64,000 nt of DNA, taken from contig NZ_AUMA01000008.1 of NCBI RefSeq assembly GCF_000422565.1, positions 124,001-188,000 on the forward strand. Reading direction: 5' to 3'. Position numbers and translations under genes: made by a program. This document shows positions 1 to 64,000 of the stretch, piece after piece. Origin of the DNA: Desulfovibrio aminophilus DSM 12254. GTDB taxonomy: Bacteria; Desulfobacterota; Desulfovibrionia; Desulfovibrionales; Desulfovibrionaceae. The notes under the pieces were generated by a model. The model saw only the letters and a program-made list of their open reading frames with translations. It was not told where the DNA came from and made no database searches. Position 1 is the stretch's first letter; every line of letters begins with the position of its first letter.

Positions 1-716
1 TGACCATCCCAGGCGAACCTGTGGTGGTCTGCAAGGGCGGCGACGGCGGTCGGGGCAACATCCATTTCAAGTCCGCCGTGAACCAGGCCCCGCGCCGGGC
101 CGAGAAGGGCTGGCCCGGCCAGGAGAAACATCTGCGCCTGGTGTTGAAGATCCTGGCCGACGTGGGGCTGCTCGGCCTGCCCAACGCGGGCAAGTCCACC
201 TTCCTCGCCGCCGTCTCGGCGGCCCGGCCCAAGATCGCGGCCTATCCCTTCACCACGTTGACCCCGAACCTCGGCGTTCTCCACGACGACGAGGGGCGGC
301 GGCTGGTCATCGCGGACATCCCGGGACTCATCGAGGGAGCCAGCCAGGGCCTCGGCCTGGGGCACAAGTTTCTCAAGCATGTGGAGCGCACGCGTTTCCT
401 CGTGCACCTGCTCGGCACGGACGAGATCCGCGAGGACGATCCGTTCCTCGGCTTCCGCCTGCTGGACGAGGAGCTGGAGCGGTTCGACCCGCGCCTAGCC
501 AGCAAGGACCAGATTCGGGTGGTGAACAAGATCGACCTCCTGGACGCCGCGGCCTTGGACGCCCTCAAGAGCAAAGCCGCCGCGGCCGGGCTTTCGGTAT
601 TCTTCGTCTCGGCCCTGCGCGGCGACGGGCTGGAGGATCTGGTGGACGAGATCTGGCGGCGCAACCTGGCCCTCGAAGAGCCCCGGGACGCGGCCGAAGG
701 GAGCGAGGCGTCATGA
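1..716 (+). CDS. obgE: Obg/CgtA family GTPase, 3' part only
   Basis: This is the C-terminal two thirds of the ribosome-associated GTPase that acts in 50S assembly; the reading frame enters from the window edge (first full codon at base 3), so the glycine-rich Obg fold is mostly missing. Still visible are the end of that fold (GGRGNIHF), then the G domain: G1 GLPNAGKST, switch region [10 protein letters not shown]3 DIPGLIEG, G4 NKIDLL and G5 VSALRGDGL. The protein ends soon after the G domain, so it is a short-tailed Obg without an OCT domain. Its stop overlaps the proB start (ATGA at 713), the obg-proB order common in proteobacteria, so the two are probably translationally coupled. Confidence 0.95.
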
Positions 717-1870
717 GCGCAGGCGAGGACAGGAAAGCGGCCCTCGAACGGGCCCGGCGCGTGGTGGTCAAGGTCGGTAGCGCCATCCTGACCACGAAGA
801 CGGGGCTTGATCCCCGCGCGGTGAACCGACTGGCCGACCAGTTGGCCGGGCTGCACGACCGGGGCCTGGAGCTGGTCCTGGTTTCCTCCGGAGCCGTGGC
901 CGCCGGACGAGGCCTCATGCGCTCCCTGAACCAGGAAAGCGCGCTGGAGCTCACCGACCTGCCCGGCAGGCAGGCCGCCTCGGCCATCGGCCAGAGCCGC
1001 CTCATGCACGAGTACGACGAGGCCTTCGCCCGCTACGGCAAGGCCACGGCCCAGGTTCTCCTGACCCGCGACGACCTGCGCCACCGCCAACGTTTCCTCA
1101 ACGCCCGCAACACCATGCGCCGCCTCCTGGACTGGCGGGTCATCCCCATCGTCAACGAGAACGACACCGTGGCCGTGGCCGAGCTGGAGTTCGGGGACAA
1201 TGACACCCTGGCCAGCCTGACCATCGACCTGATCCAGGCCGACCTGTTCATCAACCTCACCTCGGCCGACGGCGTGTTCGACAAGAACCCCGACCAGCAT
1301 CCTGGGGCCCGCTGCCTGACCTGCATCGAGGACATCGGAGCCCTGGACCTGGCCCGCATGTGCAGCGGCAAGACCAGCGTGGGCTCGGGCGGCATGTACT
1401 CCAAGCTGCGGGCCGCGCGCCGCGCCGCCCAGCTGGGGGTGCCCTCCTTGGTGGTTTCCGGCCGCACGCCCTTCGTGCTGGAGAAGGTCTTCGACGGCGC
1501 GGAGATGGGCACCTGGATTCCGGCCTGCGGCCATCGCGTCTCCCACCGCAAGTTCTGGATGGCCTATCACGCCGACCCGGTGGGGGAGATCCGCGTGGAC
1601 GCGGGCGCGGCCAGGGCCCTGACGGAAGGGGGCAAGAGCCTCCTGCCCGCGGGCATCGCCGGGGTGGAGGGCCGCTTCGCCAAGGGCGCGCTCGTTCGCA
1701 TCAGCGGTCCCGACGACCTGGGCCTGGGCGTGGGCCTGAGCAACTACTCGGCCGCCGACCTGCGCAAGATCATGGGCCGCCGGACCTCGGAGATCGAGGA
1801 GATTCTGGGGCAAGCTCCCTATCCCGAGGCCGTGCATCGCGACAACATGCTGCTCGACGCCGCGCTCTGA
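713..1870 (+). CDS. proB: glutamate 5-kinase with PUA domain
   Basis: ProB phosphorylates L-glutamate to glutamyl-5-phosphate, the first step of proline synthesis, in the cytoplasm. The 385-residue length fits the long bacterial form. An amino-acid kinase fold opens with VVKVGSAIL and the SSGAVAAG loop. NENDTVA and FGDNDTLA are the glutamate/metal-binding loops, and [12 protein letters not shown] is the conserved region near the nucleotide site. The C-terminal ~100 residues (from about 285) are the PUA domain. The start overlaps the obgE stop. The next enzyme, ProA, is not in the window. End-product inhibition by proline is expected for the family but cannot be seen here. Confidence 0.97.
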
Positions 1871-1875
1871 CGCCC

Positions 1876-3030
1876 GTGCGACCGCTGTACCGCGACCGCA
1901 ATCTTCAGCTCGTCTTCGGCGTCACCCTGACGGCCATCATGGGCGTCGCGGGCCTCATGCCCGCGCTGCCGGTGATGATCCGCGACCTTTCCATCCCGGC
2001 TCCGTCCATCGGCTGGGTCATCACGGCCTTCACCCTGCCGGGCGTGCTCATGGCCCCGGTGGGCGGCGTGCTGGCGGACCGCCTGGGCCGCAAGAAGGTG
2101 CTGGTGGGTTCGTTGCTCCTCTTCGGCTTGGCGGGGGGAGCCTGCTTCTTCGTCCGCAGCCTGCCCGCGCTCTACGCCCTGCGCGCGCTTCAGGGCATCG
2201 GCGCGGGGCCCCTGGGCGTGCTCAACGCCACGCTCATCGGCGATCTCTTCGACGGCCGTGAGCGGGCCACGGCCATGGGCTACAACGGCGGCGTCCAGGC
2301 AATGGGCACGGCCCTCTTCCCGGCCCTGGGCGGCCTGCTGGCCCACCTGGGCTGGAACTGGCCTTTCCTGCTGAACGTCCTGGCCCTGCCCTTGGCCCTG
2401 GCCGTGGCGCTCTTTCTGGAGAATCCCGAGCCGCGCCGGGGTCAGCCCTTCGGCGCCTACATGCGCTCGGCGCTCTCGCGCATGGGCACGCGTCGGGCCC
2501 TTTCGCTGTTCACCCTGACCCTGGGCACCTTCATCATCCTCTTCGGGGCCTTCGTCACCTATCTGCCCGTGCTCCTGCATGAGCAGTTCGGGGCCATGCC
2601 CGTGGAGACCGGCTGCATCATTTCCCTGTCGGCCCTGGCCACGGCTCTGGCCGCCTCCCAGCTCGGCCGCCTTTCCGGCCGTTTCGGCGAACTCCAGCTC
2701 CTGCGCGCGTCCTTTCTGCTCTACATCGCCGCACTTCTGCTCATGCCCAGACTGCCCGCGCTTTGGCTCGCCGCGCTGCCGATCATGCTCCTGGGGCTGG
2801 CCCAGGGCCTCAACCTGCCGAGCCTGATGACCCTGCTCTCGGGCGTGGCCGGACTGGAGAACCGGGCCGCCGTCATGGCCGTCAACGGCATGCTCCTGCG
2901 CCTGGGCCAGACCGTGGCCCCATTGCTCATGGGCTTGGTCTTCGCGGGTTTCGGCCTGTCCGCGGTGTTTACGGCCGCGGCGCTGCTGGCCCTGGGATTG
3001 CTGGCCGTGGCCTGGCTGGCCCTGCGCTAG
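1876..3030 (+). CDS. MFS transporter, drug/metabolite exporter type
   Basis: A 384-residue polytopic protein with about 12 hydrophobic segments. The frame is open far upstream, but the coding-like protein begins at the GTG 5 bases after the proB stop (VRPLYRDRN), because everything before it is proB read out of frame. The loop between helices 2 and 3 carries the major-facilitator signature GGVLADRLGRKK, and ALQGIGAGPLG resembles motif C of the antiporter (export) subgroup. It probably exports a small molecule by proton antiport. No substrate can be assigned. Close spacing suggests co-transcription with obgE-proB. Confidence 0.85.
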   Translation: MRPLYRDRNLQLVFGVTLTAIMGVAGLMPALPVMIRDLSIPAPSIGWVITAFTLPGVLMAPVGGVLADRLGRKKVLVGSLLLFGLAGGACFFVRSLPALYALRALQGIGAGPLGVLNATLIGDLFDGRERATAMGYNGGVQAMGTALFPALGGLLAHLGWNWPFLLNVLALPLALAVALFLENPEPRRGQPFGAYMRSALSRMGTRRALSLFTLTLGTFIILFGAFVTYLPVLLHEQFGAMPVETGCIISLSALATALAASQLGRLSGRFGELQLLRASFLLYIAALLLMPRLPALWLAALPIMLLGLAQGLNLPSLMTLLSGVAGLENRAAVMAVNGMLLRLGQTVAPLLMGLVFAGFGLSAVFTAAALLALGLLAVAWLALR

Positions 3031-3053
3031 ACAATCCCGACCAAATCACTCGG

Positions 3054-3081
3054 TTGACGTTTCATCCCAAGTGGTTATGTA
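3054..3081 (+). promoter_or_regulatory. sigma-70 type promoter for the NifX-like gene
   Basis: TTGACG (3054-3059), a 16-base spacer and TATGTA (3076-3081) lie in the only non-coding gap before the NifX-like gene, about 48 bases before its ATG. The -35 matches consensus in five of six positions; the -10 matches only in TAT. Confidence 0.45.
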
Positions 3082-3128
3082 GGGGCCTGTCGAAGAATAC
3101 CGCCCATCCGGGCGAGTCGGAGGTACCC

Positions 3129-3503
3129 ATGTCGAAGATCGCCATTCCCACCCGTGACGGCGTGGTGGACGAGCATTTCGGCCACTGCCAAGCCTTCACT
3201 GTCTATGAGGTGAACGAGTCCAAGGCCATCGTCGGCGAGACGAGCTTCACCCCGCCGCCGTCCTGCGGCTGCAAGTCCAACCTCATCCCCACCCTGGTTG
3301 AGATGGGCGTCACGGCCCTGGTGGGCGGCAACATGGGCGAGGGCGCGGTGGTGCGTCTGCGCCAGGCGGGCATCGACGTCACGCGCGGGGCCTCCGGGCC
3401 GGTGCGCGATGTCGCCGAGGCTTGGCTCTCCGGGGCGCTCAAGGACGCCGAGATCGTCTGCCACTCCCACGGCGACGGCCACGAGTGCGGCCACCATCAC
3501 TGA
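3129..3503 (+). CDS. NifX/NifB-associated (dinitrogenase Fe-Mo cofactor domain) protein
   Basis: A 124-residue cytoplasmic protein of the Nitro_FeMo-Co family, whose members bind Fe-S or Fe-Mo-type clusters or act as small metal-cluster chaperones. It opens with the typical IAIPTRDGVVDEHFGHC, where the His-Cys pair (DEHFGHC) is the usual family motif, and has further Cys residues (SCGCKS) and a metal-binding-looking tail GHECGHHH. Many deltaproteobacteria have stand-alone members with no nitrogenase, so nitrogen fixation is not implied; no nif gene is nearby. It has its own promoter and a strong terminator and looks monocistronic. Start chosen at the ATG after GGAGGTACCC. Confidence 0.9.
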   Translation: MSKIAIPTRDGVVDEHFGHCQAFTVYEVNESKAIVGETSFTPPPSCGCKSNLIPTLVEMGVTALVGGNMGEGAVVRLRQAGIDVTRGASGPVRDVAEAWLSGALKDAEIVCHSHGDGHECGHHH

Positions 3504-3525
3504 GCCGCGCGGAATGCGCATGACG

Positions 3526-3565
3526 AAAAAGAGCGGGCCGGTCAGTTCCGGCCCGCTCTTTTTTT
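3526..3565. terminator. bidirectional rho-independent terminator
   Basis: An 11-bp perfect stem (3531-3541 with 3548-3558) with a 6-base loop is flanked by a run of A on the left and a run of T on the right, so it can stop transcripts from both convergent neighbours, the NifX-like gene and the AhpD-like gene. Confidence 0.93.
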
Positions 3566-3581
3566 GTCGGATTCGCCGCAA

Positions 3582-3911
3582 TCACTTGGGAAAATGTCGG
3601 GCAAGCTCGTCCACAACGACCTTGAGATAGAGGAGCTTGGGGCCGCCGCCCATGAGCACGGCCAGCCATGCGGCCTCCAGGATCTCCTCGCGGGAGGCTC
3701 CGGTCTTCACGGCGTTGGCCACGTGGATGGCGATGCACCAGTCGCACTGGTTGGCCACGGCCAGGGCCACCAGGGTGAGGTTCTTGGCCTTGCCGTCCAG
3801 CGCTCCGTCGGCCTTGGCGTTCTTCATGAACTCCATGAGCGAGTCGAACTGGGCCGGGGTGGACTTCTTCAGATCCTTGAACAGGGTGTTGGCTTCTTCC
3901 AGCAGGGTCAT
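3582..3911 (-). CDS. carboxymuconolactone decarboxylase / AhpD-like protein
   Basis: A 109-residue protein of the CMD/AhpD fold. The signature is a helix bearing CDWCIAIH, a CxxC followed three residues later by His, the redox-active centre of AhpD-type alkylhydroperoxidases. It is shorter than AhpD (about 175 residues) and fits the small single-domain class, which forms hexamers. The likely role is a thiol-based peroxide or disulfide reductant, though members of this class often have no proven substrate. It is convergent with the NifX-like gene. A PilZ gene lies 28 bases upstream on the same strand and may be co-transcribed. Confidence 0.85.
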   Translation of the reverse strand: MTLLEEANTLFKDLKKSTPAQFDSLMEFMKNAKADGALDGKAKNLTLVALAVANQCDWCIAIHVANAVKTGASREEILEAAWLAVLMGGGPKLLYLKVVVDELARHFPK

Positions 3912-3939
3912 GCGGGTCTCCTCGGTTTCGGGTGAGCGG

Positions 3940-4296
3940 TCAGGGTTCGAAGGCCGGGGTGGACAGTTCGCGTTCGATGGCGTCGGCGTCGCCGTAATGC
4001 AACTGCACCAGCCGCAGCAGGTGCGGAAAACTTTCTTCGGTCACGCTGGTGAATTCGAGGGCCACTCCGGCGGCGTCGGAACGGGCCACACGGCCCTCGG
4101 CTTCGATGACCACGTCCTGGGCCAGGTCGATGCGGAAGCGGCATTCCAGCCCGGACTCGACGCCGGGCAGGGGGGTGGTCTGGGCGCCTTTGAGACTCAG
4201 GTCCAGGGTTCTGACGGGGCGGTCCTCGCCGCCGACCGTCAGCACGGCCTCGTGTCCGGTGCGCACACGGGTGCGACGTCTCCTGTTCTCGTCCAT
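3940..4296 (-). CDS. PilZ domain protein (c-di-GMP receptor)
   Basis: A roughly 118-residue single-domain protein. Both halves of the c-di-GMP binding signature are present: an arginine-rich N terminus (ENRRRRTRVR, giving RxxxR) and LDLSLKGAQ, which fits the D/NxSxxG motif. It should therefore bind cyclic di-GMP and pass the signal to an unknown partner, often motility or envelope machinery. Start placed at 4296, where GGAGGCCCC directly precedes ATG; an upstream ATG at 4335 has no such site. It lies directly upstream of the AhpD-like gene. Confidence 0.85.
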   Translation of the reverse strand: MDENRRRRTRVRTGHEAVLTVGGEDRPVRTLDLSLKGAQTTPLPGVESGLECRFRIDLAQDVVIEAEGRVARSDAAGVALEFTSVTEESFPHLLRLVQLHYGDADAIERELSTPAFEP

Positions 4297-4400
4297 GGGG
4301 CCTCCGCGAATCAAGCAACGCCGATGGCTGGACAATACCCCCCGGTTGGGCGTATGGCAACCCGCATTGGCCTAATCTCGGCGACGGGACAGGCCGATAA

Positions 4401-5555
<1,155 letters not shown>

Positions 5556-5563
5556 GAGGCCCC

Positions 5564-6268
5564 ATGAAGGCTGTCGCCGTGGTCGGCTTCAAGAAGTCCG
5601 GCAAGACCGCTTTGACCCTCGAACTTTTGGAGGCGGCCCGCGCGCTCGGCCTTTCCGTGGCCGCCGGGAAGCACTCGCATCACGGTTTCGACGAGAAGGA
5701 AGGCACGGACACGGCCCGCTTCCGGGCCCTGGGCTGCCCGGTGCTGGCCTGGTCTCCGGGCGGGGCCCAGGTCTTCTGGCCCGGAGAGCGCCGTCTGCCC
5801 GACCTGGCTCCGCTGGTGACGGCGGACCTGCTCGTCTGCGAGGGCGGCAAGACCCAGGGCCTCATGCCCCGGATCATCCTGGCCGACGACGAGGCCACGG
5901 CCCGGGAGTTGGAGCCGGAGCTGGCCGTCGCCGTGTGCGGCAAGGCCCGGCTCGCCGGAGTGCCCAACATCGAGGATCCCGAGGCCCTGGCCCGGCTGGC
6001 GGCCGAGAAGGGTTTCCTCCTGCCCGGCCTGAACTGCGGCGGCTGCGGCCGAGAGGACTGCCGCGCCCTGGCCGTGGACATCGTGGCGGGCAAGGCCGTC
6101 CCGGCGGACTGCGTCTCCCTGAACGGCGGCCTGAGCGTGAGCGTGGACGGCCGTCCCCTGGCCCTGAATCCCTTCGTGGCCCGGATGCTCGGCGCGGGCC
6201 TGCTGGCCATGCTGGCCGAACTCAAGGGCTTCGGTCCCGGCGATATCGAGATCAAGCTGGAGCGCTGA
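5564..6268 (+). CDS. mobB: MobB-like molybdopterin-guanine dinucleotide protein with a C-terminal four-cysteine (Fe-S type) motif
   Basis: MobB is a GTP-binding helper in attaching GMP to molybdopterin. Residues 8-15 (GFKKSGKT) are the P-loop, GKHSHHGFD is the next conserved MobB segment, and CEGGKTQG near residue 92 fits the family core. Beyond the ~160-residue MobB domain a second part carries Cys158, Cys161, Cys166 and Cys183 in the spacing C-x2-C-x4-C-x16-C, close to the small [4Fe-4S] 'FeS' domain seen in corrinoid and electron-transfer proteins. The stop overlaps the moeA start, and a molybdoenzyme gene follows, so the trio forms a molybdenum cofactor unit. The MobB domain is firm; cluster binding is inferred from spacing. 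Confidence 0.88.
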   Translation: MKAVAVVGFKKSGKTALTLELLEAARALGLSVAAGKHSHHGFDEKEGTDTARFRALGCPVLAWSPGGAQVFWPGERRLPDLAPLVTADLLVCEGGKTQGLMPRIILADDEATARELEPELAVAVCGKARLAGVPNIEDPEALARLAAEKGFLLPGLNCGGCGREDCRALAVDIVAGKAVPADCVSLNGGLSVSVDGRPLALNPFVARMLGAGLLAMLAELKGFGPGDIEIKLER

Positions 6269-7506
6269 TGGAACAGGGATTTTTTCAGGTTCTGAGCCGC
6301 GCGGCCTTCGAGGATCTGCTGCGGAGCTTTCCCCCGCTCGCGGCGGAAACCCTGCCCCTGGACCAGTGCCTGGGGCGGGTGCTCGCCCATGATCTGGCCG
6401 CGCCCGAAGACCTGCCGCCGCGCCCGCGTTCCTGCATGGACGGCTATGCCCTGCGCGCCAGGGACGTCTTCGGTTCCTCGGAGAGCGCCCCGGCCTACCT
6501 GGAGATCGCCGGGGAGATCGCCGTGGACCGGGCCCCGGACTTCGAACTGGCCGCCGGAACCTGCGCCCGCATCCCCACCGGCGGGGTGCTGCCCGAGGGC
6601 GCGGACGCCGTGCTCATGGTCGAGCACGGCCATGAGATGTCCGGCACCCTGGAGGCGCGCAAGAGTCTGGCCCCGGGCGAGAACGTCATGCTCGGCGGCG
6701 AGGACGCCCGGGCCGGAGACGTGGCCCTGGCCGCCGGAACCCTGCTGCGCGTGCCCGAGCTGGGCCTGCTGGCCGCCCTGGGCGTGGCCGAGATCGCCGT
6801 GCGCCGGCGCGCACGGGTGGCGGTCCTGTCCACCGGCAACGAAGTCGTGCCCCCGGGCGCGACGCCCCGGCCCGGGCAGGTGCGCGACGTGAACAGCCTG
6901 GCCCTGGCCTGTCTGGCCCGCGAGGCCGGAGCCGAGGCCGCGACCCTGGGCATCGCGCCCGACCGCCTGGAGGCTCTGCGAGCGGCCCTTCTGGCCGCCC
7001 TGGAGACGAGCGACTGCGTGCTCCTCTCCGGCGGCAGCTCCGTTGGGTCGCGCGACCTCACCGTGGCCGCCCTGGGCTCCCTGCCGGATTCAGAAATCCT
7101 GGCTCACGGCGTGGCCCTGTCCCCGGGCAAGCCCACCATCCTGGCCCGCGTGGGCGGTACGCCCGTGCTCGGTCTGCCTGGGCAGGTCACTTCGGCCCAG
7201 GTGGTCATGCTCGTGCTGGTCCAGCCCTTCCTGCGCCATCTCATGGGCCGGGCCGACGCCTTTGATCCGCTCCAGCGGCCCGTGCGTCCGGCCGAGTTGG
7301 CCCGCAACCTGGCTTCCAAACCCGGCCGCGAGGATTACGTGCGCGTCCGCCTGGAGCCGCGCGGGGGCGCGTTGCCCCTGGCCCATCCCCTGCCCGGCAA
7401 GTCCGGCCTGCTCAAGACCCTGCTCCAGGCCCAGGGTCTGGTCGCGGTCCCGGCCGACCGCGAGGGTCTGTACGCGGGCGCGGCCGTGGACGTCTGGCTC
7501 ATCTGA
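6268..7506 (+). CDS. moeA: molybdopterin molybdenumtransferase
   Basis: MoeA inserts molybdate into adenylylated molybdopterin. The 412-residue length is typical. Domains run in the usual order: MoeA N-terminal region with PPRPRSCMDGYALRA, the linker domain with RIPTGGVLPEGADAV, the MogA-like domain with STGNEVV, LSGGSSVGSRD and GLPGQVTSA, and the C-terminal beta domain. GLPGQ replaces the more usual GLPGNP, a small deviation. The start codon overlaps the mobB stop (TGATG), so translation is coupled. The next gene encodes a molybdopterin oxidoreductase, its probable client. Confidence 0.95.
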   Translation: MEQGFFQVLSRAAFEDLLRSFPPLAAETLPLDQCLGRVLAHDLAAPEDLPPRPRSCMDGYALRARDVFGSSESAPAYLEIAGEIAVDRAPDFELAAGTCARIPTGGVLPEGADAVLMVEHGHEMSGTLEARKSLAPGENVMLGGEDARAGDVALAAGTLLRVPELGLLAALGVAEIAVRRRARVAVLSTGNEVVPPGATPRPGQVRDVNSLALACLAREAGAEAATLGIAPDRLEALRAALLAALETSDCVLLSGGSSVGSRDLTVAALGSLPDSEILAHGVALSPGKPTILARVGGTPVLGLPGQVTSAQVVMLVLVQPFLRHLMGRADAFDPLQRPVRPAELARNLASKPGREDYVRVRLEPRGGALPLAHPLPGKSGLLKTLLQAQGLVAVPADREGLYAGAAVDVWLI

Positions 7507-7585
7507 GGACGCATCCCCTCGGTCCCGCCGCGCGGGTATTGTCTGAATGCGGTTCGGTGTTATCCTCTGGCGAAAGGAGTACGTC

Positions 7586-8314
7586 ATGGATGCGCCGCGC
7601 CGTTCCCTTCTGAAATGGCTTGGGGCCGGGGCACTGGCCCTGGGCGGCTGGTGCTGGGGCCTGCTGCCCGAGTCCGTGCGCGCGGCGATCAACGACCGCT
7701 TTCCCACCCGCACCGTGGACGACGACGTGTTCCGGTTCGACGCCCGCGCGGGCGAGGTGGTCTGGCCGGGGAACCGGCGCGAGCCCTACGTCCTGCGCCT
7801 GGACGGGCTGCTGGAGTCGCCCCGGGACATGACCTGGGACGAACTGCGGGCCCTGCCCCGGGTGGAGCGAATCGTGGATTTCCATTGCGTGGAGGGCTGG
7901 AGCGTCCAGGACGTGCCCTGGGGCGGAGTGGATTTCAAGAGCCTCTTCGACGGGGTGCGCCCCCTGCCCACGGCCACGCACGTGGTCTTTCATTCCCTGG
8001 GCAAGACGAAATACCCGCCCGAGGGCACGGACCACTACATCGAGTCCTTTCCCATCGCGGAGCTGCTTCGCCCGGACCTGTGGTACATGCTGGCCCTGGA
8101 GTTGGAGGGACAGCCCCTGCCGCACGAGCGGGGAGCCCCGGCCCGGGTTGTCTGTCCCTTCGATCTGGCCTACAAAAGCATCAAGTTCGTGACCCGGGTG
8201 GAATTCACGGACCGCTCCGTGCCAGGCTGGTGGACCCGGGCCAACCCGATCTATCCCGTGCGCGCGCCCGTGCCCGTGTCCCGGCTGCGGGTCAGGGATC
8301 CCCGCCGGAGCTAG
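7586..8314 (+). CDS. Tat-exported molybdopterin-dependent oxidoreductase, sulfite oxidase/YedY fold
   Basis: A 242-residue protein of the oxidoreductase molybdopterin-binding family (sulfite oxidase superfamily). It starts with a twin-arginine-like leader (APRRSLLKWLGAGALAL, residues 3-19), so the folded enzyme with cofactor should be exported to the periplasm. DFHCVEGWS (Cys101) holds the cysteine that ligates Mo in this superfamily, followed by VPWGGV; HYIESFP and GAPARVVCPF fit the rest of the fold. No dimerisation or heme domain is present, as in MsrP/YedY. A membrane heme partner (YedZ) is not adjacent. It directly follows mobB-moeA. The substrate is unknown; an S- or N-oxide is plausible for this fold. 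Confidence 0.87.
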   Translation: MDAPRRSLLKWLGAGALALGGWCWGLLPESVRAAINDRFPTRTVDDDVFRFDARAGEVVWPGNRREPYVLRLDGLLESPRDMTWDELRALPRVERIVDFHCVEGWSVQDVPWGGVDFKSLFDGVRPLPTATHVVFHSLGKTKYPPEGTDHYIESFPIAELLRPDLWYMLALELEGQPLPHERGAPARVVCPFDLAYKSIKFVTRVEFTDRSVPGWWTRANPIYPVRAPVPVSRLRVRDPRRS

Positions 8315-8333
8315 GCCCGCGCCAGGAGGACGC

Positions 8334-9290
8334 ATGGACAGCGCCCGCCGCCTGCTGGCCGACATGGCCCCCGACTTCCCGCCCCAGTACGCGGGCAATA
8401 TCGTCACGGACACCGCCGAGTTCATGAACATCGGCCACGGAGACGTCATCGCCGTGGGCGGGAGCCATTACCTCGTGCTGCGCGACGAGGCCGAACGCCG
8501 CTTCGGAATGGAGGACCCGAAATTCTGGGTCAAGCGTTGCCGCCACCTGGAGAGCGGCGAACGGCGCATCCTCAAGCTGGAGTTCTTCGAGAACTTTCCG
8601 GTCAGGATCGGTTCCTTCGAGGCCCATTGCTACCGCAGCCCGCAGAAGGAGTCGCGCATCCTCGACCTGACGCGCGGCGACCCCCGCTTCATGCAGGGCG
8701 AGACCTTCATGGACGCGGGCGGCCACAACGTCCGCGTGCTGGAGGTAGTCCAGGGCCGTCGCCTGGACACGCTCATCGAGGACCTGGACATGGACCACGC
8801 GACCTACTTCCGGGAACGCTTCCCGGAGGTGCTCGACCGGTTCCTGGGGGCCTGTGAGGCCCTGCGCTTCCTGCATGAGCGCGGGGAGAAGCACGGCGAC
8901 GTGCGCCGCGACCACATCTTCGTGGAGTACCAGGGCGGGGGCTGGCGCTGGATCGACTTCGACTACGCCTTCGACTTCCACGAGAATCCCTTCGGCCTGG
9001 ACCTGTTCGGCCTGGGGAACATCCTGGTCTTCCTCACGGCCAAGGGCACGCCCACGCCCATGAGCATCCCGGCCGAGGTGGCGGCCACGCTCACCGGCGG
9101 GGACATGTCCATCGTCTTCGGCAACCGTCTGGTGAACTTGCGCAAGCTCTATCCCTACATCCCGGAGGATCTGAACCGGGTGCTCCTGCACTTCTCGGCG
9201 GCCAGCGAGGTCTTCTACGACTCGGTGGAGGAACTGGCCGGGGATCTGCGGGCCTGCCGCGCCCGACTCGGACAAGGAGACGCGCCATGA
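8334..9290 (+). CDS. protein kinase / aminoglycoside phosphotransferase-fold protein
   Basis: A 318-residue soluble protein. The C-terminal half shows the kinase-like catalytic core: KHGDVRRDH (residues 186-194; HxD catalytic loop with Asp189) and WIDFDYAFD (Asp208 and Asp210 in the DFG/DxD metal-binding position). The N-terminal half has a beta-rich segment with candidate ATP-binding lysines (VKR at 67-69 and LKLEF at 80-84) and no clear glycine loop. The phosphate acceptor, protein or small molecule, cannot be told. The stop overlaps the start of a universal stress protein (ATGA at 9287), so the two are made together. Confidence 0.7.
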   Translation: MDSARRLLADMAPDFPPQYAGNIVTDTAEFMNIGHGDVIAVGGSHYLVLRDEAERRFGMEDPKFWVKRCRHLESGERRILKLEFFENFPVRIGSFEAHCYRSPQKESRILDLTRGDPRFMQGETFMDAGGHNVRVLEVVQGRRLDTLIEDLDMDHATYFRERFPEVLDRFLGACEALRFLHERGEKHGDVRRDHIFVEYQGGGWRWIDFDYAFDFHENPFGLDLFGLGNILVFLTAKGTPTPMSIPAEVAATLTGGDMSIVFGNRLVNLRKLYPYIPEDLNRVLLHFSAASEVFYDSVEELAGDLRACRARLGQGDAP

Positions 9291-9775
9291 ACGAGAAGAA
9301 CATTCTGGTGGCCTTCGACGGCTCGGAGAACGCCCTGCGGGCCGTGGACTACGTGGCCAAGATGGCCGGGGGCATCCCCGGGGGCAAGGTCCGGCTGCTC
9401 TACGTGGAGCGCCTGCCGGAGCGGGATTTCTTCGAGACCGAGGCGGCCTGGAAGGACGCCTGCCGGGTCCAGGCCGACGCCGCGCGCCAGGCCTTGGCCT
9501 CGGCCGTGGAACGGCTGAAGGCGGCCGGACTGCCGTCGGACGCGGTGGACAGCAGCTACCTGCAAAGCTGCCGCTCCCCGCGCAATGCGGCTCCGGCGTG
9601 CAGCCTGGGCACGAGCATCGCCCGGGACATCGTGGGGGCCATGGACGAGGGGGGCTTCGGCACCGTGGTCATCGGCCGCCGGGGCGTGTCCAAGGCCGAG
9701 GAGTTCCTCTTCGGCAGCGTGTCCACCAAGGTCATGCACTTGGCCAAGGACTGCGCGGTCTGGGTGGTGGCGTAA
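9287..9775 (+). CDS. universal stress protein (UspA family)
   Basis: A 162-residue single-domain Usp. It opens with ILVAFDGSENALRAVDY, the nucleotide-contacting first strand and helix, and ends with GRRGVSKAEEFLFGS, matching the ATP-binding pattern G-x2-G-x9-G-S/T. It should therefore be of the ATP-binding class and dimerise. An extra insertion around residues 85-105 contains a Cys (SCRSPRNAAPAC). The start lies inside the stop of the kinase-fold gene, implying a functional link such as phosphorylation or shared stress control; that link is inference. Confidence 0.9.
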   Translation: MNEKNILVAFDGSENALRAVDYVAKMAGGIPGGKVRLLYVERLPERDFFETEAAWKDACRVQADAARQALASAVERLKAAGLPSDAVDSSYLQSCRSPRNAAPACSLGTSIARDIVGAMDEGGFGTVVIGRRGVSKAEEFLFGSVSTKVMHLAKDCAVWVVA

Positions 9776-9805
9776 CCCCGGCTTGAACCCGAACAGGAGG
9801 CGGCC

Positions 9806-10390
9806 ATGTCCGAAGAGTGCCATCTGGAGGAATACCGGACGCTGCGCAAGGAGATCGACTCCAACCAGCAGATCGTCTCGAACCTGTTCAAGGTGAACGC
9901 CTCCGTGACCGCAGGCATCATCGGCTTCGGCCTGTCGGAAAACACGGCGGGCGGAGCTGTCTTTCTCGCCGCCTACGCCCTGCTCATCCCCTCGATTCTC
10001 TACACCGCTTCCCAGCAGGAGGTCATCGCGGGCATCTCCCAGTACATCCGGGTCGTGCTGGAGCCGAAACTCGGCCTGGGCTGGGAGCGGTCGCTCCACC
10101 TGTTGCGGACGCGCGGACTTTCGCCGGAGAGGAGCCGGTTCCACAGGGCGATGGTGGGGTTCTACATGATTCTCGCCCTGGTCCCGGTGCTGGCGCTGGC
10201 CATGTCCCCCGACATCCCCTTGATGTCGCTGTCGTTCTGGCTGGCGGTCCTGCTGGGCGGATTCACGGCCTTCTTGTCCCGGAGGATACGGCGGGCCTGC
10301 GATGTCGGGTTCCACCGCGAATACGCCGAGGCGTGGCGCGCGGCGCTCGGATTGAAGGCGGAAGCGGGGGACGGGTCGGACGGCGGCTGA
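9806..10390 (+). CDS. membrane protein of unknown function
   Basis: A 194-residue protein with a charged, soluble N terminus (LRKEIDSNQQIVSNLFKVN), two hydrophobic stretches around residues 32-68 and two more around 113-155, and a basic tail, suggesting a four-helix inner-membrane protein. I do not recognise a family with certainty; the N-terminal pattern recalls small bacterial SLATT-like membrane proteins. It begins 30 bases after the Usp gene behind AGGAGGCGGCC, so it is probably the last gene of the kinase-Usp operon. Confidence 0.7.
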   Translation: MSEECHLEEYRTLRKEIDSNQQIVSNLFKVNASVTAGIIGFGLSENTAGGAVFLAAYALLIPSILYTASQQEVIAGISQYIRVVLEPKLGLGWERSLHLLRTRGLSPERSRFHRAMVGFYMILALVPVLALAMSPDIPLMSLSFWLAVLLGGFTAFLSRRIRRACDVGFHREYAEAWRAALGLKAEAGDGSDGG

Positions 10391-10419
10391 GGCTGTGCTG
10401 GCCTCTTCTCTCCGCCTTT

Positions 10420-12009
10420 CTATGAATGGGGCGAAGCCCCCGAAGCCCCCGGAGCCCCACCGCCGGCCATGCGCGTCAGCTCGGCCGCGATCTCGGTTTG
10501 GCCGAGCCGCCGGCAGCGGGTGTAGGTGACACCGTCCTCGACCTCCTTGCTGACCAGGAAGTGCCGCTCGGCCAGGGACGCCAGCTGGGGCCAGTGGGTG
10601 ATGAGCAGCATCTGCTGGCGGCCCGCCAGGGACTTCAGCTTGTCGCCCACCTTGTTCAGGGTGTGGCCGCCGATGCCCGCGTCCACCTCGTCGAAGATGA
10701 GCGTGGGCAGCTCGTCCGAGCTTTTCAGGCTGGTCACGGCCAGGAGGAAGCGCGAGAGTTCACCGCCCGAGGCGATCTTGTCCAGGGGCCGGGGCGGCTG
10801 GCCCGGGTTGGGCACCCAGAGCAGCCGGGCGCGGTCCTCGACCAGCCCGGGATAGGGTTCGAAGGGCTCGAAGGCGTATTCCACGCGGGCGTGCTCGGAG
10901 AAACCCAGGCCGCGCAACTCGGCCTCCAGGGCGCGGCAGAGCCGTTCCCCGGCGGCGCGCCGGGCCGCGTTGAGCCGGGCCAGGATGTCGCCCAGGCGCT
11001 TGGCGGCCGCGGTCTCCTCCTTGTCCAGGCGTTTCAGGTCCAGGCCGCAGGAATCCAGGAAATTCAGGTTCTCGACGATCTCGTCCTTGAGCGCGAGGAT
11101 CTGCTCCAGGCTCTTGTTCAGCTTGCGTTTGAGCCGGGAAATCTCGAACAGCCGGGACTCCAGGGCGTCCAGGTCGATCGTCTCGCCGTCCTCGGCCTCG
11201 GCCCGGCGCAGCCGGTTCTGCAGAGCCTGGAGCCGTAGCCGGAAGTCCTCCACGGCCAGACGCTCCTCCTCGAACTCCGGGAACAGCGCGGATACGGCCT
11301 CCATGTCCCGGGCCAGGACCGCCACGCCCTCGGTGAGCGGGGAGTCGCCTCCCAGGATGTCCAGGGCCTCGGACAGGGCCTTGGCCGCGTGTTCGCGGTC
11401 CCGGGCGCCCTCCTTGCGGGTCAGCAGTTCCTCCTCCTCGCCGGGCAGGGGATCGACCTTCTCGATCTCCGCGCGCTGGAACTCCAGGAACTCCCGCTGG
11501 CGGGCCAGTTCCTCGGTACGGGCCGTCAATTCGCGTCGGCGTTCCAGGATGCGGCGCAGTTCGGAAAGGGTCTCCTCGCGTTCGGCCAGGAGGGACTGTT
11601 CGGGCAGGAAGCCATCCAAGATGCGGGCCTGGTAGGCGGGCTGGAGGAGCTTCTGCTGGCCGTGCTGGGAGGTGTGCAGCACGAGGGAGGGCCGCAGCTC
11701 GAGCACGGCCTCCTGGGAGCCCAGGCGGTCGCCCAGGTAGACGCGGGAGCGGCCGGTTTCGGCCGAGAGTTCGCGGCGGATGACGAGGTCTCCCTCGGGC
11801 CGGGCGAAAAGGGCCTCGACCACGGCTTTTTCCTTGCCCGGCCGGACCATCTCCGCGCCCATGCGCTCGCCGGTGAGGAAGTCGATGGCGCGCAGGATGA
11901 AGGATTTGCCCGCGCCGGTCTCGCCGGTGAGCACGTTCAGGCCCTTGGAGAATTCCAGTTCCGCGTCCTCGATGAGGGCCAGATCGCGGATGCGCAGCAG
12001 TTCGAGCAT
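10420..12009 (-). CDS. recN: DNA repair ATPase RecN
   Basis: RecN is an SMC-like ATPase that acts early at DNA double-strand breaks. The 529-residue protein begins with the conserved LRIRDLALIEDAELEF and a Walker A of GETGAGKSF (about residues 29-37). It has a central coiled-coil rich in Glu/Arg/Leu, and ends with the ABC signature ASGGELSRF and Walker B LIFDEVDAGIGG followed by LLITHWPQLA. Length and order are normal. It is transcribed toward the Usp operon (convergent, 29-base gap) and lies 56 bases downstream of a dipeptide-type permease gene, perhaps in one transcript. Confidence 0.97.
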   Translation of the reverse strand: MLELLRIRDLALIEDAELEFSKGLNVLTGETGAGKSFILRAIDFLTGERMGAEMVRPGKEKAVVEALFARPEGDLVIRRELSAETGRSRVYLGDRLGSQEAVLELRPSLVLHTSQHGQQKLLQPAYQARILDGFLPEQSLLAEREETLSELRRILERRRELTARTEELARQREFLEFQRAEIEKVDPLPGEEEELLTRKEGARDREHAAKALSEALDILGGDSPLTEGVAVLARDMEAVSALFPEFEEERLAVEDFRLRLQALQNRLRRAEAEDGETIDLDALESRLFEISRLKRKLNKSLEQILALKDEIVENLNFLDSCGLDLKRLDKEETAAAKRLGDILARLNAARRAAGERLCRALEAELRGLGFSEHARVEYAFEPFEPYPGLVEDRARLLWVPNPGQPPRPLDKIASGGELSRFLLAVTSLKSSDELPTLIFDEVDAGIGGHTLNKVGDKLKSLAGRQQMLLITHWPQLASLAERHFLVSKEVEDGVTYTRCRRLGQTEIAAELTRMAGGGAPGASGASPHS

Positions 12010-12065
12010 GGGTGTCCTTCCAAGGCTCCCTTAAACTCGGCCGGAAAGGGAATCAAGGGCGGCGA

Positions 12066-12902
12066 TCACCGCCGCAGCCTCGGGTCCAGAAGGTCGCGCA
12101 GGGATTCGCCCAGCAGGTTGTAGCCGAGCACCGTGAGCAGGATGGCCAGCCCCGGGAAGACCGAGAGCCAGGGCGCGATGCCGAGCACATCCTTGCCCTC
12201 CATGAGCATGTTGCCCCAGGACGGGTCCGGCGGCTGTACGCCCAGGCCCAGGAAGCTCAGCGAGGACTCCACCAGGATGGCCCCGGCCACGCCCAGGCTG
12301 GCCGAGACGAGCACCGGGGCCAGGGCGTTGGGCAGGATGTGCCGGAGCAGGATGCGGCCCGGGCCCGCCCCGGCCACGCGCGCGGCCAGCACGAAGTCCC
12401 GGGACTTGAGGGTCAGGGTCTCGGCCCGCACGAGCCGGGCCACGCCCATCCAGGAGGTCAGGCCGATGACGACCATGATGTTCGTCAGACTCGGCTCCAG
12501 GAAGGCGATGACCGCCAGGATGAGGAAGAAGGACGGGAAGCAGAGCATCACGTCCACCCCGCGCATGACGATCTCGTCGGTGAGCCTGCCGAAGTACCCG
12601 GCCACCAGCCCCAGGGCTAGGCCGATGGCCGTGGAGATGCCCACGGCCACGAAGCCGACCCAGAGCGAGACCCGGCCGCCCCAGAGGATGCGCGAGAGCA
12701 CGTCCCGGCCCAGGGCGTCGGTGCCCAGGGGGTGGGTCCAGGAGGGCGGCTGGAGGATGACGTTCACGTCGATGTCCAGGGGGTCGAAAGGCGCCAACCA
12801 GGGGGCCAGGACGGCGGCCAGAGAGATGACGCCCACCAGGCCCAGGCCCAGCACGAGCAGGCCGTGGCGCGAGAGGAACGAGGGCCGTTTCAGCGCGTTC
12901 AC
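12066..12902 (-). CDS. ABC transporter permease, DppC/OppC type
   Basis: A 278-residue inner-membrane permease of the peptide/nickel class. It has an N-terminal single helix, the periplasmic HPLGTDALGRDVLSRI motif typical of DppC/OppC, five further helices, and the cytoplasmic EAA-type loop AARVAGAGPGRILLRHILPN that docks to the ATPase. The frame is open further upstream, but that part is the antisense shadow of the next gene. The true start is the GTG at 12902, which overlaps the stop of the DppB-type gene. No binding protein or ATPase is in the neighbourhood, so these subunits must come from elsewhere. Confidence 0.93.
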   Translation of the reverse strand: MNALKRPSFLSRHGLLVLGLGLVGVISLAAVLAPWLAPFDPLDIDVNVILQPPSWTHPLGTDALGRDVLSRILWGGRVSLWVGFVAVGISTAIGLALGLVAGYFGRLTDEIVMRGVDVMLCFPSFFLILAVIAFLEPSLTNIMVVIGLTSWMGVARLVRAETLTLKSRDFVLAARVAGAGPGRILLRHILPNALAPVLVSASLGVAGAILVESSLSFLGLGVQPPDPSWGNMLMEGKDVLGIAPWLSVFPGLAILLTVLGYNLLGESLRDLLDPRLRR

Positions 12903-13894
12903 GCGGCCTCCCCGCCGGAGCGGCGCGCGCGTGGGTCGGCCAGGCCGTAGCCCAGGTCGGCCAGGAGATTGCCCGCCAGGGTGAGCACCGCGCCGAGCAC
13001 GAGGCTGCCCATGATGAGCGGGTAGTCCCGGGCCATGACCGCCTGGTAGAAGAGCTGGCCCAGGCCGGGCAGGGCGAAGATGGATTCGATGATCACGCTT
13101 CCGCCGATGAGCCCGGGCACGGACAGACCGAGGATGGTGATCACCGGCATGAGGGCGTTGCGCAGGGCGTGGCGGAAGATCACGATCCGTTCGGGCAGGC
13201 CCTTGGCCCGGGCGGTCATGATGTAGTCCTGGCGCAGAACCTCCAGCATGGACGCGCGCATGAAGCGCGAGAGCCCGGCCAGGGAGCCGAAGGTGTAGAT
13301 GAAGATGGGCAGGGCCAGGTGTCGGGCCAGGTCCGCGACCTTGCCCCAGAAGGAGAGGTGCGGGAAGTCCAGGGAGGTGATGCCCGAGATGGGCAGCACG
13401 GGCCAGTGGATGCCCAGGGCCAGCATGAGCAGGAGGGCCAGCCAGAATCCGGGCATGGCGAAGCCGATGAACACGAGCACGGTCATGGAGCGATCGAAGG
13501 GCCCATTCTGTTTCCAGGCCGAGAGCACGCCTATGGGCACGGCCAGGAGCAGGGTCAGGATCAGGGAGGCCACGTTCATGCCGAAGGTCAGCGGCAGGCG
13601 CTCCTCGATCTTGTCCCACACGGGGCGGTTGTCGCCGGACACGGACTGGCCGAAGTCGAAGGTGGCCAGCCGGGCGATCCAGCGGCCGTACTGCACGTGG
13701 ATGGGCTGGTCCAGGCCGTAGAGCTTTTCCAGGCGGGCCCGGGCTTCGGGCGTGACCGTGGGATTCATGGTGGTCTGGAGGTCGGTGGGCGTGCCCGGGG
13801 CCAGGTGGATGACCCAGAAGCTGACCACCGTGATCCCGAGAAAGACCACGGCGATCCAGAGGAGTTTGAGCAGGATGCGGGAGAGCACGCGCAT
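12899..13894 (-). CDS. ABC transporter permease, DppB/OppB type
   Basis: A 331-residue permease: first helix at residues 9-30, a periplasmic region with HLAPGTPTD, GLDQPIHVQYGRW and DFGQSVSG (all typical of DppB/OppB), then five helices and the EAA loop TARAKGLPERIVIFRHALRN. It forms the heterodimeric channel with the overlapping DppC-type partner downstream. The substrate class could be peptides, nickel or oligosaccharides; the sequence alone does not decide. The promoter must lie in the 240 bases shared with the divergent tRNA gene. Confidence 0.93.
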   Translation of the reverse strand: MRVLSRILLKLLWIAVVFLGITVVSFWVIHLAPGTPTDLQTTMNPTVTPEARARLEKLYGLDQPIHVQYGRWIARLATFDFGQSVSGDNRPVWDKIEERLPLTFGMNVASLILTLLLAVPIGVLSAWKQNGPFDRSMTVLVFIGFAMPGFWLALLLMLALGIHWPVLPISGITSLDFPHLSFWGKVADLARHLALPIFIYTFGSLAGLSRFMRASMLEVLRQDYIMTARAKGLPERIVIFRHALRNALMPVITILGLSVPGLIGGSVIIESIFALPGLGQLFYQAVMARDYPLIMGSLVLGAVLTLAGNLLADLGYGLADPRARRSGGEAA

Positions 13895-14088
13895 GGGCCT
13901 TGATACGCCAGCATGGGCTTGGAATCAATGCGGGAAGGCCCTCGGCCGGAGCGCCCGCGAGCGCCGCAGGCGGGGGTCGCGTCCTGGCGGCATGTGCTCC
14001 GACCGGTTGCGTGCGCCTTCGGCAAAAGGTCGCGGCCCGCGCAACGCACCGCCCCGCAAGGGAATTTTAATTTTTTTCATCTTTCGTG

Positions 14089-14117
14089 TTGACAAGCGAA
14101 GGTCTGTTGGCTAAACA
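14089..14117 (+). promoter_or_regulatory. promoter of tRNA-Ala(GGC)
   Basis: A perfect TTGACA (14089-14094), a 17-base spacer and TAAACA (14112-14117) place the transcription start about 13 bases before the mature tRNA, the usual layout for a stable RNA gene. An AT-rich stretch (14061-14080) just upstream could serve as an UP element. Confidence 0.65.
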
Positions 14118-14136
14118 CTCCTTCTGCCATGCGAGT

Positions 14137-14212
<76 letters not shown>

Positions 14213-14225
14213 ACGTGAAGAACAA

Positions 14226-14257
14226 GGGCTTCGGATGAGATTCCGAAGCCCTTTTTC
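14226..14257 (+). terminator. rho-independent terminator after tRNA-Ala
   Basis: A perfect 10-bp stem (14226-14235 with 14242-14251) with a 6-base loop, followed by TTTTTC. It ends the tRNA transcript. Confidence 0.92.
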
Positions 14258-14330
14258 TTTGCCCGCCTTCGGGAACGATCGCTTGTTTCTCCTCGGGAGT
14301 TCTTGCAGCCTTACGCTCCGCGCAACGCAT

Positions 14331-14372
14331 GAAAAAGGCCGTTCCCCCCGTCCATTGGCGGCGGAACGGCCT
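14331..14372 (-). terminator. rho-independent terminator after the APC permease
   Basis: Read on the minus strand, a 10-bp stem (AGGCCGTTCC with GGAACGGCCT) closes a loop of 17 bases and is followed by TTTTTC. It lies 25 bases beyond the permease stop. Confidence 0.85.
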
Positions 14373-14396
14373 CACGGCGTCAGAGGCAGGCGGAGG

Positions 14397-15722
14397 CTAG
14401 GCCTTTTTCCTGTCGCGCATGAGCGCGAAGCCCACGGCCAGGATGCCCAGGGCCAGGATCAGGAAGTGCAGGAACATGTCCTTCTGGATCGCGCCCCAGA
14501 TGATGTACAGGGAGCCCATCCCCGCCAGCAGCGGGCAGAGGTAGCGGCTGAACGGGCCCAGGTCCGTGAAGGTCTTCATCACCCAGATGTAGATGGAGAT
14601 GTAGATCACATAGAGGATGGCGATGGGCAGTTCGGAGACGTCCATGAACTGGCCCCACCAGCCCGCGAAGTTGCCGTACCAGACCAGGAGCCAGAAGCAG
14701 GACAGGAGGTAGCCGAGCAGCGCGGAGTTGATGGTGCTGTTGGTCACGGCGTTGATTCGGCGGAAGAACGCCGGGCAGGGGCCCATGTCGCGCGCGGCGA
14801 TGGAGTACATGCCTCGGGCCGAGCCCATGATCAGGCCGTTGAGCGTGCCCAGGCAGGAGATGATGACGAAGACGGTGAGCAGCGTTCCGCCGATGGTGTT
14901 GAACACCAAGCCGATGACCTGGACCGGCGCGGCGTCGCCCGCCTCGAGCACCTGGGCGTTGGTCAGCACGCCGGAGATGCCGAGGTAGTAGAGCATGTAG
15001 ATGGTCACCACCGCGATGGTCCCCGCGATCAGCGCCCGGGGCAAGGTGCGCTTGGCGTCGCGCAACTCGGCGTTGATGACCGTGGCGATGATCCAACCCT
15101 CGTAGGCGAAGGCCGTGGACAGGGTGGCCACGGCGAGGCCGCCCTGGCCGGACACGCCCTGAGCGGTCTGCATGAAGTTGCTCATGGTCATCCCGCTGCG
15201 CAGGCCCGCGATGCCGCCCACGACGGCCACCAGGCCCAGGGGGATGAGCTTGATCACGGTGGCGGAGACCTGCCACGCGCCCGCGAGCCTGGGCGAGAAG
15301 TAGTTCAGCAGGAAGAAGCCGGTCAGGTAGACGACGGACACGGGCCAGAGGCCGTCCTTCATCCCGAGCAGCCCCACGGTGTATTTGGCCGAGACCCAGG
15401 CGAGCACCGCCACCAGCGTGGGGTAGTAGATGAAGGTCATGAACCAGGCCACCATGTAGCCCGCCTTCCTGCCGTAGGCCTGTTCGAAGTAGTCCACCAC
15501 GCCGTTGACCCGCTCGATGCGGGTGGCGATCTTGGAGAAGACGTAGGCGGTCACGACCATGATCGAGCCGCCGATGAGCCAGGCGAGCAGGGCCGTGGTG
15601 AGGCTGCCGCCGGAGGCCTTGAGTACGTCGTCGGCCTTGAAGAACACGCCGGAGCCGATGACGATGCCGACGACCATGGCGGCCGCGGTCCAGAAACCGT
15701 ATTTTTTTTGTAGGTCAGGCAT
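14397..15722 (-). CDS. APC-family amino acid permease
   Basis: A 441-residue protein with about 12 membrane helices. The first helix carries VGIVIGSGVFF, the unwound GSG motif where APC transporters bind the substrate amine and carboxylate. TAFAYEGWIIATVINAELRDAKRTLPRAL matches the helix 6/loop region of amino-acid/polyamine permeases in sections. It should import an amino acid in symport or exchange at the inner membrane; the substrate is not resolved. It is monocistronic, with its own terminator, and has an unusually long leader with terminator-like hairpins (15723-15980). Confidence 0.9.
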   Translation of the reverse strand: MPDLQKKYGFWTAAAMVVGIVIGSGVFFKADDVLKASGGSLTTALLAWLIGGSIMVVTAYVFSKIATRIERVNGVVDYFEQAYGRKAGYMVAWFMTFIYYPTLVAVLAWVSAKYTVGLLGMKDGLWPVSVVYLTGFFLLNYFSPRLAGAWQVSATVIKLIPLGLVAVVGGIAGLRSGMTMSNFMQTAQGVSGQGGLAVATLSTAFAYEGWIIATVINAELRDAKRTLPRALIAGTIAVVTIYMLYYLGISGVLTNAQVLEAGDAAPVQVIGLVFNTIGGTLLTVFVIISCLGTLNGLIMGSARGMYSIAARDMGPCPAFFRRINAVTNSTINSALLGYLLSCFWLLVWYGNFAGWWGQFMDVSELPIAILYVIYISIYIWVMKTFTDLGPFSRYLCPLLAGMGSLYIIWGAIQKDMFLHFLILALGILAVGFALMRDRKKA

Positions 15723-16212
15723 TGTTTTCTCGCGTTTCCTTGGTGTGGCCCCCGAAAAGCGGGGCGAAAACCGACGGATTCCGCCGTCGGCCCAGCTCCT
15801 TTCTCACCTTTTCCGCATGTCATCAAGAGCGGCCTGGACAGCCGCCGTCGCACTTCGGAGGGGCGGGGCGAATGCGGGATTCCCGCTGACTCCGCCGGGT
15901 CTTGTTCCTCGTTTCATGTCGTCGTGTTCTCCCCGCGACAAAAAAAAGAAGGGAATCCTTTTCAATACGCCTGGATTCCCGTGGAACGCCCGCGCATATC
16001 CTGCTCCGATATTTTCATTTCTTCAAGAGATAAAGCGGGTTGATCACCGGGCCGGAGGGCCGGGACTGAAGGCCGGAGACTGGGGCGGCGTTTTCGCCGA
16101 AGCCCGGTCCCACTGGCGTCCGGAGAGCCTTCGTCCTTGCTTTGCCTGGGACGATCTGGAAGAATCGCGCGCTTTCAAGGCGGTTGACCCTGTTACCGGA
16201 AAGGCGCAGCAC
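15723..16212. other. 490-base divergent intergenic region with structured minus-strand leader
   Basis: No convincing gene. Toward the APC permease (minus strand) the region contains a canonical terminator at 15939-15980, then a possible 37-codon frame starting at 15919 or close by with no convincing ribosome site, then a 7-bp hairpin (CCGACGG/CCGTCGG, about 15771-15790) followed by TTTT, and a GC hairpin just before the start codon. This suggests an attenuated or regulated leader. I could not match it to a known riboswitch. The plus-strand side holds the upstream region of the NCS2-type gene, with no clear promoter. Confidence 0.45.
15939..15980 (-). terminator. rho-independent terminator upstream of the APC permease gene
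   Basis: On the minus strand GGGAATCC (15980-15973) pairs with GGATTCCC (15958-15951) across a 14-base loop and is followed by TTCTTTTTTTT. It stands about 215 bases before the permease start codon, where no gene needs ending, so it either ends a small RNA or acts as an attenuator. Confidence 0.75.
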
Positions 16213-17913
16213 ATGATCCGCGACACGCTCAAGTTCGACGTGGGCCAGACCCCGCCGCCGCACACCACGCTCTGCATCGCGTTCATGCACGTGCTGTTGG
16301 TGTTCGACGCCATCATCTTCATCCCCAACGTGCTCGGCAAGACCACGGACATCGCGCCCCAGACCCTGGCCTTCATCACCTTCGCCATCATCATCGTCGC
16401 GGCGGTATTCACCTTTCTGCAGAGCCGGACGCGTCTCGGCTTGGGCGCGGGATTCGTGCTCTTCACCGGCTCCTACAGCGCGTTCCTCCTCTGCTCATTG
16501 GACGCCGTGAAGATGGGCGGGATGCCCCTGCTGGCCACCATGTCCCTGCTCACGGCGCCGGTGGTCTTCCTGTACACCTTCTTCATCCGCTTCTTCCGGC
16601 ACATCATCACCCCGGCCGTGGGCGGCGTGGTCATCCTGCTCATAGCCACCTCCATGGTGCCCATCGGCCTTGGGCTCTGGGCCGGCGAGACCGCCTCCGT
16701 CACCCGCCTGGGAATCGGGGCCGTCACCGTGCTCATCCTGACCCTGATGATGCTCTTCGCTCCGCCCGCCCTGCGACTCTGGGGACCGCTGCTGGCGATG
16801 GGCGGCGGTTACGGCGCGGCGGCCCTCACCGGCGAACTTCACTTCGAACACGCGGTCCACGCGGCCTGGTTCGGCCTGCCGCAACTCTCCGCCTGGCCCG
16901 GCCTGGAACTGGACCTCCACTCCGCGCACCTGCCGCTCTTCCTCGCCTTCGGCATGGGCATGGTGGCCAGCATGATCGAGAGCACGGGCAACATCATGCT
17001 CGTGCAACAGATATCCACGCGTGACTTCCGGCGGGTGTCCTACGACCGGGTGCAAGGCGGCCTGTACTGCGACGGCCTGAGCAAGATCACGGCCGCGCTG
17101 CTCGGCACGGCCGTTCCCTCGCTCTACTGCGACAACCTTCCGCTCATCGAGATGACCGGCGTGGCCTCCCGCCGCGTCGGCGCGGTCGGGGCCGCCATCC
17201 TGCTCCTGCTGGCCTTCATGCCCAAGGTCAGCGGCGTCATCCTGGACATGCCCGGCCCGGTGATCGGGGGATTCCTCATCGTCATCGCGGCCTTGTTGTT
17301 CCATGCGGGTTTCGGTCTGGTGGCCATGACCCGGTTGAACAACCAGCACGGCCTCATCCTCGGCCTGTCCCTGGTGGTGGGTCTGGTGGCCGGGGGCAGG
17401 TCGTTCTTTCCGGGAGTGGCGCCGTCCACCCTGAGCCCGCTGCTCCAGAACAGCGTGGCCATGGGCGGGTTCACGGCCTTCCTGCTGAGCACCCTGGCCT
17501 ATCTCGCGCCCCGGCGAGGGCTCACGGGCGTTTTTCGGGCCGATCCCGCCGAGGTCCGCTCCCTGCACGACCTGCTGGCCTCCGGCAGACACCGCCTCCA
17601 CCTGCCCCAAGACCGTTTCAACGTCCTCTCCCTATGCTGCGAGGAAGTCTTCCTGCACATGCTCGGGCAGGGGGGCAGGGGCGGTGAGGACTCCGTGAGT
17701 CTGCGGGTTTCCAGAATCGAGGAGGGCTGGTCGGTGGAGATGATCTGCGGGCACATGATGGACGACATCAACAACTTCGCCCTGCCGGAATCCCTGCTGC
17801 AGGCCTCGCCGGACGAACTCGGCCAATTGGGGCTGGTGCTCTTCTCGCAGTATGCCCGCGACGTGAAGCACATGGAGATATCCGGCTACTCCTACATCTC
17901 TTTCCTGATTTGA
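16213..17913 (+). CDS. NCS2-type (xanthine/uracil family) permease with an extra C-terminal cytoplasmic domain
   Basis: A 566-residue protein. Residues 15-435 form a nucleobase-cation symporter 2 type membrane domain, with MIESTGNIMLVQQIS (around 254), GLYCDGLSKITAALLGT and SRRVGAVGAAILLLLAFMPK as in the family. Unlike ordinary NCS2 proteins it continues for about 120 residues into a soluble domain (from about 445). That domain resembles a degenerate RsbW-like histidine-kinase ATPase domain (FNVLSLCCEEVFLHML, then a beta-hairpin and a final helix), but lacks clear N and G boxes. The start is the ATG at 16213 after GGAAAGGCGC; longer starts read through leader-like sequence. The substrate is probably a nucleobase or related anion. 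Confidence 0.82.
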   Translation: MIRDTLKFDVGQTPPPHTTLCIAFMHVLLVFDAIIFIPNVLGKTTDIAPQTLAFITFAIIIVAAVFTFLQSRTRLGLGAGFVLFTGSYSAFLLCSLDAVKMGGMPLLATMSLLTAPVVFLYTFFIRFFRHIITPAVGGVVILLIATSMVPIGLGLWAGETASVTRLGIGAVTVLILTLMMLFAPPALRLWGPLLAMGGGYGAAALTGELHFEHAVHAAWFGLPQLSAWPGLELDLHSAHLPLFLAFGMGMVASMIESTGNIMLVQQISTRDFRRVSYDRVQGGLYCDGLSKITAALLGTAVPSLYCDNLPLIEMTGVASRRVGAVGAAILLLLAFMPKVSGVILDMPGPVIGGFLIVIAALLFHAGFGLVAMTRLNNQHGLILGLSLVVGLVAGGRSFFPGVAPSTLSPLLQNSVAMGGFTAFLLSTLAYLAPRRGLTGVFRADPAEVRSLHDLLASGRHRLHLPQDRFNVLSLCCEEVFLHMLGQGGRGGEDSVSLRVSRIEEGWSVEMICGHMMDDINNFALPESLLQASPDELGQLGLVLFSQYARDVKHMEISGYSYISFLI

Positions 17914-17974
17914 GCGGCCGCCGAGCGCGTCCGCCATATTGACCCCGGCGATGCGGTTTGGATATATCGTCGGT

Positions 17975-18730
17975 ATGAATCGGATAGTCCGCATTCCGGC
18001 GATCCTGCTGCTTCTGACGTTGTCCTGTTGCGCCTGGAGGTGGGTCATGGCCCAGTCGTCCCCCCTGCCCGCCGGAGAGAGCCTGCGCGTGTACGGCCCC
18101 GGCGGCCCGTATCCGGCAATGAAGGAGTGCGCCGCTCTGTACTCCGCCCGCGCCGGCATTCCGGTGGAGGTGGTCAAGGGCCAGCCCGACCTGCTCGTGG
18201 AGGCCGTCCGCTCCGACGGAGACCTGTTCTACAACGGCGCGGAGTACATGATGGACGACTTCCTGGCCGCCCATCCCGGTGTGCTGGACGCGGCCGGAGT
18301 GACCCCGCTCTTCGCCCGGCGCATGGGCATCATCGTCCGGGCGGGCAACCCCAAGGCCATCGCGGTTCCCGAGGATCTGCGGAAACCGGGGGTCGCGGTG
18401 CTGGACGTGCGCCTGGAGAACATGGCCGGTCCCAGGCATGATCCGCCGCAGGGGCTGCCCGGGGTGGCGCTCTCCGTGGTCACCGGGGAGCAGGGATTCG
18501 CGGCCTGGAAGGAACGGCCGGACCTGGACGCCTGGGTCACCTACCGCACCTGGCACGCCCAGCTCACGGACGGCTCCCTGTTCCTGCCTTTGCCGGGGGC
18601 CGAGGGGCTGCGGAGCGTCGTGGCGGCCGAGGTCATCGGAGCGCGGCACCCGGAAGAGGCCCGACGGTTCCGCGATTGGCTGACTTCGAAAGAGGCGCGC
18701 GCCGTTTTTGTCCGACACGGCTTTGAATAG
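17975..18730 (+). CDS. AcfC-like extracytoplasmic solute-binding protein
   Basis: A 251-residue exported protein. The leader MNRIVRIPAILLLLTLSCC is hydrophobic and followed by a probable cleavage around VMA-QS. The mature part begins LRVYGPGGPYPAMKECAALY and includes DLFYNGAEYMMDDF, both characteristic of the accessory colonisation factor AcfC / molybdate-binding-like family. It lacks adjacent permease and ATPase genes. An alternative start at 17951 is possible; neither has a strong ribosome site. The ligand is unknown: an oxyanion or a small acid is the usual guess. A flavoprotein gene follows after 9 bases, probably in the same operon. Confidence 0.8.
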   Translation: MNRIVRIPAILLLLTLSCCAWRWVMAQSSPLPAGESLRVYGPGGPYPAMKECAALYSARAGIPVEVVKGQPDLLVEAVRSDGDLFYNGAEYMMDDFLAAHPGVLDAAGVTPLFARRMGIIVRAGNPKAIAVPEDLRKPGVAVLDVRLENMAGPRHDPPQGLPGVALSVVTGEQGFAAWKERPDLDAWVTYRTWHAQLTDGSLFLPLPGAEGLRSVVAAEVIGARHPEEARRFRDWLTSKEARAVFVRHGFE

Positions 18731-18739
18731 GGAGGCCGC

Positions 18740-19402
18740 ATGAAAATCCTGGGCATTCACTCCAGCCCCAACGGCAAGAGAAGCCAGACTTTGCGACTGG
18801 TGAACGCCGTGTTGCGCGGCGCGGCCGGGGAGGGCGCGGAGATTGAGGTGGTGGAGCTCTGCAAGCTGCGCATCGAGTTCTGCATCGGCTGCCGCAAGTG
18901 CTTCAAGACCGGAGCCTGCGTCTTCGACGACGACTACGCGCCGCTGTTGGAGAAGATGCTGGCCGCCGACGGCCTCGTCTGGGGCTCCCCGAACTATTCC
19001 TTCTGCGTCACGGCCCGCATGAAGGCGCTCATCGACCGCATGGCCGACGTGATCCATCTCCAGTCCTTCGACGGCAAGTACAGCTGCGCCGTGGCCACGG
19101 GCGGCCGGGACGACGAGGTCATCACCCGCTATCTGGCTACCAACCTCATGGATTTCGGGGCATACGTCAGCGGCACGGCCGGAGCCGTGGTCACCCGGGG
19201 GCCCGAGGCCGTGGACCGGGCCGAGGCACGGGCTCTGGAGCTGGGCCGGGTTCTGGTGAACGACATCCGTGCCGGGACGCTCTACTTCGACCAACGCCGG
19301 GCCATGGACGCCAACCGCCGCGAGTTCCAGGCCAAGATCCGGCAGGCCGGGGAGGCGTGGAAGCACGAGTACGATTACTGGGAGAGCCGGGGCTGGGCCT
19401 GA
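18740..19402 (+). CDS. iron-sulfur flavoprotein (NADPH-dependent FMN reductase fold)
   Basis: A 220-residue protein with a flavodoxin-like fold: ILGIHSSPNGKRSQTLRL binds the FMN phosphate, and WGSPNYSFCVTARMKALIDRM follows the isoalloxazine loop. Between them Cys48, Cys51, Cys54 and Cys60 form the compact CX2CX2CX5C motif of Isf-type iron-sulfur flavoproteins, which hold a [4Fe-4S] cluster and carry electrons in anaerobes, often to oxygen or peroxide. Good ribosome site (GGGAGGCCGC). It follows the AcfC-like gene and is convergent, with a four-base gap, to the autotransporter gene. Confidence 0.9.
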   Translation: MKILGIHSSPNGKRSQTLRLVNAVLRGAAGEGAEIEVVELCKLRIEFCIGCRKCFKTGACVFDDDYAPLLEKMLAADGLVWGSPNYSFCVTARMKALIDRMADVIHLQSFDGKYSCAVATGGRDDEVITRYLATNLMDFGAYVSGTAGAVVTRGPEAVDRAEARALELGRVLVNDIRAGTLYFDQRRAMDANRREFQAKIRQAGEAWKHEYDYWESRGWA

Positions 19403-19406
19403 CGCT

Positions 19407-22400
19407 TCAGAAGTTCCAGTTCACGGAGCAGCCGCCCTGGAGCGAGGAGTATCCCGTCTGGAACAGTTCGGTGCCCGCGAAGAGGTTCAGGCTGAGCGCA
19501 TCGTCTTGCAACACACCCACGTCGCCCATCAGGGCGAGGCTGTCCCGGCCCGGGGCGGGGGACTGGGCTTCGAAGCTCTGGGAGCCGTCCGCGAAGGAGG
19601 CCCGCGTGGCCGATGCCTCGTTGACCAGGGCGTGCATCCACTGGGCGCTGAGTCCGGCCCGCAGCATGGCGCGCTCGTTGAACCGCGTCTCGGCGTCCAG
19701 GTGTGCGCCCAGGGCCGAGCGCAGGCTGTGATATCCCTTGGACTCCGTCTTCAGTCGCGCCGCGCCGCCGTTTTGCTCGGTCACGTCGGGACGCCAAGTG
19801 AAGGCGTAGTCCAGGCCCGCCAGCGGCCCGAGGGTCACCGAACCCAGCTGCCAGTCGTAGCCCGCGCCGAGGTTCGCGGCGCTCGTCAGCCCCGTCCATT
19901 CGGCGTCGGCCGTGCGCTGGAATCCGCCGAATGAGACGGAGCGGCGCGTCTCCGCGTTTTCCACGCCCACGCGGCCGATGCCGTAGAGGTAGGCGCCGTT
20001 CCACTGCGGCGGCCGCATGAGGGCCTGCGCGCCGAGGTGCAGGCTGTCCGTCTCGCTGGAGGCCCCGTCCTCCGTATGCACGTCGACCCGGCTGTGGATG
20101 ACGGCCGCGTGCATTCCGGCGGTGAGCCCGCTGTCGAAATGCCGTTCCATCCCGCCGAAGAGGCCCGCGTCGGTGGCGCTGTAGCCCAGGGCGTCGCCGT
20201 GCGCCCGCTGGAACCGGGTGCCGCCCACGGGCATGAGGAAGGCGGACCATTCGGAAGTCTCGTCTCCGCCGTTGAGCCCGGTTTCCTGGCCGTGGGGGGC
20301 CTGAAGCATGACGCGCAGCAGGGAGCCGGAGAGCATGCGGTTGGATGTCAGGGATGTTTGGGCCGCGCTGTTGTATGCTTCCGGGGAAAGTTGATCCAGG
20401 GCGGAGGAGATGGTCGCGCCGCCCGGGGCGGAGAAGTCGAGCGCGGCGACGAGGTCTTGCATGTCGCCCGTGGCCGCGCCCGAGAGGGTGTCGATGGCCG
20501 CGCCCACCTGCGCGCCGTTGCGGCCGGAGGCATAACGGCTGTAGGCTCCGGCGGCGCGTGTGGTGGTCACGGTGTATGGCGCGCCCGGCGACATGGTCAT
20601 GGTGAGCGTGGGTGAGCTGAACGGCAGGAACGTATCGATGACGGAGGGCAGGGTGCTGCCCGCGCCTCCCGAGAACATGCCCGCGAAGGGAATGGTCGTG
20701 GCGCCCGAGTAGTAGTCCTGCTCGGGCGTGACCGTGACCGTGGCGCCGCCGCCGGCGTTGTGGGCGAAGACGCCCGTGACGTTCAGTTGGTCGGACTCGC
20801 CGTTTGCGTTGAATTCCATGAGCAGGTCGCCGTTGTTGGTGAAGTCGCCCGCGATGGAGATCGTGCCGATGCTGTTGCCCGGGGCCACGACGCCGTTGTT
20901 GGTGAACAGGCCTGCTCCGGGAGCGGCCTGGGAGGCCGCCGTGCCGTCGCCGTAGAGGAAGTAGGTCGCGGAGCCGCGCAGCGTCGCGCCGGGATGCACG
21001 GTGGCGTCCAGGCCGCTGAACGAGCCGTTGAGCGACAGGCTGCCGCCCGCCGCGTGCAGGTTGAAGCTGGCGGGCCCGGAGATCGTGCCGTCGTAGCGCA
21101 TGTTGAAGCCCGGGTCGCCCGCGCCGAGCATGGTCACGCCGAAAGTCAGGTCCGTGGAGTAGTCCTCCGGCGGGTTCGGCGCGATGGCGGCGATGTTCCA
21201 GGGATTCCATTTCGAGCGGATGTCGCCGTCCACGTCCGCGCCGCGCAGAAAATTGATGTTCTCCACGTGCGCGTCGGCCTCGACCATGACGGCCGCGTAA
21301 GTCCCGGACAGTTCGCCCGAGACGTTGAGGGCGTTCACGAGCGCGCCGTTCAGGTCGGAGTTCATCTTCGTGTAGAAGTAGCGGTCGTCGGAATTGACGA
21401 GCGCATCCGCGCCCGCTTGGTGGAAATAGGACGTGATTCCCGACATGCCGATGCCGAAGTGCGCACCGATGCCCATTTCTCCCTCGGCCCGCACGACGCC
21501 CTGGATGTCGACGACGTTATTCTTGCCGTAGGACACGAGCAGACCGGTGCCGTAGCTGCCGTCGGCCGCCACGGTCACGCCCTCCGGCACGGTCACGGTG
21601 TTGCCCACGCCGTCGACGCGGATGCCGCCCGCGCCATGTCCTCCGGCTGAGATGTCGGCGGCCTGGGTGACGTTCAGCTTGTCGCGGTAGACGTGCAGGC
21701 CCGTGGCGTAGGAGGCGTCGCCGCGAAAGCCGTCGGCGTTGGTCACGACGAGGGCCGTCTCGTCGAGGTAGGCGCCCACGCGCCCCAGGGGCATGGCCGT
21801 GTCCGTGGTCAGGAGCCCGCCGAGGCGCGAGGGATAATAGCTCTTGCCGAAGAATTTCTTCAGGTCGATCTGGTAGCCCATGTCCTTGAGCGCGGCCAGT
21901 TCCACCTCGGTGAAGAGCATGTTCCGCAACGGGGCGTAGGACATGATCGAGCCGAGCAGGGCGGGGTGGCCCAGGACGTTGCCTTCGTCCAGTTCGTAGT
22001 CGTCGCCCCGGCCCGCCATGACGGGCATGCCCTGGCCGTTGGTCAGCGCGTCCACGGCGTCCCCGTGGAAGGTCGGGAAAAAGGTCACCTGGCCGGGATG
22101 GGTCGCCATCGGGGAGGTGGGGGCGGCGTTGAAGTCCGGTATGACGAAGACGCCGTTGGACCGGACGGCCGAAATGGCCGGATCGAAGACGATGTCGCCG
22201 TCCACGGCACGCCTGCCGTTGACGTCGTACAGGCGCGAACCCCATGCGGATTTGGCGTTGATGGTCCAGGAGGTCAGATCCCAGGAGGCGGCGCTCTCGT
22301 CGGTGCCGATCAGGACGCCGCCCATGTCCAGGGCGTGCATCAGCTCGTGGGTGATGGTGGAGGTGATGGAGTCGTCGTCCAGGAGTTGGCGGGTGACCAC

Positions 22401-22832
22401 CGTGGTGTACGGAACATTGAAGATGATTTCGGTGTGGTAGCCGTAGAACGGGTCCGGGGCGTAGTACACGCCTCCGACGATGGAGTTGTAGACGTCGGAA
22501 TACGGCCTGCCCGTCTCCGGCGTCCAACTGTAGGCCGTGCCGCTCGGGTCGTCGATCTTGGCCAGGTTGATGATGATCCTCGCCCCCTGGCCCTCGCCGA
22601 TCCGTTCCACCCAGTAGTTCATGCCGCCCATGATGGAGTCCATCTCGGCCTGGGAAAAGTCGCCGGTGGCCGTGGACGGGGGATGGGGCTGGGGATAGGG
22701 CTCGTAAAATGATTCACCGGCGGAACGCACATCCAGAATGAACGGGCCGATCGGGTATTCCGTGGAGGCGGTGGCGGGCGAGGCCAGAGCGACGCAGGCC
22801 AGCAGGAGGAGGGCGAAGGTTCGTATTTTCAT
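19407..22832 (-). CDS. large autotransporter with an N-terminal HELMH putative metalloprotease domain
   Basis: A 1141-residue type Va-like secreted protein. It has a signal peptide (MKIRTFALLLLACVALASPA, cleaved near ATA-ST), then a domain of about 330 residues with STITHELMHALDMGG (His162-Glu163-x2-His166), the HExxH zinc site of metalloproteases. The middle (about 340-830) is Gly/Asp/Asn/Val-rich and repetitive, as in beta-helical passengers, including an autotransporter-strand segment. The last ~280 residues (from about 860) form the beta-barrel translocator and end in SVNWNF, the terminal aromatic expected for outer-membrane insertion by BAM. It stands alone, transcribed away from an AT-rich promoter region. 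Confidence 0.88.
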   Translation of the reverse strand: MKIRTFALLLLACVALASPATASTEYPIGPFILDVRSAGESFYEPYPQPHPPSTATGDFSQAEMDSIMGGMNYWVERIGEGQGARIIINLAKIDDPSGTAYSWTPETGRPYSDVYNSIVGGVYYAPDPFYGYHTEIIFNVPYTTVVTRQLLDDDSITSTITHELMHALDMGGVLIGTDESAASWDLTSWTINAKSAWGSRLYDVNGRRAVDGDIVFDPAISAVRSNGVFVIPDFNAAPTSPMATHPGQVTFFPTFHGDAVDALTNGQGMPVMAGRGDDYELDEGNVLGHPALLGSIMSYAPLRNMLFTEVELAALKDMGYQIDLKKFFGKSYYPSRLGGLLTTDTAMPLGRVGAYLDETALVVTNADGFRGDASYATGLHVYRDKLNVTQAADISAGGHGAGGIRVDGVGNTVTVPEGVTVAADGSYGTGLLVSYGKNNVVDIQGVVRAEGEMGIGAHFGIGMSGITSYFHQAGADALVNSDDRYFYTKMNSDLNGALVNALNVSGELSGTYAAVMVEADAHVENINFLRGADVDGDIRSKWNPWNIAAIAPNPPEDYSTDLTFGVTMLGAGDPGFNMRYDGTISGPASFNLHAAGGSLSLNGSFSGLDATVHPGATLRGSATYFLYGDGTAASQAAPGAGLFTNNGVVAPGNSIGTISIAGDFTNNGDLLMEFNANGESDQLNVTGVFAHNAGGGATVTVTPEQDYYSGATTIPFAGMFSGGAGSTLPSVIDTFLPFSSPTLTMTMSPGAPYTVTTTRAAGAYSRYASGRNGAQVGAAIDTLSGAATGDMQDLVAALDFSAPGGATISSALDQLSPEAYNSAAQTSLTSNRMLSGSLLRVMLQAPHGQETGLNGGDETSEWSAFLMPVGGTRFQRAHGDALGYSATDAGLFGGMERHFDSGLTAGMHAAVIHSRVDVHTEDGASSETDSLHLGAQALMRPPQWNGAYLYGIGRVGVENAETRRSVSFGGFQRTADAEWTGLTSAANLGAGYDWQLGSVTLGPLAGLDYAFTWRPDVTEQNGGAARLKTESKGYHSLRSALGAHLDAETRFNERAMLRAGLSAQWMHALVNEASATRASFADGSQSFEAQSPAPGRDSLALMGDVGVLQDDALSLNLFAGTELFQTGYSSLQGGCSVNWNF

Positions 22833-23286
22833 GCGTCGGCCTGTTCCCGCGCCGCTTCATGCCGGAGCCGTCCACCGCTCCGTTTCAGGGCGCGGAGTCG
22901 TTGCGGCCATGCGCATGGACCCTGTCCGCACATGCCGAAACCGTCGGCTCCGCGCAATGGGCGAAGCGTGTTTTATGAAGTCATTGTGCCATGTTCAGTC
23001 AAAAATTTCAGAATTGAAACTATCGATGTCACTTCGTAATGGCAAGGGCGAAATGTCCCTGCGCATGCTGAATGTGAAGGATTTTCGGCTTGGCGAAAGG
23101 ATTTCTCAAATCTCTGGACAGGGGCAGGTTCTTGTCATGCGTCGCAGTGTGAGTGAGCATGCGCACGCAATACGTCGATTGAATTCCGAGCATTGATCCG
23201 CAATCCGCTGCACAATCGTGTTGACCGTCGTGCTGCGTCCCTGTAGCGTCATAGTGTGTCATTCAACACGAATGGAGGTGCGAGAC
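22833..23286. other. 454-base AT-richer divergent intergenic region
   Basis: The region between the autotransporter start and the GlcG-like gene is clearly less GC-rich than its surroundings (for example 22973-23030 and 23160-23215). A plus-strand frame of 95 codons from 22908 is open across part of it, but it has no ribosome site and unusual codon use, so I do not call it. The region must hold the autotransporter promoter and the GlcG promoter; the composition and length would fit a regulated or horizontally acquired unit. Confidence 0.4.
23221..23249 (+). promoter_or_regulatory. possible sigma-70 promoter for the GlcG-like gene
   Basis: TTGACC (23221-23226), 17 bases, TAGCGT (23244-23249). 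The -35 matches five of six; the -10 matches in TA and the last T. It lies about 38 bases before the start codon. Confidence 0.4.
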
Positions 23287-23787
23287 ATGCAAAAGATGAT
23301 CAAGTCCGTAGTGTTGGCGTGTTGCATGTTGCTCATGTCCGGATCGCTCGCCTTGGCTGACGGGCCGAAGAAGACCCTGCCCGGCGAGCTGACCCTGGAG
23401 CAGGCCCAGAAGGTTCTCAAGGCCGCCGTGGCCAAGGCCGAGGAGATCAAGGTGCCCATGAACATCTCCGTCGTGGATTCCGGCGGCAACCTGAAGGCTT
23501 TCTACCGCATGGACGACGCCTTCATCGGCAGCGTCGACATCTCCATGAAGAAGGCCGTCACCGCCCGCTACTTCAACATGCCCACCCGGGCCCTGGGCGC
23601 GGCCTCCCAGGTCGGGGCTCCGCTCTACGGCATCGAGGTCAGCAACAACGGGCTGATCATTTTCGCCGGAGGCGTGCTCCTGGTGGACAAGAACAACGTG
23701 ATCATCGGCGCGATCGGCGTCAGCGGCGGCAGCGTGGACGAGGACGAGAGCGTGGCCATGGCCGGGGCCAAGGTGCTCGCGAAGTAG
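23287..23787 (+). CDS. exported GlcG/HbpS-like (DUF336) protein
   Basis: A 166-residue protein with a signal peptide (MQKMIKSVVLACCMLLMSGS, cleavage near ALA-DG) and one GlcG domain. Visible family features are LTLEQAQKVLKAAVAKAEE, the strand ISVVDSGGNLKAFYRMDDA, and the glycine-rich end IGAIGVSGGSVDEDESVAMAG. Secreted HbpS relatives bind heme; cytoplasmic GlcG proteins are found with glycolate genes. The periplasmic location here favours the heme- or cofactor-binding group, though no ligand residues can be assigned with certainty. GGAGGTG six bases before the ATG fixes the start. It is monocistronic, with a terminator behind it. Confidence 0.85.
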   Translation: MQKMIKSVVLACCMLLMSGSLALADGPKKTLPGELTLEQAQKVLKAAVAKAEEIKVPMNISVVDSGGNLKAFYRMDDAFIGSVDISMKKAVTARYFNMPTRALGAASQVGAPLYGIEVSNNGLIIFAGGVLLVDKNNVIIGAIGVSGGSVDEDESVAMAGAKVLAK

Positions 23788-23808
23788 CGCGCGCGAATCG
23801 TTCAGCGG

Positions 23809-23849
23809 CCGGACCCCGGACGGAGAAGCTGTCCGCGGGTCCGGTTTTT
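23809..23849 (+). terminator. rho-independent terminator after the GlcG-like gene
   Basis: CCGGACCC (23809-23816) pairs with GGGTCCGG (23837-23844), with an inner short stem in the loop, followed by TTTTTC. Confidence 0.82.
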
Positions 23850-23920
23850 CATTTGCGCCGGGGCCGCATTGTTGGCATGTTGCGTCTGGTCCGCCAAGGG
23901 CGCGGACGAAAGGACGGCGC

Positions 23921-24583
23921 ATGGAGATCTTCGGATTCGACACCGGCAAGGCCTGGGACTACGAGAACGGTTTCAACCTGACCTCGGACATCAGCCGCAT
24001 GGGCAAGATCGTCGCCCACTACGAGCTGTACAAGCGGATCGTCCACCTTCCGGGCCACGTGCTGGAGCTGGGGGTCTTCAAGGGGGCGTCGCTGCTGCGC
24101 TTCCTCACCTTCCGCGAAATCCTGGAGTCGCCCCAGTCCCGCAAGGTCATCGGCTTCGACGCCTTCGGCTCCTTCCCGCAGGCCGCCAACGAGGCGGACA
24201 AGCGTTTCGTCGAGCGATGGGAACGGGGGGCCGGAGCGGGCATCCCGGTGGAGGAGCTGGAAAAGTCCCTGGCCCTCAAGAAGCTTGGCAACTATGAGCT
24301 GGTGCGCGGCGACATCTTGCGGACCCTGCCGGACTACCTCGAACGCAATCCCCAGCTCAAGGTCGCCCTGCTGCACATCGACACGGACATCTACGAGCCC
24401 GCCAAGGCCGGTCTGGAGCTGCTCTGGGACCGCGTGGTGCGTGGCGGCCTGTTGGTCCTGGATGACTATGGCACGGAGTTCGGCGGCACCAAGGCCGTGG
24501 ACGAGTTCCTCCGTGACCGGAACGTGCTCGTCCAGAAACTGCCCCAGTCGCACACGAGTCCGGCCTTCATCGTCAAGCCGTGA
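23921..24583 (+). CDS. class I SAM-dependent methyltransferase, TylF/MycF-like
   Basis: A 220-residue enzyme. HVLELGVFKGASLLRF is the SAM-binding glycine motif; IGFDAFGSFPQ gives the acidic residue for the ribose. LLHIDTDIYEPAK and LLVLDDYG match the metal-binding aspartates of TylF-type macrocin O-methyltransferases, which methylate sugar hydroxyls in a Mg2+-dependent way. It lacks any surrounding sugar or polyketide cluster, so the acceptor is unknown. A LysE-type exporter gene begins 14 bases after its stop, suggesting co-transcription and possibly export of the product (inference). Confidence 0.83.
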   Translation: MEIFGFDTGKAWDYENGFNLTSDISRMGKIVAHYELYKRIVHLPGHVLELGVFKGASLLRFLTFREILESPQSRKVIGFDAFGSFPQAANEADKRFVERWERGAGAGIPVEELEKSLALKKLGNYELVRGDILRTLPDYLERNPQLKVALLHIDTDIYEPAKAGLELLWDRVVRGGLLVLDDYGTEFGGTKAVDEFLRDRNVLVQKLPQSHTSPAFIVKP

Positions 24584-24596
24584 CTGGAAATTCCGC

Positions 24597-25220
24597 GTGA
24601 TCGCCTCCCTGAGCGCCGGGGCCCTGCTGGGCCTCTCCGCCGGGCTTTCGCCCGGTCCGCTTCTGGCGTTGGTCATGGCCCAGACCCTGCGCCACGGCCC
24701 CGCCGAGGGGGCCAAGGTGGCGGTCTCGCCGCTCATCACCGATCTGCCGATCATCCTCGTCTGCGCCCTGGTCCTGGCCGCGGTGCGCGGGCAGAGCACG
24801 GTGCTCGGGCTTGTCTCCCTGGCTGGGAGCGCGGTGCTCCTGCGCCTGGGCCTGGACAGCCTGCGCGCCCGGGGGCTGCGCCCGGACGCCGTGGGGTCCG
24901 AACCCCGTTCGCTCCTTCAAGGGGTGCTGGTCAACGGCCTGAGCCCTCATCCCTATCTCTTCTGGCTCACCGTGGGCATGCCGCTCGTCTACCAGGACTG
25001 GGCCCGTGATCCGCTCATGGCGGTTTTTTTCCTGGCCGCGTTTTATTTCTGCCTTGTGGGCTCCAAGCTGGTCGTGGTCCTGCTCTGCCATAACTCACGG
25101 CGTCTGCTGACCGGTGCTGCCTACGTCTGGACCATGCGGCTGCTGGGTGTTCTGCTTCTGGTCTTCGCGGGTCTTCTCGTCCGCGACGGACTGAAGCTCC
25201 TGCATTTTCTTTCGGCCTGA
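24597..25220 (+). CDS. LysE-family translocator
   Basis: A 207-residue six-helix inner-membrane protein. LSAGLSPGPLLALVMAQTLRHG matches the N-terminal signature of LysE/RhtB exporters in its SPGP core, and GVLVNGLSPHPYLFW matches the second conserved segment (NxxxPxxxxFW). Such proteins export amino acids or similar small polar molecules using the proton gradient. The GTG at 24597 is chosen because upstream sequence in the frame is the out-of-frame methyltransferase. It is followed by a terminator. Confidence 0.88.
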   Translation: MIASLSAGALLGLSAGLSPGPLLALVMAQTLRHGPAEGAKVAVSPLITDLPIILVCALVLAAVRGQSTVLGLVSLAGSAVLLRLGLDSLRARGLRPDAVGSEPRSLLQGVLVNGLSPHPYLFWLTVGMPLVYQDWARDPLMAVFFLAAFYFCLVGSKLVVVLLCHNSRRLLTGAAYVWTMRLLGVLLLVFAGLLVRDGLKLLHFLSA

Positions 25221-25259
25221 TTTTTCTTTTCCCACATTACGTTCTCGAGTCATCCCATC

Positions 25260-25286
25260 GACCTCTTGGCTGAGGGGTCTTTTTTA
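25260..25286 (+). terminator. rho-independent terminator after the LysE gene
   Basis: GACCTC (25260-25265) pairs with GGGGTC (25274-25279), one G-U, loop of eight bases, followed by TTTTTTAT. Confidence 0.7.
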
Positions 25287-25298
25287 TCGCGCAATCTC

Positions 25299-25328
25299 TT
25301 GACAGCCGGGTGAACGAAACGCTAACTG
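25299..25328 (+). promoter_or_regulatory. promoter of the desulfhydrase-NhaC operon
   Basis: A perfect TTGACA (25299-25304) is followed after 18 bases by TAACTG (25323-25328), a weak -10. Transcription would start near 25335, on top of the ATTGTCGACAAT palindrome. Confidence 0.45.
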
Positions 25329-25331
25329 TCA

Positions 25332-25364
25332 ATTGTCGACAATATACAAGATAAAGTCGACAAT
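25332..25364 (+). promoter_or_regulatory. putative GntR/FCD operator: palindrome plus a second half-conserved copy
   Basis: ATTGTCGACAAT (25332-25343) is a perfect 12-bp palindrome. A second copy, AAAGTCGACAAT (25353-25364), keeps the right half. The shared GTCGACAATAT recurs at exactly 21 bases, two turns of the helix, so two dimers would sit on one face of the DNA. Palindromes of the type TTGTnnACAA are typical FCD-class GntR operators, and an FCD-GntR gene lies just downstream of the operon. The position over the transcription start suggests repression. Confidence 0.65.
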
Positions 25365-25427
25365 ATGACGTTCAGCATCGGCCCGCGAGGCCCCGAACAG
25401 AAACCCGGAACAGAGAAGGAGAGCAGC

Positions 25428-26453
25428 ATGAACTTGGCGAAGTTTCCTCGGCGCGGCTACGTGACCGCGCCCACGCCCATCGAACCTCTACCGCACCTGT
25501 CCAAGTCGCTGGGCGGCAAGGTGAATCTTTGGATGAAGCGTGATGACCTGCTTCCCGGCACGGCCGGAGGCAACAAGACCCGCAAGTTGGACTTCTGCAT
25601 AGCCGACGCCCTGAAGCAGGGTGCGGACACGGTCATCACCTGCGGCGCCGTGCAGTCCAACCACTGCCGCCTGACGCTGGCCTGGGCCGTGAAGGAGGGC
25701 ATGCCGTGCCACTTGGTGCTTGAGGAACGGGTCAAGGGCAGCTTCAAGCCCGAGGCGTCCGGCAACAACTTCCTCTTCGATCTGCTCGGTGTGGCGGGCA
25801 TCACCGTGGTTCCCGGCGGCACGAACATGATGGAGGCCATGCAGGCCGTGGCCGAGCGTCTGCGGGCCTCCGGGCGCAAGCCGTACATCATCCCCGGCGG
25901 GGCCTCCAATCCCATCGGCGCGACGGGCTACGTGGCCTGCGCCCAGGAAACCCAGGAGCAGCTCTTCCACATGGGGCTGGCCATCGACTGCATGGTGGTG
26001 CCCAGCGGCAGCGCCGGAACCCACTCCGGCATCGTCGTGGGCATGCGCGGCTGCAACGCGAACATTCCGGTGGTGGGCATCAACGTGAGCCGCACCAAGG
26101 AGGCCCAGGAACAGCTTGTGCGCAAGCTTTCCGGTGAAACCGCCGAACGCGTCGGCGTGCGCGGCGGCATCCCGGACGACGACGTGACCTGCTTCGGGGA
26201 TTACGTGGGCGCGGGCTATTCCCTGCCCACCGAAGGCATGGTCGAGGCGGTCCGTCTGCTGGCCTCCCTGGAGGCCGTGCTGCTGGACCCCGTCTATTCG
26301 GGCAAGGCCATGGCCGGATGCATCGACCTGGTGCGCAAGGGGTATTTTCCCGAGGGCTCCAACGTCCTCTTCCTGCACACCGGCGGTTCCCCGGCGCTCT
26401 ACGCCTATCGCGACGTCCTCGCCTCCGGCTACGACGCGGAAAGGAACGGGTAG
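25428..26453 (+). CDS. D-cysteine desulfhydrase family PLP enzyme (possible L-cysteate sulfo-lyase)
   Basis: A 341-residue fold-type II PLP enzyme of the ACC deaminase/DcyD family. TAGGNKTRKLDF holds the PLP lysine (Lys50). GAVQSNHCRLT is the substrate and cofactor loop, and GSAGTHSG binds the PLP phosphate. LHTGGSPALYAY near the end also fits D-cysteine desulfhydrase. DcyD converts D-cysteine to pyruvate, sulfide and ammonia; the related CuyA turns L-cysteate into pyruvate, sulfite and ammonia. Both products suit a sulfur-respiring cell, and the sequence alone does not separate them. The ATG follows AAGGAGAGCAGC. It is first in an operon with an NhaC-type carrier and sits behind the GTCGACAAT operator. 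Confidence 0.88.
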   Translation: MNLAKFPRRGYVTAPTPIEPLPHLSKSLGGKVNLWMKRDDLLPGTAGGNKTRKLDFCIADALKQGADTVITCGAVQSNHCRLTLAWAVKEGMPCHLVLEERVKGSFKPEASGNNFLFDLLGVAGITVVPGGTNMMEAMQAVAERLRASGRKPYIIPGGASNPIGATGYVACAQETQEQLFHMGLAIDCMVVPSGSAGTHSGIVVGMRGCNANIPVVGINVSRTKEAQEQLVRKLSGETAERVGVRGGIPDDDVTCFGDYVGAGYSLPTEGMVEAVRLLASLEAVLLDPVYSGKAMAGCIDLVRKGYFPEGSNVLFLHTGGSPALYAYRDVLASGYDAERNG

Positions 26454-26498
26454 ACAATTCGGCTCAAGATAGGTCAACCTTCTTCAGGAGGATTCTCC

Positions 26499-27896
26499 AT
26501 GGATTCCCCCGTGATGGAAAAGCGTCTTGAGATGCACGGCGGCCTGCTCGGCGGTTTGGTGCCGTTGCTGGTCCTGATCTCCGGCCTTGTCTGGCTTTCC
26601 GTGGCCGAACGCGGCGGCACCAAGCCCTTCTGGGCCTGCGCCTGGATCGCCATCGTGGCCGGACTCTTCTTCGCTAAAAACAAAAGTGAGTATTGCAAGG
26701 CCGCCATGCGCGGCATCGGCGATTCCACGGGCATCGTGATCGTCACGGCCTGGCTCTTCGCCGGGGTCTTCGGCAGCCTCATGGCCGCCGGTGGTCTGGT
26801 CAAGGGACTGCTCTGGCTGGGCATGACCACCGGGGCCCAGGGCGCGGTGTTCACTCTGCTGGTCTTCGTGGCGGCCATGCTCTTCTCGCTGGGCACGGGC
26901 ACCAGCACGGGCACCTGCCTGGCCTTGACTCCCGTGCTGTATCCGGCGGGCTGCTTCCTCGGAGCCGACCCGGCCATGCTGGCCCTGGCGATCCTCTCCG
27001 GCGCGGCCTTCGGCGACAACTTGGCGCCCATCTCCGACACCACCATCGTCTCGGCCTTCACCCAGGGGGCCACCATGCGCGACGTGGTGCGCAGCCGAGC
27101 GCCACTGGCGCTGGTCGCCGCGGCCATCGCGTCGACGGCCTTCGCCGTGTTCGGCGGAGGAGGGGTCGCCCGACCCCTGCCCGAGATCCAGGCCCAGATG
27201 GACCCGAGCGGAGCGTTCATGCTCGTCGCCCTGATCGTGGTTGTGATCGCCGCCCTGGCCGGGCGGCACATCATCGAGTCGCTCATCTACGGCAACGTGG
27301 CGGCTGCGGTGATCGGCATGCTCACCGGCAACATCACCCCGGCGGCCATCTTCTCCATTCCGGCCAAGCGCGGCGACTCCACCGGCATCATCCAGAACGG
27401 GATCAACGGCGTGGTCGGGGCGATCATCTTCGCCATCCTGATCCTGGCCGTGACCCAGATTCTGGTGGAAAGCGGCATCATGCGCCGCATTCTGGATCTG
27501 GCCGAACGCTTCATGGCGCGCACCGTGCGCCAAGCCGAGCTGTTCATCATCGGCATCACGGTGCTGGCCTCCATTCCCATCTCGGCCAACGCCCCGGCGG
27601 AACTCCTGGTGGGGCCGAGCCTGGTGCGGCCCCTGGGCGAGAAGTTCAACCTGGCTCCGGCGCGGCGCGCCAACCTCATGGACTGCGCCGTGTGCACCGT
27701 CTTCTTCACCCTGCCGTGGCACATCGTGGTCGCGGCCTGGTACGGGGCGGTGGTCTCCTCCTCCGCTACGTACGGGCTGGAAGCCCCCTCGGTGGGCATC
27801 GCGCTTTACAATCCCTACTCCTGGGCCCTTCTGGCGGTCATCGTCTTCTCGGCGATCACCGGTTGGAACCGGCGCTACGCCGCCGGGCAGGTCTGA
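26499..27896 (+). CDS. NhaC-family Na+/H+ antiporter-like carrier
   Basis: A 465-residue protein with about 11 membrane helices. The repeats SLGTGTSTGTCLALTPVLYPAG (in part) and GAAFGDNLAPISDTTIVSAF carry the polar GDN...SDTT motif of the NhaC/ArsB-like ion-transporter superfamily. Family members exchange Na+ and H+, but several are now known or suspected to carry organic anions (for example malate-lactate exchange). Its position 45 bases after a cysteine/cysteate-type lyase and before a GntR regulator suggests uptake of that substrate or release of a product. AGGAGG precedes the ATG. A strong terminator follows. Confidence 0.87.
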   Translation: MDSPVMEKRLEMHGGLLGGLVPLLVLISGLVWLSVAERGGTKPFWACAWIAIVAGLFFAKNKSEYCKAAMRGIGDSTGIVIVTAWLFAGVFGSLMAAGGLVKGLLWLGMTTGAQGAVFTLLVFVAAMLFSLGTGTSTGTCLALTPVLYPAGCFLGADPAMLALAILSGAAFGDNLAPISDTTIVSAFTQGATMRDVVRSRAPLALVAAAIASTAFAVFGGGGVARPLPEIQAQMDPSGAFMLVALIVVVIAALAGRHIIESLIYGNVAAAVIGMLTGNITPAAIFSIPAKRGDSTGIIQNGINGVVGAIIFAILILAVTQILVESGIMRRILDLAERFMARTVRQAELFIIGITVLASIPISANAPAELLVGPSLVRPLGEKFNLAPARRANLMDCAVCTVFFTLPWHIVVAAWYGAVVSSSATYGLEAPSVGIALYNPYSWALLAVIVFSAITGWNRRYAAGQV

Positions 27897-27921
27897 ACCC
27901 GATCCGCATCCCGCGCATTAT

Positions 27922-27946
27922 GGGAGGGCTCCGGCCCTCCCTTTTC
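27922..27946 (+). terminator. rho-independent terminator after the NhaC gene
   Basis: A perfect 8-bp stem (27922-27929 with 27934-27941), tetraloop TCCG, followed by TTTTCCTG. It separates the operon from its putative regulator gene. Confidence 0.85.
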
Positions 27947-28128
27947 CTGTCCGACGGAGTTTCCGGCGTGATCGCCGGGGCCTGTTGCGTCCCCCTGCCG
28001 GTGCTGCTAAAAAGGCGCAGTTCGCCGACGGGGAATGGAGCGTGTTTCCCTCCCACCGGGGCCCTTTGGCTCCATCGCGGCGGTTATTCCCCTCGACCGG
28101 CCCGTTCCGACGCGGGCACGTGGACCCT

Positions 28129-28788
28129 ATGCCGATCAGCAAACAGACCTACGGCGAACAGGTCGTTCAATACATCAAGCACGCCATCCGCGCGGGTACG
28201 CTCCGTCCGGGCGACCGGATCAGCGAGGAGCAACTGGCCAAGGAGCTGTCCGTCAGCCGAGCTCCCATCCGCGAGGCCATGCAGATGCTGGCCAACGAGG
28301 GCGTGCTGGTCTCCGCGCCGCACAAGGGCAAGCGCATCACCGAGATGTCGCCGCAGGAAATCCGCGACAGCTATTTCATCGGCGGAGCCCTGGAGGGCGC
28401 GCTCGCGGCTTCCTCGCTGTCGGCCTACACGGAAGACGATTTCCGCCGGATGGGGGATATCCTGGAGCGCATGCGCACCTCCCAGCAGGATCCCGTCAAT
28501 GTGGAGATGCTGGAGGAACTGGACAACGAGTTCCACGGCATCATCTTTTCCCGGACCTCCAGCCGCATGATCGTGGACATCATCCGCCGGTCCTGCCAGG
28601 GCGTGTCCAAGCTGCTCTATTATCCCCGCTGGAAGCGGCTCTTCTCGCGCAGCGAGGTCTACGAGCGGCATCAGAAGATCATCGACGCCCTGCGGTCGGG
28701 CGATGTCGCGCGCATCGAAACCACCTTCCGGGACCACTACAACGAGATCGGCGAACGCATGTCCCGCAGCGGCCGCGAGCCGGGGTGA
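28129..28788 (+). CDS. GntR family transcriptional regulator, FCD class
   Basis: A 219-residue regulator. Residues 5-70 form the GntR winged helix (IRAGTLRPGDRISEEQLAKE then VSRAPIREAMQMLANEGVL). The remainder is an all-helical FCD effector domain, with the metal-type aspartate/histidine pattern ELDNEFH and RHQKIIDAL, and so a small carboxylate or amino acid is the likely ligand. It is separated from the upstream desulfhydrase-NhaC operon by a terminator but probably controls it through the ATTGTCGACAAT site. Start chosen at the ATG from which similarity to the family begins. Confidence 0.92.
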   Translation: MPISKQTYGEQVVQYIKHAIRAGTLRPGDRISEEQLAKELSVSRAPIREAMQMLANEGVLVSAPHKGKRITEMSPQEIRDSYFIGGALEGALAASSLSAYTEDDFRRMGDILERMRTSQQDPVNVEMLEELDNEFHGIIFSRTSSRMIVDIIRRSCQGVSKLLYYPRWKRLFSRSEVYERHQKIIDALRSGDVARIETTFRDHYNEIGERMSRSGREPG

Positions 28789-28922
28789 ATCGTCGGCCTC
28801 TGTTTTTGATCCTTCCTCAATCCTGTTTCGACAGACTGGTGTTTTTGAGCGGGCATGGGCCCGGGGCGGACACTCGTTCCGTGGAGTTCCGCGCGCATCC
28901 TGGAGTACCGGCCCGATGGCGA

Positions 28923-29711
28923 TCAGGAATAGAGCGACCGGATGCGGCGGAAGAGGGGGGGCTTGCGGTCGTATTGATGGACCAGGGCGGCCGGGAGTCC
29001 GGCGTCGTTGAGCACCTCGCCCGCCTCGGACAGTTCCGGTTCCCCGGGTTTGGAGCCCAGGGTCAGGATCGGCCCGTCGTTGCCCTGGAAGCAGAGGCCC
29101 GGCGGCGGGTCGCGGCGCAGGAGGTGGTTGTGCAGCCCCTGGTCGTATCCGGCCATGCGCGGGCCCGGCGTGAAGGGCAGCAGCCGCGCGGTCATGCGCT
29201 CCAGGTAGTCGAGCACCGCGCCGGGATCGCCCACGCTGGTGCCGGAGCAGGACAGGGGCTCGGCCGCCACCTCCGCGAGCGCGGCGTCGCCCAGATGGCC
29301 GCGCAGCCAGTGCGAGGTGTGCGGGCAGGAGCCCACGCTGGCCGAGGGGTCTTCCAGGGCGGCGCAGAATGCGCCGGGCCAGTCCACGGACGCCGGGTCG
29401 CGCTGGAAGACCACGTCCCGGGTGTCGGTGAGCAGCACCCGGCCGAACTCCCGTCCATGCTCCCGCAACCAGTCCCGGTAGAGGAAATAGCGCCAGGCGT
29501 TGTAGGGAACGTGCTCCATCTCCGCCGGGCGTTTGAAGAGCAGCGTTTCCACGCCGTGGGGCTCCAGGCGCTCCGCCTCCCTGGTGGTGGGCGAGACGAA
29601 GAGCAGGCAGCGGCCTCGGAAGCCGGAGCGCTCCAGGGAAGCGGCGAAGGGCTTCATGTCGCCGTAGTGATATCCGGCGGCCAGACCGAGGACGAGAAAG
29701 GCGTCGGACAC
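28923..29711 (-). CDS. putative glycosyltransferase (GT-A-like, DxxD motif)
   Basis: A 262-residue soluble protein. RVLLTDTRDVVFQRDP (Asp96 to Asp99) resembles the metal- and nucleotide-sugar-binding acidic motif of GT-A enzymes, and TDxRDVVFQ is a pattern I associate with bacterial and eukaryotic glycosyltransferase-like proteins. Upstream AWRYFLYRDWL and downstream GYDQGLHNHLL (DQ motif near a possible acceptor site) support this. No signal peptide or membrane helix. It is isolated between a GntR gene and a divergent acyltransferase gene, which may also modify sugars. The function is an inference from motifs only. Confidence 0.6.
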   Translation of the reverse strand: MSDAFLVLGLAAGYHYGDMKPFAASLERSGFRGRCLLFVSPTTREAERLEPHGVETLLFKRPAEMEHVPYNAWRYFLYRDWLREHGREFGRVLLTDTRDVVFQRDPASVDWPGAFCAALEDPSASVGSCPHTSHWLRGHLGDAALAEVAAEPLSCSGTSVGDPGAVLDYLERMTARLLPFTPGPRMAGYDQGLHNHLLRRDPPPGLCFQGNDGPILTLGSKPGEPELSEAGEVLNDAGLPAALVHQYDRKPPLFRRIRSLYS

Positions 29712-29902
29712 GGAACCTCCTGACGACCGCCGAGGCTAGCCCAGGGGCGGGGGCGGGTCAATTCCATCGGGAACGGCGGCCCCGTTTCGCGCTTGCCTTT
29801 CGCCGTCGTGGAAAGCAGGCTATGATTCCGCGCATCCGAGTCCCAAGACGAGAAACCGTCTCCAACCCGCCGTAAGCCCGGCGGTTCATGAGGTCGGCCA
29901 GG

Positions 29903-30625
29903 ATGTCCACCTACTATGACTCGTTGTTGGAACGCCTCCGGGCCCTCATCGACGCGGGGTTGGATGCGCGGAGCACTGGCCGGGCTCTGGAACTCTTGGG
30001 CGGTGTCGCTCCGGCCGAGGAGGCATTGGAGCAACTGCGGCTCTATAACGAGACCTTGCCCAAGGCCGAGGAGTTCCCGTTCACTCGGCAAACCCGGTTC
30101 CTGCACTTCCTTTGGGATGCATTCGACAAGCTGCCCCGCTGTCTGTCCGTGAATTTCTCCATTCCCTTCCGCAGGCTTCTGGCTGAGCGGCTTTTCGCCC
30201 GGTGCGGCCCGGGGTTCATCTGCGAGGAGAACATGCGTTTCAACTTCGCGGCCCTGCTGCGCGTGGGCGAGGGCGTGTTCATCAACCGGAATGTGTTTCT
30301 GGACACCAAGGGCGGAGTGGAGATCGGCGACTTCGCGGCCCTGGCCGAGGACGTGCGCGTCTTCTCCCACGGCCACTCCGAGTCCTCGCATCTGGAGCGG
30401 AGCTACGCTCCGGTGCGCATCGGCGCCTACGCCAAGGTCTACTCCGGGGCCGTGATCCTGCCCGGGGTCACGGTGGGCGACGAGTCCATCGTGGCCTCCC
30501 ATGCCCTGGTCAACCGTGACGTGCCTCCGGGCATGGTGGTGGCCGGGATGCCCGCCAAAATCATTCGCGAACGCCGTTCCGATGGCCGCCACGGCGTGGA
30601 CCTGGAGCATATCTGGCTCTATTGA
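29903..30625 (+). CDS. hexapeptide-repeat (LbH) acyltransferase
   Basis: A 240-residue protein of the maltose/galactoside O-acetyltransferase type. The first ~100 residues are helical. From about residue 110 the imperfect hexapeptide pattern builds a left-handed beta-helix (INRNVFLDTKGGVEIGDFAA, VILPGVTVGDESIVAS). FSHGHSES supplies the catalytic-type His, and GMVVAGMPAKII is the standard end. It probably O-acetylates a sugar or similar acceptor with acetyl-CoA. GAGGTC eight bases before the ATG at 29903 favours this start over the one 15 bases earlier. Confidence 0.88.
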   Translation: MSTYYDSLLERLRALIDAGLDARSTGRALELLGGVAPAEEALEQLRLYNETLPKAEEFPFTRQTRFLHFLWDAFDKLPRCLSVNFSIPFRRLLAERLFARCGPGFICEENMRFNFAALLRVGEGVFINRNVFLDTKGGVEIGDFAALAEDVRVFSHGHSESSHLERSYAPVRIGAYAKVYSGAVILPGVTVGDESIVASHALVNRDVPPGMVVAGMPAKIIRERRSDGRHGVDLEHIWLY

Positions 30626-30689
30626 TTCGGCGTGGGGCGGGTCAATTTTTTCCAAGACGAGCCCGCCCTCGGGTGGTAGAGAAGGACGC

Positions 30690-31529
30690 ATGGCGCATCA
30701 CGAGGGTATTCCGGGCCTGGAGGAGGTCCGTTTCGCCCGCGACGGGGATCTGGGCGGTCTGGAGGTGCGCCTGGCGCGCTACAAGGACTTCGCCTTCGCC
30801 AACCACTGGCACGACTGCTATTCCATCGGCGCGGCCCTGAGCGGCGGCAGTCTCTGCATCCGCAACCGCGAGAACAGCGTCATCCAGACCGGCCAGCTCT
30901 GCCTGCTCAATCCGGGTCAGGTGCATTCCGGCATACCCGCGCGCGACGTGGGCATCACCTACCTCATGTTCTACGTGGACCCCGAGGAGATGCGCCGGGT
31001 GGTCACGCGGGTCACGGGCCGGGACGAGGGCTACCCCGAGTTCCGCAACGTCATTTCCGCCGACCCCGCCTTGTTTCAGGCCATGATGCGCCTTGATCGG
31101 GCCGTGTTCGGCAAGGGCGGGCTGCTGACCCGCGAGAGCCTTTCCTTGGCGGCCCTGGCCGGGTTGCTCGTACGCGCCGGCCATCTGCGCCCGGCGTCGC
31201 GATGCGACGATGGCGAACCCGGGGCGGTGGCCCGAGCCCGGGAATATTTGGCCGCCAATCTGGCCGGGCCGGTGCGTCTGGACGACCTGGCCCGGGCCGC
31301 CGGGCTCTCGGCCTACCACCTGCTGCGGGTTTTCAAGAAGGCCGTGGGCGTCACGCCGCACGCCTGGCTGACCCAGTTGCGCGTGGAGCGGGCCAGGCAT
31401 CTCCTGCTCCGGGGCGTGTCCCCGGCCGAGGCGGCCCTGGCCACGGGCTTTTACGACCAGAGCCATTTCACGAACACCTTCCGCCGCTTCATGGGTGTCA
31501 CGCCCCGCCGCTATCGTCTTCTCCGCTAG
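30690..31529 (+). CDS. AraC-family regulator with cupin sensor domain
   Basis: A 279-residue regulator. The N terminus is an AraC-type cupin (NHWHDCYSIGAALSGG, LCLLNPGQVHSG). The C terminus has two helix-turn-helix motifs (LDDLARAAGLSAYHLLRVFKK and ALATGFYDQSHFTNTFRR in sections) and the closing MGVTPRRYR. Members of this pattern sense amino acids or similar small molecules and often control an adjacent exporter. An EamA exporter gene starts 72 bases downstream on the same strand. A mirror-image AraC-EamA pair faces it (32490-34285). Confidence 0.93.
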   Translation: MAHHEGIPGLEEVRFARDGDLGGLEVRLARYKDFAFANHWHDCYSIGAALSGGSLCIRNRENSVIQTGQLCLLNPGQVHSGIPARDVGITYLMFYVDPEEMRRVVTRVTGRDEGYPEFRNVISADPALFQAMMRLDRAVFGKGGLLTRESLSLAALAGLLVRAGHLRPASRCDDGEPGAVARAREYLAANLAGPVRLDDLARAAGLSAYHLLRVFKKAVGVTPHAWLTQLRVERARHLLLRGVSPAEAALATGFYDQSHFTNTFRRFMGVTPRRYRLLR

Positions 31530-31601
31530 CAATTCCTTCCAAGAAATCCCGGCGCGGACACGCTAGGACAGGGGCCGACGCCGAGGCGTCAGGAGGCTTT
31601 C

Positions 31602-32522
31602 ATGCGTGACCGTGCCCTGCTTCCCGTGCTGGCCCTGCTGACCACCGTGGTCCTCTGGGGCCTGTCCTACCCGGCCATGAAGACCGTGGTCACGGTCCTG
31701 GACCCCCAGGCCGTGATGTGGGCGCGCATGGCCGTGGCCCTGCTCACCCTCCTGCCGGTACTCACCCGCGTCTGGCCCCGCATGCGCCGGGCCGATCTCC
31801 CGGCCCTGGCGGCCATGTGCCTGCTCATGCCCTGCGCCTACTTCTTCTTCGAGTCCAACGCCCTGCGCTACACCACCTCGATGCAGGCCGGGATCATCTC
31901 CTCCACCGTGCCCCTGCTGGTGGCGGTGGGAGCCTGGCTTTTCCTCAAGGAGCCTTTGTCCCTGCGCGCCTTGGCCGGTCTGCTGCTGGCCCTGGCCGGG
32001 GTCAGCCTCATGAGCCTCCAGGGCCGGGCCACGGAGGCCGCCTCGGACCCGCTCCTGGGCAACGTCCTGGAGGTCTGCGCCATGATCTGCGCCGCCGGGT
32101 CCATGCTCGTGCTCAAGCGCCTCTCCGCGCGCTACGGCTCCTGGTCGCTGACCATGCTCCAGACCGTGGCCGGGATGCTCTTCTTTCTCCCCGGCGCGCC
32201 GATCCTCTTCGACCGTTGGGATGCACTGCTCCACGGGGGGCAGCTCTGGATTCTCCTCTTCCTCGGCGCGGGCGCGAGCCTGGGAGCCTTCGGCCTGTAC
32301 AACTGGGGCATGAGCCGCATGGAGGCGGGCCGGGCCTCGGCCTACATCAACCTCGTGCCGGTGATGGCCGTGGTCTTCGGTTGGTTGTTTCTGGGCGAGA
32401 GCTTGACTCTGGGGCAGATTTGGGCCGCGCTGCTCGTGCTGGCCGGGGTGGGCCTGAGCCAGATGCGCTCACGGCCGCGCCGGGGGCGGTCAGCACTCGG
32501 CACGGAGGCCGCCGGTCGCTGA
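31602..32522 (+). CDS. EamA-family (DMT) transporter
   Basis: A 306-residue protein with ten membrane helices in two EamA repeats (WGLSYPAMKTVVTVL ... LNALRYTTSMQAG ... and YINLVPVMAVVFGWLFLGE). Drug/metabolite transporters of this type mostly export amino acids or related metabolites, and AraC neighbours commonly induce them. It sits 72 bases after its presumed regulator. Its last 33 bases overlap the end of the oppositely oriented EamA gene, so the two transcripts are antisense at their ends. Confidence 0.92.
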   Translation: MRDRALLPVLALLTTVVLWGLSYPAMKTVVTVLDPQAVMWARMAVALLTLLPVLTRVWPRMRRADLPALAAMCLLMPCAYFFFESNALRYTTSMQAGIISSTVPLLVAVGAWLFLKEPLSLRALAGLLLALAGVSLMSLQGRATEAASDPLLGNVLEVCAMICAAGSMLVLKRLSARYGSWSLTMLQTVAGMLFFLPGAPILFDRWDALLHGGQLWILLFLGAGASLGAFGLYNWGMSRMEAGRASAYINLVPVMAVVFGWLFLGESLTLGQIWAALLVLAGVGLSQMRSRPRRGRSALGTEAAGR

Positions 32523-33407
32523 TCGTCGCCGCGCCGGGGCCGAGAGCAGGGCGATGCCGCCGAGCACGCAGATGCAGCCCAGCACATGGCCCCACCCCAG
32601 GGGCTCGTCCAGGAAGGCCCAGGAGAAGAACAGGGCGCTCACCGGCATGAGCCCGCTGTAGACTCCGGCCGTGGCGGCCGGAACCCGCGCCACGCCGTAA
32701 AACCAGAGCACGTAGGCCAGCACGCTCACGGCTCCGCCGTAGTAGAGGAGCAGGAGCCACTGCCCAAGTCCCAGGGTGGCGAAGTCGAAGCTTGCCGCCT
32801 GCCAGGCCGCCGGGCCCAGGAACTGCGCCAGGCCGATGCAGCTCACGGCCGTGGACGCGGTCAGGGCCGAAAGCGAAGCGGGCAGGGCCTTGCGCAGGAG
32901 CAGGAAGACCGCCTCTCCGATCACCGCCCCGAGCACGAACAGGTCGCCCGTGAGGGACGACTCCCCGCCGTTTCCGGCGTTCAGAGCGGCGATGCTCATG
33001 GTCCCGGCCAGGGCCAGGAGGATGCCCAGCGTGCCCCTTTTCCCCGGGCGCTCCTTGAGGAAGATCAGGGCCAGGAACGCGATCCAGGCCGGAGTGGTGC
33101 CCGTGAGCACCCCGGCCGAGGCCGCGTCCGTGCGCAGCAATCCGAGCAGGAGCAGGACGTTGAAGAGGAAAACCCCGCAGAAGGTCTGGAGGAAGAGCAG
33201 GCCCCAGTGCCGGAGGCGCAGCTGGGGCAGACCGCCCTCCAGCAGCCGCAGCAGGGGCAGGGCCAGGGCGCAGGCCACGAGAAAGCGCAGGCCCAGCGCC
33301 AGGTGGATGGGCATGGACAGGGCCACGGACTTGCCGACGGCCACGGAACTTCCGACGATGCACATGGCCCCGGCCAGACAGGCCCGGGCGGCGAATGGCG
33401 ACGACAT
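32490..33407 (-). CDS. EamA-family (DMT) transporter, second copy
   Basis: A 305-residue ten-helix EamA protein: VGSSVAVGKSVALSMP in helix 1, LGLLRTDAASAGVLTGTTPAWIA in sections (helices 3-4), and VYSGLMPVSALFFSWAFLDEP near the end, the second-repeat signature. It is clearly a different subgroup from the facing EamA protein, so this is not a recent tandem copy. The start at 33407 follows GGAGGCTCCC. The frame remains open beyond it, but that part is out-of-frame AraC sequence. The AraC-type gene 41 bases upstream is its likely regulator. Confidence 0.92.
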   Translation of the reverse strand: MSSPFAARACLAGAMCIVGSSVAVGKSVALSMPIHLALGLRFLVACALALPLLRLLEGGLPQLRLRHWGLLFLQTFCGVFLFNVLLLLGLLRTDAASAGVLTGTTPAWIAFLALIFLKERPGKRGTLGILLALAGTMSIAALNAGNGGESSLTGDLFVLGAVIGEAVFLLLRKALPASLSALTASTAVSCIGLAQFLGPAAWQAASFDFATLGLGQWLLLLYYGGAVSVLAYVLWFYGVARVPAATAGVYSGLMPVSALFFSWAFLDEPLGWGHVLGCICVLGGIALLSAPARRRSATGGLRAEC

Positions 33408-33448
33408 GGGAGCCTCCTTGCGATGGCCCCAACATGCCGACTCCCGGC

Positions 33449-34285
33449 TCAGCGGTCTTGAAGGGAATTGCGGTAGGCCGCCGGGGTGACGCCGGTGAGC
33501 CGCTTGAACTGGCGGGTGAGATGGCTCTGGTCCGCGAAGCCGGTCTCGGCGGCCACTCGGGCCGGGTCCAGGCCCCGGCGCAACAGCCCCTGGGCGCGGC
33601 GCACCCGGCACTGGACCAGGAAGGCGTGCGGGGTCAGACCCGTGGTCCGGCGGAACACGCGCAGGAAGTGGAAGGGCGAGAGTCCGGCCACGCGGGCGGT
33701 TTCGGCCAGGTCCGGGTCTTCGGCGCAGCGCGCGGCCAGGAATTCCCGGGCCAGGGCCACTGCCCGGGGTTCGCGACCGGCCCGGGGCGGTGTTCCGCCG
33801 TCGTCGGCGTGGCGGGTGATCCAGGCGGCCAGCAGGGAGAGCAGGCCGGACTGGGCGGCCAGACGGTCCATGCCGGATTCCAGCCGGTGGTGCAGGGCGA
33901 GGAGGTCGCGGGCCAGGGCCGGGTCGCGCAGCACGCCCGCGCGGAAATGCGGCAGTCCAGCACGGCCCAGTTCCCCGGCCACGGCGCGCGGCAGGTCGGC
34001 CTCCAGGTAGAACATGCGGTAGGCCCACCCCTGATCCGAGGCGGCGTGGCCGTCGTGGGCCAGCCCCGGCACCACGAGGTTGACCTCGCCCGGCGCGGCC
34101 ACCAGGTCCGCGCCCTGGTAGCGGAAGGCCAGGGCCCCGGATTCGATGACGCCCAGGGCGTAGCCATCGTGGAAGTGGCGCGGGAAGGTCTGGGTGCGGA
34201 ACGAGGCGCGCAGGAGCTCCAGCCCGTCCAGGCCGGAAATCCTCCAGGCCATGCTCTGTTCCGTCGTGTGTCCGCTTGCGGCCAT
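33449..34285 (-). CDS. AraC-family regulator, second copy
   Basis: A 278-residue cupin-AraC protein: FPRHFHDGYALGVIESG starts the sensor barrel, VNLVVPGLAHDGH closes its metal-like face, and the two helix-turn-helix motifs are LAETARVAGLSPFHFLRVFRR (in sections) and ETGFADQSHLTRQFKRLTG, ending TPAAYRNS. It is transcribed toward the second EamA gene. Together with 30690-32522 this makes a head-in, symmetrical AraC-EamA/EamA-AraC block. Confidence 0.93.
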   Translation of the reverse strand: MAASGHTTEQSMAWRISGLDGLELLRASFRTQTFPRHFHDGYALGVIESGALAFRYQGADLVAAPGEVNLVVPGLAHDGHAASDQGWAYRMFYLEADLPRAVAGELGRAGLPHFRAGVLRDPALARDLLALHHRLESGMDRLAAQSGLLSLLAAWITRHADDGGTPPRAGREPRAVALAREFLAARCAEDPDLAETARVAGLSPFHFLRVFRRTTGLTPHAFLVQCRVRRAQGLLRRGLDPARVAAETGFADQSHLTRQFKRLTGVTPAAYRNSLQDR

Positions 34286-34506
34286 TTCCGCTCCCGCCTT
34301 GAAGATGCGACAGCGATCCTACATGGTCAAGACCTCGGGGGCTTGAAGAAAATTGCTCCGGGGACCGCTCCCGAGGTGGACGGCGGGCCGCTCGCCGGGT
34401 ATAGGAAAACGTGCCGCGCCCATGGGCCGTCGGCCTTGCAGCTCGGCTCCCGTTGCGTTACCAACGGGCCTTCCCGGCGAACAAACCCTGAAGGAGGGGA
34501 GAGGTT

Positions 34507-35289
34507 ATGAAACGGATTTTCCTGCTTCTCGCGCTCGTGCTGTTTTCCGTGTCCGCGGCCTACGCCGCCGACGGCTCCTGGGACGCCGTGAAAGCCAAGG
34601 GCGAGCTGGCCATCGGCCTGGATGACGCCTTCCCGCCCATGGGCTTCCGCAAGGACGACAACAAGCTTTACGGCTTCGACATCGACGCCGCCGAGGAAGT
34701 CGGCAAGCGCCTGGGCATCAAGATCGTCTGGCAGCCCACCGCCTGGGACGGCGTGATCCACTCCCTGGACGCCAAGAAGTTCGACTGCATCTGGAACGGC
34801 ATGACGATCACCGAGGAGCGCGCCCAGAAGGTGCTCTTCAGCAAGCCCTACATCATGGACGGCCAGATCGTGGTCGTGGCCCTGAACAGCAAGGCCGCCA
34901 AGTTCGAGGATCTGGGCGGAAAGCCCGTGGGTTGCCAGAAGGGCTCCTCGGCCGTGGAGGCCGTGAAGGCCCTGCCCAAGGCTCCCTCCGAAGTCCGTGA
35001 GTATGACGCCAACCCCAAGGCCTTCCTGGATCTTGAAGCCGGCCGCATCGTCGCCGTGGTCATCGACAACGTCTCGGGCCGCTACTTCATCTCCACTGCC
35101 CCCGGCAAGTTCAAGGTTCTGCCCGGCTTCATCACCAAGGAGCCTTTCGGCATCGCCTTCCGCAAGGGCGATGTGGCCCTCAAGGACATGGTCCAGAAGA
35201 CCATCGACGCCATGGTCGCCGACGGCACCATGGGCAAGATCTCCCGCAAGTGGTTCGGCGAGGACATCACCAATCCCAAGAAGTGGTAG
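34507..35289 (+). CDS. polar amino acid ABC transporter substrate-binding protein
   Basis: A 260-residue family 3 periplasmic binding protein. The signal peptide MKRIFLLLALVLFSVSAAYA ends before ADGSW. Mature features are LAIGLDDAFPPMGF (the D-x-FPPMGF ligand loop), LYGFDIDAAEEVGKRLG, FDCIWNGMTITEERA (contact with the amino-acid carboxylate), and FGIAFRKGD. Ligand is a polar amino acid or cystine-like compound; the exact one is open. GGAGGGGAGAGGTT precedes the ATG. A short hairpin (34449-34468) lies in the leader. Permease and ATPase genes follow in order. Confidence 0.95.
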   Translation: MKRIFLLLALVLFSVSAAYAADGSWDAVKAKGELAIGLDDAFPPMGFRKDDNKLYGFDIDAAEEVGKRLGIKIVWQPTAWDGVIHSLDAKKFDCIWNGMTITEERAQKVLFSKPYIMDGQIVVVALNSKAAKFEDLGGKPVGCQKGSSAVEAVKALPKAPSEVREYDANPKAFLDLEAGRIVAVVIDNVSGRYFISTAPGKFKVLPGFITKEPFGIAFRKGDVALKDMVQKTIDAMVADGTMGKISRKWFGEDITNPKKW

Positions 35290-35305
35290 ACGGGTGACCG
35301 ATTCC

Positions 35306-36340
35306 ATGACTTCGATCAGGAGCGGGGCGCGCCGCGTCCCGCTCTTCTTGCTTCTCCTGGGGTTGTTCGCCGGAACGCTCTTCGCGTCCCTGCCGGCCCG
35401 GGCCGGAACGCCGGACGATTATCTGCGCCAGGCCCGCGAGGCTCAGTCCACGGGCGACCTCCAGGCCGCCGAGCGCTTCTACCTCATGGTCCCGCCGCCC
35501 GGCCCCCTGGGCGATGACGGCCAGTTCGTGGAAAGCCGCATGCAGGTGGCCCGCCAGCGTTTCGCCCTCAAGGATCCGGACGGCGCCGAGGCCGCCGCGC
35601 GCGAGGTCTTGGCCGTGTACCCGGACAACGCCGAGGCCGTGAACCTCGTCGAGTCGGTGGCCCGCGAACGCCTGCCCAAGTGGCGGCGCTACCTGGACGA
35701 CACCCTGCGCTTCCTGCCCACGCTCCTGCACGGCAGCCTGATGACCCTGGCCCTGGTGCTCTTCACCATGGCGGTTTCGCCCTTCGGCGGTCTGCTCATC
35801 GCCTTGGGCCGGATCAGCCCGGTGAAGCTGCTCTCCGGAGCCTGTTGGTTCGTGATCTGGTTCTTCCGGGGCACGCCGCTTCTGCTGCAGCTCTTCTTCA
35901 TCTACTACGGCCTGCCCGCCCTGGGCGTGACGCTCAAACCCATGAGCGCGGCCTTCCTGGGCCTGGGTCTGAATTACTCGGCCTACCTTGCCGAGATCAT
36001 CCGGGGAGCGATCCAGAGCATCGACCACGGCCAGACCGAGGCGGCCAAGGCCCTGGGCATGACCCCCTGGCAGACCATGCGCCGGGTCATCATCCCCCAG
36101 ACCTACAAGCGCCTCGTGCCGCCGGTGGGCAACGAGTTCATCGCCCTGATCAAGGATACGGCGCTGGTTTCGACCATCGCCATGGTCGAGCTGATGCGTT
36201 CGGCGGACCAGATCTTCAACGCCTATTTCAACGTCACGGTGCTGGTTCTGGCGGCGGCCATCTACCTCTGTTTCACCTCGGTCTTCACCTTCGTCTTCGA
36301 GCGCGTGGAACACCGCCTCGGGGTCTACGAGAGGCGGTAG
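35306..36340 (+). CDS. amino acid ABC permease with N-terminal signal-anchored TPR-like extension
   Basis: A 344-residue permease, over 100 residues longer than usual. Residues 10-31 form a signal-like helix; residues 33-122 are a soluble helical region (DYLRQAREAQSTGDLQAAERFY, ARQRFALKDPDGAEAAAREVL) that looks like two or three TPR units. The HisM/GlnP-type domain starts near 140 (LLHGSLMTLALVLFTM), with FRGTPLLLQLFFIYYGLP and the EAA loop AAKALGMTPWQTMRRVIIPQ. The extension would lie in the periplasm and could contact the binding protein. A GTG at 35294 is an alternative start. The gene overlaps none of its neighbours and abuts the ATPase gene. Confidence 0.9.
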   Translation: MTSIRSGARRVPLFLLLLGLFAGTLFASLPARAGTPDDYLRQAREAQSTGDLQAAERFYLMVPPPGPLGDDGQFVESRMQVARQRFALKDPDGAEAAAREVLAVYPDNAEAVNLVESVARERLPKWRRYLDDTLRFLPTLLHGSLMTLALVLFTMAVSPFGGLLIALGRISPVKLLSGACWFVIWFFRGTPLLLQLFFIYYGLPALGVTLKPMSAAFLGLGLNYSAYLAEIIRGAIQSIDHGQTEAAKALGMTPWQTMRRVIIPQTYKRLVPPVGNEFIALIKDTALVSTIAMVELMRSADQIFNAYFNVTVLVLAAAIYLCFTSVFTFVFERVEHRLGVYERR

Positions 36341-37105
36341 ATGGACTACATTCTGGAGCTCAAGGACATCGTCAAGCAGTTCGGCGGGCATACGGCCGTG
36401 GACCGCGTGAACCTGTCCATCCGCCGGGGCGAGAAGGTGGTCATCGTGGGGCCCAGCGGCTCGGGCAAGTCCACGCTCCTGCGGACCATGAACTTCCTGG
36501 AGACGGCGGATTCCGGCGAGATGCTCTTCGAGGGCCGTCCCTGCGGCTCGACGGTCTGGGGACTGCGCCGCACCCGGGAACGCCAGCGCATGGTCTGCGG
36601 CCTGCGCTCCGAGATCGGCATGGTCTTCCAGCAGTTCAATCTCTTCCCGCACATGACCGTGCTCGGCAATGTCATGGAGGGACCGGTGACCGTGCTCCGC
36701 AAGAGCCGGGGCGAGGCCCGCGAGACGGCCCTGTCCATGCTCCGGCGCGTGGGCATGGAGCGCTGGGCCGAGGCCTACCCCGTGACCCTCTCCGGCGGCC
36801 AGAAGCAGCGCGTGGCCATCGCCCGGGCCCTGGCCATGAATCCCAAGATCATGCTCTTCGACGAACCCACCAGCGCCTTGGACCCCGAACTGGTGGGCGA
36901 GGTCTTCGACACCATCCGCCAGCTGGCCCTGGACGGCATGACCATGGTCATCGTGACCCACAACATGGGCTTCGCCCGTGAGGTCGCGGACACGGTGATC
37001 TTCATGGAGAACGGCCGGTTCCTGGCCCAGGGCTCGCCCCAGGAGTTCTTCGCCTCCGGGGTCGAACTGCCGCGCATCAAGTCCTTCCTGGAAAAGATGC
37101 TCTAG
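36341..37105 (+). CDS. amino acid ABC transporter ATP-binding protein (GlnQ type)
   Basis: A 254-residue ATPase: Walker [10 protein letters not shown] (about residues 39-47), Q-loop [13 protein letters not shown], signature [15 protein letters not shown], Walker [14 protein letters not shown] and the switch HNMGF. An insertion of about 15 residues ([16 protein letters not shown]) before the Q-loop is seen in some deltaproteobacterial relatives. The ATG follows the permease stop without a gap, so binding protein, permease and ATPase are one operon. Its stop overlaps the stop of the convergent chemoreceptor gene by three bases. Confidence 0.96.
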
Positions 37106-38775
37106 CCCTCCACCCGCACGTCGGCGGCGATGACGCCGAGAATCCGGCCCGAGGCGTCCTGGAAGGGACTGGACACGGTGATGCAGGCCGCGCCCGAGGC
37201 CTGGGACACGTATACGTCCGAAACCTGCATGGTCTGTTTGCTCATGGCCTCCGCGAACCAGGGTCGGCTGGACCAGTCCTTGCCCAGGGCCGCGCGGTCG
37301 TCGGCTGACTCGTTTCCGGGCTGGGGGATGTTCTCCACCAACTGGCGGCCGGCGGCGTCCGTGACGTAGAGCAGTTCCAGGAAGGGCTTGCGTTTGATCT
37401 GGGAGCGCAGGGAGCGCTCCATGCGGCCCCGGTCCAGGGAGAGGATGTCCGCGTCGGCCGAGAGTTCGGTCACGACCTCCTTGAGCGCGCCGCCGCCCAC
37501 CAGTTCGAAGACCCGGGTCATGGTCGCCAGAGAGGCGATGCTCCTGGTCAGGCCGCGCACGGCCGTGTCCGCCGTGCCCATGGCTTCGCCGGTCTCGGCC
37601 GAAATGGCGTTGACCTCCATGACCGTCCTGTTGAGATCCTCGCTGGCCTGGGACTGCTGTCCGGCGGCCACGGCGATGGCCTGGACCCGTTCCGTGGTGC
37701 CGCCCACGAGGCGCACGATCTCGTCCAGGGCCGCGCCGGACTCCTGGGCCACGCGCACGGTCTCCCCGACCATCTCCCCGGCCTCCTCCACGCCCCGGCG
37801 GGTCGTGCCGACCTTGTCCCGGATGGCCTCGATCTCCCGGCGCACGTCCAGGGTGGCGGCCTGGGTCTTCTCGGCCAGCTTGCGGACCTCGTCGGCCACC
37901 ACGGCGAAGCCGCGTCCGGCCTCTCCGGCCCGGGCCGCCTCGATGGCCGCGTTCAGCGCCAGAAGGTTGGTCTGGTCCGCGATGTCGCTGATCACGCCCA
38001 TGATCCGGCCGATGGCCTCGGCCTGGCCGCCGAGCACGACAACGGCCTCGCCCAGTTCGGCGGACTTGGCCGCCACGGCCTCGATGGAGCGCACGGTGCG
38101 CACCACGGTGTCCGCGCCCGCCCGGGCCCGCTCCACGGCGGCGGACGCCTCGCGGGACGCCGCTTCGGCACCCGTGGCCGCCTCGGAGATGGAGGCGGTC
38201 ATTTCCTCCATGGCCGAGGCCGCCCCGGCCATGAGTTCCTGCTGCTTGCGCGCGCCCTCGCCCGCTCGGGCCGAGGCCTTTTCCAGATCGCCGGAGGCCC
38301 GCTCGATGCCGTCGACGGCCTGTTTCAATGTCTTGGCCGCCGAGTGCAGGGCCTGGAAACGGGCGTTTTCGGACTGCTCCTTGGACAGCTCGGCCTCCTC
38401 AAGGCAGACGGCGAGGTCGCGGCGTTGCGCCGCCAGTTCGGAACGCGTCGAGGCCAGGGTCGATTCCAGCCCTGCGGCGCGTTCATCCCCTTTCCTGACC
38501 AACTGACGCAAGATTGCAAAATTGTCAGGCCCCTGTCCCGCAGCGCGCGGCTCGCCGGCCAGGGACCACAGCCTGGACGACAGTTCCGCCGCCGCCGCGC
38601 TGGCCCTCGCCGCCAGGAACAGGCCGCTCCCGAGGCTCATGAGGGCGACAATTCCGGCCATCATCGCCGTCGCATTGGACAAAAACGGCAAGTCGGAAGT
38701 CAGGCAGGACGTCAAGGTCACTAGACAGAAAAGGATGGAATTTCCGATTGATAAGGATAAAATTGTAGTGCGCAT
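37102..38775 (-). CDS. methyl-accepting chemotaxis protein with C-terminal Cache-type sensor
   Basis: A 557-residue chemoreceptor. Two N-terminal helices (about 7-25 and 35-57) enclose only a nine-residue loop, so it has no periplasmic sensor. A coiled coil follows, then the signalling domain with the invariant hairpin tip ([21 protein letters not shown] inside residues 263-303). Residues 445-557 form a Cache/PDC-like domain ([50 protein letters not shown]), placed after the signalling part and therefore in the cytoplasm. The start is fixed by GGGAG seven bases before ATG at 38775. The gene lies convergent to the amino-acid ABC operon. Confidence 0.9.
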
Positions 38776-38850
38776 GCAATGGCTCCCGCTTCCATGTGGA
38801 ATGTTTCCAGGGGGGCACTGCAAGGGCGGGGCCAAGACGGCTTACGGAAA

Positions 38851-40221
38851 TCAGGGATTCTTCGATCCCAGCAGGACCATGCCGCGGATGGTGTGCAGGA
38901 GCAGCCCCTCGGGTTTCTCCAGCTCGGGCAGTTCCTCGCCCGGGGTCAGGGTCGTCACGGCCACCCGGCCGATGATGTGCCGTCCCTCGCGGCCCCGCTC
39001 CTCGGTGCGCAGGCCCCAGACGTCGTGCAGGATCATGGCCCGGCCGCCCAATTCGCCCACGTAGAGCATGATGTGCCCGGGCTTCCAGAGCAGGGTGGCG
39101 AAGGGCACGCCCCGGGCCAGGATGGCGGTTTCCTTGTCCTGGTCCGAAAGGCCCTCCAGGGAGATGTATTCCCCGGCCTTGCCTTGCTGTCTGGAATTGC
39201 GCGGCAGGCCCAGGCCGAAGGGCGTGTAGAGGTCCATGAGCAGGGCCGAGCAGTCGCGGTGGCCGTACATCCCGCCCCATCCGTAAGGTTCGCCGAGCAT
39301 GGAGCCGCCCACGCGGGCCAGGTTGGCGGCTGTGGCGGGCAGGGGCAGGGGCGCGGCGGCGGAGGGAGGCAGCAGGCCGCGCACCGTGACGGCCTCGCCG
39401 CGGGCGTCGCGGACCGGGAGGAGCACCTCGTAGCCTCGGGCGGTGGCCCGGGCCAGGGGCAGGAGCATGCCCACGCGGGCCTCGAAGCGGAACAGGCCGT
39501 GTTCGTCGGCCAGGGGCACCCGGTCGCGGGTCACGGTCACCAGGGGGGCGGACTGGAACTTCTTGCGGAACTCGGACCCGGCGAAGGCCACATCGGCCAG
39601 GGGCACCCAGCCCGAGGCGTAGCGGCAGTGGGCCAGGGCGAAGGCCCCGTCGGCCGAGAGGTGCGAGAGGTAGAGCGGGGTTCCGGCCCAGATCGCCGTG
39701 TTTTGCAGATAGTCGAAGGGGAAGCCTTCACCCGGCAGGTGGCGGTTGAGGAAGGCCGGTTCCAGGGTGGGCAGCACCCGCAGGGAGGTATGCACAACGG
39801 CCACGGCCGGGCGGCCGAAGTTGGGGAAGTCCTCGGGCCGCGAAAGACGGCGCATCTCGGCCATCCAGGCCGGGCTCCGGCGCAGGAGATTCTCCCCGTA
39901 GACCTTCTTGGCCGCGAAGTGGTTCAGCCCCCAGAAGGCGTCCCCGGGATCTTTGGGCGGGGAGGTGCGTTCCCAGGGCGCGAAGTGGCCGGTCAGAAAG
40001 CCGCGCAGCATCCCGGCCTGGACGTCCGGCGTGAACACGGAACGGCCGCCGTCCGGGCCGAGATAGGCGAAGAGATCCTGGGGCAGGTCGGTCACGTCCC
40101 GCACTTCCGGCGGGTCTGGCGGAACCAGGGGGCCCTTGGCCGCGCAGGCGGAGAGGAGCAGGGACAGGCAGAACGCCAGGATCGCGGCCCGGGAACGGGA
40201 ACTGACTGGGATGGAGCGCAT
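38851..40221 (-). CDS. NlpC/P60 family lipoprotein with SH3-type domains
   Basis: A 456-residue exported lipoprotein: signal helix then lipobox LLSAC (Cys26). The middle part (about 140-285) has the two SH3b-like modules of this family (SGWVPLADVAF). The catalytic NlpC/P60 domain is C-terminal: YGHRDCSALLMDLY (Cys324), PGHIMLYVGE (His383) and the third polar residue His399 in ILHDVWG. It should cleave gamma-D-Glu-diamino acid bonds of peptidoglycan stem peptides in the periplasm. Start at 40221, where the signal peptide begins. It is divergent from the cyclophilin gene, 112 bases apart. Confidence 0.92.
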   Translation of the reverse strand: MRSIPVSSRSRAAILAFCLSLLLSACAAKGPLVPPDPPEVRDVTDLPQDLFAYLGPDGGRSVFTPDVQAGMLRGFLTGHFAPWERTSPPKDPGDAFWGLNHFAAKKVYGENLLRRSPAWMAEMRRLSRPEDFPNFGRPAVAVVHTSLRVLPTLEPAFLNRHLPGEGFPFDYLQNTAIWAGTPLYLSHLSADGAFALAHCRYASGWVPLADVAFAGSEFRKKFQSAPLVTVTRDRVPLADEHGLFRFEARVGMLLPLARATARGYEVLLPVRDARGEAVTVRGLLPPSAAAPLPLPATAANLARVGGSMLGEPYGWGGMYGHRDCSALLMDLYTPFGLGLPRNSRQQGKAGEYISLEGLSDQDKETAILARGVPFATLLWKPGHIMLYVGELGGRAMILHDVWGLRTEERGREGRHIIGRVAVTTLTPGEELPELEKPEGLLLHTIRGMVLLGSKNP

Positions 40222-40333
40222 GGAGGCCAATCCTAGCAGATTCACCCTGGCGGCGAAAGTCCCGCCTTTTTCGTTGAGCGCGACGGCGCTTGGGGATAGG
40301 ATGCCGCAATTCATTCGCCGAGGAGGAAAACGC

Positions 40334-40924
40334 ATGCGTCTCATCCGATTGCTGGCCCTCTTGCTTTGTCTCGCCGCCCCGGCGGCCGCCCTGGCCGCCG
40401 ACGGCCCCGCCCCGGTGGTGGTCTTCGAGACGAGCAAGGGCATGATCTTCATCCAGCTCGACAATCAGAAGGCCCCCGTGACCACGGCCAACTTCCTGAA
40501 GTACGTGAACTCTGGATTCTACGACGGAACCATCTTCCACCGCGTGGTCAACAACAAGGGCATGGGCATCGTCCAGGGCGGCGGCTACGACGCCGCCTTC
40601 CGCCAGAAGCCGACCATGCCGGCCATCGCCTGCGAGTCCCGCAACGGGCTGGAGAACAAGGCCGGAAGCATCGCCATGGCCCGCACCGCCGACCCGGACA
40701 GCGCCACCTCGCAGTTCTTCGTCAACGTTCGGGACAACGACTTCCTGAACTTCCGTTCGGCCACTCCCGAAGGCATGGGGTACGCCGTGTTCGGCCGGAT
40801 CATCCGGGGCATGAACGTGATCCAGGACATCGCCAATCTGCGCACCACGCCCCGGGGCATGATGGACGACGTGCCCGTGGAGCAGGTGGTCGTGCGCAAG
40901 GCCTACCTCTACAAGGAACCCTGA
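40334..40924 (+). CDS. periplasmic peptidyl-prolyl cis-trans isomerase, cyclophilin type
   Basis: A 196-residue protein with a signal peptide (MRLIRLLALLLCLAAPAAALA) and one cyclophilin domain. GFYDGTIFHRVVNN carries the catalytic Arg; VQGGGYDA, GSIAMARTADPDSATSQFFVN and YAVFGRIIRGMNVI fit PpiA-type bacterial cyclophilins. It assists folding of exported proteins. AGGAGGAAAACGC precedes the ATG; upstream frame extension is the shadow of the divergent lipoprotein gene. A bidirectional terminator follows. Confidence 0.95.
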   Translation: MRLIRLLALLLCLAAPAAALAADGPAPVVVFETSKGMIFIQLDNQKAPVTTANFLKYVNSGFYDGTIFHRVVNNKGMGIVQGGGYDAAFRQKPTMPAIACESRNGLENKAGSIAMARTADPDSATSQFFVNVRDNDFLNFRSATPEGMGYAVFGRIIRGMNVIQDIANLRTTPRGMMDDVPVEQVVVRKAYLYKEP

Positions 40925-40946
40925 GCCCCTTTTCCCGCATGAAGCG

Positions 40947-40979
40947 AAAAGGCCGGGCCCGCGAGGGTCCGGCCTTTTT
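40947..40979. terminator. bidirectional rho-independent terminator
   Basis: A 10-bp stem (40951-40960 with 40965-40974, one G-U), tetraloop GCGA, with AAAA before and TTTTT after. It can serve both the cyclophilin gene and the convergent CheY-like gene. Confidence 0.9.
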
Positions 40980-40999
40980 GGGTTTCGCCCGGCCCGGCG

Positions 41000-41362
41000 T
41001 CAGCCCAGGGCGCGGCGGACATATTCACGCAGGTCTCCGGCGACCAGGGGCTTGGCCAGGAAGAAGGTGGCCCCGACCTTGAGCAGCCCGGCGATTTCCT
41101 TCACCCCGACCACGGCGGACATGATGATCACCGGCATGTCGCGCAGCGCGGCGTCCTCCCGCAGGGCCAGGATGAGCTGGCGGCCGTCCATTTCCGGCAT
41201 CATGATGTCCGTGAGCAGGAGTTGGAAGTCGTTGACCCGGATGGCGTCGTAGGCGTGTCGCCCGTTGGGGCTGACGAAGGCCGAGTGGCCCATGTCCTCC
41301 ACCAGCCGGGCGGCCAATTTCTGGGAGATGCGGTCGTCTTCCGCGATGAGGATCTTGGCCAT
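41000..41362 (-). CDS. single-domain response regulator (CheY-like)
   Basis: A 120-residue receiver domain with nothing attached. ILIAEDDRISQKL has the acidic pair, LLLTDIMMPEMDG contains the phosphoacceptor Asp (about residue 52), IIMSAVV gives the conserved Ser/Thr position, and FLAKPL the signalling Lys. It must act by binding a partner, such as a flagellar motor, a phosphorelay kinase or an enzyme. No kinase is adjacent. The chemoreceptor nearby (37.1 kb) and flgE (42 kb) make a link to motility conceivable but unproven. Confidence 0.93.
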   Translation of the reverse strand: MAKILIAEDDRISQKLAARLVEDMGHSAFVSPNGRHAYDAIRVNDFQLLLTDIMMPEMDGRQLILALREDAALRDMPVIIMSAVVGVKEIAGLLKVGATFFLAKPLVAGDLREYVRRALG

Positions 41363-41477
41363 GCTGCGTTCCCGTGCCCGTCCGTGTTTTCGGCTTCGGC
41401 GCTCGGAGCGGGTGTTCTCTGTCCTTTTTGGCAGAGATGGACGGAAGTGACAAGCGGGACGCCCGGGGAGGCGGGCG

Positions 41478-41508
41478 AAAAAAAGCCCGTCCCGGGGGCG
41501 GGACGGGC
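41478..41508 (-). terminator. rho-independent terminator after the 79-residue protein gene
   Basis: On the minus strand GCCCGTCCC pairs with GGGACGGGC around a six-base GC loop, followed by TTTTTTTCG. It lies 24 bases beyond the stop codon. Confidence 0.85.
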
Positions 41509-41532
41509 GGGACGCCTTCGGCGTCGTGACGT

Positions 41533-41772
41533 TTAGATCTTCTCGACGAGCATGGTGTCGTCAAAATCGGGCACCAACCGGTATCTGGCGCCGCCGGCCT
41601 CGAATTCGTGCTCCATGCCCGGAAACAGTTGCAGGCTGGCGTTGAATTCGTCTCCGAAGAAGATGTCCTTGGCTTCGCCGTTGCTGTCGAAACGGACGGA
41701 CTTGCCTCCAGCCAGGGTGACGATCTCGCCATGATGAATGCGAACGGGAAGATCCGCCTCGGTGTAATCCAT
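41533..41772 (-). CDS. small 79-residue protein, function unknown
   Basis: I do not recognise a family. The protein is acidic and rich in beta-favouring residues (VRIHHGEIVTLAGGKSVRF, RYRLVPDFDDTMLVEKI), with no Cys, no signal peptide and no membrane helix. It starts at 41772 after GGGAGGGAGAGTC and ends before a strong terminator, so expression as a single small gene is well supported. It is divergent from flgE across a 238-base gap holding the sigma-54 promoter. Confidence 0.72.
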   Translation of the reverse strand: MDYTEADLPVRIHHGEIVTLAGGKSVRFDSNGEAKDIFFGDEFNASLQLFPGMEHEFEAGGARYRLVPDFDDTMLVEKI

Positions 41773-41901
41773 GACTCTCCCTCCCTTTTTGAGTGCTTTG
41801 GTTTGTTTATATCCCTCCTCGCACGGCATGTCCACTTCTTCACAAGAGAAAAACGGTTCCGTTCGCGATTCGGAGGGGAGTTCCGGGGGGATGTTCCATC
41901 T

Positions 41902-41917
41902 TGGCACGGACCTTGCC
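41902..41917 (+). promoter_or_regulatory. sigma-54 (RpoN) promoter for flgE
   Basis: TGGCACGGACCTTGCC matches the sigma-54 consensus TGGCAC-N5-TTGC at every conserved base, with exactly ten bases between the -24 GG (41903-41904) and the -12 GC (41915-41916). It lies about 95 bases before the flgE start and in the right orientation. An enhancer-binding activator should be needed; none is encoded in the window. Confidence 0.85.
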
Positions 41918-42010
41918 TTTGTCGGGGTGGAGGAATTTTTTGCCGGACGTCCGGGCCGATGGCCCGACCTCCGCAAGTCCCGGTGGGGTCGCCGGGAAAG
42001 GAGCGCCTTC

Positions 42011-43606
42011 ATGGGTTTCAGCGCGATGTACGTGGGCGCCACGGGAGTCACCTCCCTGAGCCAGAAGATGTCGGTCATCGGCAATGACCTGTCCAATGTG
42101 GACACCATTGCCTACCGGGGCAGCGACGTCCTTTTTCAGGATCTCATGAGCCGGTACGGGACCGTGGGGCAGGTGCTCTCCAACGACACGGGCGCGGCCT
42201 TCCAGATGGGCATGGGCGTGGGCGTGGCCGACGTGCGCATCGATCTCAATCAGGGATCGTTCAAGGACGGCAGCGCGAACACGGACATGGCCATCGACGG
42301 CAAGGGCATGTTCCGCGTGGTCAGCCAGGACGCCGGCACGTCCTATTACACCCGGGCAGGAAACTACCGTTTCGACAACGCGGGCTATCTGGTCGATCCC
42401 CATGGGAACGTGCTCCAGGGGCGGGCCATCGACCGGACCACCGGCGAGGTCTCCGGCGGCGTCACGGACATCGTGCTGCCGTGGGAGGATGCGACCATCG
42501 ACGGCGTACCCACCCGGGTCGTCAGCTCCCCGCCGAGCCCCACCACCCGCCTGAATCTCCAGTTCTCCCTGGACAAGAGCGAGACCGACCACAGCACGAG
42601 CGCCACCGATCCCTTCTTCGCCCTGGCCGGGCTCTGGGATGGCGCCGCCGACCCGCCGCTGGCCGGAAGCAGCTACGCCTACTCCAGCTCGATCAACATC
42701 TACGACGCGCAGGGCAACGCCCAGCCGATGACGCTTTATTTCGACAAGGTGGACGTCACCCCGAGCGACGGCAACACCTATTGGGAATTCATCGCCACCG
42801 TGGACCCGGCCGCCGACGGCCGCGCCGGGATGACCGGAACCTCCGGGGCCGGCCTGCTCATGATGGGCACGCTGACCTTCAACAGCTTCGGCCAGTTCGT
42901 GGGGCAGACCTCCTACACCTATGAGGGAGCCGGTGACTCGTCGCTTCTGAGCAACTGGTCGCCCGCGGCCTTTTCCGCCGACGGCTTCCCGACCATGACC
43001 GCGACCTTTCTGGGCCTGGCCAGCGGGGCCGGAGCCGGAACGACGGGACAGACCATCGCCCTGAACCTGGGCCTGGGCAGCGCGACGGGCGGTTGGACTG
43101 GGCTGGCCTCCAACGCCTCGGCCGCCTCCGTGGGGACCAGTGTGGCGAATCTGCCAAATCTGGCCTCCATCGCCGAGCAGCCCAACGCCACCACCGGCTA
43201 CGGCGACTCCCTGGCCACCCTGAGCGCCAGTCAGGATGGCCACGCCACCGGCTATCTCCTGGACGTTTCCGTGACCAGCGAGGGCTACGTGCGGGCGATC
43301 TACTCCAACGGCGAGGAGGAAAACCTCTACCAGATCCCGCTGTACACCTTCACCAACGAGTACGGCCTGCGGCGCGAGGGGTCGAACCTGTTCACCCAGA
43401 CCGTGGAGTCCGGCTCGGTGGTCGAAGGCACGGCCGGGACCGGCCCGCGCGGCAATATCCAGGGCAAGAGCCTGGAACAGTCCAACGTGGACATGACTGA
43501 GGAGTTCGTGGACATGATCGTCACCCAGCGCGGGCTGCAAGCAAATACCAAGGTGGTCAGCGCCGCGGACGCCATGTTGAACACGGCCATCAGCATGAAG
43601 CGCTGA
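42011..43606 (+). CDS. flgE: flagellar hook protein FlgE
   Basis: A 531-residue axial protein that polymerises into the hook. The N-terminal rod-type segment is MGFSAMYVGATGVTSLSQKM followed by NDLSNVDTIAYRGSDVLFQD; the middle has the FlgE D2-type region (YAYSSSINIYDAQGNAQPMTLYF in sections, rich in Thr/Ser/Gly). The C terminus carries LEQSNVDMTEEFVDMIVTQR and NTKVVSAADAMLNTAI, the coiled-coil partner of the N terminus. AAGGAG nine bases before the ATG sets the start. No other flagellar gene is adjacent. A strong sigma-54 promoter and a terminator make it a single-gene unit. Confidence 0.95.
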   Translation: MGFSAMYVGATGVTSLSQKMSVIGNDLSNVDTIAYRGSDVLFQDLMSRYGTVGQVLSNDTGAAFQMGMGVGVADVRIDLNQGSFKDGSANTDMAIDGKGMFRVVSQDAGTSYYTRAGNYRFDNAGYLVDPHGNVLQGRAIDRTTGEVSGGVTDIVLPWEDATIDGVPTRVVSSPPSPTTRLNLQFSLDKSETDHSTSATDPFFALAGLWDGAADPPLAGSSYAYSSSINIYDAQGNAQPMTLYFDKVDVTPSDGNTYWEFIATVDPAADGRAGMTGTSGAGLLMMGTLTFNSFGQFVGQTSYTYEGAGDSSLLSNWSPAAFSADGFPTMTATFLGLASGAGAGTTGQTIALNLGLGSATGGWTGLASNASAASVGTSVANLPNLASIAEQPNATTGYGDSLATLSASQDGHATGYLLDVSVTSEGYVRAIYSNGEEENLYQIPLYTFTNEYGLRREGSNLFTQTVESGSVVEGTAGTGPRGNIQGKSLEQSNVDMTEEFVDMIVTQRGLQANTKVVSAADAMLNTAISMKR

Positions 43607-43626
43607 GAACGGAAAAAATGACGCCG

Positions 43627-43667
43627 GGCCCATTCCGGAAAGGGGTGGGCCTCTTTTCTTTTTTTTC
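43627..43667 (+). terminator. rho-independent terminator after flgE
   Basis: A 10-bp stem with two G-U pairs (43627-43636 with 43642-43651), five-base loop, followed by TCTTTTCTTTTTTTT. Confidence 0.85.
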
Positions 43668-43687
43668 ATCCAGGGTTAGAAAGGCAG

Positions 43688-43715
43688 TTGACTTCGTGCC
43701 TGGATGGAATACGAA
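43688..43715 (+). promoter_or_regulatory. sigma-70 type promoter for pal
   Basis: TTGACT (43688-43693), 16 bases, TACGAA (43710-43715), about 45 bases before the pal start. The -35 matches five of six positions. Confidence 0.5.
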
Positions 43716-43759
43716 TTAAAGTGATGCAAATGGTCATCAGCGAGAAAGGAGTTGCCCAT

Positions 43760-44290
43760 ATGAAGTCCAAGTTTGCCGTCCTGTTGGTGTTCCTGGCCAT
43801 GGCGCTGCTGCTTGCCGCGGGCTGCGCCAAGAAGAAGACCGCCGCTCAGCCCCAGGCCGTGGTCATCGAGGATACCACTCCCCCGGCCGCGCCCGAGCCC
43901 TACACGCCTCCGGCGGTGGACGAGGATGCGCTCAAGGCCGAGCAGGCCATGCAGGAACTGGCCACCCCCATCCATTTCGACTTCGACAAGTCCGCCATCC
44001 GCGCGGGTGATGACCGAGACCGGCTTCAGAACAAGGCCGTGATCATGCAGCGCTACCCCGTGGTTTCCGTGACCATCGAGGGGCATTGCGACGAGCGGGG
44101 CACCAACGAGTACAACATGGCTCTGGGTTCGCGCCGCGCGGATTCGGCCAAGGAGTATCTGAAGGTGCTGGGCGTCGATCCCTCCCGCGTCGACACCGTG
44201 AGCTACGGCGAGGAGCGCCCCGTGGACCCGGGCCACAACGAGGCCGCCTGGTCCAAGAACCGTCGCGACGAGTTCGTGGTTCGCCGCTAG
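43760..44290 (+). CDS. pal: peptidoglycan-associated lipoprotein Pal
   Basis: A 176-residue outer-membrane lipoprotein. The signal peptide ends in lipobox LLAAGC (Cys at about residue 22), followed by a Pro/Ala-rich linker. The OmpA-like domain has [31 protein letters not shown] (the peptidoglycan-binding loop with Asp and Arg) and SYGEERP. It ties the outer membrane to the cell wall and works with the Tol proteins, none of which are adjacent. GAAAGGAG precedes the ATG. Promoter and terminator mark a single-gene transcript. Confidence 0.96.
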
Positions 44291-44317
44291 TCGGCGACGT
44301 GTTCCGCTTTCAACACG

Positions 44318-44349
44318 AAAGGCCGACGGTTCGCCGTCGGCCTTTTTTT
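44318..44349 (+). terminator. rho-independent terminator after pal
   Basis: AGGCCGACGG pairs with CCGTCGGCCT around a TTCG tetraloop, followed by seven T. A textbook hairpin. Confidence 0.95.
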
Positions 44350-44422
44350 GTCCGCGAGGCGCGACCGGGCTTTTCAGCGATCCGGTCCCAGGCTAATGTT
44401 CAGCCCAAGCGGGAGGATGGGA

Positions 44423-45181
44423 ATGGACAACGCGCGCCGGGCGTTCTGCATCGTGGTTTTGGCCCTGTTTTGTTGTTCCTGTGGTGGGCGTTCCCCGGGC
44501 GGCGGAAAGGCCGTCACGCCCGTGGCCTCCTCGGACCAGTGTCTGCTGGTGCTGGCGGAGGATTGGGATTCCACCCAAGGGACGCTGTCGCTCTTCGAGC
44601 GTTCCTGGACCGGGAGCTGGAAAGCCGTCGGTCCGGGGGTTCCTGTGTTCCTGGGGCGCAAGGGGCTGGGGTGGGGCCGGGGCCTGCACCCGGAACAGAC
44701 CGAGGGGCCGCGCAAGGCCGAGGGGGACGGCCGGGCCCCGGCGGGCATCTTCACTTTGGACTCGGCCTTCGGCCGGGCTCCGCTCGCGCCGCAGCTCAAG
44801 ACCTTTCCCTTCCTCGTGGTGAACGGGCAGACGATCTGCGTGGACGACGGCGTGTCCTCCCGCTACAACACGGTATTCCAGGCCGATCAGGTCCCGGTGA
44901 GGAACTGGGACAGCTGCGAAAACATGCTGCGTTCCGACGCCCGCTACGACCTGGGTTTGCTGGTGGGCCACAATCCACCCCCGGTCGTGCCCGGGGGCGG
45001 CTCGTGTATCTTCATGCACCTGTTTTCGGAGCCTCCGCTGCCCACCTCCGGCTGCACGTCCATGGCGCGGCCCGACATGGAACGCCTGCTGCGCCGCCTC
45101 GACACGGTCAAGCGGCCGGTCTTGGTGCAACTGCCCCGGGCCGAGTACGGCCGGCTCAAGACGGTCTGGGGACTGCCCTAG
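44423..45181 (+). CDS. exported L,D-transpeptidase family protein (YkuD-type)
   Basis: A 252-residue exported protein. The leader (RRAFCIVVLALFCCSCGG) is a signal peptide, perhaps of lipoprotein type, although the residues before Cys20 are not a standard lipobox. The catalytic region has VGHNPPP, CIFMHLF (His199) and PTSGCTSM (Cys211), the His...SxGC pattern of YkuD-fold L,D-transpeptidases that cross-link peptidoglycan or attach proteins to it. GRAPAGIFTLDSAFG is the usual earlier motif. GGGAGG six bases before the ATG at 44423 decides the start over the ATG at 44417. Confidence 0.88.
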   Translation: MDNARRAFCIVVLALFCCSCGGRSPGGGKAVTPVASSDQCLLVLAEDWDSTQGTLSLFERSWTGSWKAVGPGVPVFLGRKGLGWGRGLHPEQTEGPRKAEGDGRAPAGIFTLDSAFGRAPLAPQLKTFPFLVVNGQTICVDDGVSSRYNTVFQADQVPVRNWDSCENMLRSDARYDLGLLVGHNPPPVVPGGGSCIFMHLFSEPPLPTSGCTSMARPDMERLLRRLDTVKRPVLVQLPRAEYGRLKTVWGLP

Positions 45182-45600
45182 CCGAGCCCGCGCTGCGGCT
45201 CGGACGTCTTCCTCTTCCCCTTGGGGCATACGCGGGGCGGCGCATGTCCGCTCGCCTGACCCGCCGATCCGGCGAGGTTGTTTGCCGGCTCCTGCTTGAG
45301 GCGCGAACGGCATCGCTTTGTTCGATGATGCATTTCGCAAACATGGACCCGCGCCCCAGCCGGGTCGGGATGTTTCGCGCGCCAAACCCCATCCAAGATA
45401 TATTCATTCAATAAAACAGGACTCCTGGATGAGATGCTCCAACGCGGAGCGCGATCCCTGTTGACATGAATACTGTTTTGGTTCATTTTGAATTCAAGTT
45501 GAATCAAAATTGAATTCCGATCAACTCGCTCGGCGCGAGATGAGCCTGGAAAACTACGGACACCATGTCGCCCGGGCCGATTCCGAGAGGGGGAGAGAGC
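45182..45600. other. 419-base intergenic region with AT-rich regulatory segment
   Basis: The first 200 bases show no gene or clear terminator. From about 45400 the DNA becomes AT-rich. A perfect TTGACA (45461-45466) is followed after 17 bases by CATTTT (45484-45489), a weak -10, and then by the TTGAAT repeat array at 45488-45517. The transcript would start near 45496, inside the repeats, about 105 bases before the CyuA-type start. Confidence 0.5.
45488..45517 (+). repeat. three TTGAAT repeats at exact 11-bp spacing (putative operator)
   Basis: TTGAAT begins at 45488, 45499 and 45510. The first lies in the perfect palindrome TTGAATTCAA (45488-45497). Spacing of one helical turn puts all copies on the same DNA face, and they overlap the expected transcription start of the CyuA-RidA-TRAP operon. 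The natural candidate binder is the GntR regulator encoded at the operon end (50469-51092). Confidence 0.6.
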
Positions 45601-46884
45601 GTGGATTCCGAGAAATTGTTGCGCATCATTCGGGGTGAACTGGTCGAGACCACCGGATGCACCGATCCCGGGGCCATTGTCCTGGCGGTGGCCGTGGCCG
45701 CCCAGGCCTTGGGGCGGACCCCGGGCGATGTCGAGGTCGTGCTCAGTCCCGAAGTCTACAAGAACGCGGTGAGCGTCGGCATCCCCGGCACGGGCCGTCG
45801 CGGAGCCGAACAGGCCGCGGCCTTGGGCGTCGAGATGGCCGAGTACGCCGACGATGGGCTGGCCATTATGAACCGCGTGACTCCGGAAAAAGTGGCCGCT
45901 TCCCTGACGCACCTGGAACAGGGAGGTGTGCGCGTGGGCTACGCGGGAGACTGCCCGGACAAACTCTACATTCAGGCCCGTGTGCGCGCCGGGGCGGAGG
46001 AGGCCCTGGCCGTGATTCAGGGCGACTACGACGCCGTGTCGCGGTTGGAAAGAAATGGCCGGGAATTGCCCCTGACGAGGGTTGTTTCGGCGGCGCCTGA
46101 AACGCTTGCCGAGACCTTCGACATCGAGGAGGCGTTGGACGCCCTTGAATGCATCCCGTTGGACGAACTGGAGTTTCTGCTGCGCGCCGCGGAGATGAAC
46201 AAGGCCGCCGCCTCCGATCTGAAAGATTTGCGTTTCGGCGGGGCCCTGGCGAGGATGACCGAGGGACTCGCGGGACGCCACGCCTGCGCGGCGCTCGGCA
46301 AGCTGTACACCGGGGCCGCCGTGGAGGCCCGCATGTGTGGGCTGGTGCGTCCCATCACGGCCATCGCCGGCAGCGGCAACATCGGCATCATCGCCCTGTT
46401 GGGGGTGTTGGGCGCGGGCGAGGGCCTGGAGGCCTCCCGCGAGGAACTGATCCGGGCGCTGGCCGTGAGCACCGTGGTGACCATCACGGTGAAACGCATC
46501 CTGACCCGTATGACCAATGTCTGCGGCTGCACCGTGGCCGGAGCCTCGGGCGTGGCGGCCGGCACGGTCTCCCTGCTGGGAGGAAGCCGGGTGAGGATGG
46601 ACGAGGCCATCCAGGCCGTGCTCGGGGCCTTCAGCGGCGTGGTCTGCGACGGGGCCAAGGAATCCTGCGCCTACAAGGCCTCGGCCACGGCGGGCAGCGC
46701 CATTGAGTATGCCTTTTTCGCCGTGGGCGACGGAGTGGCCATCCCCCAGGGCATGGGCGTGGTGGGCTCGACCCTGGCCCAGACCTTGGCCAACCTCGGC
46801 AAACTCAACGAGCAGGGTATGCGCGAGGTGGGCTCGTGCATCCTGGAGATCATCAGGACGAATCAGAAGGAGAGAAGGCCATGA
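45601..46884 (+). CDS. L-cysteine desulfidase / CyuA (UPF0597) family Fe-S enzyme
   Basis: A 427-residue protein of the CyuA/YhaM family, related to the alpha part of iron-sulfur serine dehydratases. ETTGCTDPGAIVLA (Cys20), MTNVCGCTVAGASG (Cys308, Cys310), GVVCDGAKESC (Cys349, Cys356) and GSGNIGI are the expected conserved blocks; three of these Cys should bind an oxygen-sensitive [4Fe-4S] cluster. The reaction is removal of sulfide from L-cysteine giving 2-aminoacrylate, then pyruvate and ammonia. The start is the GTG at 45601 with GGGGGAG in front, rather than the ATG at 45565. ridA overlaps the stop (ATGA), and a TRAP transporter follows. Confidence 0.9.
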   Translation: MDSEKLLRIIRGELVETTGCTDPGAIVLAVAVAAQALGRTPGDVEVVLSPEVYKNAVSVGIPGTGRRGAEQAAALGVEMAEYADDGLAIMNRVTPEKVAASLTHLEQGGVRVGYAGDCPDKLYIQARVRAGAEEALAVIQGDYDAVSRLERNGRELPLTRVVSAAPETLAETFDIEEALDALECIPLDELEFLLRAAEMNKAAASDLKDLRFGGALARMTEGLAGRHACAALGKLYTGAAVEARMCGLVRPITAIAGSGNIGIIALLGVLGAGEGLEASREELIRALAVSTVVTITVKRILTRMTNVCGCTVAGASGVAAGTVSLLGGSRVRMDEAIQAVLGAFSGVVCDGAKESCAYKASATAGSAIEYAFFAVGDGVAIPQGMGVVGSTLAQTLANLGKLNEQGMREVGSCILEIIRTNQKERRP

Positions 46885-47261
46885 GGAGAATCATCTTCAC
46901 GGACAAGGCCCCCGGCCCCGTGGGGCCGTATTCCCAGGCCGTGCGCCATGGCGGGCTGGTGTTCGCCTCGGGGCAGGTGGCCATCGACCCGGTGAACGGC
47001 GAGGTCGTCTACGGCGGGGTGGCGGAGCAGACCGAACTGGCCCTGGAGAATCTGCGCGCGGTGCTGGAAGCGGCGGGCAGCGGCCTGGACCGAATTCTCA
47101 AGTGCAACGTCTACCTGGCCGACATCGGGGATTTCGAGGCCATGAACGAGGTCTACAAACGATATTTCACCAAGGACTATCCTGCCCGGCTTACCGTGGC
47201 CGTGGGCAGCATGTTCGGTGGGCTCGCGGTGGAGATGGACGCCATAGCGGCGGTGGAATAG
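46881..47261 (+). CDS. ridA: RidA-family enamine/imine deaminase
   Basis: A 126-residue YjgF/YER057c/UK114 protein. GPVGPYSQAVRHGGLVFASGQ, LENLRAVLEAAGSGLDRILK and FTKDYPARLTVAVG show the family folds, including the Arg that orients the imine. RidA speeds hydrolysis of 2-aminoacrylate and related imines to pyruvate and ammonia, protecting PLP enzymes. Its start overlaps the stop of the CyuA-type gene, so the enzyme and the scavenger of its reactive product are made together. This is strong context support for a 2-aminoacrylate-forming reaction. Confidence 0.94.
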   Translation: MRRIIFTDKAPGPVGPYSQAVRHGGLVFASGQVAIDPVNGEVVYGGVAEQTELALENLRAVLEAAGSGLDRILKCNVYLADIGDFEAMNEVYKRYFTKDYPARLTVAVGSMFGGLAVEMDAIAAVE

Positions 47262-47300
47262 GTGTCGACAGCAACCGGTCATCAGAAGAGGGAGGAAACG

Positions 47301-48311
47301 ATGCGCGCGAAATTGATTCTGCTGGGTGTCACGGCCCTGATGCTGGCCTTCCTGGCCGGCACGCCCCGCGGCTTTGCCGCGGAACAGAAGTACGATCTCA
47401 AGCTGGCGCAGCTCTTCGCCACGGACAGCGACCTGGGCAAGTCCGCACGCCAGTTCGCCGCCCTGGTCAAGGAGAAGTCCGGCGGGCGGATCTCGGTCAG
47501 CGTGTTCGACGGGGGGCAGTTGGGCGGCCAGAAGGAAGTTTACGACGCCCTGCTGCGCGGGGTCGTGGACTTCAACATGGACTGGCCCATGACCTCTTAC
47601 AACCAGAAGCTGGCGGTGGTCTTCGCCCCTTACATGTTCACCTCCTGGGAGCAGGCCAAGGCGGCCTACGCCGTGCCCGACGGCTGGCTGACCAAGATCG
47701 TGGGCAAGGTCTTCGAGGAATCCAAGATCAAGTACCTCGGGCCCTACCCCTATGAGTTCAGCGGCGTGACCCTGAACGCGGCTCCGGCCACCAACGCCGA
47801 CATGGCCAAGGGCATCAAGGTCCGCGTGCCTCCCATCGAGCCCTTCATGTCCGTGTGGGAGGCCCTGGGCTTCATTCCCACGCCCATCGACTACGCCGAG
47901 ACGCCCACGGCCATTCAGACCGGTGTGGTGGACGGCCAGGTGGGCGGCGGCCCCGAACAGGCCTGGAGCGACTTCCGCGACGTGTCCAAGTACTACATCC
48001 ATTACAAGGATTACTTCTCCTGCGCCCAGTTCATGATGAACCAGGACCTCTGGAACCGCATGTCTCCCTCCGACCGGGAGATCATCGTCCAGGCCGCCGC
48101 CAAGGTCATCGCCGATCGTTTCGTGCAGGCCGAGGCTTCGGAGCGCCGCTACATCGAGGAGTTGGGCAAGGCCAAGGTCCAGGTGATCCAGCTCTCCCCC
48201 GAGGACGCGGCCCGGGCCAAGAAGCTCGTGCGCGAGAAGGTCTGGCCCAAGCTGGCCAAGCTGGTGGGCGAGGACATCATCACGGAGATCAAGGCCAACG
48301 CCGAGAAGTAG
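47301..48311 (+). CDS. TRAP transporter substrate-binding protein (DctP family)
   Basis: A 336-residue periplasmic binding protein. The signal peptide runs to about GFAA-EQ. The mature protein has DLGKSARQFAALVKEKSGGRI, GQLGGQKEVYDALLRG, KGIKVRVPPIEPFMSVW (Arg of the carboxylate clamp) and TGVVDGQVGGGPEQAW. TRAP P-proteins bind carboxylates, including amino acids, through that Arg. GGGAGGAAACG precedes the ATG. It lies between ridA and the small and large membrane subunits, so the system is complete. The likely ligand is an amino acid that is cleaved by the CyuA-type enzyme. Confidence 0.95.
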   Translation: MRAKLILLGVTALMLAFLAGTPRGFAAEQKYDLKLAQLFATDSDLGKSARQFAALVKEKSGGRISVSVFDGGQLGGQKEVYDALLRGVVDFNMDWPMTSYNQKLAVVFAPYMFTSWEQAKAAYAVPDGWLTKIVGKVFEESKIKYLGPYPYEFSGVTLNAAPATNADMAKGIKVRVPPIEPFMSVWEALGFIPTPIDYAETPTAIQTGVVDGQVGGGPEQAWSDFRDVSKYYIHYKDYFSCAQFMMNQDLWNRMSPSDREIIVQAAAKVIADRFVQAEASERRYIEELGKAKVQVIQLSPEDAARAKKLVREKVWPKLAKLVGEDIITEIKANAEK

Positions 48312-48407
48312 ACCACGAACGGCCGACGTTTACGGCCCGGCGCGTCGGCGCGTCGGGCCGCTCCGGCCCTTTCGGGGACGGCGGGGCGAGTGGAGGAGGA
48401 AGAGCGC

Positions 48408-48947
48408 ATGAACAGGACAATCGCAATGCTGGCGACCTTGGAAAAGGGGCTCGCCCTGGCCCAGCGGGTGGTGCTGGTCGTCTCGGTGGGGCTCATCGCC
48501 GTGCTCATCGTGGCGCAGATATTCCTGAGAGTGGTGCTGAAGAGCCCGCTGTTCGGAGTCGAGGAGATCGCCCTCATCGCCGGGACGTGGCTCTACCTCA
48601 TCGGGGCGGCCTACTGCACCCGGGAACACAGCCACATCGAGGCCAGCATGGTGCACCTGATCTTCAAGAGGCCGCTGCACCAGGAATTGGTCCGCTGTCT
48701 GGCCAGCGCCGTCAGCATGACCCTGGCCTCGGTCATGGCCAAATGGGGCTATGACTTCGTGCGCTGGGGGCTGGAGCACAAGTCCGTCACCCCGTCGCTG
48801 GGCCTGAACTACCTCGTGGCGCAGAGCGCCCTGTTCGTCGGCGCCCTTCTCATGACCCTGTATTTCGGACTGGAACTTGTCGCGCGCGTGCGCAACGTGG
48901 CGACCCTGGCCGCCGGGAAGAACGGCCCGGCTCGGAGGGAGGCATGA
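48408..48947 (+). CDS. TRAP transporter small permease (DctQ family)
   Basis: A 179-residue protein with four membrane helices: VVLVVSVGLIAVLIVAQIFL, VEEIALIAGTWLYLIGAAY with the conserved acidic/Gly pattern (EExA...W), TREHSHIEASM, and a last helix before a basic tail. It is the accessory membrane subunit that binds DctM. GGAGGAGGAAGAGCGC lies before the ATG at 48408. Its stop overlaps the dctM start (ATGA). Confidence 0.93.
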   Translation: MNRTIAMLATLEKGLALAQRVVLVVSVGLIAVLIVAQIFLRVVLKSPLFGVEEIALIAGTWLYLIGAAYCTREHSHIEASMVHLIFKRPLHQELVRCLASAVSMTLASVMAKWGYDFVRWGLEHKSVTPSLGLNYLVAQSALFVGALLMTLYFGLELVARVRNVATLAAGKNGPARREA

Positions 48948-50248
48948 TCGGGCTTCTGACCGCCCTGGGCATCATCGTGGTTCTCTTGGTCATCGGCGTG
49001 CCCATCGGTTTCGCCTTCGCCGGGGCCGTCCTGTTCCTCACCGCGTACTTCCAGCTGGACCCGGGCCTGCTGTTGCCCAGCGCCTTCTTCCAGACCTATT
49101 CCGTGGTTCTGCTCTCCCTGCCCATGTTCATCTTCGCCGGGCGGATCATGGGCGAGGGCGGCATCGCCACCCCGCTCATCAATTTGGCCGAGACTCTGGT
49201 GGGCCGGGTGCGCGGCGGCCTGGGCATCGTGCTCGTGTTCAGCTGCGCCCTCTTCGGGGCCATCTCCGGTACGGCCTCCTCGGCCGTGGCCGCCATCGGC
49301 ACGGTGATGATCCCGCGCATGGAGGAGGCCGGCTATCCCCGGGGCTACACCACCGGGCTCATCAGTTGTTCCTCGCTGCTGGGCCAGCTCATTCCGCCCA
49401 GCGTGCCCATGATCCTCTTCGCCTGGATCACGCGCCAGTCCATCGCGGCCTGCTTCCTGTCCACCGTGGGCCCCGGACTCCTCATGATCGTCCTCTACGC
49501 CTTCCTGAACTGGCTCATGTGCCGCCGCATCCCCACCATCAAGGTGGGACCGAGGCTGGGGCTGGCCGATTCCCTGCGCGAAACCGGCCGGGCCACGCGC
49601 CATGCCAGCTTCGCCCTGATGATGCCCGTCCTCATCCTGGGCGGCATCTACGGCGGTTTGTTCACCCCCACGGAGGCGGCCTCCGTGGCCGCGCTCTACG
49701 GCATCCCCGTGGGGTTCTGGATCTACAAGGGGCTCACCCTGAAGAAGCTCTGGCAGACCACCATCGACTCGGCCGCCACCATCGGGGCCATCGTCATCAT
49801 GTTCCTGTTCATCCTGGTGGCCAGCCGCGTGTTCACCATGCAGCAGGTGCCCCAGATGATCGTCGACGCCCTGCTGAACATCTCCGAGAACAAGATCGTC
49901 ATCCTCATGATGGCCAACGTCTTCCTGATCATCGTGGGCATGCTCATGGACGACATCAGCGGCACGCTCATCGCCGCGCCGCTGCTCATGCCCCTCATGC
50001 TCAAGATCGGTGTGCATCCGGTGCAGTTCGCTGCCATCGTGGGAACCAACCTGGCCATCGGCGCGAACACCCCGCCCACGGCCCCCATCCTCTACTTGGC
50101 GGGCCGCATCGGAGGCGTGACCATCGAGGAGTTCATCAAGCCGGTGGCCGTGCTTCTGCTCTTCGGCTCCCTGCCCGTGGCCTTGGCCACCACCTACTGG
50201 CCGGACCTCTCCCTGTTCCTGCCCCGGCTGATGGGGTACGTGCATTAA
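48944..50248 (+). CDS. TRAP transporter large permease (DctM family)
   Basis: A 434-residue protein with about 12 helices of the ion-transporter fold. LLSLPMFIFAGRIMGEGGIA, GTASSAVAAIGTVMIPRM, SLLGQLIPPSVPMILFAWI and NLAIGANTPPTAPIL are the two sets of hairpin motifs that bind Na+ and pass substrate. It couples uptake to the sodium gradient. Start overlaps the DctQ-type stop. It ends the transporter set; a GntR gene follows 220 bases later. Confidence 0.96.
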   Translation: MIGLLTALGIIVVLLVIGVPIGFAFAGAVLFLTAYFQLDPGLLLPSAFFQTYSVVLLSLPMFIFAGRIMGEGGIATPLINLAETLVGRVRGGLGIVLVFSCALFGAISGTASSAVAAIGTVMIPRMEEAGYPRGYTTGLISCSSLLGQLIPPSVPMILFAWITRQSIAACFLSTVGPGLLMIVLYAFLNWLMCRRIPTIKVGPRLGLADSLRETGRATRHASFALMMPVLILGGIYGGLFTPTEAASVAALYGIPVGFWIYKGLTLKKLWQTTIDSAATIGAIVIMFLFILVASRVFTMQQVPQMIVDALLNISENKIVILMMANVFLIIVGMLMDDISGTLIAAPLLMPLMLKIGVHPVQFAAIVGTNLAIGANTPPTAPILYLAGRIGGVTIEEFIKPVAVLLLFGSLPVALATTYWPDLSLFLPRLMGYVH

Positions 50249-50468
50249 TGGGCCTTCGCCCGACCCTGGCGGTGGAATCCGGGTTTTGTCCCGGGTTCCG
50301 CCGCGCCTCTTCCCTCCGGGTGGAGCCGCCGGGCCTGGGCCGGTGGCGCGGCCTCCACGGCGCGTTGAGTTCTCCCGATCGCCGTGGTATGGCGCGCTAT
50401 CTCAATTCCTGTATCCAAACGGCGTCGCCGGTTCTTCGGGCCGAGCGCAGAAGGAGCGGCATCCTTTC

Positions 50469-51092
50469 ATGACACCCCGCCAAGTCGCCGAGCAGCTCAA
50501 GCAGAAGATCATCATGCTCGAACTGCCCCCCGAGACGATCCTCAACATCAGTGAACTCGCCCTGCAGCATGGCGTCAGCCGCACGCCCGTGAAGGAGGCG
50601 CTCATCGTGCTGCAGGCCGAGGAGTGGGTCCAGCGGCACGGGTCGCATTTCATGGTCACCCCCTTGAGCCTGGAGCGCATCAAGCAGATCACCGAGATAC
50701 GCTCCATCCTGGAGGTGGAGTCCAACCTCCTGGCCCTGCGGCGCATGGACGAGGCGACGCGCCGTTCCTTCGACAGCCTTCGGGTGCGCATCAATGGCCT
50801 GGACTCCTCGGCCACCAACCTGGACATCGTCAACGCGGACCTGGCGCTGCATCGCCGTCTGTACACGGCCACCCGGAACACGCAGCTCACCAAGGTGCTG
50901 GACCATCTGCTGAGCCATTATCTGCGCTTTTGGCTGTCCCTGCCGCAGCGGATCGAGCTGGATTCGTTCTTCGACGACACCCTGGGGATGATCGCCGCGG
51001 TGGTGAACAACGACGAGAAGGCCCTGCGGGAACTCTCCGAACACCACGTCGCCCGTTCCGCGGACTTCATCGTGCGGATATTCCTGGCGTAG
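50469..51092 (+). CDS. GntR family transcriptional regulator (FCD-type)
   Basis: A 207-residue regulator. The N-terminal winged helix is divergent but clear: LELPPETILNISELALQHGVS, then RTPVKEALIVLQAEEWV. The C-terminal helical domain has RSILEVESNLLALRRM and ADLALHRRLYTATRN (the D...H metal/ligand positions), ending LSEHHVARS. It probably controls the CyuA-RidA-TRAP operon through the TTGAAT repeats; it lies downstream and in the same direction. It is only distantly related to the other FCD regulator at 28.1 kb. A terminator follows. Confidence 0.88.
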   Translation: MTPRQVAEQLKQKIIMLELPPETILNISELALQHGVSRTPVKEALIVLQAEEWVQRHGSHFMVTPLSLERIKQITEIRSILEVESNLLALRRMDEATRRSFDSLRVRINGLDSSATNLDIVNADLALHRRLYTATRNTQLTKVLDHLLSHYLRFWLSLPQRIELDSFFDDTLGMIAAVVNNDEKALRELSEHHVARSADFIVRIFLA

Positions 51093-51173
51093 GCCGACCG
51101 CCGGGTGTCGGGAAGGCGGAGCCCCAAGGCCCGCGATCCGGGGATGCGGCGCGGCGTTCTTTCTCCAAGGCGG

Positions 51174-51204
51174 GCCTTGCGGGTGAAACCGCAAGGCTTT
51201 TTTC
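51174..51204 (+). terminator. rho-independent terminator after the second GntR gene
   Basis: A perfect 9-bp stem (51174-51182 with 51189-51197), six-base loop, followed by TTTTTTCG. Confidence 0.92.
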
Positions 51205-51350
51205 GTTCCGAGCAGTCGGGAATCCGCAGCCTGGGCTTTCCATTGTTCCGCCAGGAGGGTATGTTCGAAATATGCCGCCTATCGCCCACGCCCTGGGCAT
51301 GGGAATCCGTGCCGGACACGTCAGGAAAAGCGAAAAGGAACAGTCATCGC

Positions 51351-51776
51351 ATGCTCTGGCTTCATCCCATCTTTCAGACCCTGGCCCTGCTGCTCTCCGT
51401 CTTCGTCCTCCTGCTCGGCTGGACCCGTTTCGCGGCCGTTCATCTGGGACGGGCCGGGCAGTTCCAGTGGAAGCGGCATGTGACGTTGGGAGCCCTCGTG
51501 CTGTTCACTTGGCTGGGCGGATTCTTTGCCGGGTTGGGTGTCGCCTGGCTCAAGTGGCAGGCCGTGTTTTTCACCGGCACACACCATCGTTTGGCCCTGG
51601 CCATGTTGCCGCTCATTCTGTTCGGGCTCATCTCCGGCCTGATCATGGACCGGAGCAGAAAAAAGCGACGCTGGCTGCCGCTGGTCCACGGCTTGAACAA
51701 CGCCCTGCTGGTGCCGGCCGGGTGCATCCAGTTGGCCTCCGGCCTGCTTGTCCTGCTCGACTACGTCTTGCCCTGA
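51351..51776 (+). CDS. four-helix membrane protein, DUF4079 / cytochrome b561-like
   Basis: A 141-residue protein with four membrane helices (LHPIFQTLALLLSVFVLLLG, VTLGALVLFTWLGGFFAGLG, HRLALAMLPLILFGLISGLI, and a last one near 120-138). Conserved-looking His residues (His5 in LHP, KRHVTLG, GTHHRLA, LVHGLNN) suggest a heme-binding bundle like the DUF4079 or b561 group. A role in membrane electron transfer is possible but not shown. The start was placed at 51351, where the first helix begins, with AAAAGGAA upstream. Confidence 0.7.
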   Translation: MLWLHPIFQTLALLLSVFVLLLGWTRFAAVHLGRAGQFQWKRHVTLGALVLFTWLGGFFAGLGVAWLKWQAVFFTGTHHRLALAMLPLILFGLISGLIMDRSRKKRRWLPLVHGLNNALLVPAGCIQLASGLLVLLDYVLP

Positions 51777-52092
51777 CTCCCGGATTGCGCTCCCGGCGCG
51801 GATCTGGCCGGCTTTCGTAAGCACATCATGATGGGCACGCTCTCCGGGGCGTTTTGTCCCGGCCATGACGCGGAGCGGCCGGATCGGCCGGGGAAGGGGG
51901 TTCCCATTGGCAGTCTGCAGTGTTATGAAATAAAAATTAGTGCTACTTATTCCCCAGGCGGAGATGAACGAGAGGAAGTGCGCCGCGGTGCGGTGGATTT
52001 TCATTCCCCGGGGTTGGGGCGACTGTCCTGGATGCGAACAGGATTCACAAGGAATGGATGGTGCGTTTTCGCTTCCAGGCGGAGGTTCGGAC
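51777..52092. other. 316-base intergenic region before the TonB-like gene
   Basis: No gene is convincing. An AT-rich block at 51919-51951 contains imperfect inverted arms (GAAATAA at 51926 and TTATTCC at 51946) and could be a promoter or metal-responsive operator for the TonB-like gene, though it is a poor match to a Fur box. The rest is GC-rich with no clear hairpin. Confidence 0.35.
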
Positions 52093-52914
52093 ATGAGCGG
52101 CGGGGCGATCTGCCGTCCTGCGTTGGAGCCGGTGAGTCCACCTCCTCCCAGAGACGGCAAGGGGCGTGGTTTCATTGCGGCCTTGCTGGCGCTGATTCTG
52201 CACGGCCTCGCCTTGGCCTCGGCCCTGGTGTTGCCGCCGGAAGCTGTGACGTACGGAGAGGTTCCCATATATGAAGTGGAACTGGTGAGTCTCGGCCCTG
52301 GCGAGGGCGACGGGCACGAACACGGCGTTCCGGCAGTCGTGGCCCGAGTCGCCTCGGTCCAACCCAAACGGCGGGAGCCCGCGGCTGTCCGGCAAACCTT
52401 GCGCCCGAAGAGACCCGTTCCATTCCGCGCGGCGGAATCGGCTCCAACTCCCGCTCCGGTAACTGTGCCCGATCCCAATGCCTCGGACGTCGGGGCGGAC
52501 ACTCCGGCCCCCTCCGAAACCTTTGCCTCCGTTCCGGCGGATGGCGAAGCGCCCGGTTCCGTCGTGGCGGAGAGGCATCCGGCCGGACTGTCTCGTGGGG
52601 AAGCGCAAGGCGTGAGGCATGGAGGCTATGGCCTGGGACAGGTGGAACTGGCGCCGCGCCTGCTGCGCAAGGTGGAGCCGAAATATCCGCTCGCCGCGCG
52701 CAAACGCCACGTCACCGGCAAGGTGCTGGTCAAATTTTTGGTGGACTCCTCGGGCCGGGTACGCCATCTGGACGTGGTCGAATCGCGGCCCGAGGGCGTG
52801 TTCGACCAAGCCGCAGTGGAGGCCGTGTCCGCCTGGGAGTTCACCCCAGGTGTGTTGCGCGGCCGGAGTGTGAGCGTCTGGATGCTCCTGCCGATCTCTT
52901 TCACCCTGCAATGA
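52093..52914 (+). CDS. TonB-family energy-transducing protein
   Basis: A 273-residue protein: short cytoplasmic N terminus, one membrane helix with a conserved His (FIAALLALILHGLALASALV, the SxxxH-like TonB anchor), a long Pro/Ala-rich periplasmic stretch (about 70-185), and a C-terminal TonB domain (EPKYPLAARKRHVTGKVLVKF in sections, with YPxxAR, and AVSAWEFTPG). It should pass proton-motive energy to outer-membrane receptors. No ExbB, ExbD or receptor gene is adjacent. GGAGGTTCGGAC precedes the ATG. Confidence 0.9.
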   Translation: MSGGAICRPALEPVSPPPPRDGKGRGFIAALLALILHGLALASALVLPPEAVTYGEVPIYEVELVSLGPGEGDGHEHGVPAVVARVASVQPKRREPAAVRQTLRPKRPVPFRAAESAPTPAPVTVPDPNASDVGADTPAPSETFASVPADGEAPGSVVAERHPAGLSRGEAQGVRHGGYGLGQVELAPRLLRKVEPKYPLAARKRHVTGKVLVKFLVDSSGRVRHLDVVESRPEGVFDQAAVEAVSAWEFTPGVLRGRSVSVWMLLPISFTLQ

Positions 52915-52931
52915 GTCCACCGCCGGGCGTC

Positions 52932-53642
52932 TTAGGCGAGCAGACGGACCCAGAGGGCGGAGATGGGCATGACCAGGAAGAGAGCCGGGATCATGCTGAT
53001 GACCGGCACCGGCGCCAGCCCGAACTGCCGTAGCGCGGCCCCCAGCATGATGATGCCGCCGCAGGCGGAGAAGTCCGCGAACATGGCGGGTGTGGTCAGC
53101 GGCGCCACACTGGTGGCCAACAGCAGGATGGCCGCCTGAATCAGGAATTGCGGCACGACCAGCACCGCGACGACTCCTCCGATGTTGGCCGCGAAGAGCA
53201 GGGCCGTGGGAAGATCCAGCAGCGACTTGATGAGCAGGAGCGAGGGGTCGCCGGTCATGCCTTCGTTCATGGAGCCCATGATGCCCAGGCCGCTGACGCA
53301 GAAGAGCACGGTCAGCACCGCGAACTGGTCGCGGAAGGCCTGCTCGGGGAGAGCCGCGGCCGTCTTGCCTCGCCGGAAGAAACCCACGACCCGGAACGCC
53401 AGTCGCATGGCCCCGGCCTCGATGCGGCAGGCTTCGCCCAGCAGGGTGCCGAGCAGCAGGGCGATGACCACCGGCGGCAGCGAATTGCCCCTGGCGGTCA
53501 TGGAGACGCCGATTCCCATGGTGATGCAGCTGAAGACGAGAATGATCTTCTTGTTGAATTCCGGCGAGATGATGCGGCCGCAGAGCGACCCTGTGAGAGC
53601 GCCGAAGACGATGCAGGCGCTGTTGACGATGGGACCAAGCAT
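52932..53642 (-). CDS. DUF554 membrane protein
   Basis: A 236-residue protein with about seven membrane helices. LGPIVNSACIVFGALTGSL, the GIGVSMTARG segment, GTLLGEACRIE and CVSGLGIMGSMNEGMTGDPS match the DUF554 (YdfK/YqgA) family, whose function is unknown. A transport role is often guessed. Start at 53642, after GGAAGAATC; an upstream in-frame start has no ribosome site. It is convergent to the TonB-like gene with a 17-base gap. Confidence 0.88.
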   Translation of the reverse strand: MLGPIVNSACIVFGALTGSLCGRIISPEFNKKIILVFSCITMGIGVSMTARGNSLPPVVIALLLGTLLGEACRIEAGAMRLAFRVVGFFRRGKTAAALPEQAFRDQFAVLTVLFCVSGLGIMGSMNEGMTGDPSLLLIKSLLDLPTALLFAANIGGVVAVLVVPQFLIQAAILLLATSVAPLTTPAMFADFSACGGIIMLGAALRQFGLAPVPVISMIPALFLVMPISALWVRLLA

Positions 53643-53725
53643 GATTCTTCCTTGATGGGATGGAGGTATTCTGCCAAGGACGCGCTTGTCTTGAGAACGG
53701 TACACTCGGGCGCGGATCGGGAAAG

Positions 53726-53760
53726 AAAAACGGGTTCCAGTCTGTGTGCTGCAACCCGTT
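53726..53760 (-). terminator. rho-independent terminator after tRNA-Ala(CGC)
   Basis: On the minus strand ACGGGTT pairs with AACCCGT around a 16-base loop, followed by TTTTCTTTC, nine bases beyond the tRNA. Confidence 0.75.
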
Positions 53761-53768
53761 GTTTTCTT

Positions 53769-53844
53769 TGGTGGAGACGATCGGGATTGAACCGACGACC
53801 TATGCGTTGCGAACGCATCGCTCTCCCAGCTGAGCTACGTCCCC
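53769..53844 (-). tRNA. tRNA-Ala (anticodon CGC)
   Basis: A complete 76-base tRNA on the minus strand. Acceptor GGGGACG pairs with CGTCTCC, the D arm is GCTCAGCTGGGAGAGC, anticodon stem ATGCG/CGCAT holds loop TTCGCAA with anticodon CGC, and the T arm is GTCGG-TTCAATC-CCGAT. The CCA end is encoded. It reads the GCG alanine codon. Confidence 0.96.
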
Positions 53845-53857
53845 ATGAAGGAGTGAT

Positions 53858-53886
53858 TTCATAGCCGGTTTTGCGACGGACCTCAA
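53858..53886 (-). promoter_or_regulatory. promoter of tRNA-Ala(CGC)
   Basis: On the minus strand TTGAGG (53886-53881), exactly 17 bases, TATGAA (53863-53858). The start would be near 53851, about seven bases before the mature tRNA. Confidence 0.65.
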
Positions 53887-53900
53887 GCCCCAATTTCAGG

Positions 53901-55409
53901 TCACGGGCGTGACCGCTCCAGATCGATGGCTGCCAGGATCTGCGCGGCGCGGTGGCCGTAGGTGTGCCGCGCCAGCAGTTCGTTCCGCCAGGCCCGGGCG
54001 AGATCGCGCTTTTCCGGCGAATCGTCCGCGAAGCGCTTGAACAGTTCCGGGAGGTCTTCGGCCCGCTGGAAAGTGACCGGCCGGGTGAGGTCCGCCGGGA
54101 AAATGTCCAGCCCGGGGTTGGCGTCGCCGATGAGGAAGCCGCCCGCGCCCCAGACGTCGAAATGCCGCTGGGTCAGGCCGGAGGGCAGGATCATGTTGGT
54201 CACGTTCAGGCAGCAGGCCGCCTCCCGATAGGCGGCGGCGAGTCCGCCGTAATAGTCCACGGGCGGCCGCAGGTCCGCGCCGGGCAGGAGATCGCGCCAC
54301 CCCTCGTCGCCGATGATGGTCAGCCCCGGCGCGCGGCCCAGGCAGAGCGAGCGCCAGATCCGGCCGGACTCGTCCGCGCCCAGGCCCGCCCGGCGCGCCT
54401 CGTTGCCCGGCCAGAGAGCCGCGATGCCCAGCCGCACGGCCCACCAGCCGAAATCCGGCCGCTTCCCGGCGGCGAGCAGGTCCCGGGCCTCGGCCAGGAT
54501 GTCCCCCGGCACGCGGGCTCCGGCGAAGAATCCGGCCCGATCCGGAAAGGCCGAGCGGCCCACGAAGAGCAGGCGTCCGGCCAGGGGACCGAGGCGCTTC
54601 GGCAGCGGTCCCGGTGCTGCGAAGGCCGGGTCCAGGGCCAGGGGCAGGTGTTCCACCCGCTCGGCTCCCAGGCGGCGCAACGGCTCCATGAACCAGCGGT
54701 CCGTGACGAAGAGGTGCAGACGGGTCCAGAAACGGGCCTTGATCGCGCTTACAACATGGAAGGGGTTGTCCACGCACCAGGCGGCCACGCGGACGCCGGC
54801 CTGATCCAGGAGATGGAAGGCCTCGCCGTGGGCGTCCAGGCCACGGAAGTTCACGGAAAAAAACAGCAGAGGGCGCTCCTCGCGCAGCAGACCGGGCAGG
54901 GCGGCGGGATCGCCGGGAACACGGCGGGCGGTCAGGCCCTGGGCCGCGAAGGCGGCCTCCAGCTCGCGGAGCAGCAGGCCGTGCTCGTCGCCGGGCAGCC
55001 AGACCACGGGCTGGGCCGGGGGCGGAGCCAGGAAGGCCAGCCCGCGGCGGGCCAGAATCGGGCCCCAGAAGGACGGGGCCAAGCGCATGTTCTGGCGAAA
55101 GGCCAGGACGCGGCGGGTGCGGAATCGCTCGGGCGTCAGCTCGCCGGGCGTCAGGCGTTGGAAGTTCCTCGGAATCGCCGAGGTGAAGTCTGGGCCGAGG
55201 GAGGCTTCGGTTTCCGGCCATTCAACGAATTCTGCTCCCGTGGCGGCCGCCGGGAACCAGAGGGACAGGGCTGCGGGCTCGGGGCCCAGGCCGAGGAAGA
55301 GCGGGGGGCCTTCGCCGCCCAGGACGTCGAAGGCGTCCGGCCCTGAATCCAGGGTCAGGGATCGACCGGTTTCGGCGGTCAGGCATGGGCGGCGCGGGCG
55401 TCGGGGCAC
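53901..55409 (-). CDS. CgeB-like glycosyltransferase family protein
   Basis: A 502-residue soluble protein. The second half is a GT-B-type domain of the CgeB/Glyco_trans_1_2 group: AWCVDNPFHVVSAIK, LFVTDRWFMEPLRRLGAERVEHLPLA in sections, LLFVGRSAFPDRAGFF, and the donor-site segment NMILPSGLTQRHFDVWGAGGF, where Glu/Asp and Gly would bind the nucleotide sugar. The N-terminal ~200 residues are a variable domain with an aromatic DxSxNF-like part (LLFFSVNFRG). Such proteins are common near flagellin or envelope glycan genes in Desulfovibrio. The GTG at 55409 follows AAGGAGGGCCC. It is divergent from rlmE. Confidence 0.82.
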   Translation of the reverse strand: MPRRPRRPCLTAETGRSLTLDSGPDAFDVLGGEGPPLFLGLGPEPAALSLWFPAAATGAEFVEWPETEASLGPDFTSAIPRNFQRLTPGELTPERFRTRRVLAFRQNMRLAPSFWGPILARRGLAFLAPPPAQPVVWLPGDEHGLLLRELEAAFAAQGLTARRVPGDPAALPGLLREERPLLFFSVNFRGLDAHGEAFHLLDQAGVRVAAWCVDNPFHVVSAIKARFWTRLHLFVTDRWFMEPLRRLGAERVEHLPLALDPAFAAPGPLPKRLGPLAGRLLFVGRSAFPDRAGFFAGARVPGDILAEARDLLAAGKRPDFGWWAVRLGIAALWPGNEARRAGLGADESGRIWRSLCLGRAPGLTIIGDEGWRDLLPGADLRPPVDYYGGLAAAYREAACCLNVTNMILPSGLTQRHFDVWGAGGFLIGDANPGLDIFPADLTRPVTFQRAEDLPELFKRFADDSPEKRDLARAWRNELLARHTYGHRAAQILAAIDLERSRP

Positions 55410-55466
55410 GGGCCCTCCTTCTTGGCTTGCGGCCTGGTTTAGGCTATAGCGTGTTGTCGAGGCGTC

Positions 55467-56066
55467 ATGAAGAAATACCGCGACCACTACTTTCTCAAGG
55501 CCAAGCAGGAGAACTATCCCGCCCGCTCGGTCTACAAGCTCCAAGAGATAGACAAGCGCTTCTCTCTTTTCAAGTCCGGACAGAAGATCCTCGACCTGGG
55601 CGCGGCTCCGGGCTCCTGGACCCTCTGGGCCGCCGAGCGGGTGGGGCCCTCGGGCCGCCTGCTCGGCGTGGACATCCAGGAAACCCGCACGGGCTTTCCC
55701 GGCAACGTCCGTTTCCTCTGCCGGGACGTGTTTTCCGACGATCCGGACCTTATGGCGGCCATGGAGGAGCTTGCGCCCTTCGACGTGGTCATGAGCGACA
55801 TGGCCCCGAGCACCACGGGCATCAAATTCACGGATCAGGCGCGTTCGTTGGAACTCTGCGAGCGGGCCCGGGATTTGGCCCTGAACCGACTCAAGCCGGG
55901 CGGCCATTTCGTGGCCAAGATTTTCGAGGGCCCGGACGTCAAGGGTTTCACCGACGGCCTGCGGCCGTTGTTCGAGTCGGTGAAGGGCTTCAAGCCCAAG
56001 AGCTCCCGCTCGGAAAGCAAGGAAACCTTCGTGGTGGCCCTTGGCTTTCGCGGCCTCCCGGAGTAA
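55467..56066 (+). CDS. rlmE: 23S rRNA 2'-O-methyltransferase RlmE (FtsJ)
   Basis: A 199-residue enzyme that methylates the ribose of U2552 in the A-loop of 23S rRNA. It shows the SAM site [15 protein letters not shown] and the catalytic K-D-K-E set: Lys in [11 protein letters not shown], Asp in [10 protein letters not shown], Lys in [11 protein letters not shown] and Glu in SRSESKETF. Length matches E. coli FtsJ. It begins 57 bases from the divergent glycosyltransferase start. yebC follows after 54 bases, so it may head the yebC-ruvCAB transcript. Confidence 0.95.
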
Positions 56067-56120
56067 AGAGCGCGCGTTCCCCTCAGACAATCTCCCGCCG
56101 AGGGATAATTCGGAGGCATT

Positions 56121-56861
56121 ATGTCCGGACACAGCAAATGGTCCAACATCCAGCATCGCAAGGGGCGGCAGGACGCCAAGAAAGCCAAGTTCTTCACCAA
56201 GGCGGCCAAGGACATCATCCTGGCGGCCAAGGCCGGAGGCGGCGACCCCTCGCATAACTCCGTCCTGCGTCTGGCCATCGCCAAGGCCAAGTCCGTGAAC
56301 CTGCCCAACGACAGGATCGAGAACGCGATCAAGAAGGGCACGGGCGAACTGGCCGGCGGCGACCTCCAGGAAGTCATGTACGAGGGCTACGCGCCCGGCG
56401 GCGTGGCCATCCTGGTGGACGCGGCCACGGACAACCGCAACCGCACCGTGGCCGAAATCCGCCACATCATCAGCAAGGGCGGCGGAAACATGGGCGAGGC
56501 GGGCTGCGTGGCCTGGATGTTCGACAAGAAGGGCGTCCTCGTCTTCCCCAAGGAGGGCAACACCGAGGACGAGCTTCTGGAACTGGGCCTGGAGGCCGGG
56601 GCCGAGGACGTCAAGGACGAGGAGGATTCCTTCGAGGTGCATACCGCGCCCGAGGATTTCATGGCGGTCCAGAAGGCGTTCGAGGACGCGGGCAAGAAGG
56701 TCGAGAGCGCCGAGCTGGCCATGGTGCCCAAGAACCTCGTTCCCGTGGACGCCGACGTGGCCAGGAAGGTCATGAACCTGATCGACGCCCTGGAAGACAA
56801 CGACGACGTGCAGAACGTCTACGTCAACGCCGACTTCCCGGACGACTTCGTGGCCGACTAG
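56121..56861 (+). CDS. yebC: YebC/PmpR family protein
   Basis: A 246-residue cytoplasmic protein with the full family pattern: [51 protein letters not shown] and the acidic C-terminal domain ending [18 protein letters not shown] in sections. YebC proteins bind DNA as regulators, and recent work links them to translation of proline-rich stretches. It stands directly before ruvC, the normal neighbourhood in proteobacteria. GGAGGCATT precedes the ATG. Confidence 0.96.
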
Positions 56862-56862
56862 C

Positions 56863-57363
56863 ATGGCCGCCGTGGTGGTTCTGGGGCTGGATCCGGGCTC
56901 GCGGGTCACGGGCTTCGGCGTGGTCGCCGAGGTTTCGGGCCAGGCCCGCCTGGTGGAGGCCGGAACCATCCGCACGGGCACGGGCGACATGGCCGCCCGG
57001 CTGGGCGTCATCTACAGTCGGGTGGCCGCCGTCATCGAGCGCCACACCCCTGTCGAGGCCGCCATCGAAAACGTCTTCGTGGACAAGAACGCGGCCTCGG
57101 CCCTCAAGCTGGGCCAGGCTCGGGGGGCGGCCATGGCCGCCTGCGCCGTGGCCGGGCTGAGCGTGGCCGGGTACGAACCCTCCAAGGTCAAGAAGAGCCT
57201 GGTGGGCGCGGGCGCGGCGGACAAGAAGCAGGTGGCCTTCATGGTCGCCCGCGTGCTCGGGGTCAAGAACCCGGATTGGGCCGTGGACGCCAGCGACGCC
57301 CTGGCCGTGGCCGTCTGCCACCTCAACGAGCGGCGTTTCCGCAAAATGGCGGGGTTGTCATGA
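56863..57363 (+). CDS. ruvC: Holliday junction resolvase RuvC
   Basis: A 166-residue endonuclease that cuts Holliday junctions. The catalytic acids are visible: Asp in GLDPGSRVTG, Glu in AAIENVFVDKN, and the C-terminal Asp pair in DASDALAVAVCH. Aromatic and basic residues for DNA binding are in place. It begins two bases after yebC, and its stop overlaps the ruvA start, giving the classical ruvCAB order. Confidence 0.97.
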   Translation: MAAVVVLGLDPGSRVTGFGVVAEVSGQARLVEAGTIRTGTGDMAARLGVIYSRVAAVIERHTPVEAAIENVFVDKNAASALKLGQARGAAMAACAVAGLSVAGYEPSKVKKSLVGAGAADKKQVAFMVARVLGVKNPDWAVDASDALAVAVCHLNERRFRKMAGLS

Positions 57364-57977
57364 TCGCCTACGTCGAGGGCCGTCTCCTGGAGTTTTCCGA
57401 GCGATCCTGTCTGGTGGTCACGCCGGGCGGGGTGGGCTATGAGATATTCATGCCCTCATCGGCCCTGGGACAACTCCCGGCTCTGGGCGAACAGCTGGCC
57501 GTGTTCGTGCATACGGTGATCCGCGAGGACGCGATGGACCTCTATGGTTTCCTCACGGCCGAGGATCGCGAGGTCTTCCGCACGCTCATCTCCATCGACA
57601 AGCTCGGCCCCAAGAAAGCCCTTTCCATCTTGGCCCACTTCACGCCCGATCATCTGCGCGAGATCGCCTTCCGCGAGGACGACGCGGCCCTGGCCACGGT
57701 GCCGGGCATCGGGCCCAAGTCCGCGCGCCAGATACTCTGGTTCCTCAAGGACAAGGTGAACAAGATCAAGGGGCCGCTGGGCAAGGCTCCGGCCCGGGGC
57801 GCTTCCTCCCGTCCGCCCGATGAGTACCTGGACGCCCTTGCGGGGCTCAGGAACCTGGGATACTCCGAAGAGGAGGCCCGGCCCCTGTTGCAGGAGATCT
57901 TCGGCGAGGAGCCCGATCTTGACGCCGCCGGAGCCATCCGCGCGGCCCTCAAGAGGATCGCTTCGGCACGCACATGA
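57360..57977 (+). CDS. ruvA: Holliday junction branch migration protein RuvA
   Basis: A 205-residue protein that tetramerises on the junction and loads RuvB. Domain I starts [12 protein letters not shown] with the VGYEIF strand. Domain II has the helix-hairpin-helix motifs [10 protein letters not shown] and [12 protein letters not shown]. The C-terminal domain III ([15 protein letters not shown]) contacts RuvB. Both ends overlap neighbouring genes (ATGA junctions). Confidence 0.97.
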
Positions 57978-58957
57978 CCCACTGCGCCAACATCGACGAC
58001 ACCATTCGGCCCAGCCGACTGGCCGACTTCATCGGCCACGACGACCTGCGCGCCAACCTGGAGGTCTTCGTGCGCGCGGCCCGGGAGCGGGGCAAGGCCC
58101 TGGACCACACGCTCTTCTATGGCAACCCGGGCCTGGGCAAGACCACCCTGGCCCAGATCATGGCCTCGGAGATGGGCGTGAACATCATCTCCACCTCCGG
58201 GCCGGTCATGGAGCGCACCGGCGACCTGGCCGCCATCCTGACCAACCTTTCCAAGAACGACATCCTCTTCATCGACGAGATCCACCGCATGCCGCCCAGC
58301 GTGGAGGAGGTTCTCTACCCGGCCATGGAGGACAACAAGATCGACCTGATCATCGGCGCGGGCCCCGGCGCGCGCACGGTGAAGATCGACCTGGAACCCT
58401 TCACCCTGGTGGGCGCCACCACGCGCATCGGACTGCTGACCTCACCCCTGCGCGACCGCTTCGGCTGCATCTTCCGCCTGGACTTCTACACCCCCGGCGA
58501 CCTGTCGCGCATCGTCCATCGCGCCGCGCGCATCCTGGGCATCGGCATCACCGAGGACGGCGCGCTGGCCATCGGCCGTCGCAGCCGCGGCACTCCGCGC
58601 ATCGCCAACCGTCTCCTGCGCCGCGTGCGCGACTTCGCCCACGTCCAGGGCCGGAAGGACGTGGACCGCGAAATGGCCGAATTGGCACTGGACCGCCTGG
58701 ACGTGGACCCGTCCGGTCTGGACCAGATGGACCGCAAGATCCTCTCCGTGGTCATCGACCAGTTCGGCGGCGGGCCGGTGGGGGCCAAGACCCTGGCCGT
58801 GGCCTGCTCCGAGGAGGTCAGGACCATCGAGGACATCTACGAGCCCTATCTCATCCAGTGCGGCTTCCTGAAACGCACTCCGCGCGGCCGCGTGGCCACG
58901 GCCAAGGCCTACCAGCACGTCAAGACCGCGCGCGAATCCGAGGGCGGTCTGATTTAG
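57974..58957 (+). CDS. ruvB: Holliday junction branch migration ATPase RuvB
   Basis: A 327-residue AAA+ motor. It opens [16 protein letters not shown] without the longer N-terminal extension of some species. Walker A is [10 protein letters not shown], Walker [12 protein letters not shown], sensor 1 VGATTRIG, the arginine finger region SPLRDRFG, and the winged helix carries [12 protein letters not shown]. The start overlaps the ruvA stop. It closes the recombination operon. Confidence 0.97.
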
Positions 58958-59011
58958 CGAAACGCGGTCTTTTCGGGTTGCTTCCCCCGCTATCCTGTCT
59001 ACAATGAGCCC

Positions 59012-59884
59012 ATGGCGACTCAACGCTCCGCACCGCTCGATTTCACCTATTCCCCGGCCTGGAACGTGCTGCTCTTGACCGTGGGGGCCTTCGTCTTCAC
59101 CCTGGGCACCAAGGGCGTGGCCGTGCACCACGGCTTCGTCACCGGCGGCATTTTCGGCACCGCGCTCCTGCTCTCCTACCTGGGCGTGGGCCTTCCGGCC
59201 GCGGTCTGGTATTTCCTGCTCAACGTGCCCCTGTTCATCCTTGGCTGGATATTCGTCAGCAGGCGTTTCTTTTTTTACAGCCTCTACGCCATGCTCATGA
59301 CCGCCGCGTTCCACCAGTTCCTGCCGGTGAACCTGGGGATCCACAACCAGCTCTACGCCGCCGTGGCCGCCGGAGTGCTCTGCGGCGGCGGCACGGGCAT
59401 GATGCTGCGTTCCCTGGGCTCGGGCGGCGGACTGGACGTGGTGGCCGTGATCCTCAACCAACGCTGGGGCTTCGGCGTGGGACGCTTCTTTTTCATTTAC
59501 AACGCCGCGCTCTTCCTGCTTACCCTGGTGAGTCTGCCGGTGGATATGGTCATCGCCTCCCTGATCCTGGTCTTCATCTCCTCCACCGTGGTGGACTATG
59601 TGCTGTCCCTGTTCAGCCAGCGCAAGATCGCCTTCATCATCTCGGAGAGGAGCGAGGAGATCGCCAAGGTCATCCTCGACGACCTCAAGCGCGGGGCCAC
59701 CTTCCTCAAGGCCCGGGGGGCCTTCTCAGGCATGGACCGGAACATCGTCATGACCGTGATCAACAACATCCAGCTCAAGCGCCTGGAAGAGCTGGTCTTC
59801 ACCACGGACCCCGAGGCCCTGTTCATCGTGGAGAACACCTTCAGCGTCCTGGGCCGGGGGTTCGCCAAACGCAAGATGTATTGA
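59012..59884 (+). CDS. YitT family membrane protein (DUF161/DUF2179)
   Basis: A 290-residue protein with five to six membrane helices in the first 200 residues (LLLTVGAFVFTLGTKGVAVHHG, GVLCGGGTGMMLRSLGSGGGLDV), then a soluble DUF2179 domain (KIAFIISERSEEIAKVILDD, ATFLKARGAFSG). The family is widespread and of unknown function; the soluble domain may bind a small ligand and gate the membrane part. It lies 54 bases after ruvB, with no obvious functional link. Confidence 0.88.
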   Translation: MATQRSAPLDFTYSPAWNVLLLTVGAFVFTLGTKGVAVHHGFVTGGIFGTALLLSYLGVGLPAAVWYFLLNVPLFILGWIFVSRRFFFYSLYAMLMTAAFHQFLPVNLGIHNQLYAAVAAGVLCGGGTGMMLRSLGSGGGLDVVAVILNQRWGFGVGRFFFIYNAALFLLTLVSLPVDMVIASLILVFISSTVVDYVLSLFSQRKIAFIISERSEEIAKVILDDLKRGATFLKARGAFSGMDRNIVMTVINNIQLKRLEELVFTTDPEALFIVENTFSVLGRGFAKRKMY

Positions 59885-60009
59885 TCCGTCAGCCTCCGTC
59901 CTCCGAAGATGAAAAGATGGAAAGTTGTCCCGGGCGGGCTTTTCTTTTTCCAGAACTCGACTAGGCAGGAGGGATGCCGGGACGCCCGCGCGCCCGGGGG
60001 GAGGCACCC

Positions 60010-60189
60010 ATGATCAGCGGACTGTTTCAGCCCATGCATCTCATCGTCATCCTCGTGGTCCTGCTCATCGTTCTCGGGCCGAGCAAGCTGCCCCAGTTCG
60101 GCGCCGGCCTGGGCAAGGCCCTGCGTGAGCTGCGCCGATCCCTGGACAACCCCGAGCAGCCGGACGGCCAAGCCGAAACCAGAAAGTAG
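60010..60189 (+). CDS. tatA: Tat translocase subunit TatA/E
   Basis: A 59-residue protein. The short membrane helix HLIVILVVLLIVLGPSKLP is followed by the FGAGLGKALRELRRSL amphipathic helix, with the invariant Phe-Gly at the hinge, and a charged tail. TatA oligomers form the passage for folded twin-arginine proteins. tatC and tatB are not adjacent. The molybdoenzyme at 7.6 kb is a likely client. GGGAGGCACCC precedes the ATG. Confidence 0.93.
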   Translation: MISGLFQPMHLIVILVVLLIVLGPSKLPQFGAGLGKALRELRRSLDNPEQPDGQAETRK

Positions 60190-60231
60190 TTCCGCCGTCC
60201 TTTCCTTGTACATCATCTGAGGAGGCGGGCC

Positions 60232-61509
60232 GTGAGCGGAGCCGTCAACGCCGTGTATGTGAGTTCGGTCCTCGGTACGCGGGTGGCCGCCGAATCCGGC
60301 GGCGTCCTGGGGCGCCTGCGGGATCTGGCCGTGACCTCGGGCGACACGTATCCCCCGGTCACGCACCTGCTGATTGACGGACGAGGGGGGGGGCATCGTC
60401 GCGTGCCGTGGAGTTCAGTCACGCTCTTCCGTCCGGAGATCATTCTGGTGGGAAGCGGGGGAACCCTGGTCCGGGACGACGCGGACCAGGACGACCTCCT
60501 GTTGCGCCGCGACCTTCTGGACAAGCAGATCGTGGACGTGGACGGGGCCCGGGTGGTGCGGGTCAACGATTTGAGGCTGGAACCGACCCCGGGGGCGCTG
60601 CATTTGCGGGCGGCGGACGTGGGCCTGAGCGGCATGCTGCGCCGCCTGGGATTTCTTGGTTTTGCGGAGCATCTATTGCGGCTGTGTGGGCGCACGGCGC
60701 CGAGGACCGAGATCGACTGGGAGTATGTGCAGCCCCTGGAGCGCCGCCTGCATCGGCTGGCCCTGACCATGACCCGGGACCGCCTTTCGGAGATGCACCC
60801 CGCCGACTTGGCCGGGATCATCGCCCAGTTGCCGCACCGGACCATTCCGGCGGTCATCGGGGCCCTGGATGTGGAGGCCGCGGGCGAGGCCATCGGCGAA
60901 TTGGAACCCGAAATGGGTGGAATGGTCCTGAGCCAACTGGGAGCCGAGCACGCCTCGGACATCCTGGAGGAGATGGAGCCCGATGAGGCCGCCGACCTTT
61001 TGGCCGAGGTGGACGAGGGGCGTGCCAACGAGCTTCTCGGGCTCATGGACGTCGAGGAGGCCGACAAGGTCCGGGAACTCCTGGAGCACGAGGGCGACAG
61101 CGCGGGCGGCCTGATGAACAACGAATACCTGGCCCTGACCCCGGACATGACCGCCGAGCAGGCCCTGCGCCAGGTGCGCGCCTCGGCCGGGGACATGGAA
61201 AGCATCGCCTACGGCTATATCCTGGATGCCGACGGCCATCCGCTGGGGGTGCTCAGCCTGCGGGAACTGCTCCTGGCCGCGCCCACGACCCCCGTGAGCG
61301 AGGTCATGTCCACCGGCCTGAAGACCGTGGACATCGGGGCCGAGCCGGAGGACATCTACGAGATCATCGTCAAGTACCGCTTGGCGGCCGTTCCGGTATT
61401 GGACGCCGAAGGCCGCATGGAAGGCATCGTCACCGCCGACGACGTGATGCAGCACTTTCTGCCGCTCACCCTGCGGCTCAGGCAGTTCCGGGCCTCGCGC
61501 CGGTTCTGA
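60232..61509 (+). CDS. soluble MgtE-like sensor: PRC-barrel, MgtE N-domain and paired CBS domains, no channel
   Basis: A 425-residue cytoplasmic protein. Residues 1-150 hold two PRC-barrel-like beta units (LGRLRDLAVTSGD, HLLIDGR). Residues 165-285 form the MgtE N-domain superhelix (LSEMHPADLAGIIAQLP, LEEMEPDEAADLLAEV). Residues 285-415 are two CBS domains joined by EGDSAGGLMNNEYL, the MgtE signature, and ending YRLAAVPVLDAEGRMEGIVTADD in sections. The transmembrane channel of MgtE is absent. In MgtE these domains sense cytosolic Mg2+ and shut the channel. The GTG start follows GGAGGCGGGC. An NRAMP-family gene follows after 15 bases, so it probably gates that transporter. Confidence 0.88.
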   Translation: MSGAVNAVYVSSVLGTRVAAESGGVLGRLRDLAVTSGDTYPPVTHLLIDGRGGGHRRVPWSSVTLFRPEIILVGSGGTLVRDDADQDDLLLRRDLLDKQIVDVDGARVVRVNDLRLEPTPGALHLRAADVGLSGMLRRLGFLGFAEHLLRLCGRTAPRTEIDWEYVQPLERRLHRLALTMTRDRLSEMHPADLAGIIAQLPHRTIPAVIGALDVEAAGEAIGELEPEMGGMVLSQLGAEHASDILEEMEPDEAADLLAEVDEGRANELLGLMDVEEADKVRELLEHEGDSAGGLMNNEYLALTPDMTAEQALRQVRASAGDMESIAYGYILDADGHPLGVLSLRELLLAAPTTPVSEVMSTGLKTVDIGAEPEDIYEIIVKYRLAAVPVLDAEGRMEGIVTADDVMQHFLPLTLRLRQFRASRRF

Positions 61510-61524
61510 TCCCGGAGACTCCGC

Positions 61525-62805
61525 ATGTCCGACTTCCGCGCGAGGCCCTTGGCGGGCGGCTTCAGCCTGCGCAACATCCTGCTTTTCCTGAGTCTTCTCG
61601 GCCCGGGCATCATCACCGCCAACGTGGACAACGACGCCGGCGGCATCGCCACCTACTCCCTGGCCGGGGCCCATTTCGGCTATTCCCTGCTCTGGCTGCT
61701 CCTGCCCACCACCGCAGCCCTGGTGGTCGTCCAGGAGATGTGCGCGCGCATGGGCGCGGTCACGGGCAAGGGGCTCTCCGACCTCATCCGCGAATCCTTC
61801 GGCCTTAAGGTCACGTTCTACGTGATGATCGCCCTGTTTTTGACCAACCTGGGCAACACCGTCTCCGAGTTCGCGGGCATCGCGGCGGGCATGGAGCTGT
61901 TCGGCGTGAGCCGGTTCATCTCCGTGCCCCTGGCCGCCGTGGCGGTCTGGCTGCTTATCGTCAAGGGCACCTATCGCCTGGTGGAGAAGATATTTCTGGT
62001 GGCCTGCCTGGTCTACGTGGCCTATCCCGTGGCCGCCTTCCTGGCCGGGCCGGACTGGTCGGCCGTGGGACGGGGACTGGTCCTGCCCGAGACCTCGGTC
62101 AGTCCTGAATCGCTGACCATGATCGTGGGCTTGGTGGGCACCACCATCGCCCCCTGGATGCAGTTCTACCAGCAGGCCTCGGTGGTGGAGAAGGGCATCA
62201 CCCGCGAGAATTACGCCTTTTGCCGACTGGACGTGATCGTGGGCTGCGTCATGGCCGTGGCCGTGGCCTTCTTCATCGTGGTGGCATGCGCGGCCACCAT
62301 CCACCAGCAGGGGCTGAACATCGAAACCGCCGCCGACGCGGCCCTGGCCCTCAAGCCCCTGGTGGGCGAGTACGCCTCCTTCCTGTTCGCCTTCGGCCTC
62401 TGCAACGCCTCGCTCTTCGCCGCCTGCGTCCTGCCGTTGTCCACGTCCTACTACATCTGCGAGGGCATGGGCTGGGAACTCGGCGTGGACAAGGATTTCC
62501 GCGAGGCCCCCCAGTTCTTCTGGCTTTTCACCCTGAGCATCGTCCTGGGGGCCGGGGCCATCCTGCTGCCCGGCGCGCCGCTCATCCTCGTCATGTACCT
62601 CTCGCAGGTCGTCAACGGCATGGTCCTGCCGTTCATCCTGGTCTTCATGCTTCTGCTGGTCAACGACAGGCGGCTCATGGGCGAGGCGGTCAACGGCCCG
62701 GTGTTCAACGCCGTGGCCTGGATCACTGTGGCGGTGATGATCGCGTTGACCCTGCTCCTGACCCTGGATACGATTTCGCCGGGTTTTTTGGCCCGCTGGT
62801 TCTAG
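61525..62805 (+). CDS. NRAMP-family transporter, probable Mg2+ type (NRMT-like)
   Basis: A 426-residue protein with about 11 helices of the NRAMP/SLC11 fold. The helix-1 metal motif DPGN of manganese/iron NRAMPs is here DAGG (Asp37 to Gly40 in NVDNDAGGIATYSLAGA), and the helix-6 motif MPH is APW (Ala209, Pro210, Trp211 in GTTIAPWMQ). Loss of the soft methionine ligand is the hallmark described for NRAMP-related Mg2+ transporters. An operon with an MgtE-type Mg2+ sensor supports this. The stop overlaps by three bases the end of the convergent hydrolase gene. Confidence 0.87.
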   Translation: MSDFRARPLAGGFSLRNILLFLSLLGPGIITANVDNDAGGIATYSLAGAHFGYSLLWLLLPTTAALVVVQEMCARMGAVTGKGLSDLIRESFGLKVTFYVMIALFLTNLGNTVSEFAGIAAGMELFGVSRFISVPLAAVAVWLLIVKGTYRLVEKIFLVACLVYVAYPVAAFLAGPDWSAVGRGLVLPETSVSPESLTMIVGLVGTTIAPWMQFYQQASVVEKGITRENYAFCRLDVIVGCVMAVAVAFFIVVACAATIHQQGLNIETAADAALALKPLVGEYASFLFAFGLCNASLFAACVLPLSTSYYICEGMGWELGVDKDFREAPQFFWLFTLSIVLGAGAILLPGAPLILVMYLSQVVNGMVLPFILVFMLLLVNDRRLMGEAVNGPVFNAVAWITVAVMIALTLLLTLDTISPGFLARWF

Positions 62806-63767
62806 AGCACCCGGGCCAGGAACTCCAGCGTCCGGGCCTCGGACCTGTAGAGCCCCGGCCTCGGCGGCACGAAGCCCACGTGCCCGCCCCGGGCGGGCGT
62901 CTCCAGGAAGAGCATGGGATTGGCCCTGGCCTCGGCCTCGGGAAAGCACTCCGGGGGCAGGAAGGGGTCGTTGCGCGCGTTGAGCAGCAGGGTGGGCACG
63001 CGGATCGCGCCGAGCACGGGTCGCGAGGAGGCCTCGGCGTAGTAGTGGGCCGCGTCGCGGAAGCCGTGGCGGGGCGCGGTGAAGAGGTCGTCGAAGCTGC
63101 GCAGGTCGCGCACGGCCTCCAGCCGCTCCGGGTCCACCAGCCCGGGGAAGCGGCGGTTCTTTTCGCGCAGCTTCTCCCGCAGCGTCTTGAGAAAGTTCAG
63201 CACGTAGATGCGGTTGCTCCGCCGGGCGAGCTCGCGCTCCGAGGAGGGCAGGTCGCAGGGCACGGAGATGCAGACCGAGGCGGCCACGGCCCCGGGCACG
63301 CGGTCCGGGTCCTCGCCCAGGTAGCGCAGGGTCTGGTTGCCGCCGATGCTGAAGCCCACCAGCACCACGCTCTCGTAGCCGCCCGCCGCCAGGGCGTGGC
63401 CCAGGACCTGGTCCAGATCCCCGGTTTCGCCGCTGTGGTAGGCCGTGGCCAGGCGGTTCAACTCCCCGGAGCAGCCGCGCAGGTTGCGGGCCAGCACATC
63501 GAATCCGGCGTCGCGCAGAGTCCGGGCCATGCCCAGGATGTAGGGCCGCCGGGAGTGTCCCTCCAGGCCGTGGGTCAGCAGGGCCAGCCGTCGCGATCCG
63601 TTCCGGCTCCAGTCCAGGTCCAGGAAGTCGCCGTCGGGCAGTTCCAGCCGCTCGCGCTCCAGCTCCAGTTGCGGCGACCGCCGCAGCAGCCCGGCGAAAA
63701 GCGTCTCGGCGTGGCCGTTGCTCAGGAACGGCGGCGGGGACGGCAGGCGGGATTCGACCAGCGGCAC
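62802..63767 (-). CDS. YheT-like alpha/beta hydrolase
   Basis: A 321-residue enzyme of the AB-hydrolase YheT/ABHD1-3 group. NGHAETLFAGLLRR is the typical N-terminal motif. LLTHGLEGHSRRPYILGMA forms the oxyanion region, VGFSIGGNQTLRYLGE the nucleophile elbow (G-x-S-x-G), NARNDPFLPPE the acid, and GGHVGFV the catalytic His. Family members hydrolyse esters, but the natural substrate is generally unknown. The start is a GTG at 63767, two bases after the stop of the aldolase gene, so both belong to one operon. Confidence 0.92.
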   Translation of the reverse strand: MPLVESRLPSPPPFLSNGHAETLFAGLLRRSPQLELERERLELPDGDFLDLDWSRNGSRRLALLTHGLEGHSRRPYILGMARTLRDAGFDVLARNLRGCSGELNRLATAYHSGETGDLDQVLGHALAAGGYESVVLVGFSIGGNQTLRYLGEDPDRVPGAVAASVCISVPCDLPSSERELARRSNRIYVLNFLKTLREKLREKNRRFPGLVDPERLEAVRDLRSFDDLFTAPRHGFRDAAHYYAEASSRPVLGAIRVPTLLLNARNDPFLPPECFPEAEARANPMLFLETPARGGHVGFVPPRPGLYRSEARTLEFLARVL

Positions 63768-63769
63768 GC

Positions 63770-64000
63770 TCAGCCCCCCAGGTCGCGCACGCGGCGGAAG
63801 TATTCCTCGCGGCAGGCGTTCTCGGTGTCCGCCAGGAGGGCGAAGGCCTCGTTGAAGTCCGTCCGGCCGGTGGCGAACAGGCCGTGGCCCAGGACGATGG
63901 CCGTCCGCTCCGAGGCCAGGGCCGGGGGCAGGGTGTGGCAGAGCCCGCGCGGGCCCGTGCCCACCTCGCCGGGCACCACCGGCGCGCCGCCCGCCCGCCG
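63770..64000 (-). CDS. class II aldolase/adducin family protein, C-terminal part
   Basis: The last ~76 residues of a gene that continues past the window edge. ASERTAIVLGHGLFATGRTDFNEAF carries the H-x-LFATG segment around the metal-binding His of class II aldolases such as fuculose-phosphate aldolase, in sections, followed by the helical end LLADTENACREEYFRRV. The first metal-binding His pair and the substrate loop are outside the window, so the substrate cannot be judged. Downstream of it is the YheT-like gene. Confidence 0.75.
   Translation of the reverse strand, partial: RRAGGAPVVPGEVGTGPRGLCHTLPPALASERTAIVLGHGLFATGRTDFNEAFALLADTENACREEYFRRVRDLGG

Follow-up and report, generated by a model that had tools for sequence, protein, structure and literature searches.

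Which compound is imported and broken down by an operon of Desulfovibrio aminophilus DSM 12254 that joins a CyuA-like [4Fe-4S] enzyme and a RidA deaminase to a complete TRAP transporter and a regulator of its own? The operon lies in a stretch of 64,000 nucleotides (here called the window), and its first-pass annotation had read it as a complete uptake-and-breakdown system, in which a CyuA-type desulfidase makes an enamine that is removed by RidA, and a TRAP carrier brings in cysteine, serine or a related amino acid. Much of this interpretation stands (the enamine and its removal by RidA, the TRAP carrier, and an amino acid as the thing carried), but the part that makes the enzyme a CyuA-type cysteine desulfidase does not. 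We think it probable that the operon imports an amino acid and beta-eliminates it; an amino-acid substrate is well supported, whereas cysteine as that substrate is not.

Table 1. Features of the operon and its flanks (positions are those of the window)
Feature	Position	Strand	Evidence or remark
Candidate operator/promoter	45460..45525	.	Upstream of operon; 34-nt imperfect palindrome (GTTGACATGAATACTG...ATTCCGATCAAC), 74% complementary
CyuA-like [4Fe-4S] enzyme, GCTD branch of CyuA/SDH_alpha family	45565..46884	+	PF03313 127 bits
RidA enamine/imine deaminase	46881..47261	+	TIGR00004 145.9 bits; PF01042 130 bits
DctP solute-binding protein, non-canonical subgroup	47301..48311	+	PF03480 158 bits; alignments
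DctQ small membrane subunit	48408..48947	+	PF04290 76 bits
DctM large membrane subunit	48944..50248	+	TIGR00786 335 bits; PF06808 297 bits
GntR-type regulator with FCD ligand domain	50469..51092	+	PF00392 50.9 bits; PF07729 53.4 bits; both over cut-off
Candidate intrinsic terminator, would end operon	51172..51199	+	11-bp stem then T run; pattern scan

Six genes running in the same direction from 45565 to 51092 encode, in order, the CyuA-like enzyme, RidA, DctP, DctQ, DctM and a GntR/FCD regulator (Table 1), and the ORF layout together with the Pfam and NCBIfam matches bears out the content, strand and order first proposed for them. The gaps between these same-strand genes are short. The stop codon of the cyuA-like gene overlaps the ridA start as ATGA (46881-46884), and that of dctQ likewise overlaps the start of dctM (48944-48947), so that the translational coupling claimed for the cyuA-like gene and ridA is plausible. 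The first gene probably begins at GTG 45601 rather than ATG 45565, because a ribosome-binding site, GGGGGAG, precedes the GTG, the relative in genome G014 begins there, and residues 1-10 of the structural model are disordered (residue numbers below are those of the 439-aa frame from 45565). The regulator gene has its start (ATG 50469) behind GAAGGAG, and its product possesses both the GntR winged helix and the FCD domain that mark the FCD subfamily.

At the upstream end, the palindrome is a candidate operator or promoter; the block from about 45455 onwards is nearly identical in a second species of the genus (G002), and the DNA further upstream diverges. A promoter scan of the stretch gave nothing above chance. 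At the other end, the stem and T run could terminate the transcript, the strong stem being the sole argument for this, since the pattern scan found three sites where 3.3 were expected by chance. Conservation of the gene order, on which the first reading had been made to depend, is complete in the second species, where the entire operon is present (95% identity for the enzyme, 99% for DctP), but stops at the genus: the exact six-gene order was not found outside it among the loci examined. The link of the enzyme to a DctPQM carrier rests on these two species of one genus, although branch members with TRAP genes in other phyla may have escaped the search.

The enzyme itself has the CyuA fold with an SDH_alpha catalytic domain, its score lying well over the PF03313 cut-off of 26.4 bits. 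An AF2 model matches the structure of MmCyuA, from Methanococcus maripaludis, with Z 43.6 (9he0; 2.7 A over 383 residues, 22% identity) and that of an L-serine dehydratase (4rqo) with Z 23.6; over its full length the protein is 31% identical to E. coli CyuA. The alignment shows that the three cysteine ligands of the [4Fe-4S] cluster are kept (Cys287/329/336 of MmCyuA, here Cys320/361/368), as are the equivalents of MmCyuA Cys23, Arg223, Asn239 and Lys339. The catalytic Cys23/Glu25 dyad is incomplete, Cys32 being kept and Glu25 replaced by Asp34. In MmCyuA, Glu25 is the proposed base that abstracts the alpha proton (PMC12647591), and an E25D variant is inactive (Gervason et al., PMC12647591), so the release of sulfide by the window enzyme is unproven, and the enzyme could be slow or act otherwise.

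Relatives of the enzyme were gathered by scanning genome contigs with a three-row alignment as query (the same kind of scan with the single window protein gave no match), and those from Bacillota, Spirochaetota, Chloroflexota and Desulfovibrionaceae have the motif S/TTGCTDPG in common. In a quick tree of 77 proteins, made with the Asp/Glu column removed and with the root not inferred, 17 GCTD proteins from four phyla are separated by a single branch (SH-aLRT 99) from all 57 GCTE proteins, among which is E. coli CyuA, so that the window enzyme does not group with characterised CyuA. Three more proteins with Asp (L060, L063 and L081) are placed among the GCTE rows, where the residue looks convergent. 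Two changes are fixed throughout the 17 members of the GCTD branch, Glu to Asp and His to Tyr (Tyr155 in 17/17, with His at the same position in 57/57 of the others); Met316 stands where 57/57 others have Leu, and Thr30, Ala266 and Ile267 are further marks. Because the branch is separate and its active-site residues are altered, the substrate may differ from cysteine. Moreover, a second CyuA, of the canonical GCTE kind, is encoded elsewhere in the genome (contig C23), 9 bp ahead of a gene of the Trp/Tyr permease family, so that cysteine need not be the substrate of the window operon. We do not call that permease CyuP, as it gave no alignment to E. coli CyuP (E 0.05).

These findings bear most directly on the idea of a TRAP-fed fermentation of L-cysteine, with a true desulfidase that, despite Asp34, would release sulfide, pyruvate and ammonia. 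The full-length identity to E. coli CyuA and the retention of all cluster and anion-site residues would agree with it, as would the presence of Asp in place of Glu25 in a few CyuA genomes (PMC12647591), and XcbD-like lyases of the adenylosuccinate-lyase type (XcbD being a cysteine-adduct enzyme) adjoin both the deepest branch member (L079) and a canonical enzyme (L035). Against this, the E25D form of MmCyuA is inactive (PMC12647591), the branch is a separate one (Tyr155 in 17/17 versus 0/57), and the canonical GCTE CyuA already has its own adjacent permease, so that we regard cysteine fermentation as doubtful, if still deserving of attention.

The second gene product is an archetypal RidA by its TIGR00004 match (cut-off 106.25 bits), with the PAR arginine motif and VEMDAIA; the genome has four genes of the RidA family. 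Within the GCTD branch, ridA immediately follows the enzyme gene in three lineages of about eight, namely the window's genus, one group of Bacillota (four members) and Limiplasma, for which a rough calculation assuming some 3,300 genes gives a chance near 1e-6. The pair of enzyme and RidA thus recurs more widely than does the six-gene order, and this conserved pairing supports the earlier expectation that the enzyme would make an enamine for RidA to remove. An apparent CyuA-RidA fusion in L080 was rejected, since the single reading frame there spans two genes bridged by two stretches of masked N.

The P, Q and M subunits of a DctPQM-type TRAP transporter are all present, over their family cut-offs. 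TRAP binding proteins usually hold the carboxylate of the ligand by Arg152, Arg173 and Asn213 (4P47 numbering; PMC11668362), and all three are present in five solved relatives of the window DctP. In the alignment, the window protein has Ser155, Arg175 and Gly215 at these places, keeping the middle canonical residue alone; with two of three residues changed, it lacks the canonical carboxylate-binding signature. No solved structure belongs to this pocket-changed subgroup, and single-sequence folding of the DctP gave a pLDDT of 37. Isethionate-like or phosphate-like binding was disfavoured, Arg156 and Asn217 of IseP not being kept. At E <= 1e-60, none of 395 genomes of the phylum yielded a relative of the DctP, a sign that the TRAP genes may have been gained recently.

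The closest relatives of the DctP that were found (24-37% identity) are on plasmids of Pseudomonadota and form two groups. Thirteen loci are without the first Arg and the Asn, as in the window, and in 11 of these the DctP gene adjoins genes for amino-acid catabolism, versus one of six loci with the canonical pocket (Fisher p 0.01, from neighbours hand-sorted by annotation after the fact, and with the near-copies L155/L157, L136/L137 and L160/L161/L164 included). Neighbours in the pocket-changed group include FAD oxidases like pipecolate oxidase or D-amino acid dehydrogenase, hydroxyproline-pathway enzymes, a proline racemase with aspartase, and beta-hydroxyaspartate enzymes, RidA being present in four of the 13; those of the six canonical-pocket loci are shikimate dehydrogenase, fumarylacetoacetate hydrolase or RraA-type proteins, with taurine-type genes in one. 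The subgroup to which the DctP belongs therefore argues, independently of the enzyme, for an amino-acid ligand, and its signature offers a testable sequence rule for telling TRAP carriers that take amino acids from those that take plain carboxylates.

Across the GCTD branch the carrier beside the enzyme varies in family, TRAP, TTT, NSS, SSF and BrnQ all being represented (NSS/SNF symporters in L067, L068 and L076, an SSF symporter in L070, BrnQ in L077, TctABC in L032/L074 and L079, and TRAP DctPQM in the window). The NSS and BrnQ families carry amino acids, and these carriers of the sister enzymes and the DctP subgroup together support the view, already taken at first reading, that an amino acid is the likely substrate. 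Amidohydrolases accompany the branch enzyme in L070, L072, L075 and L077, and lyases of the adenylosuccinate/argininosuccinate lyase type in L069 and L079, a hint that in the latter two hosts the amino acid may come from a conjugate. S-(2-succino)cysteine, a candidate prompted by the lyases of L079 and L035, was set aside: the published pathway has N-acetylated intermediates and other genes, and the operon has no such lyase.

The first-pass annotation had also suggested that a TRAP carrier would be a different solution from CyuP, and had proposed a comparison of CyuA neighbourhoods for TRAP partners. There is indeed a TRAP carrier here, but it is not unique, as two other genera combine RidA and a TAXI-type TRAP carrier with canonical CyuA (L036 and L118), and TAXI or fused DctM genes lie near CyuA in L119, L121 and L123, from the family of the second of these genera; it is the exact gene order that is confined to one genus. 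Since TRAP carriers recur with canonical CyuA, and no paper was found that joins a cysteine desulfidase with TRAP or RidA, the swapping of carriers is apparently a recurrent and undescribed theme, of which the window operon is one version, with an unusual enzyme branch.

To judge from sequence, then, the operon most likely acts on an amino acid that is not L-cysteine, or on one that a remodelled active site can accommodate; serine, cysteine itself and a beta-substituted amino acid (3-hydroxyaspartate, for instance) come into question. In the course of events that we infer, the amino acid would be captured by periplasmic DctP and taken across the membrane by DctQM, presumably with sodium. Its beta-substituent would bind the open iron of the [4Fe-4S] cluster, Asp34 would take the alpha proton, and the beta group would be expelled, giving 2-aminoacrylate or a substituted enamine. 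RidA would hydrolyse this product, yielding pyruvate (or the corresponding 2-oxo acid) together with ammonia, and so spare PLP enzymes from damage. Substrate or product is probably the signal to which the GntR/FCD protein responds. A broader proposition, which we hold in even balance, is that the GCTD branch is an enzyme class of its own that shares the CyuA fold. Its members would be [4Fe-4S] lyases that beta-eliminate an amino acid other than L-cysteine, work together with RidA and depend on carriers that can be exchanged for one another, the carrier in this genus being a TRAP transporter whose DctP is of an amino-acid-binding subgroup with a re-built pocket.

Another possibility is that the system is devoted to a beta-substituted amino acid of an acidic or modified kind (3-hydroxyaspartate or cysteate, for example); Asp34, being shorter than Glu, would leave space for the additional group, and TRAP and TTT carriers would be suited to an anionic side chain. 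The fixation of Asp and Tyr in the branch, the TTT carriers of two branch members, and the occurrence of a pocket-changed DctP relative in a ridA-FAD oxidase-ridA-bhcB-bhcC (beta-hydroxyaspartate) cluster (L158) all fit this; however, sister enzymes in Clostridia adjoin NSS, SSF and BrnQ carriers, suited to neutral amino acids, an identity of 32% between DctPs does not fix the ligand, and the IseP-type sulfonate contacts are missing, so that we consider a system of this kind unlikely, though by no means far-fetched. The NSS and BrnQ carriers of sister enzymes would suit the small neutral amino acid serine (L or D), imported for dehydration by an operon built like one for cysteine fermentation but with water as the leaving group, and the enzyme family has its catalytic domain in common with [4Fe-4S] L-serine dehydratases. 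Dehydratases of serine and threonine classically have RidA as their partner, as in the tdcF/tdcG neighbourhood of E. coli. Such an operon nevertheless seems quite improbable, as a better SDH_alpha match exists elsewhere in the genome (C6, 232.6 bits), and MmCyuA is competitively inhibited by serine and does not use it as a substrate (PMC12647591). Finally, that the TRAP carrier serves an unrelated carboxylate, its genes being mere neighbours of the enzyme pair, would accord with a six-gene order seen in one genus only and with the want of close DctP relatives in the phylum, but is very unlikely in view of the short same-strand gaps, the single regulator, the 95-99% conservation in both species, and the recurrence of RidA and TRAP with canonical CyuA (L036 and L118) and of RidA with related DctPs.

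The GCTD branch is a natural test of the mechanism proposed for CyuA, as the Glu-to-Asp change that kills MmCyuA is fixed in all of its members, along with the change of His to Tyr: either the substrate has changed, or aspartate can act as the base in a suitable setting. It also gives warning that the label of cysteine desulfidase may be assigned too freely to this branch in databases.

How does the operon compare with known systems? The E. coli cyuPA operon comprises the importer CyuP and the cysteine desulfidase CyuA, with CyuR as regulator (PMC9040844). The window operon resembles it in having an enzyme of the same family and fold, in combining transporter and enzyme in one operon and in the pyruvate expected as product, but has a TRAP carrier for CyuP, a GntR/FCD protein for CyuR and ridA in addition, and its enzyme is from the other branch, with Asp for the catalytic Glu; having neither the CyuP permease nor CyuR, it is not a cyuPA operon. 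MmCyuA (PDB 9fsl, 9fyi, 9he0 and 9he2; PMC12647591) is alike in fold, cluster cysteines and the four further residues named above, and differs in sequence (22% identity) and in Glu25, which is Asp34 here, and the window encodes a carrier, RidA and a regulator alongside. The G029/L036 and G339/L118 clusters also have a CyuA-family enzyme, RidA and a TRAP carrier side by side, but there the enzyme is of the GCTE type, the TRAP permease is fused, the binding protein is NMT1-like (TAXI), and a YheO-type regulator or a DHDPS-family gene is nearby. In the Bacillota GCTD loci (L067, L068 and L078) the enzyme is of the same branch and RidA is directly downstream, whereas the carrier is an NSS/SNF symporter (scanned in L067 and L068) and regulation is by a PocR-sensor histidine kinase and an AraC-type response regulator. 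The DctPQM operons of Rhodobacterales (L141, L155, L157 and L158), for their part, have a DctP without the first Arg and the Asn, and RidA beside the TRAP genes, but attack amino acids with oxidative FAD enzymes in place of a [4Fe-4S] lyase.

The genome from which the window comes has a second locus of the CyuA family, on contig C23 (L034:10297-12876), where a canonical homolog with the GCTE motif lies downstream of an ABC ATPase and is followed, after 9 bp, by a permease of the Trp_Tyr_perm/HAAAP type. In the window, the operon lies immediately between the first two genes listed below.

Features of the window outside the operon
Feature	Position (strand)	Remarks
YkuD-like L,D-transpeptidase (candidate)	44423-45181	Immediately 5' of operon; borderline (Pfam 23.3 bits, cut-off 23.4)
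Small membrane protein	51351-51776	Immediately 3' of operon; DUF4079 and DUF420 matches, both sub-threshold
tRNA-Ala genes (two; anticodons cgc and ggc)	53769-53844 (-) and 14137-14212 (+)

In two gene clusters, L079:192-7363 and L035:3153-11364, a CyuA-family enzyme (of the GCTD branch in L079, with GCTE in L035) is accompanied by MmgE/PrpD, lyases of the adenylosuccinate-lyase/XcbD-like kind and a TTT transporter. The gene content suggests a pathway acting on an amino acid that carries a succino or sulfo conjugate. Aspartate at the catalytic position is also found in three proteins lying outside the GCTD branch (at loci L060, L063 and L081), where it apparently arose by independent change. 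An apparent fusion of the enzyme with RidA (a 716-aa frame, L080:5344-7494) was rejected as an artefact, the joined frame being created by masked runs of N.

On plasmid pP75_g of Phaeobacter gallaeciensis (L158:2055-10885), TRAP genes are found alongside ridA, an FAD oxidase gene, a further ridA, bhcB and bhcC, and this TRAP system is likely to be an importer of beta-hydroxyaspartate or a related amino acid.
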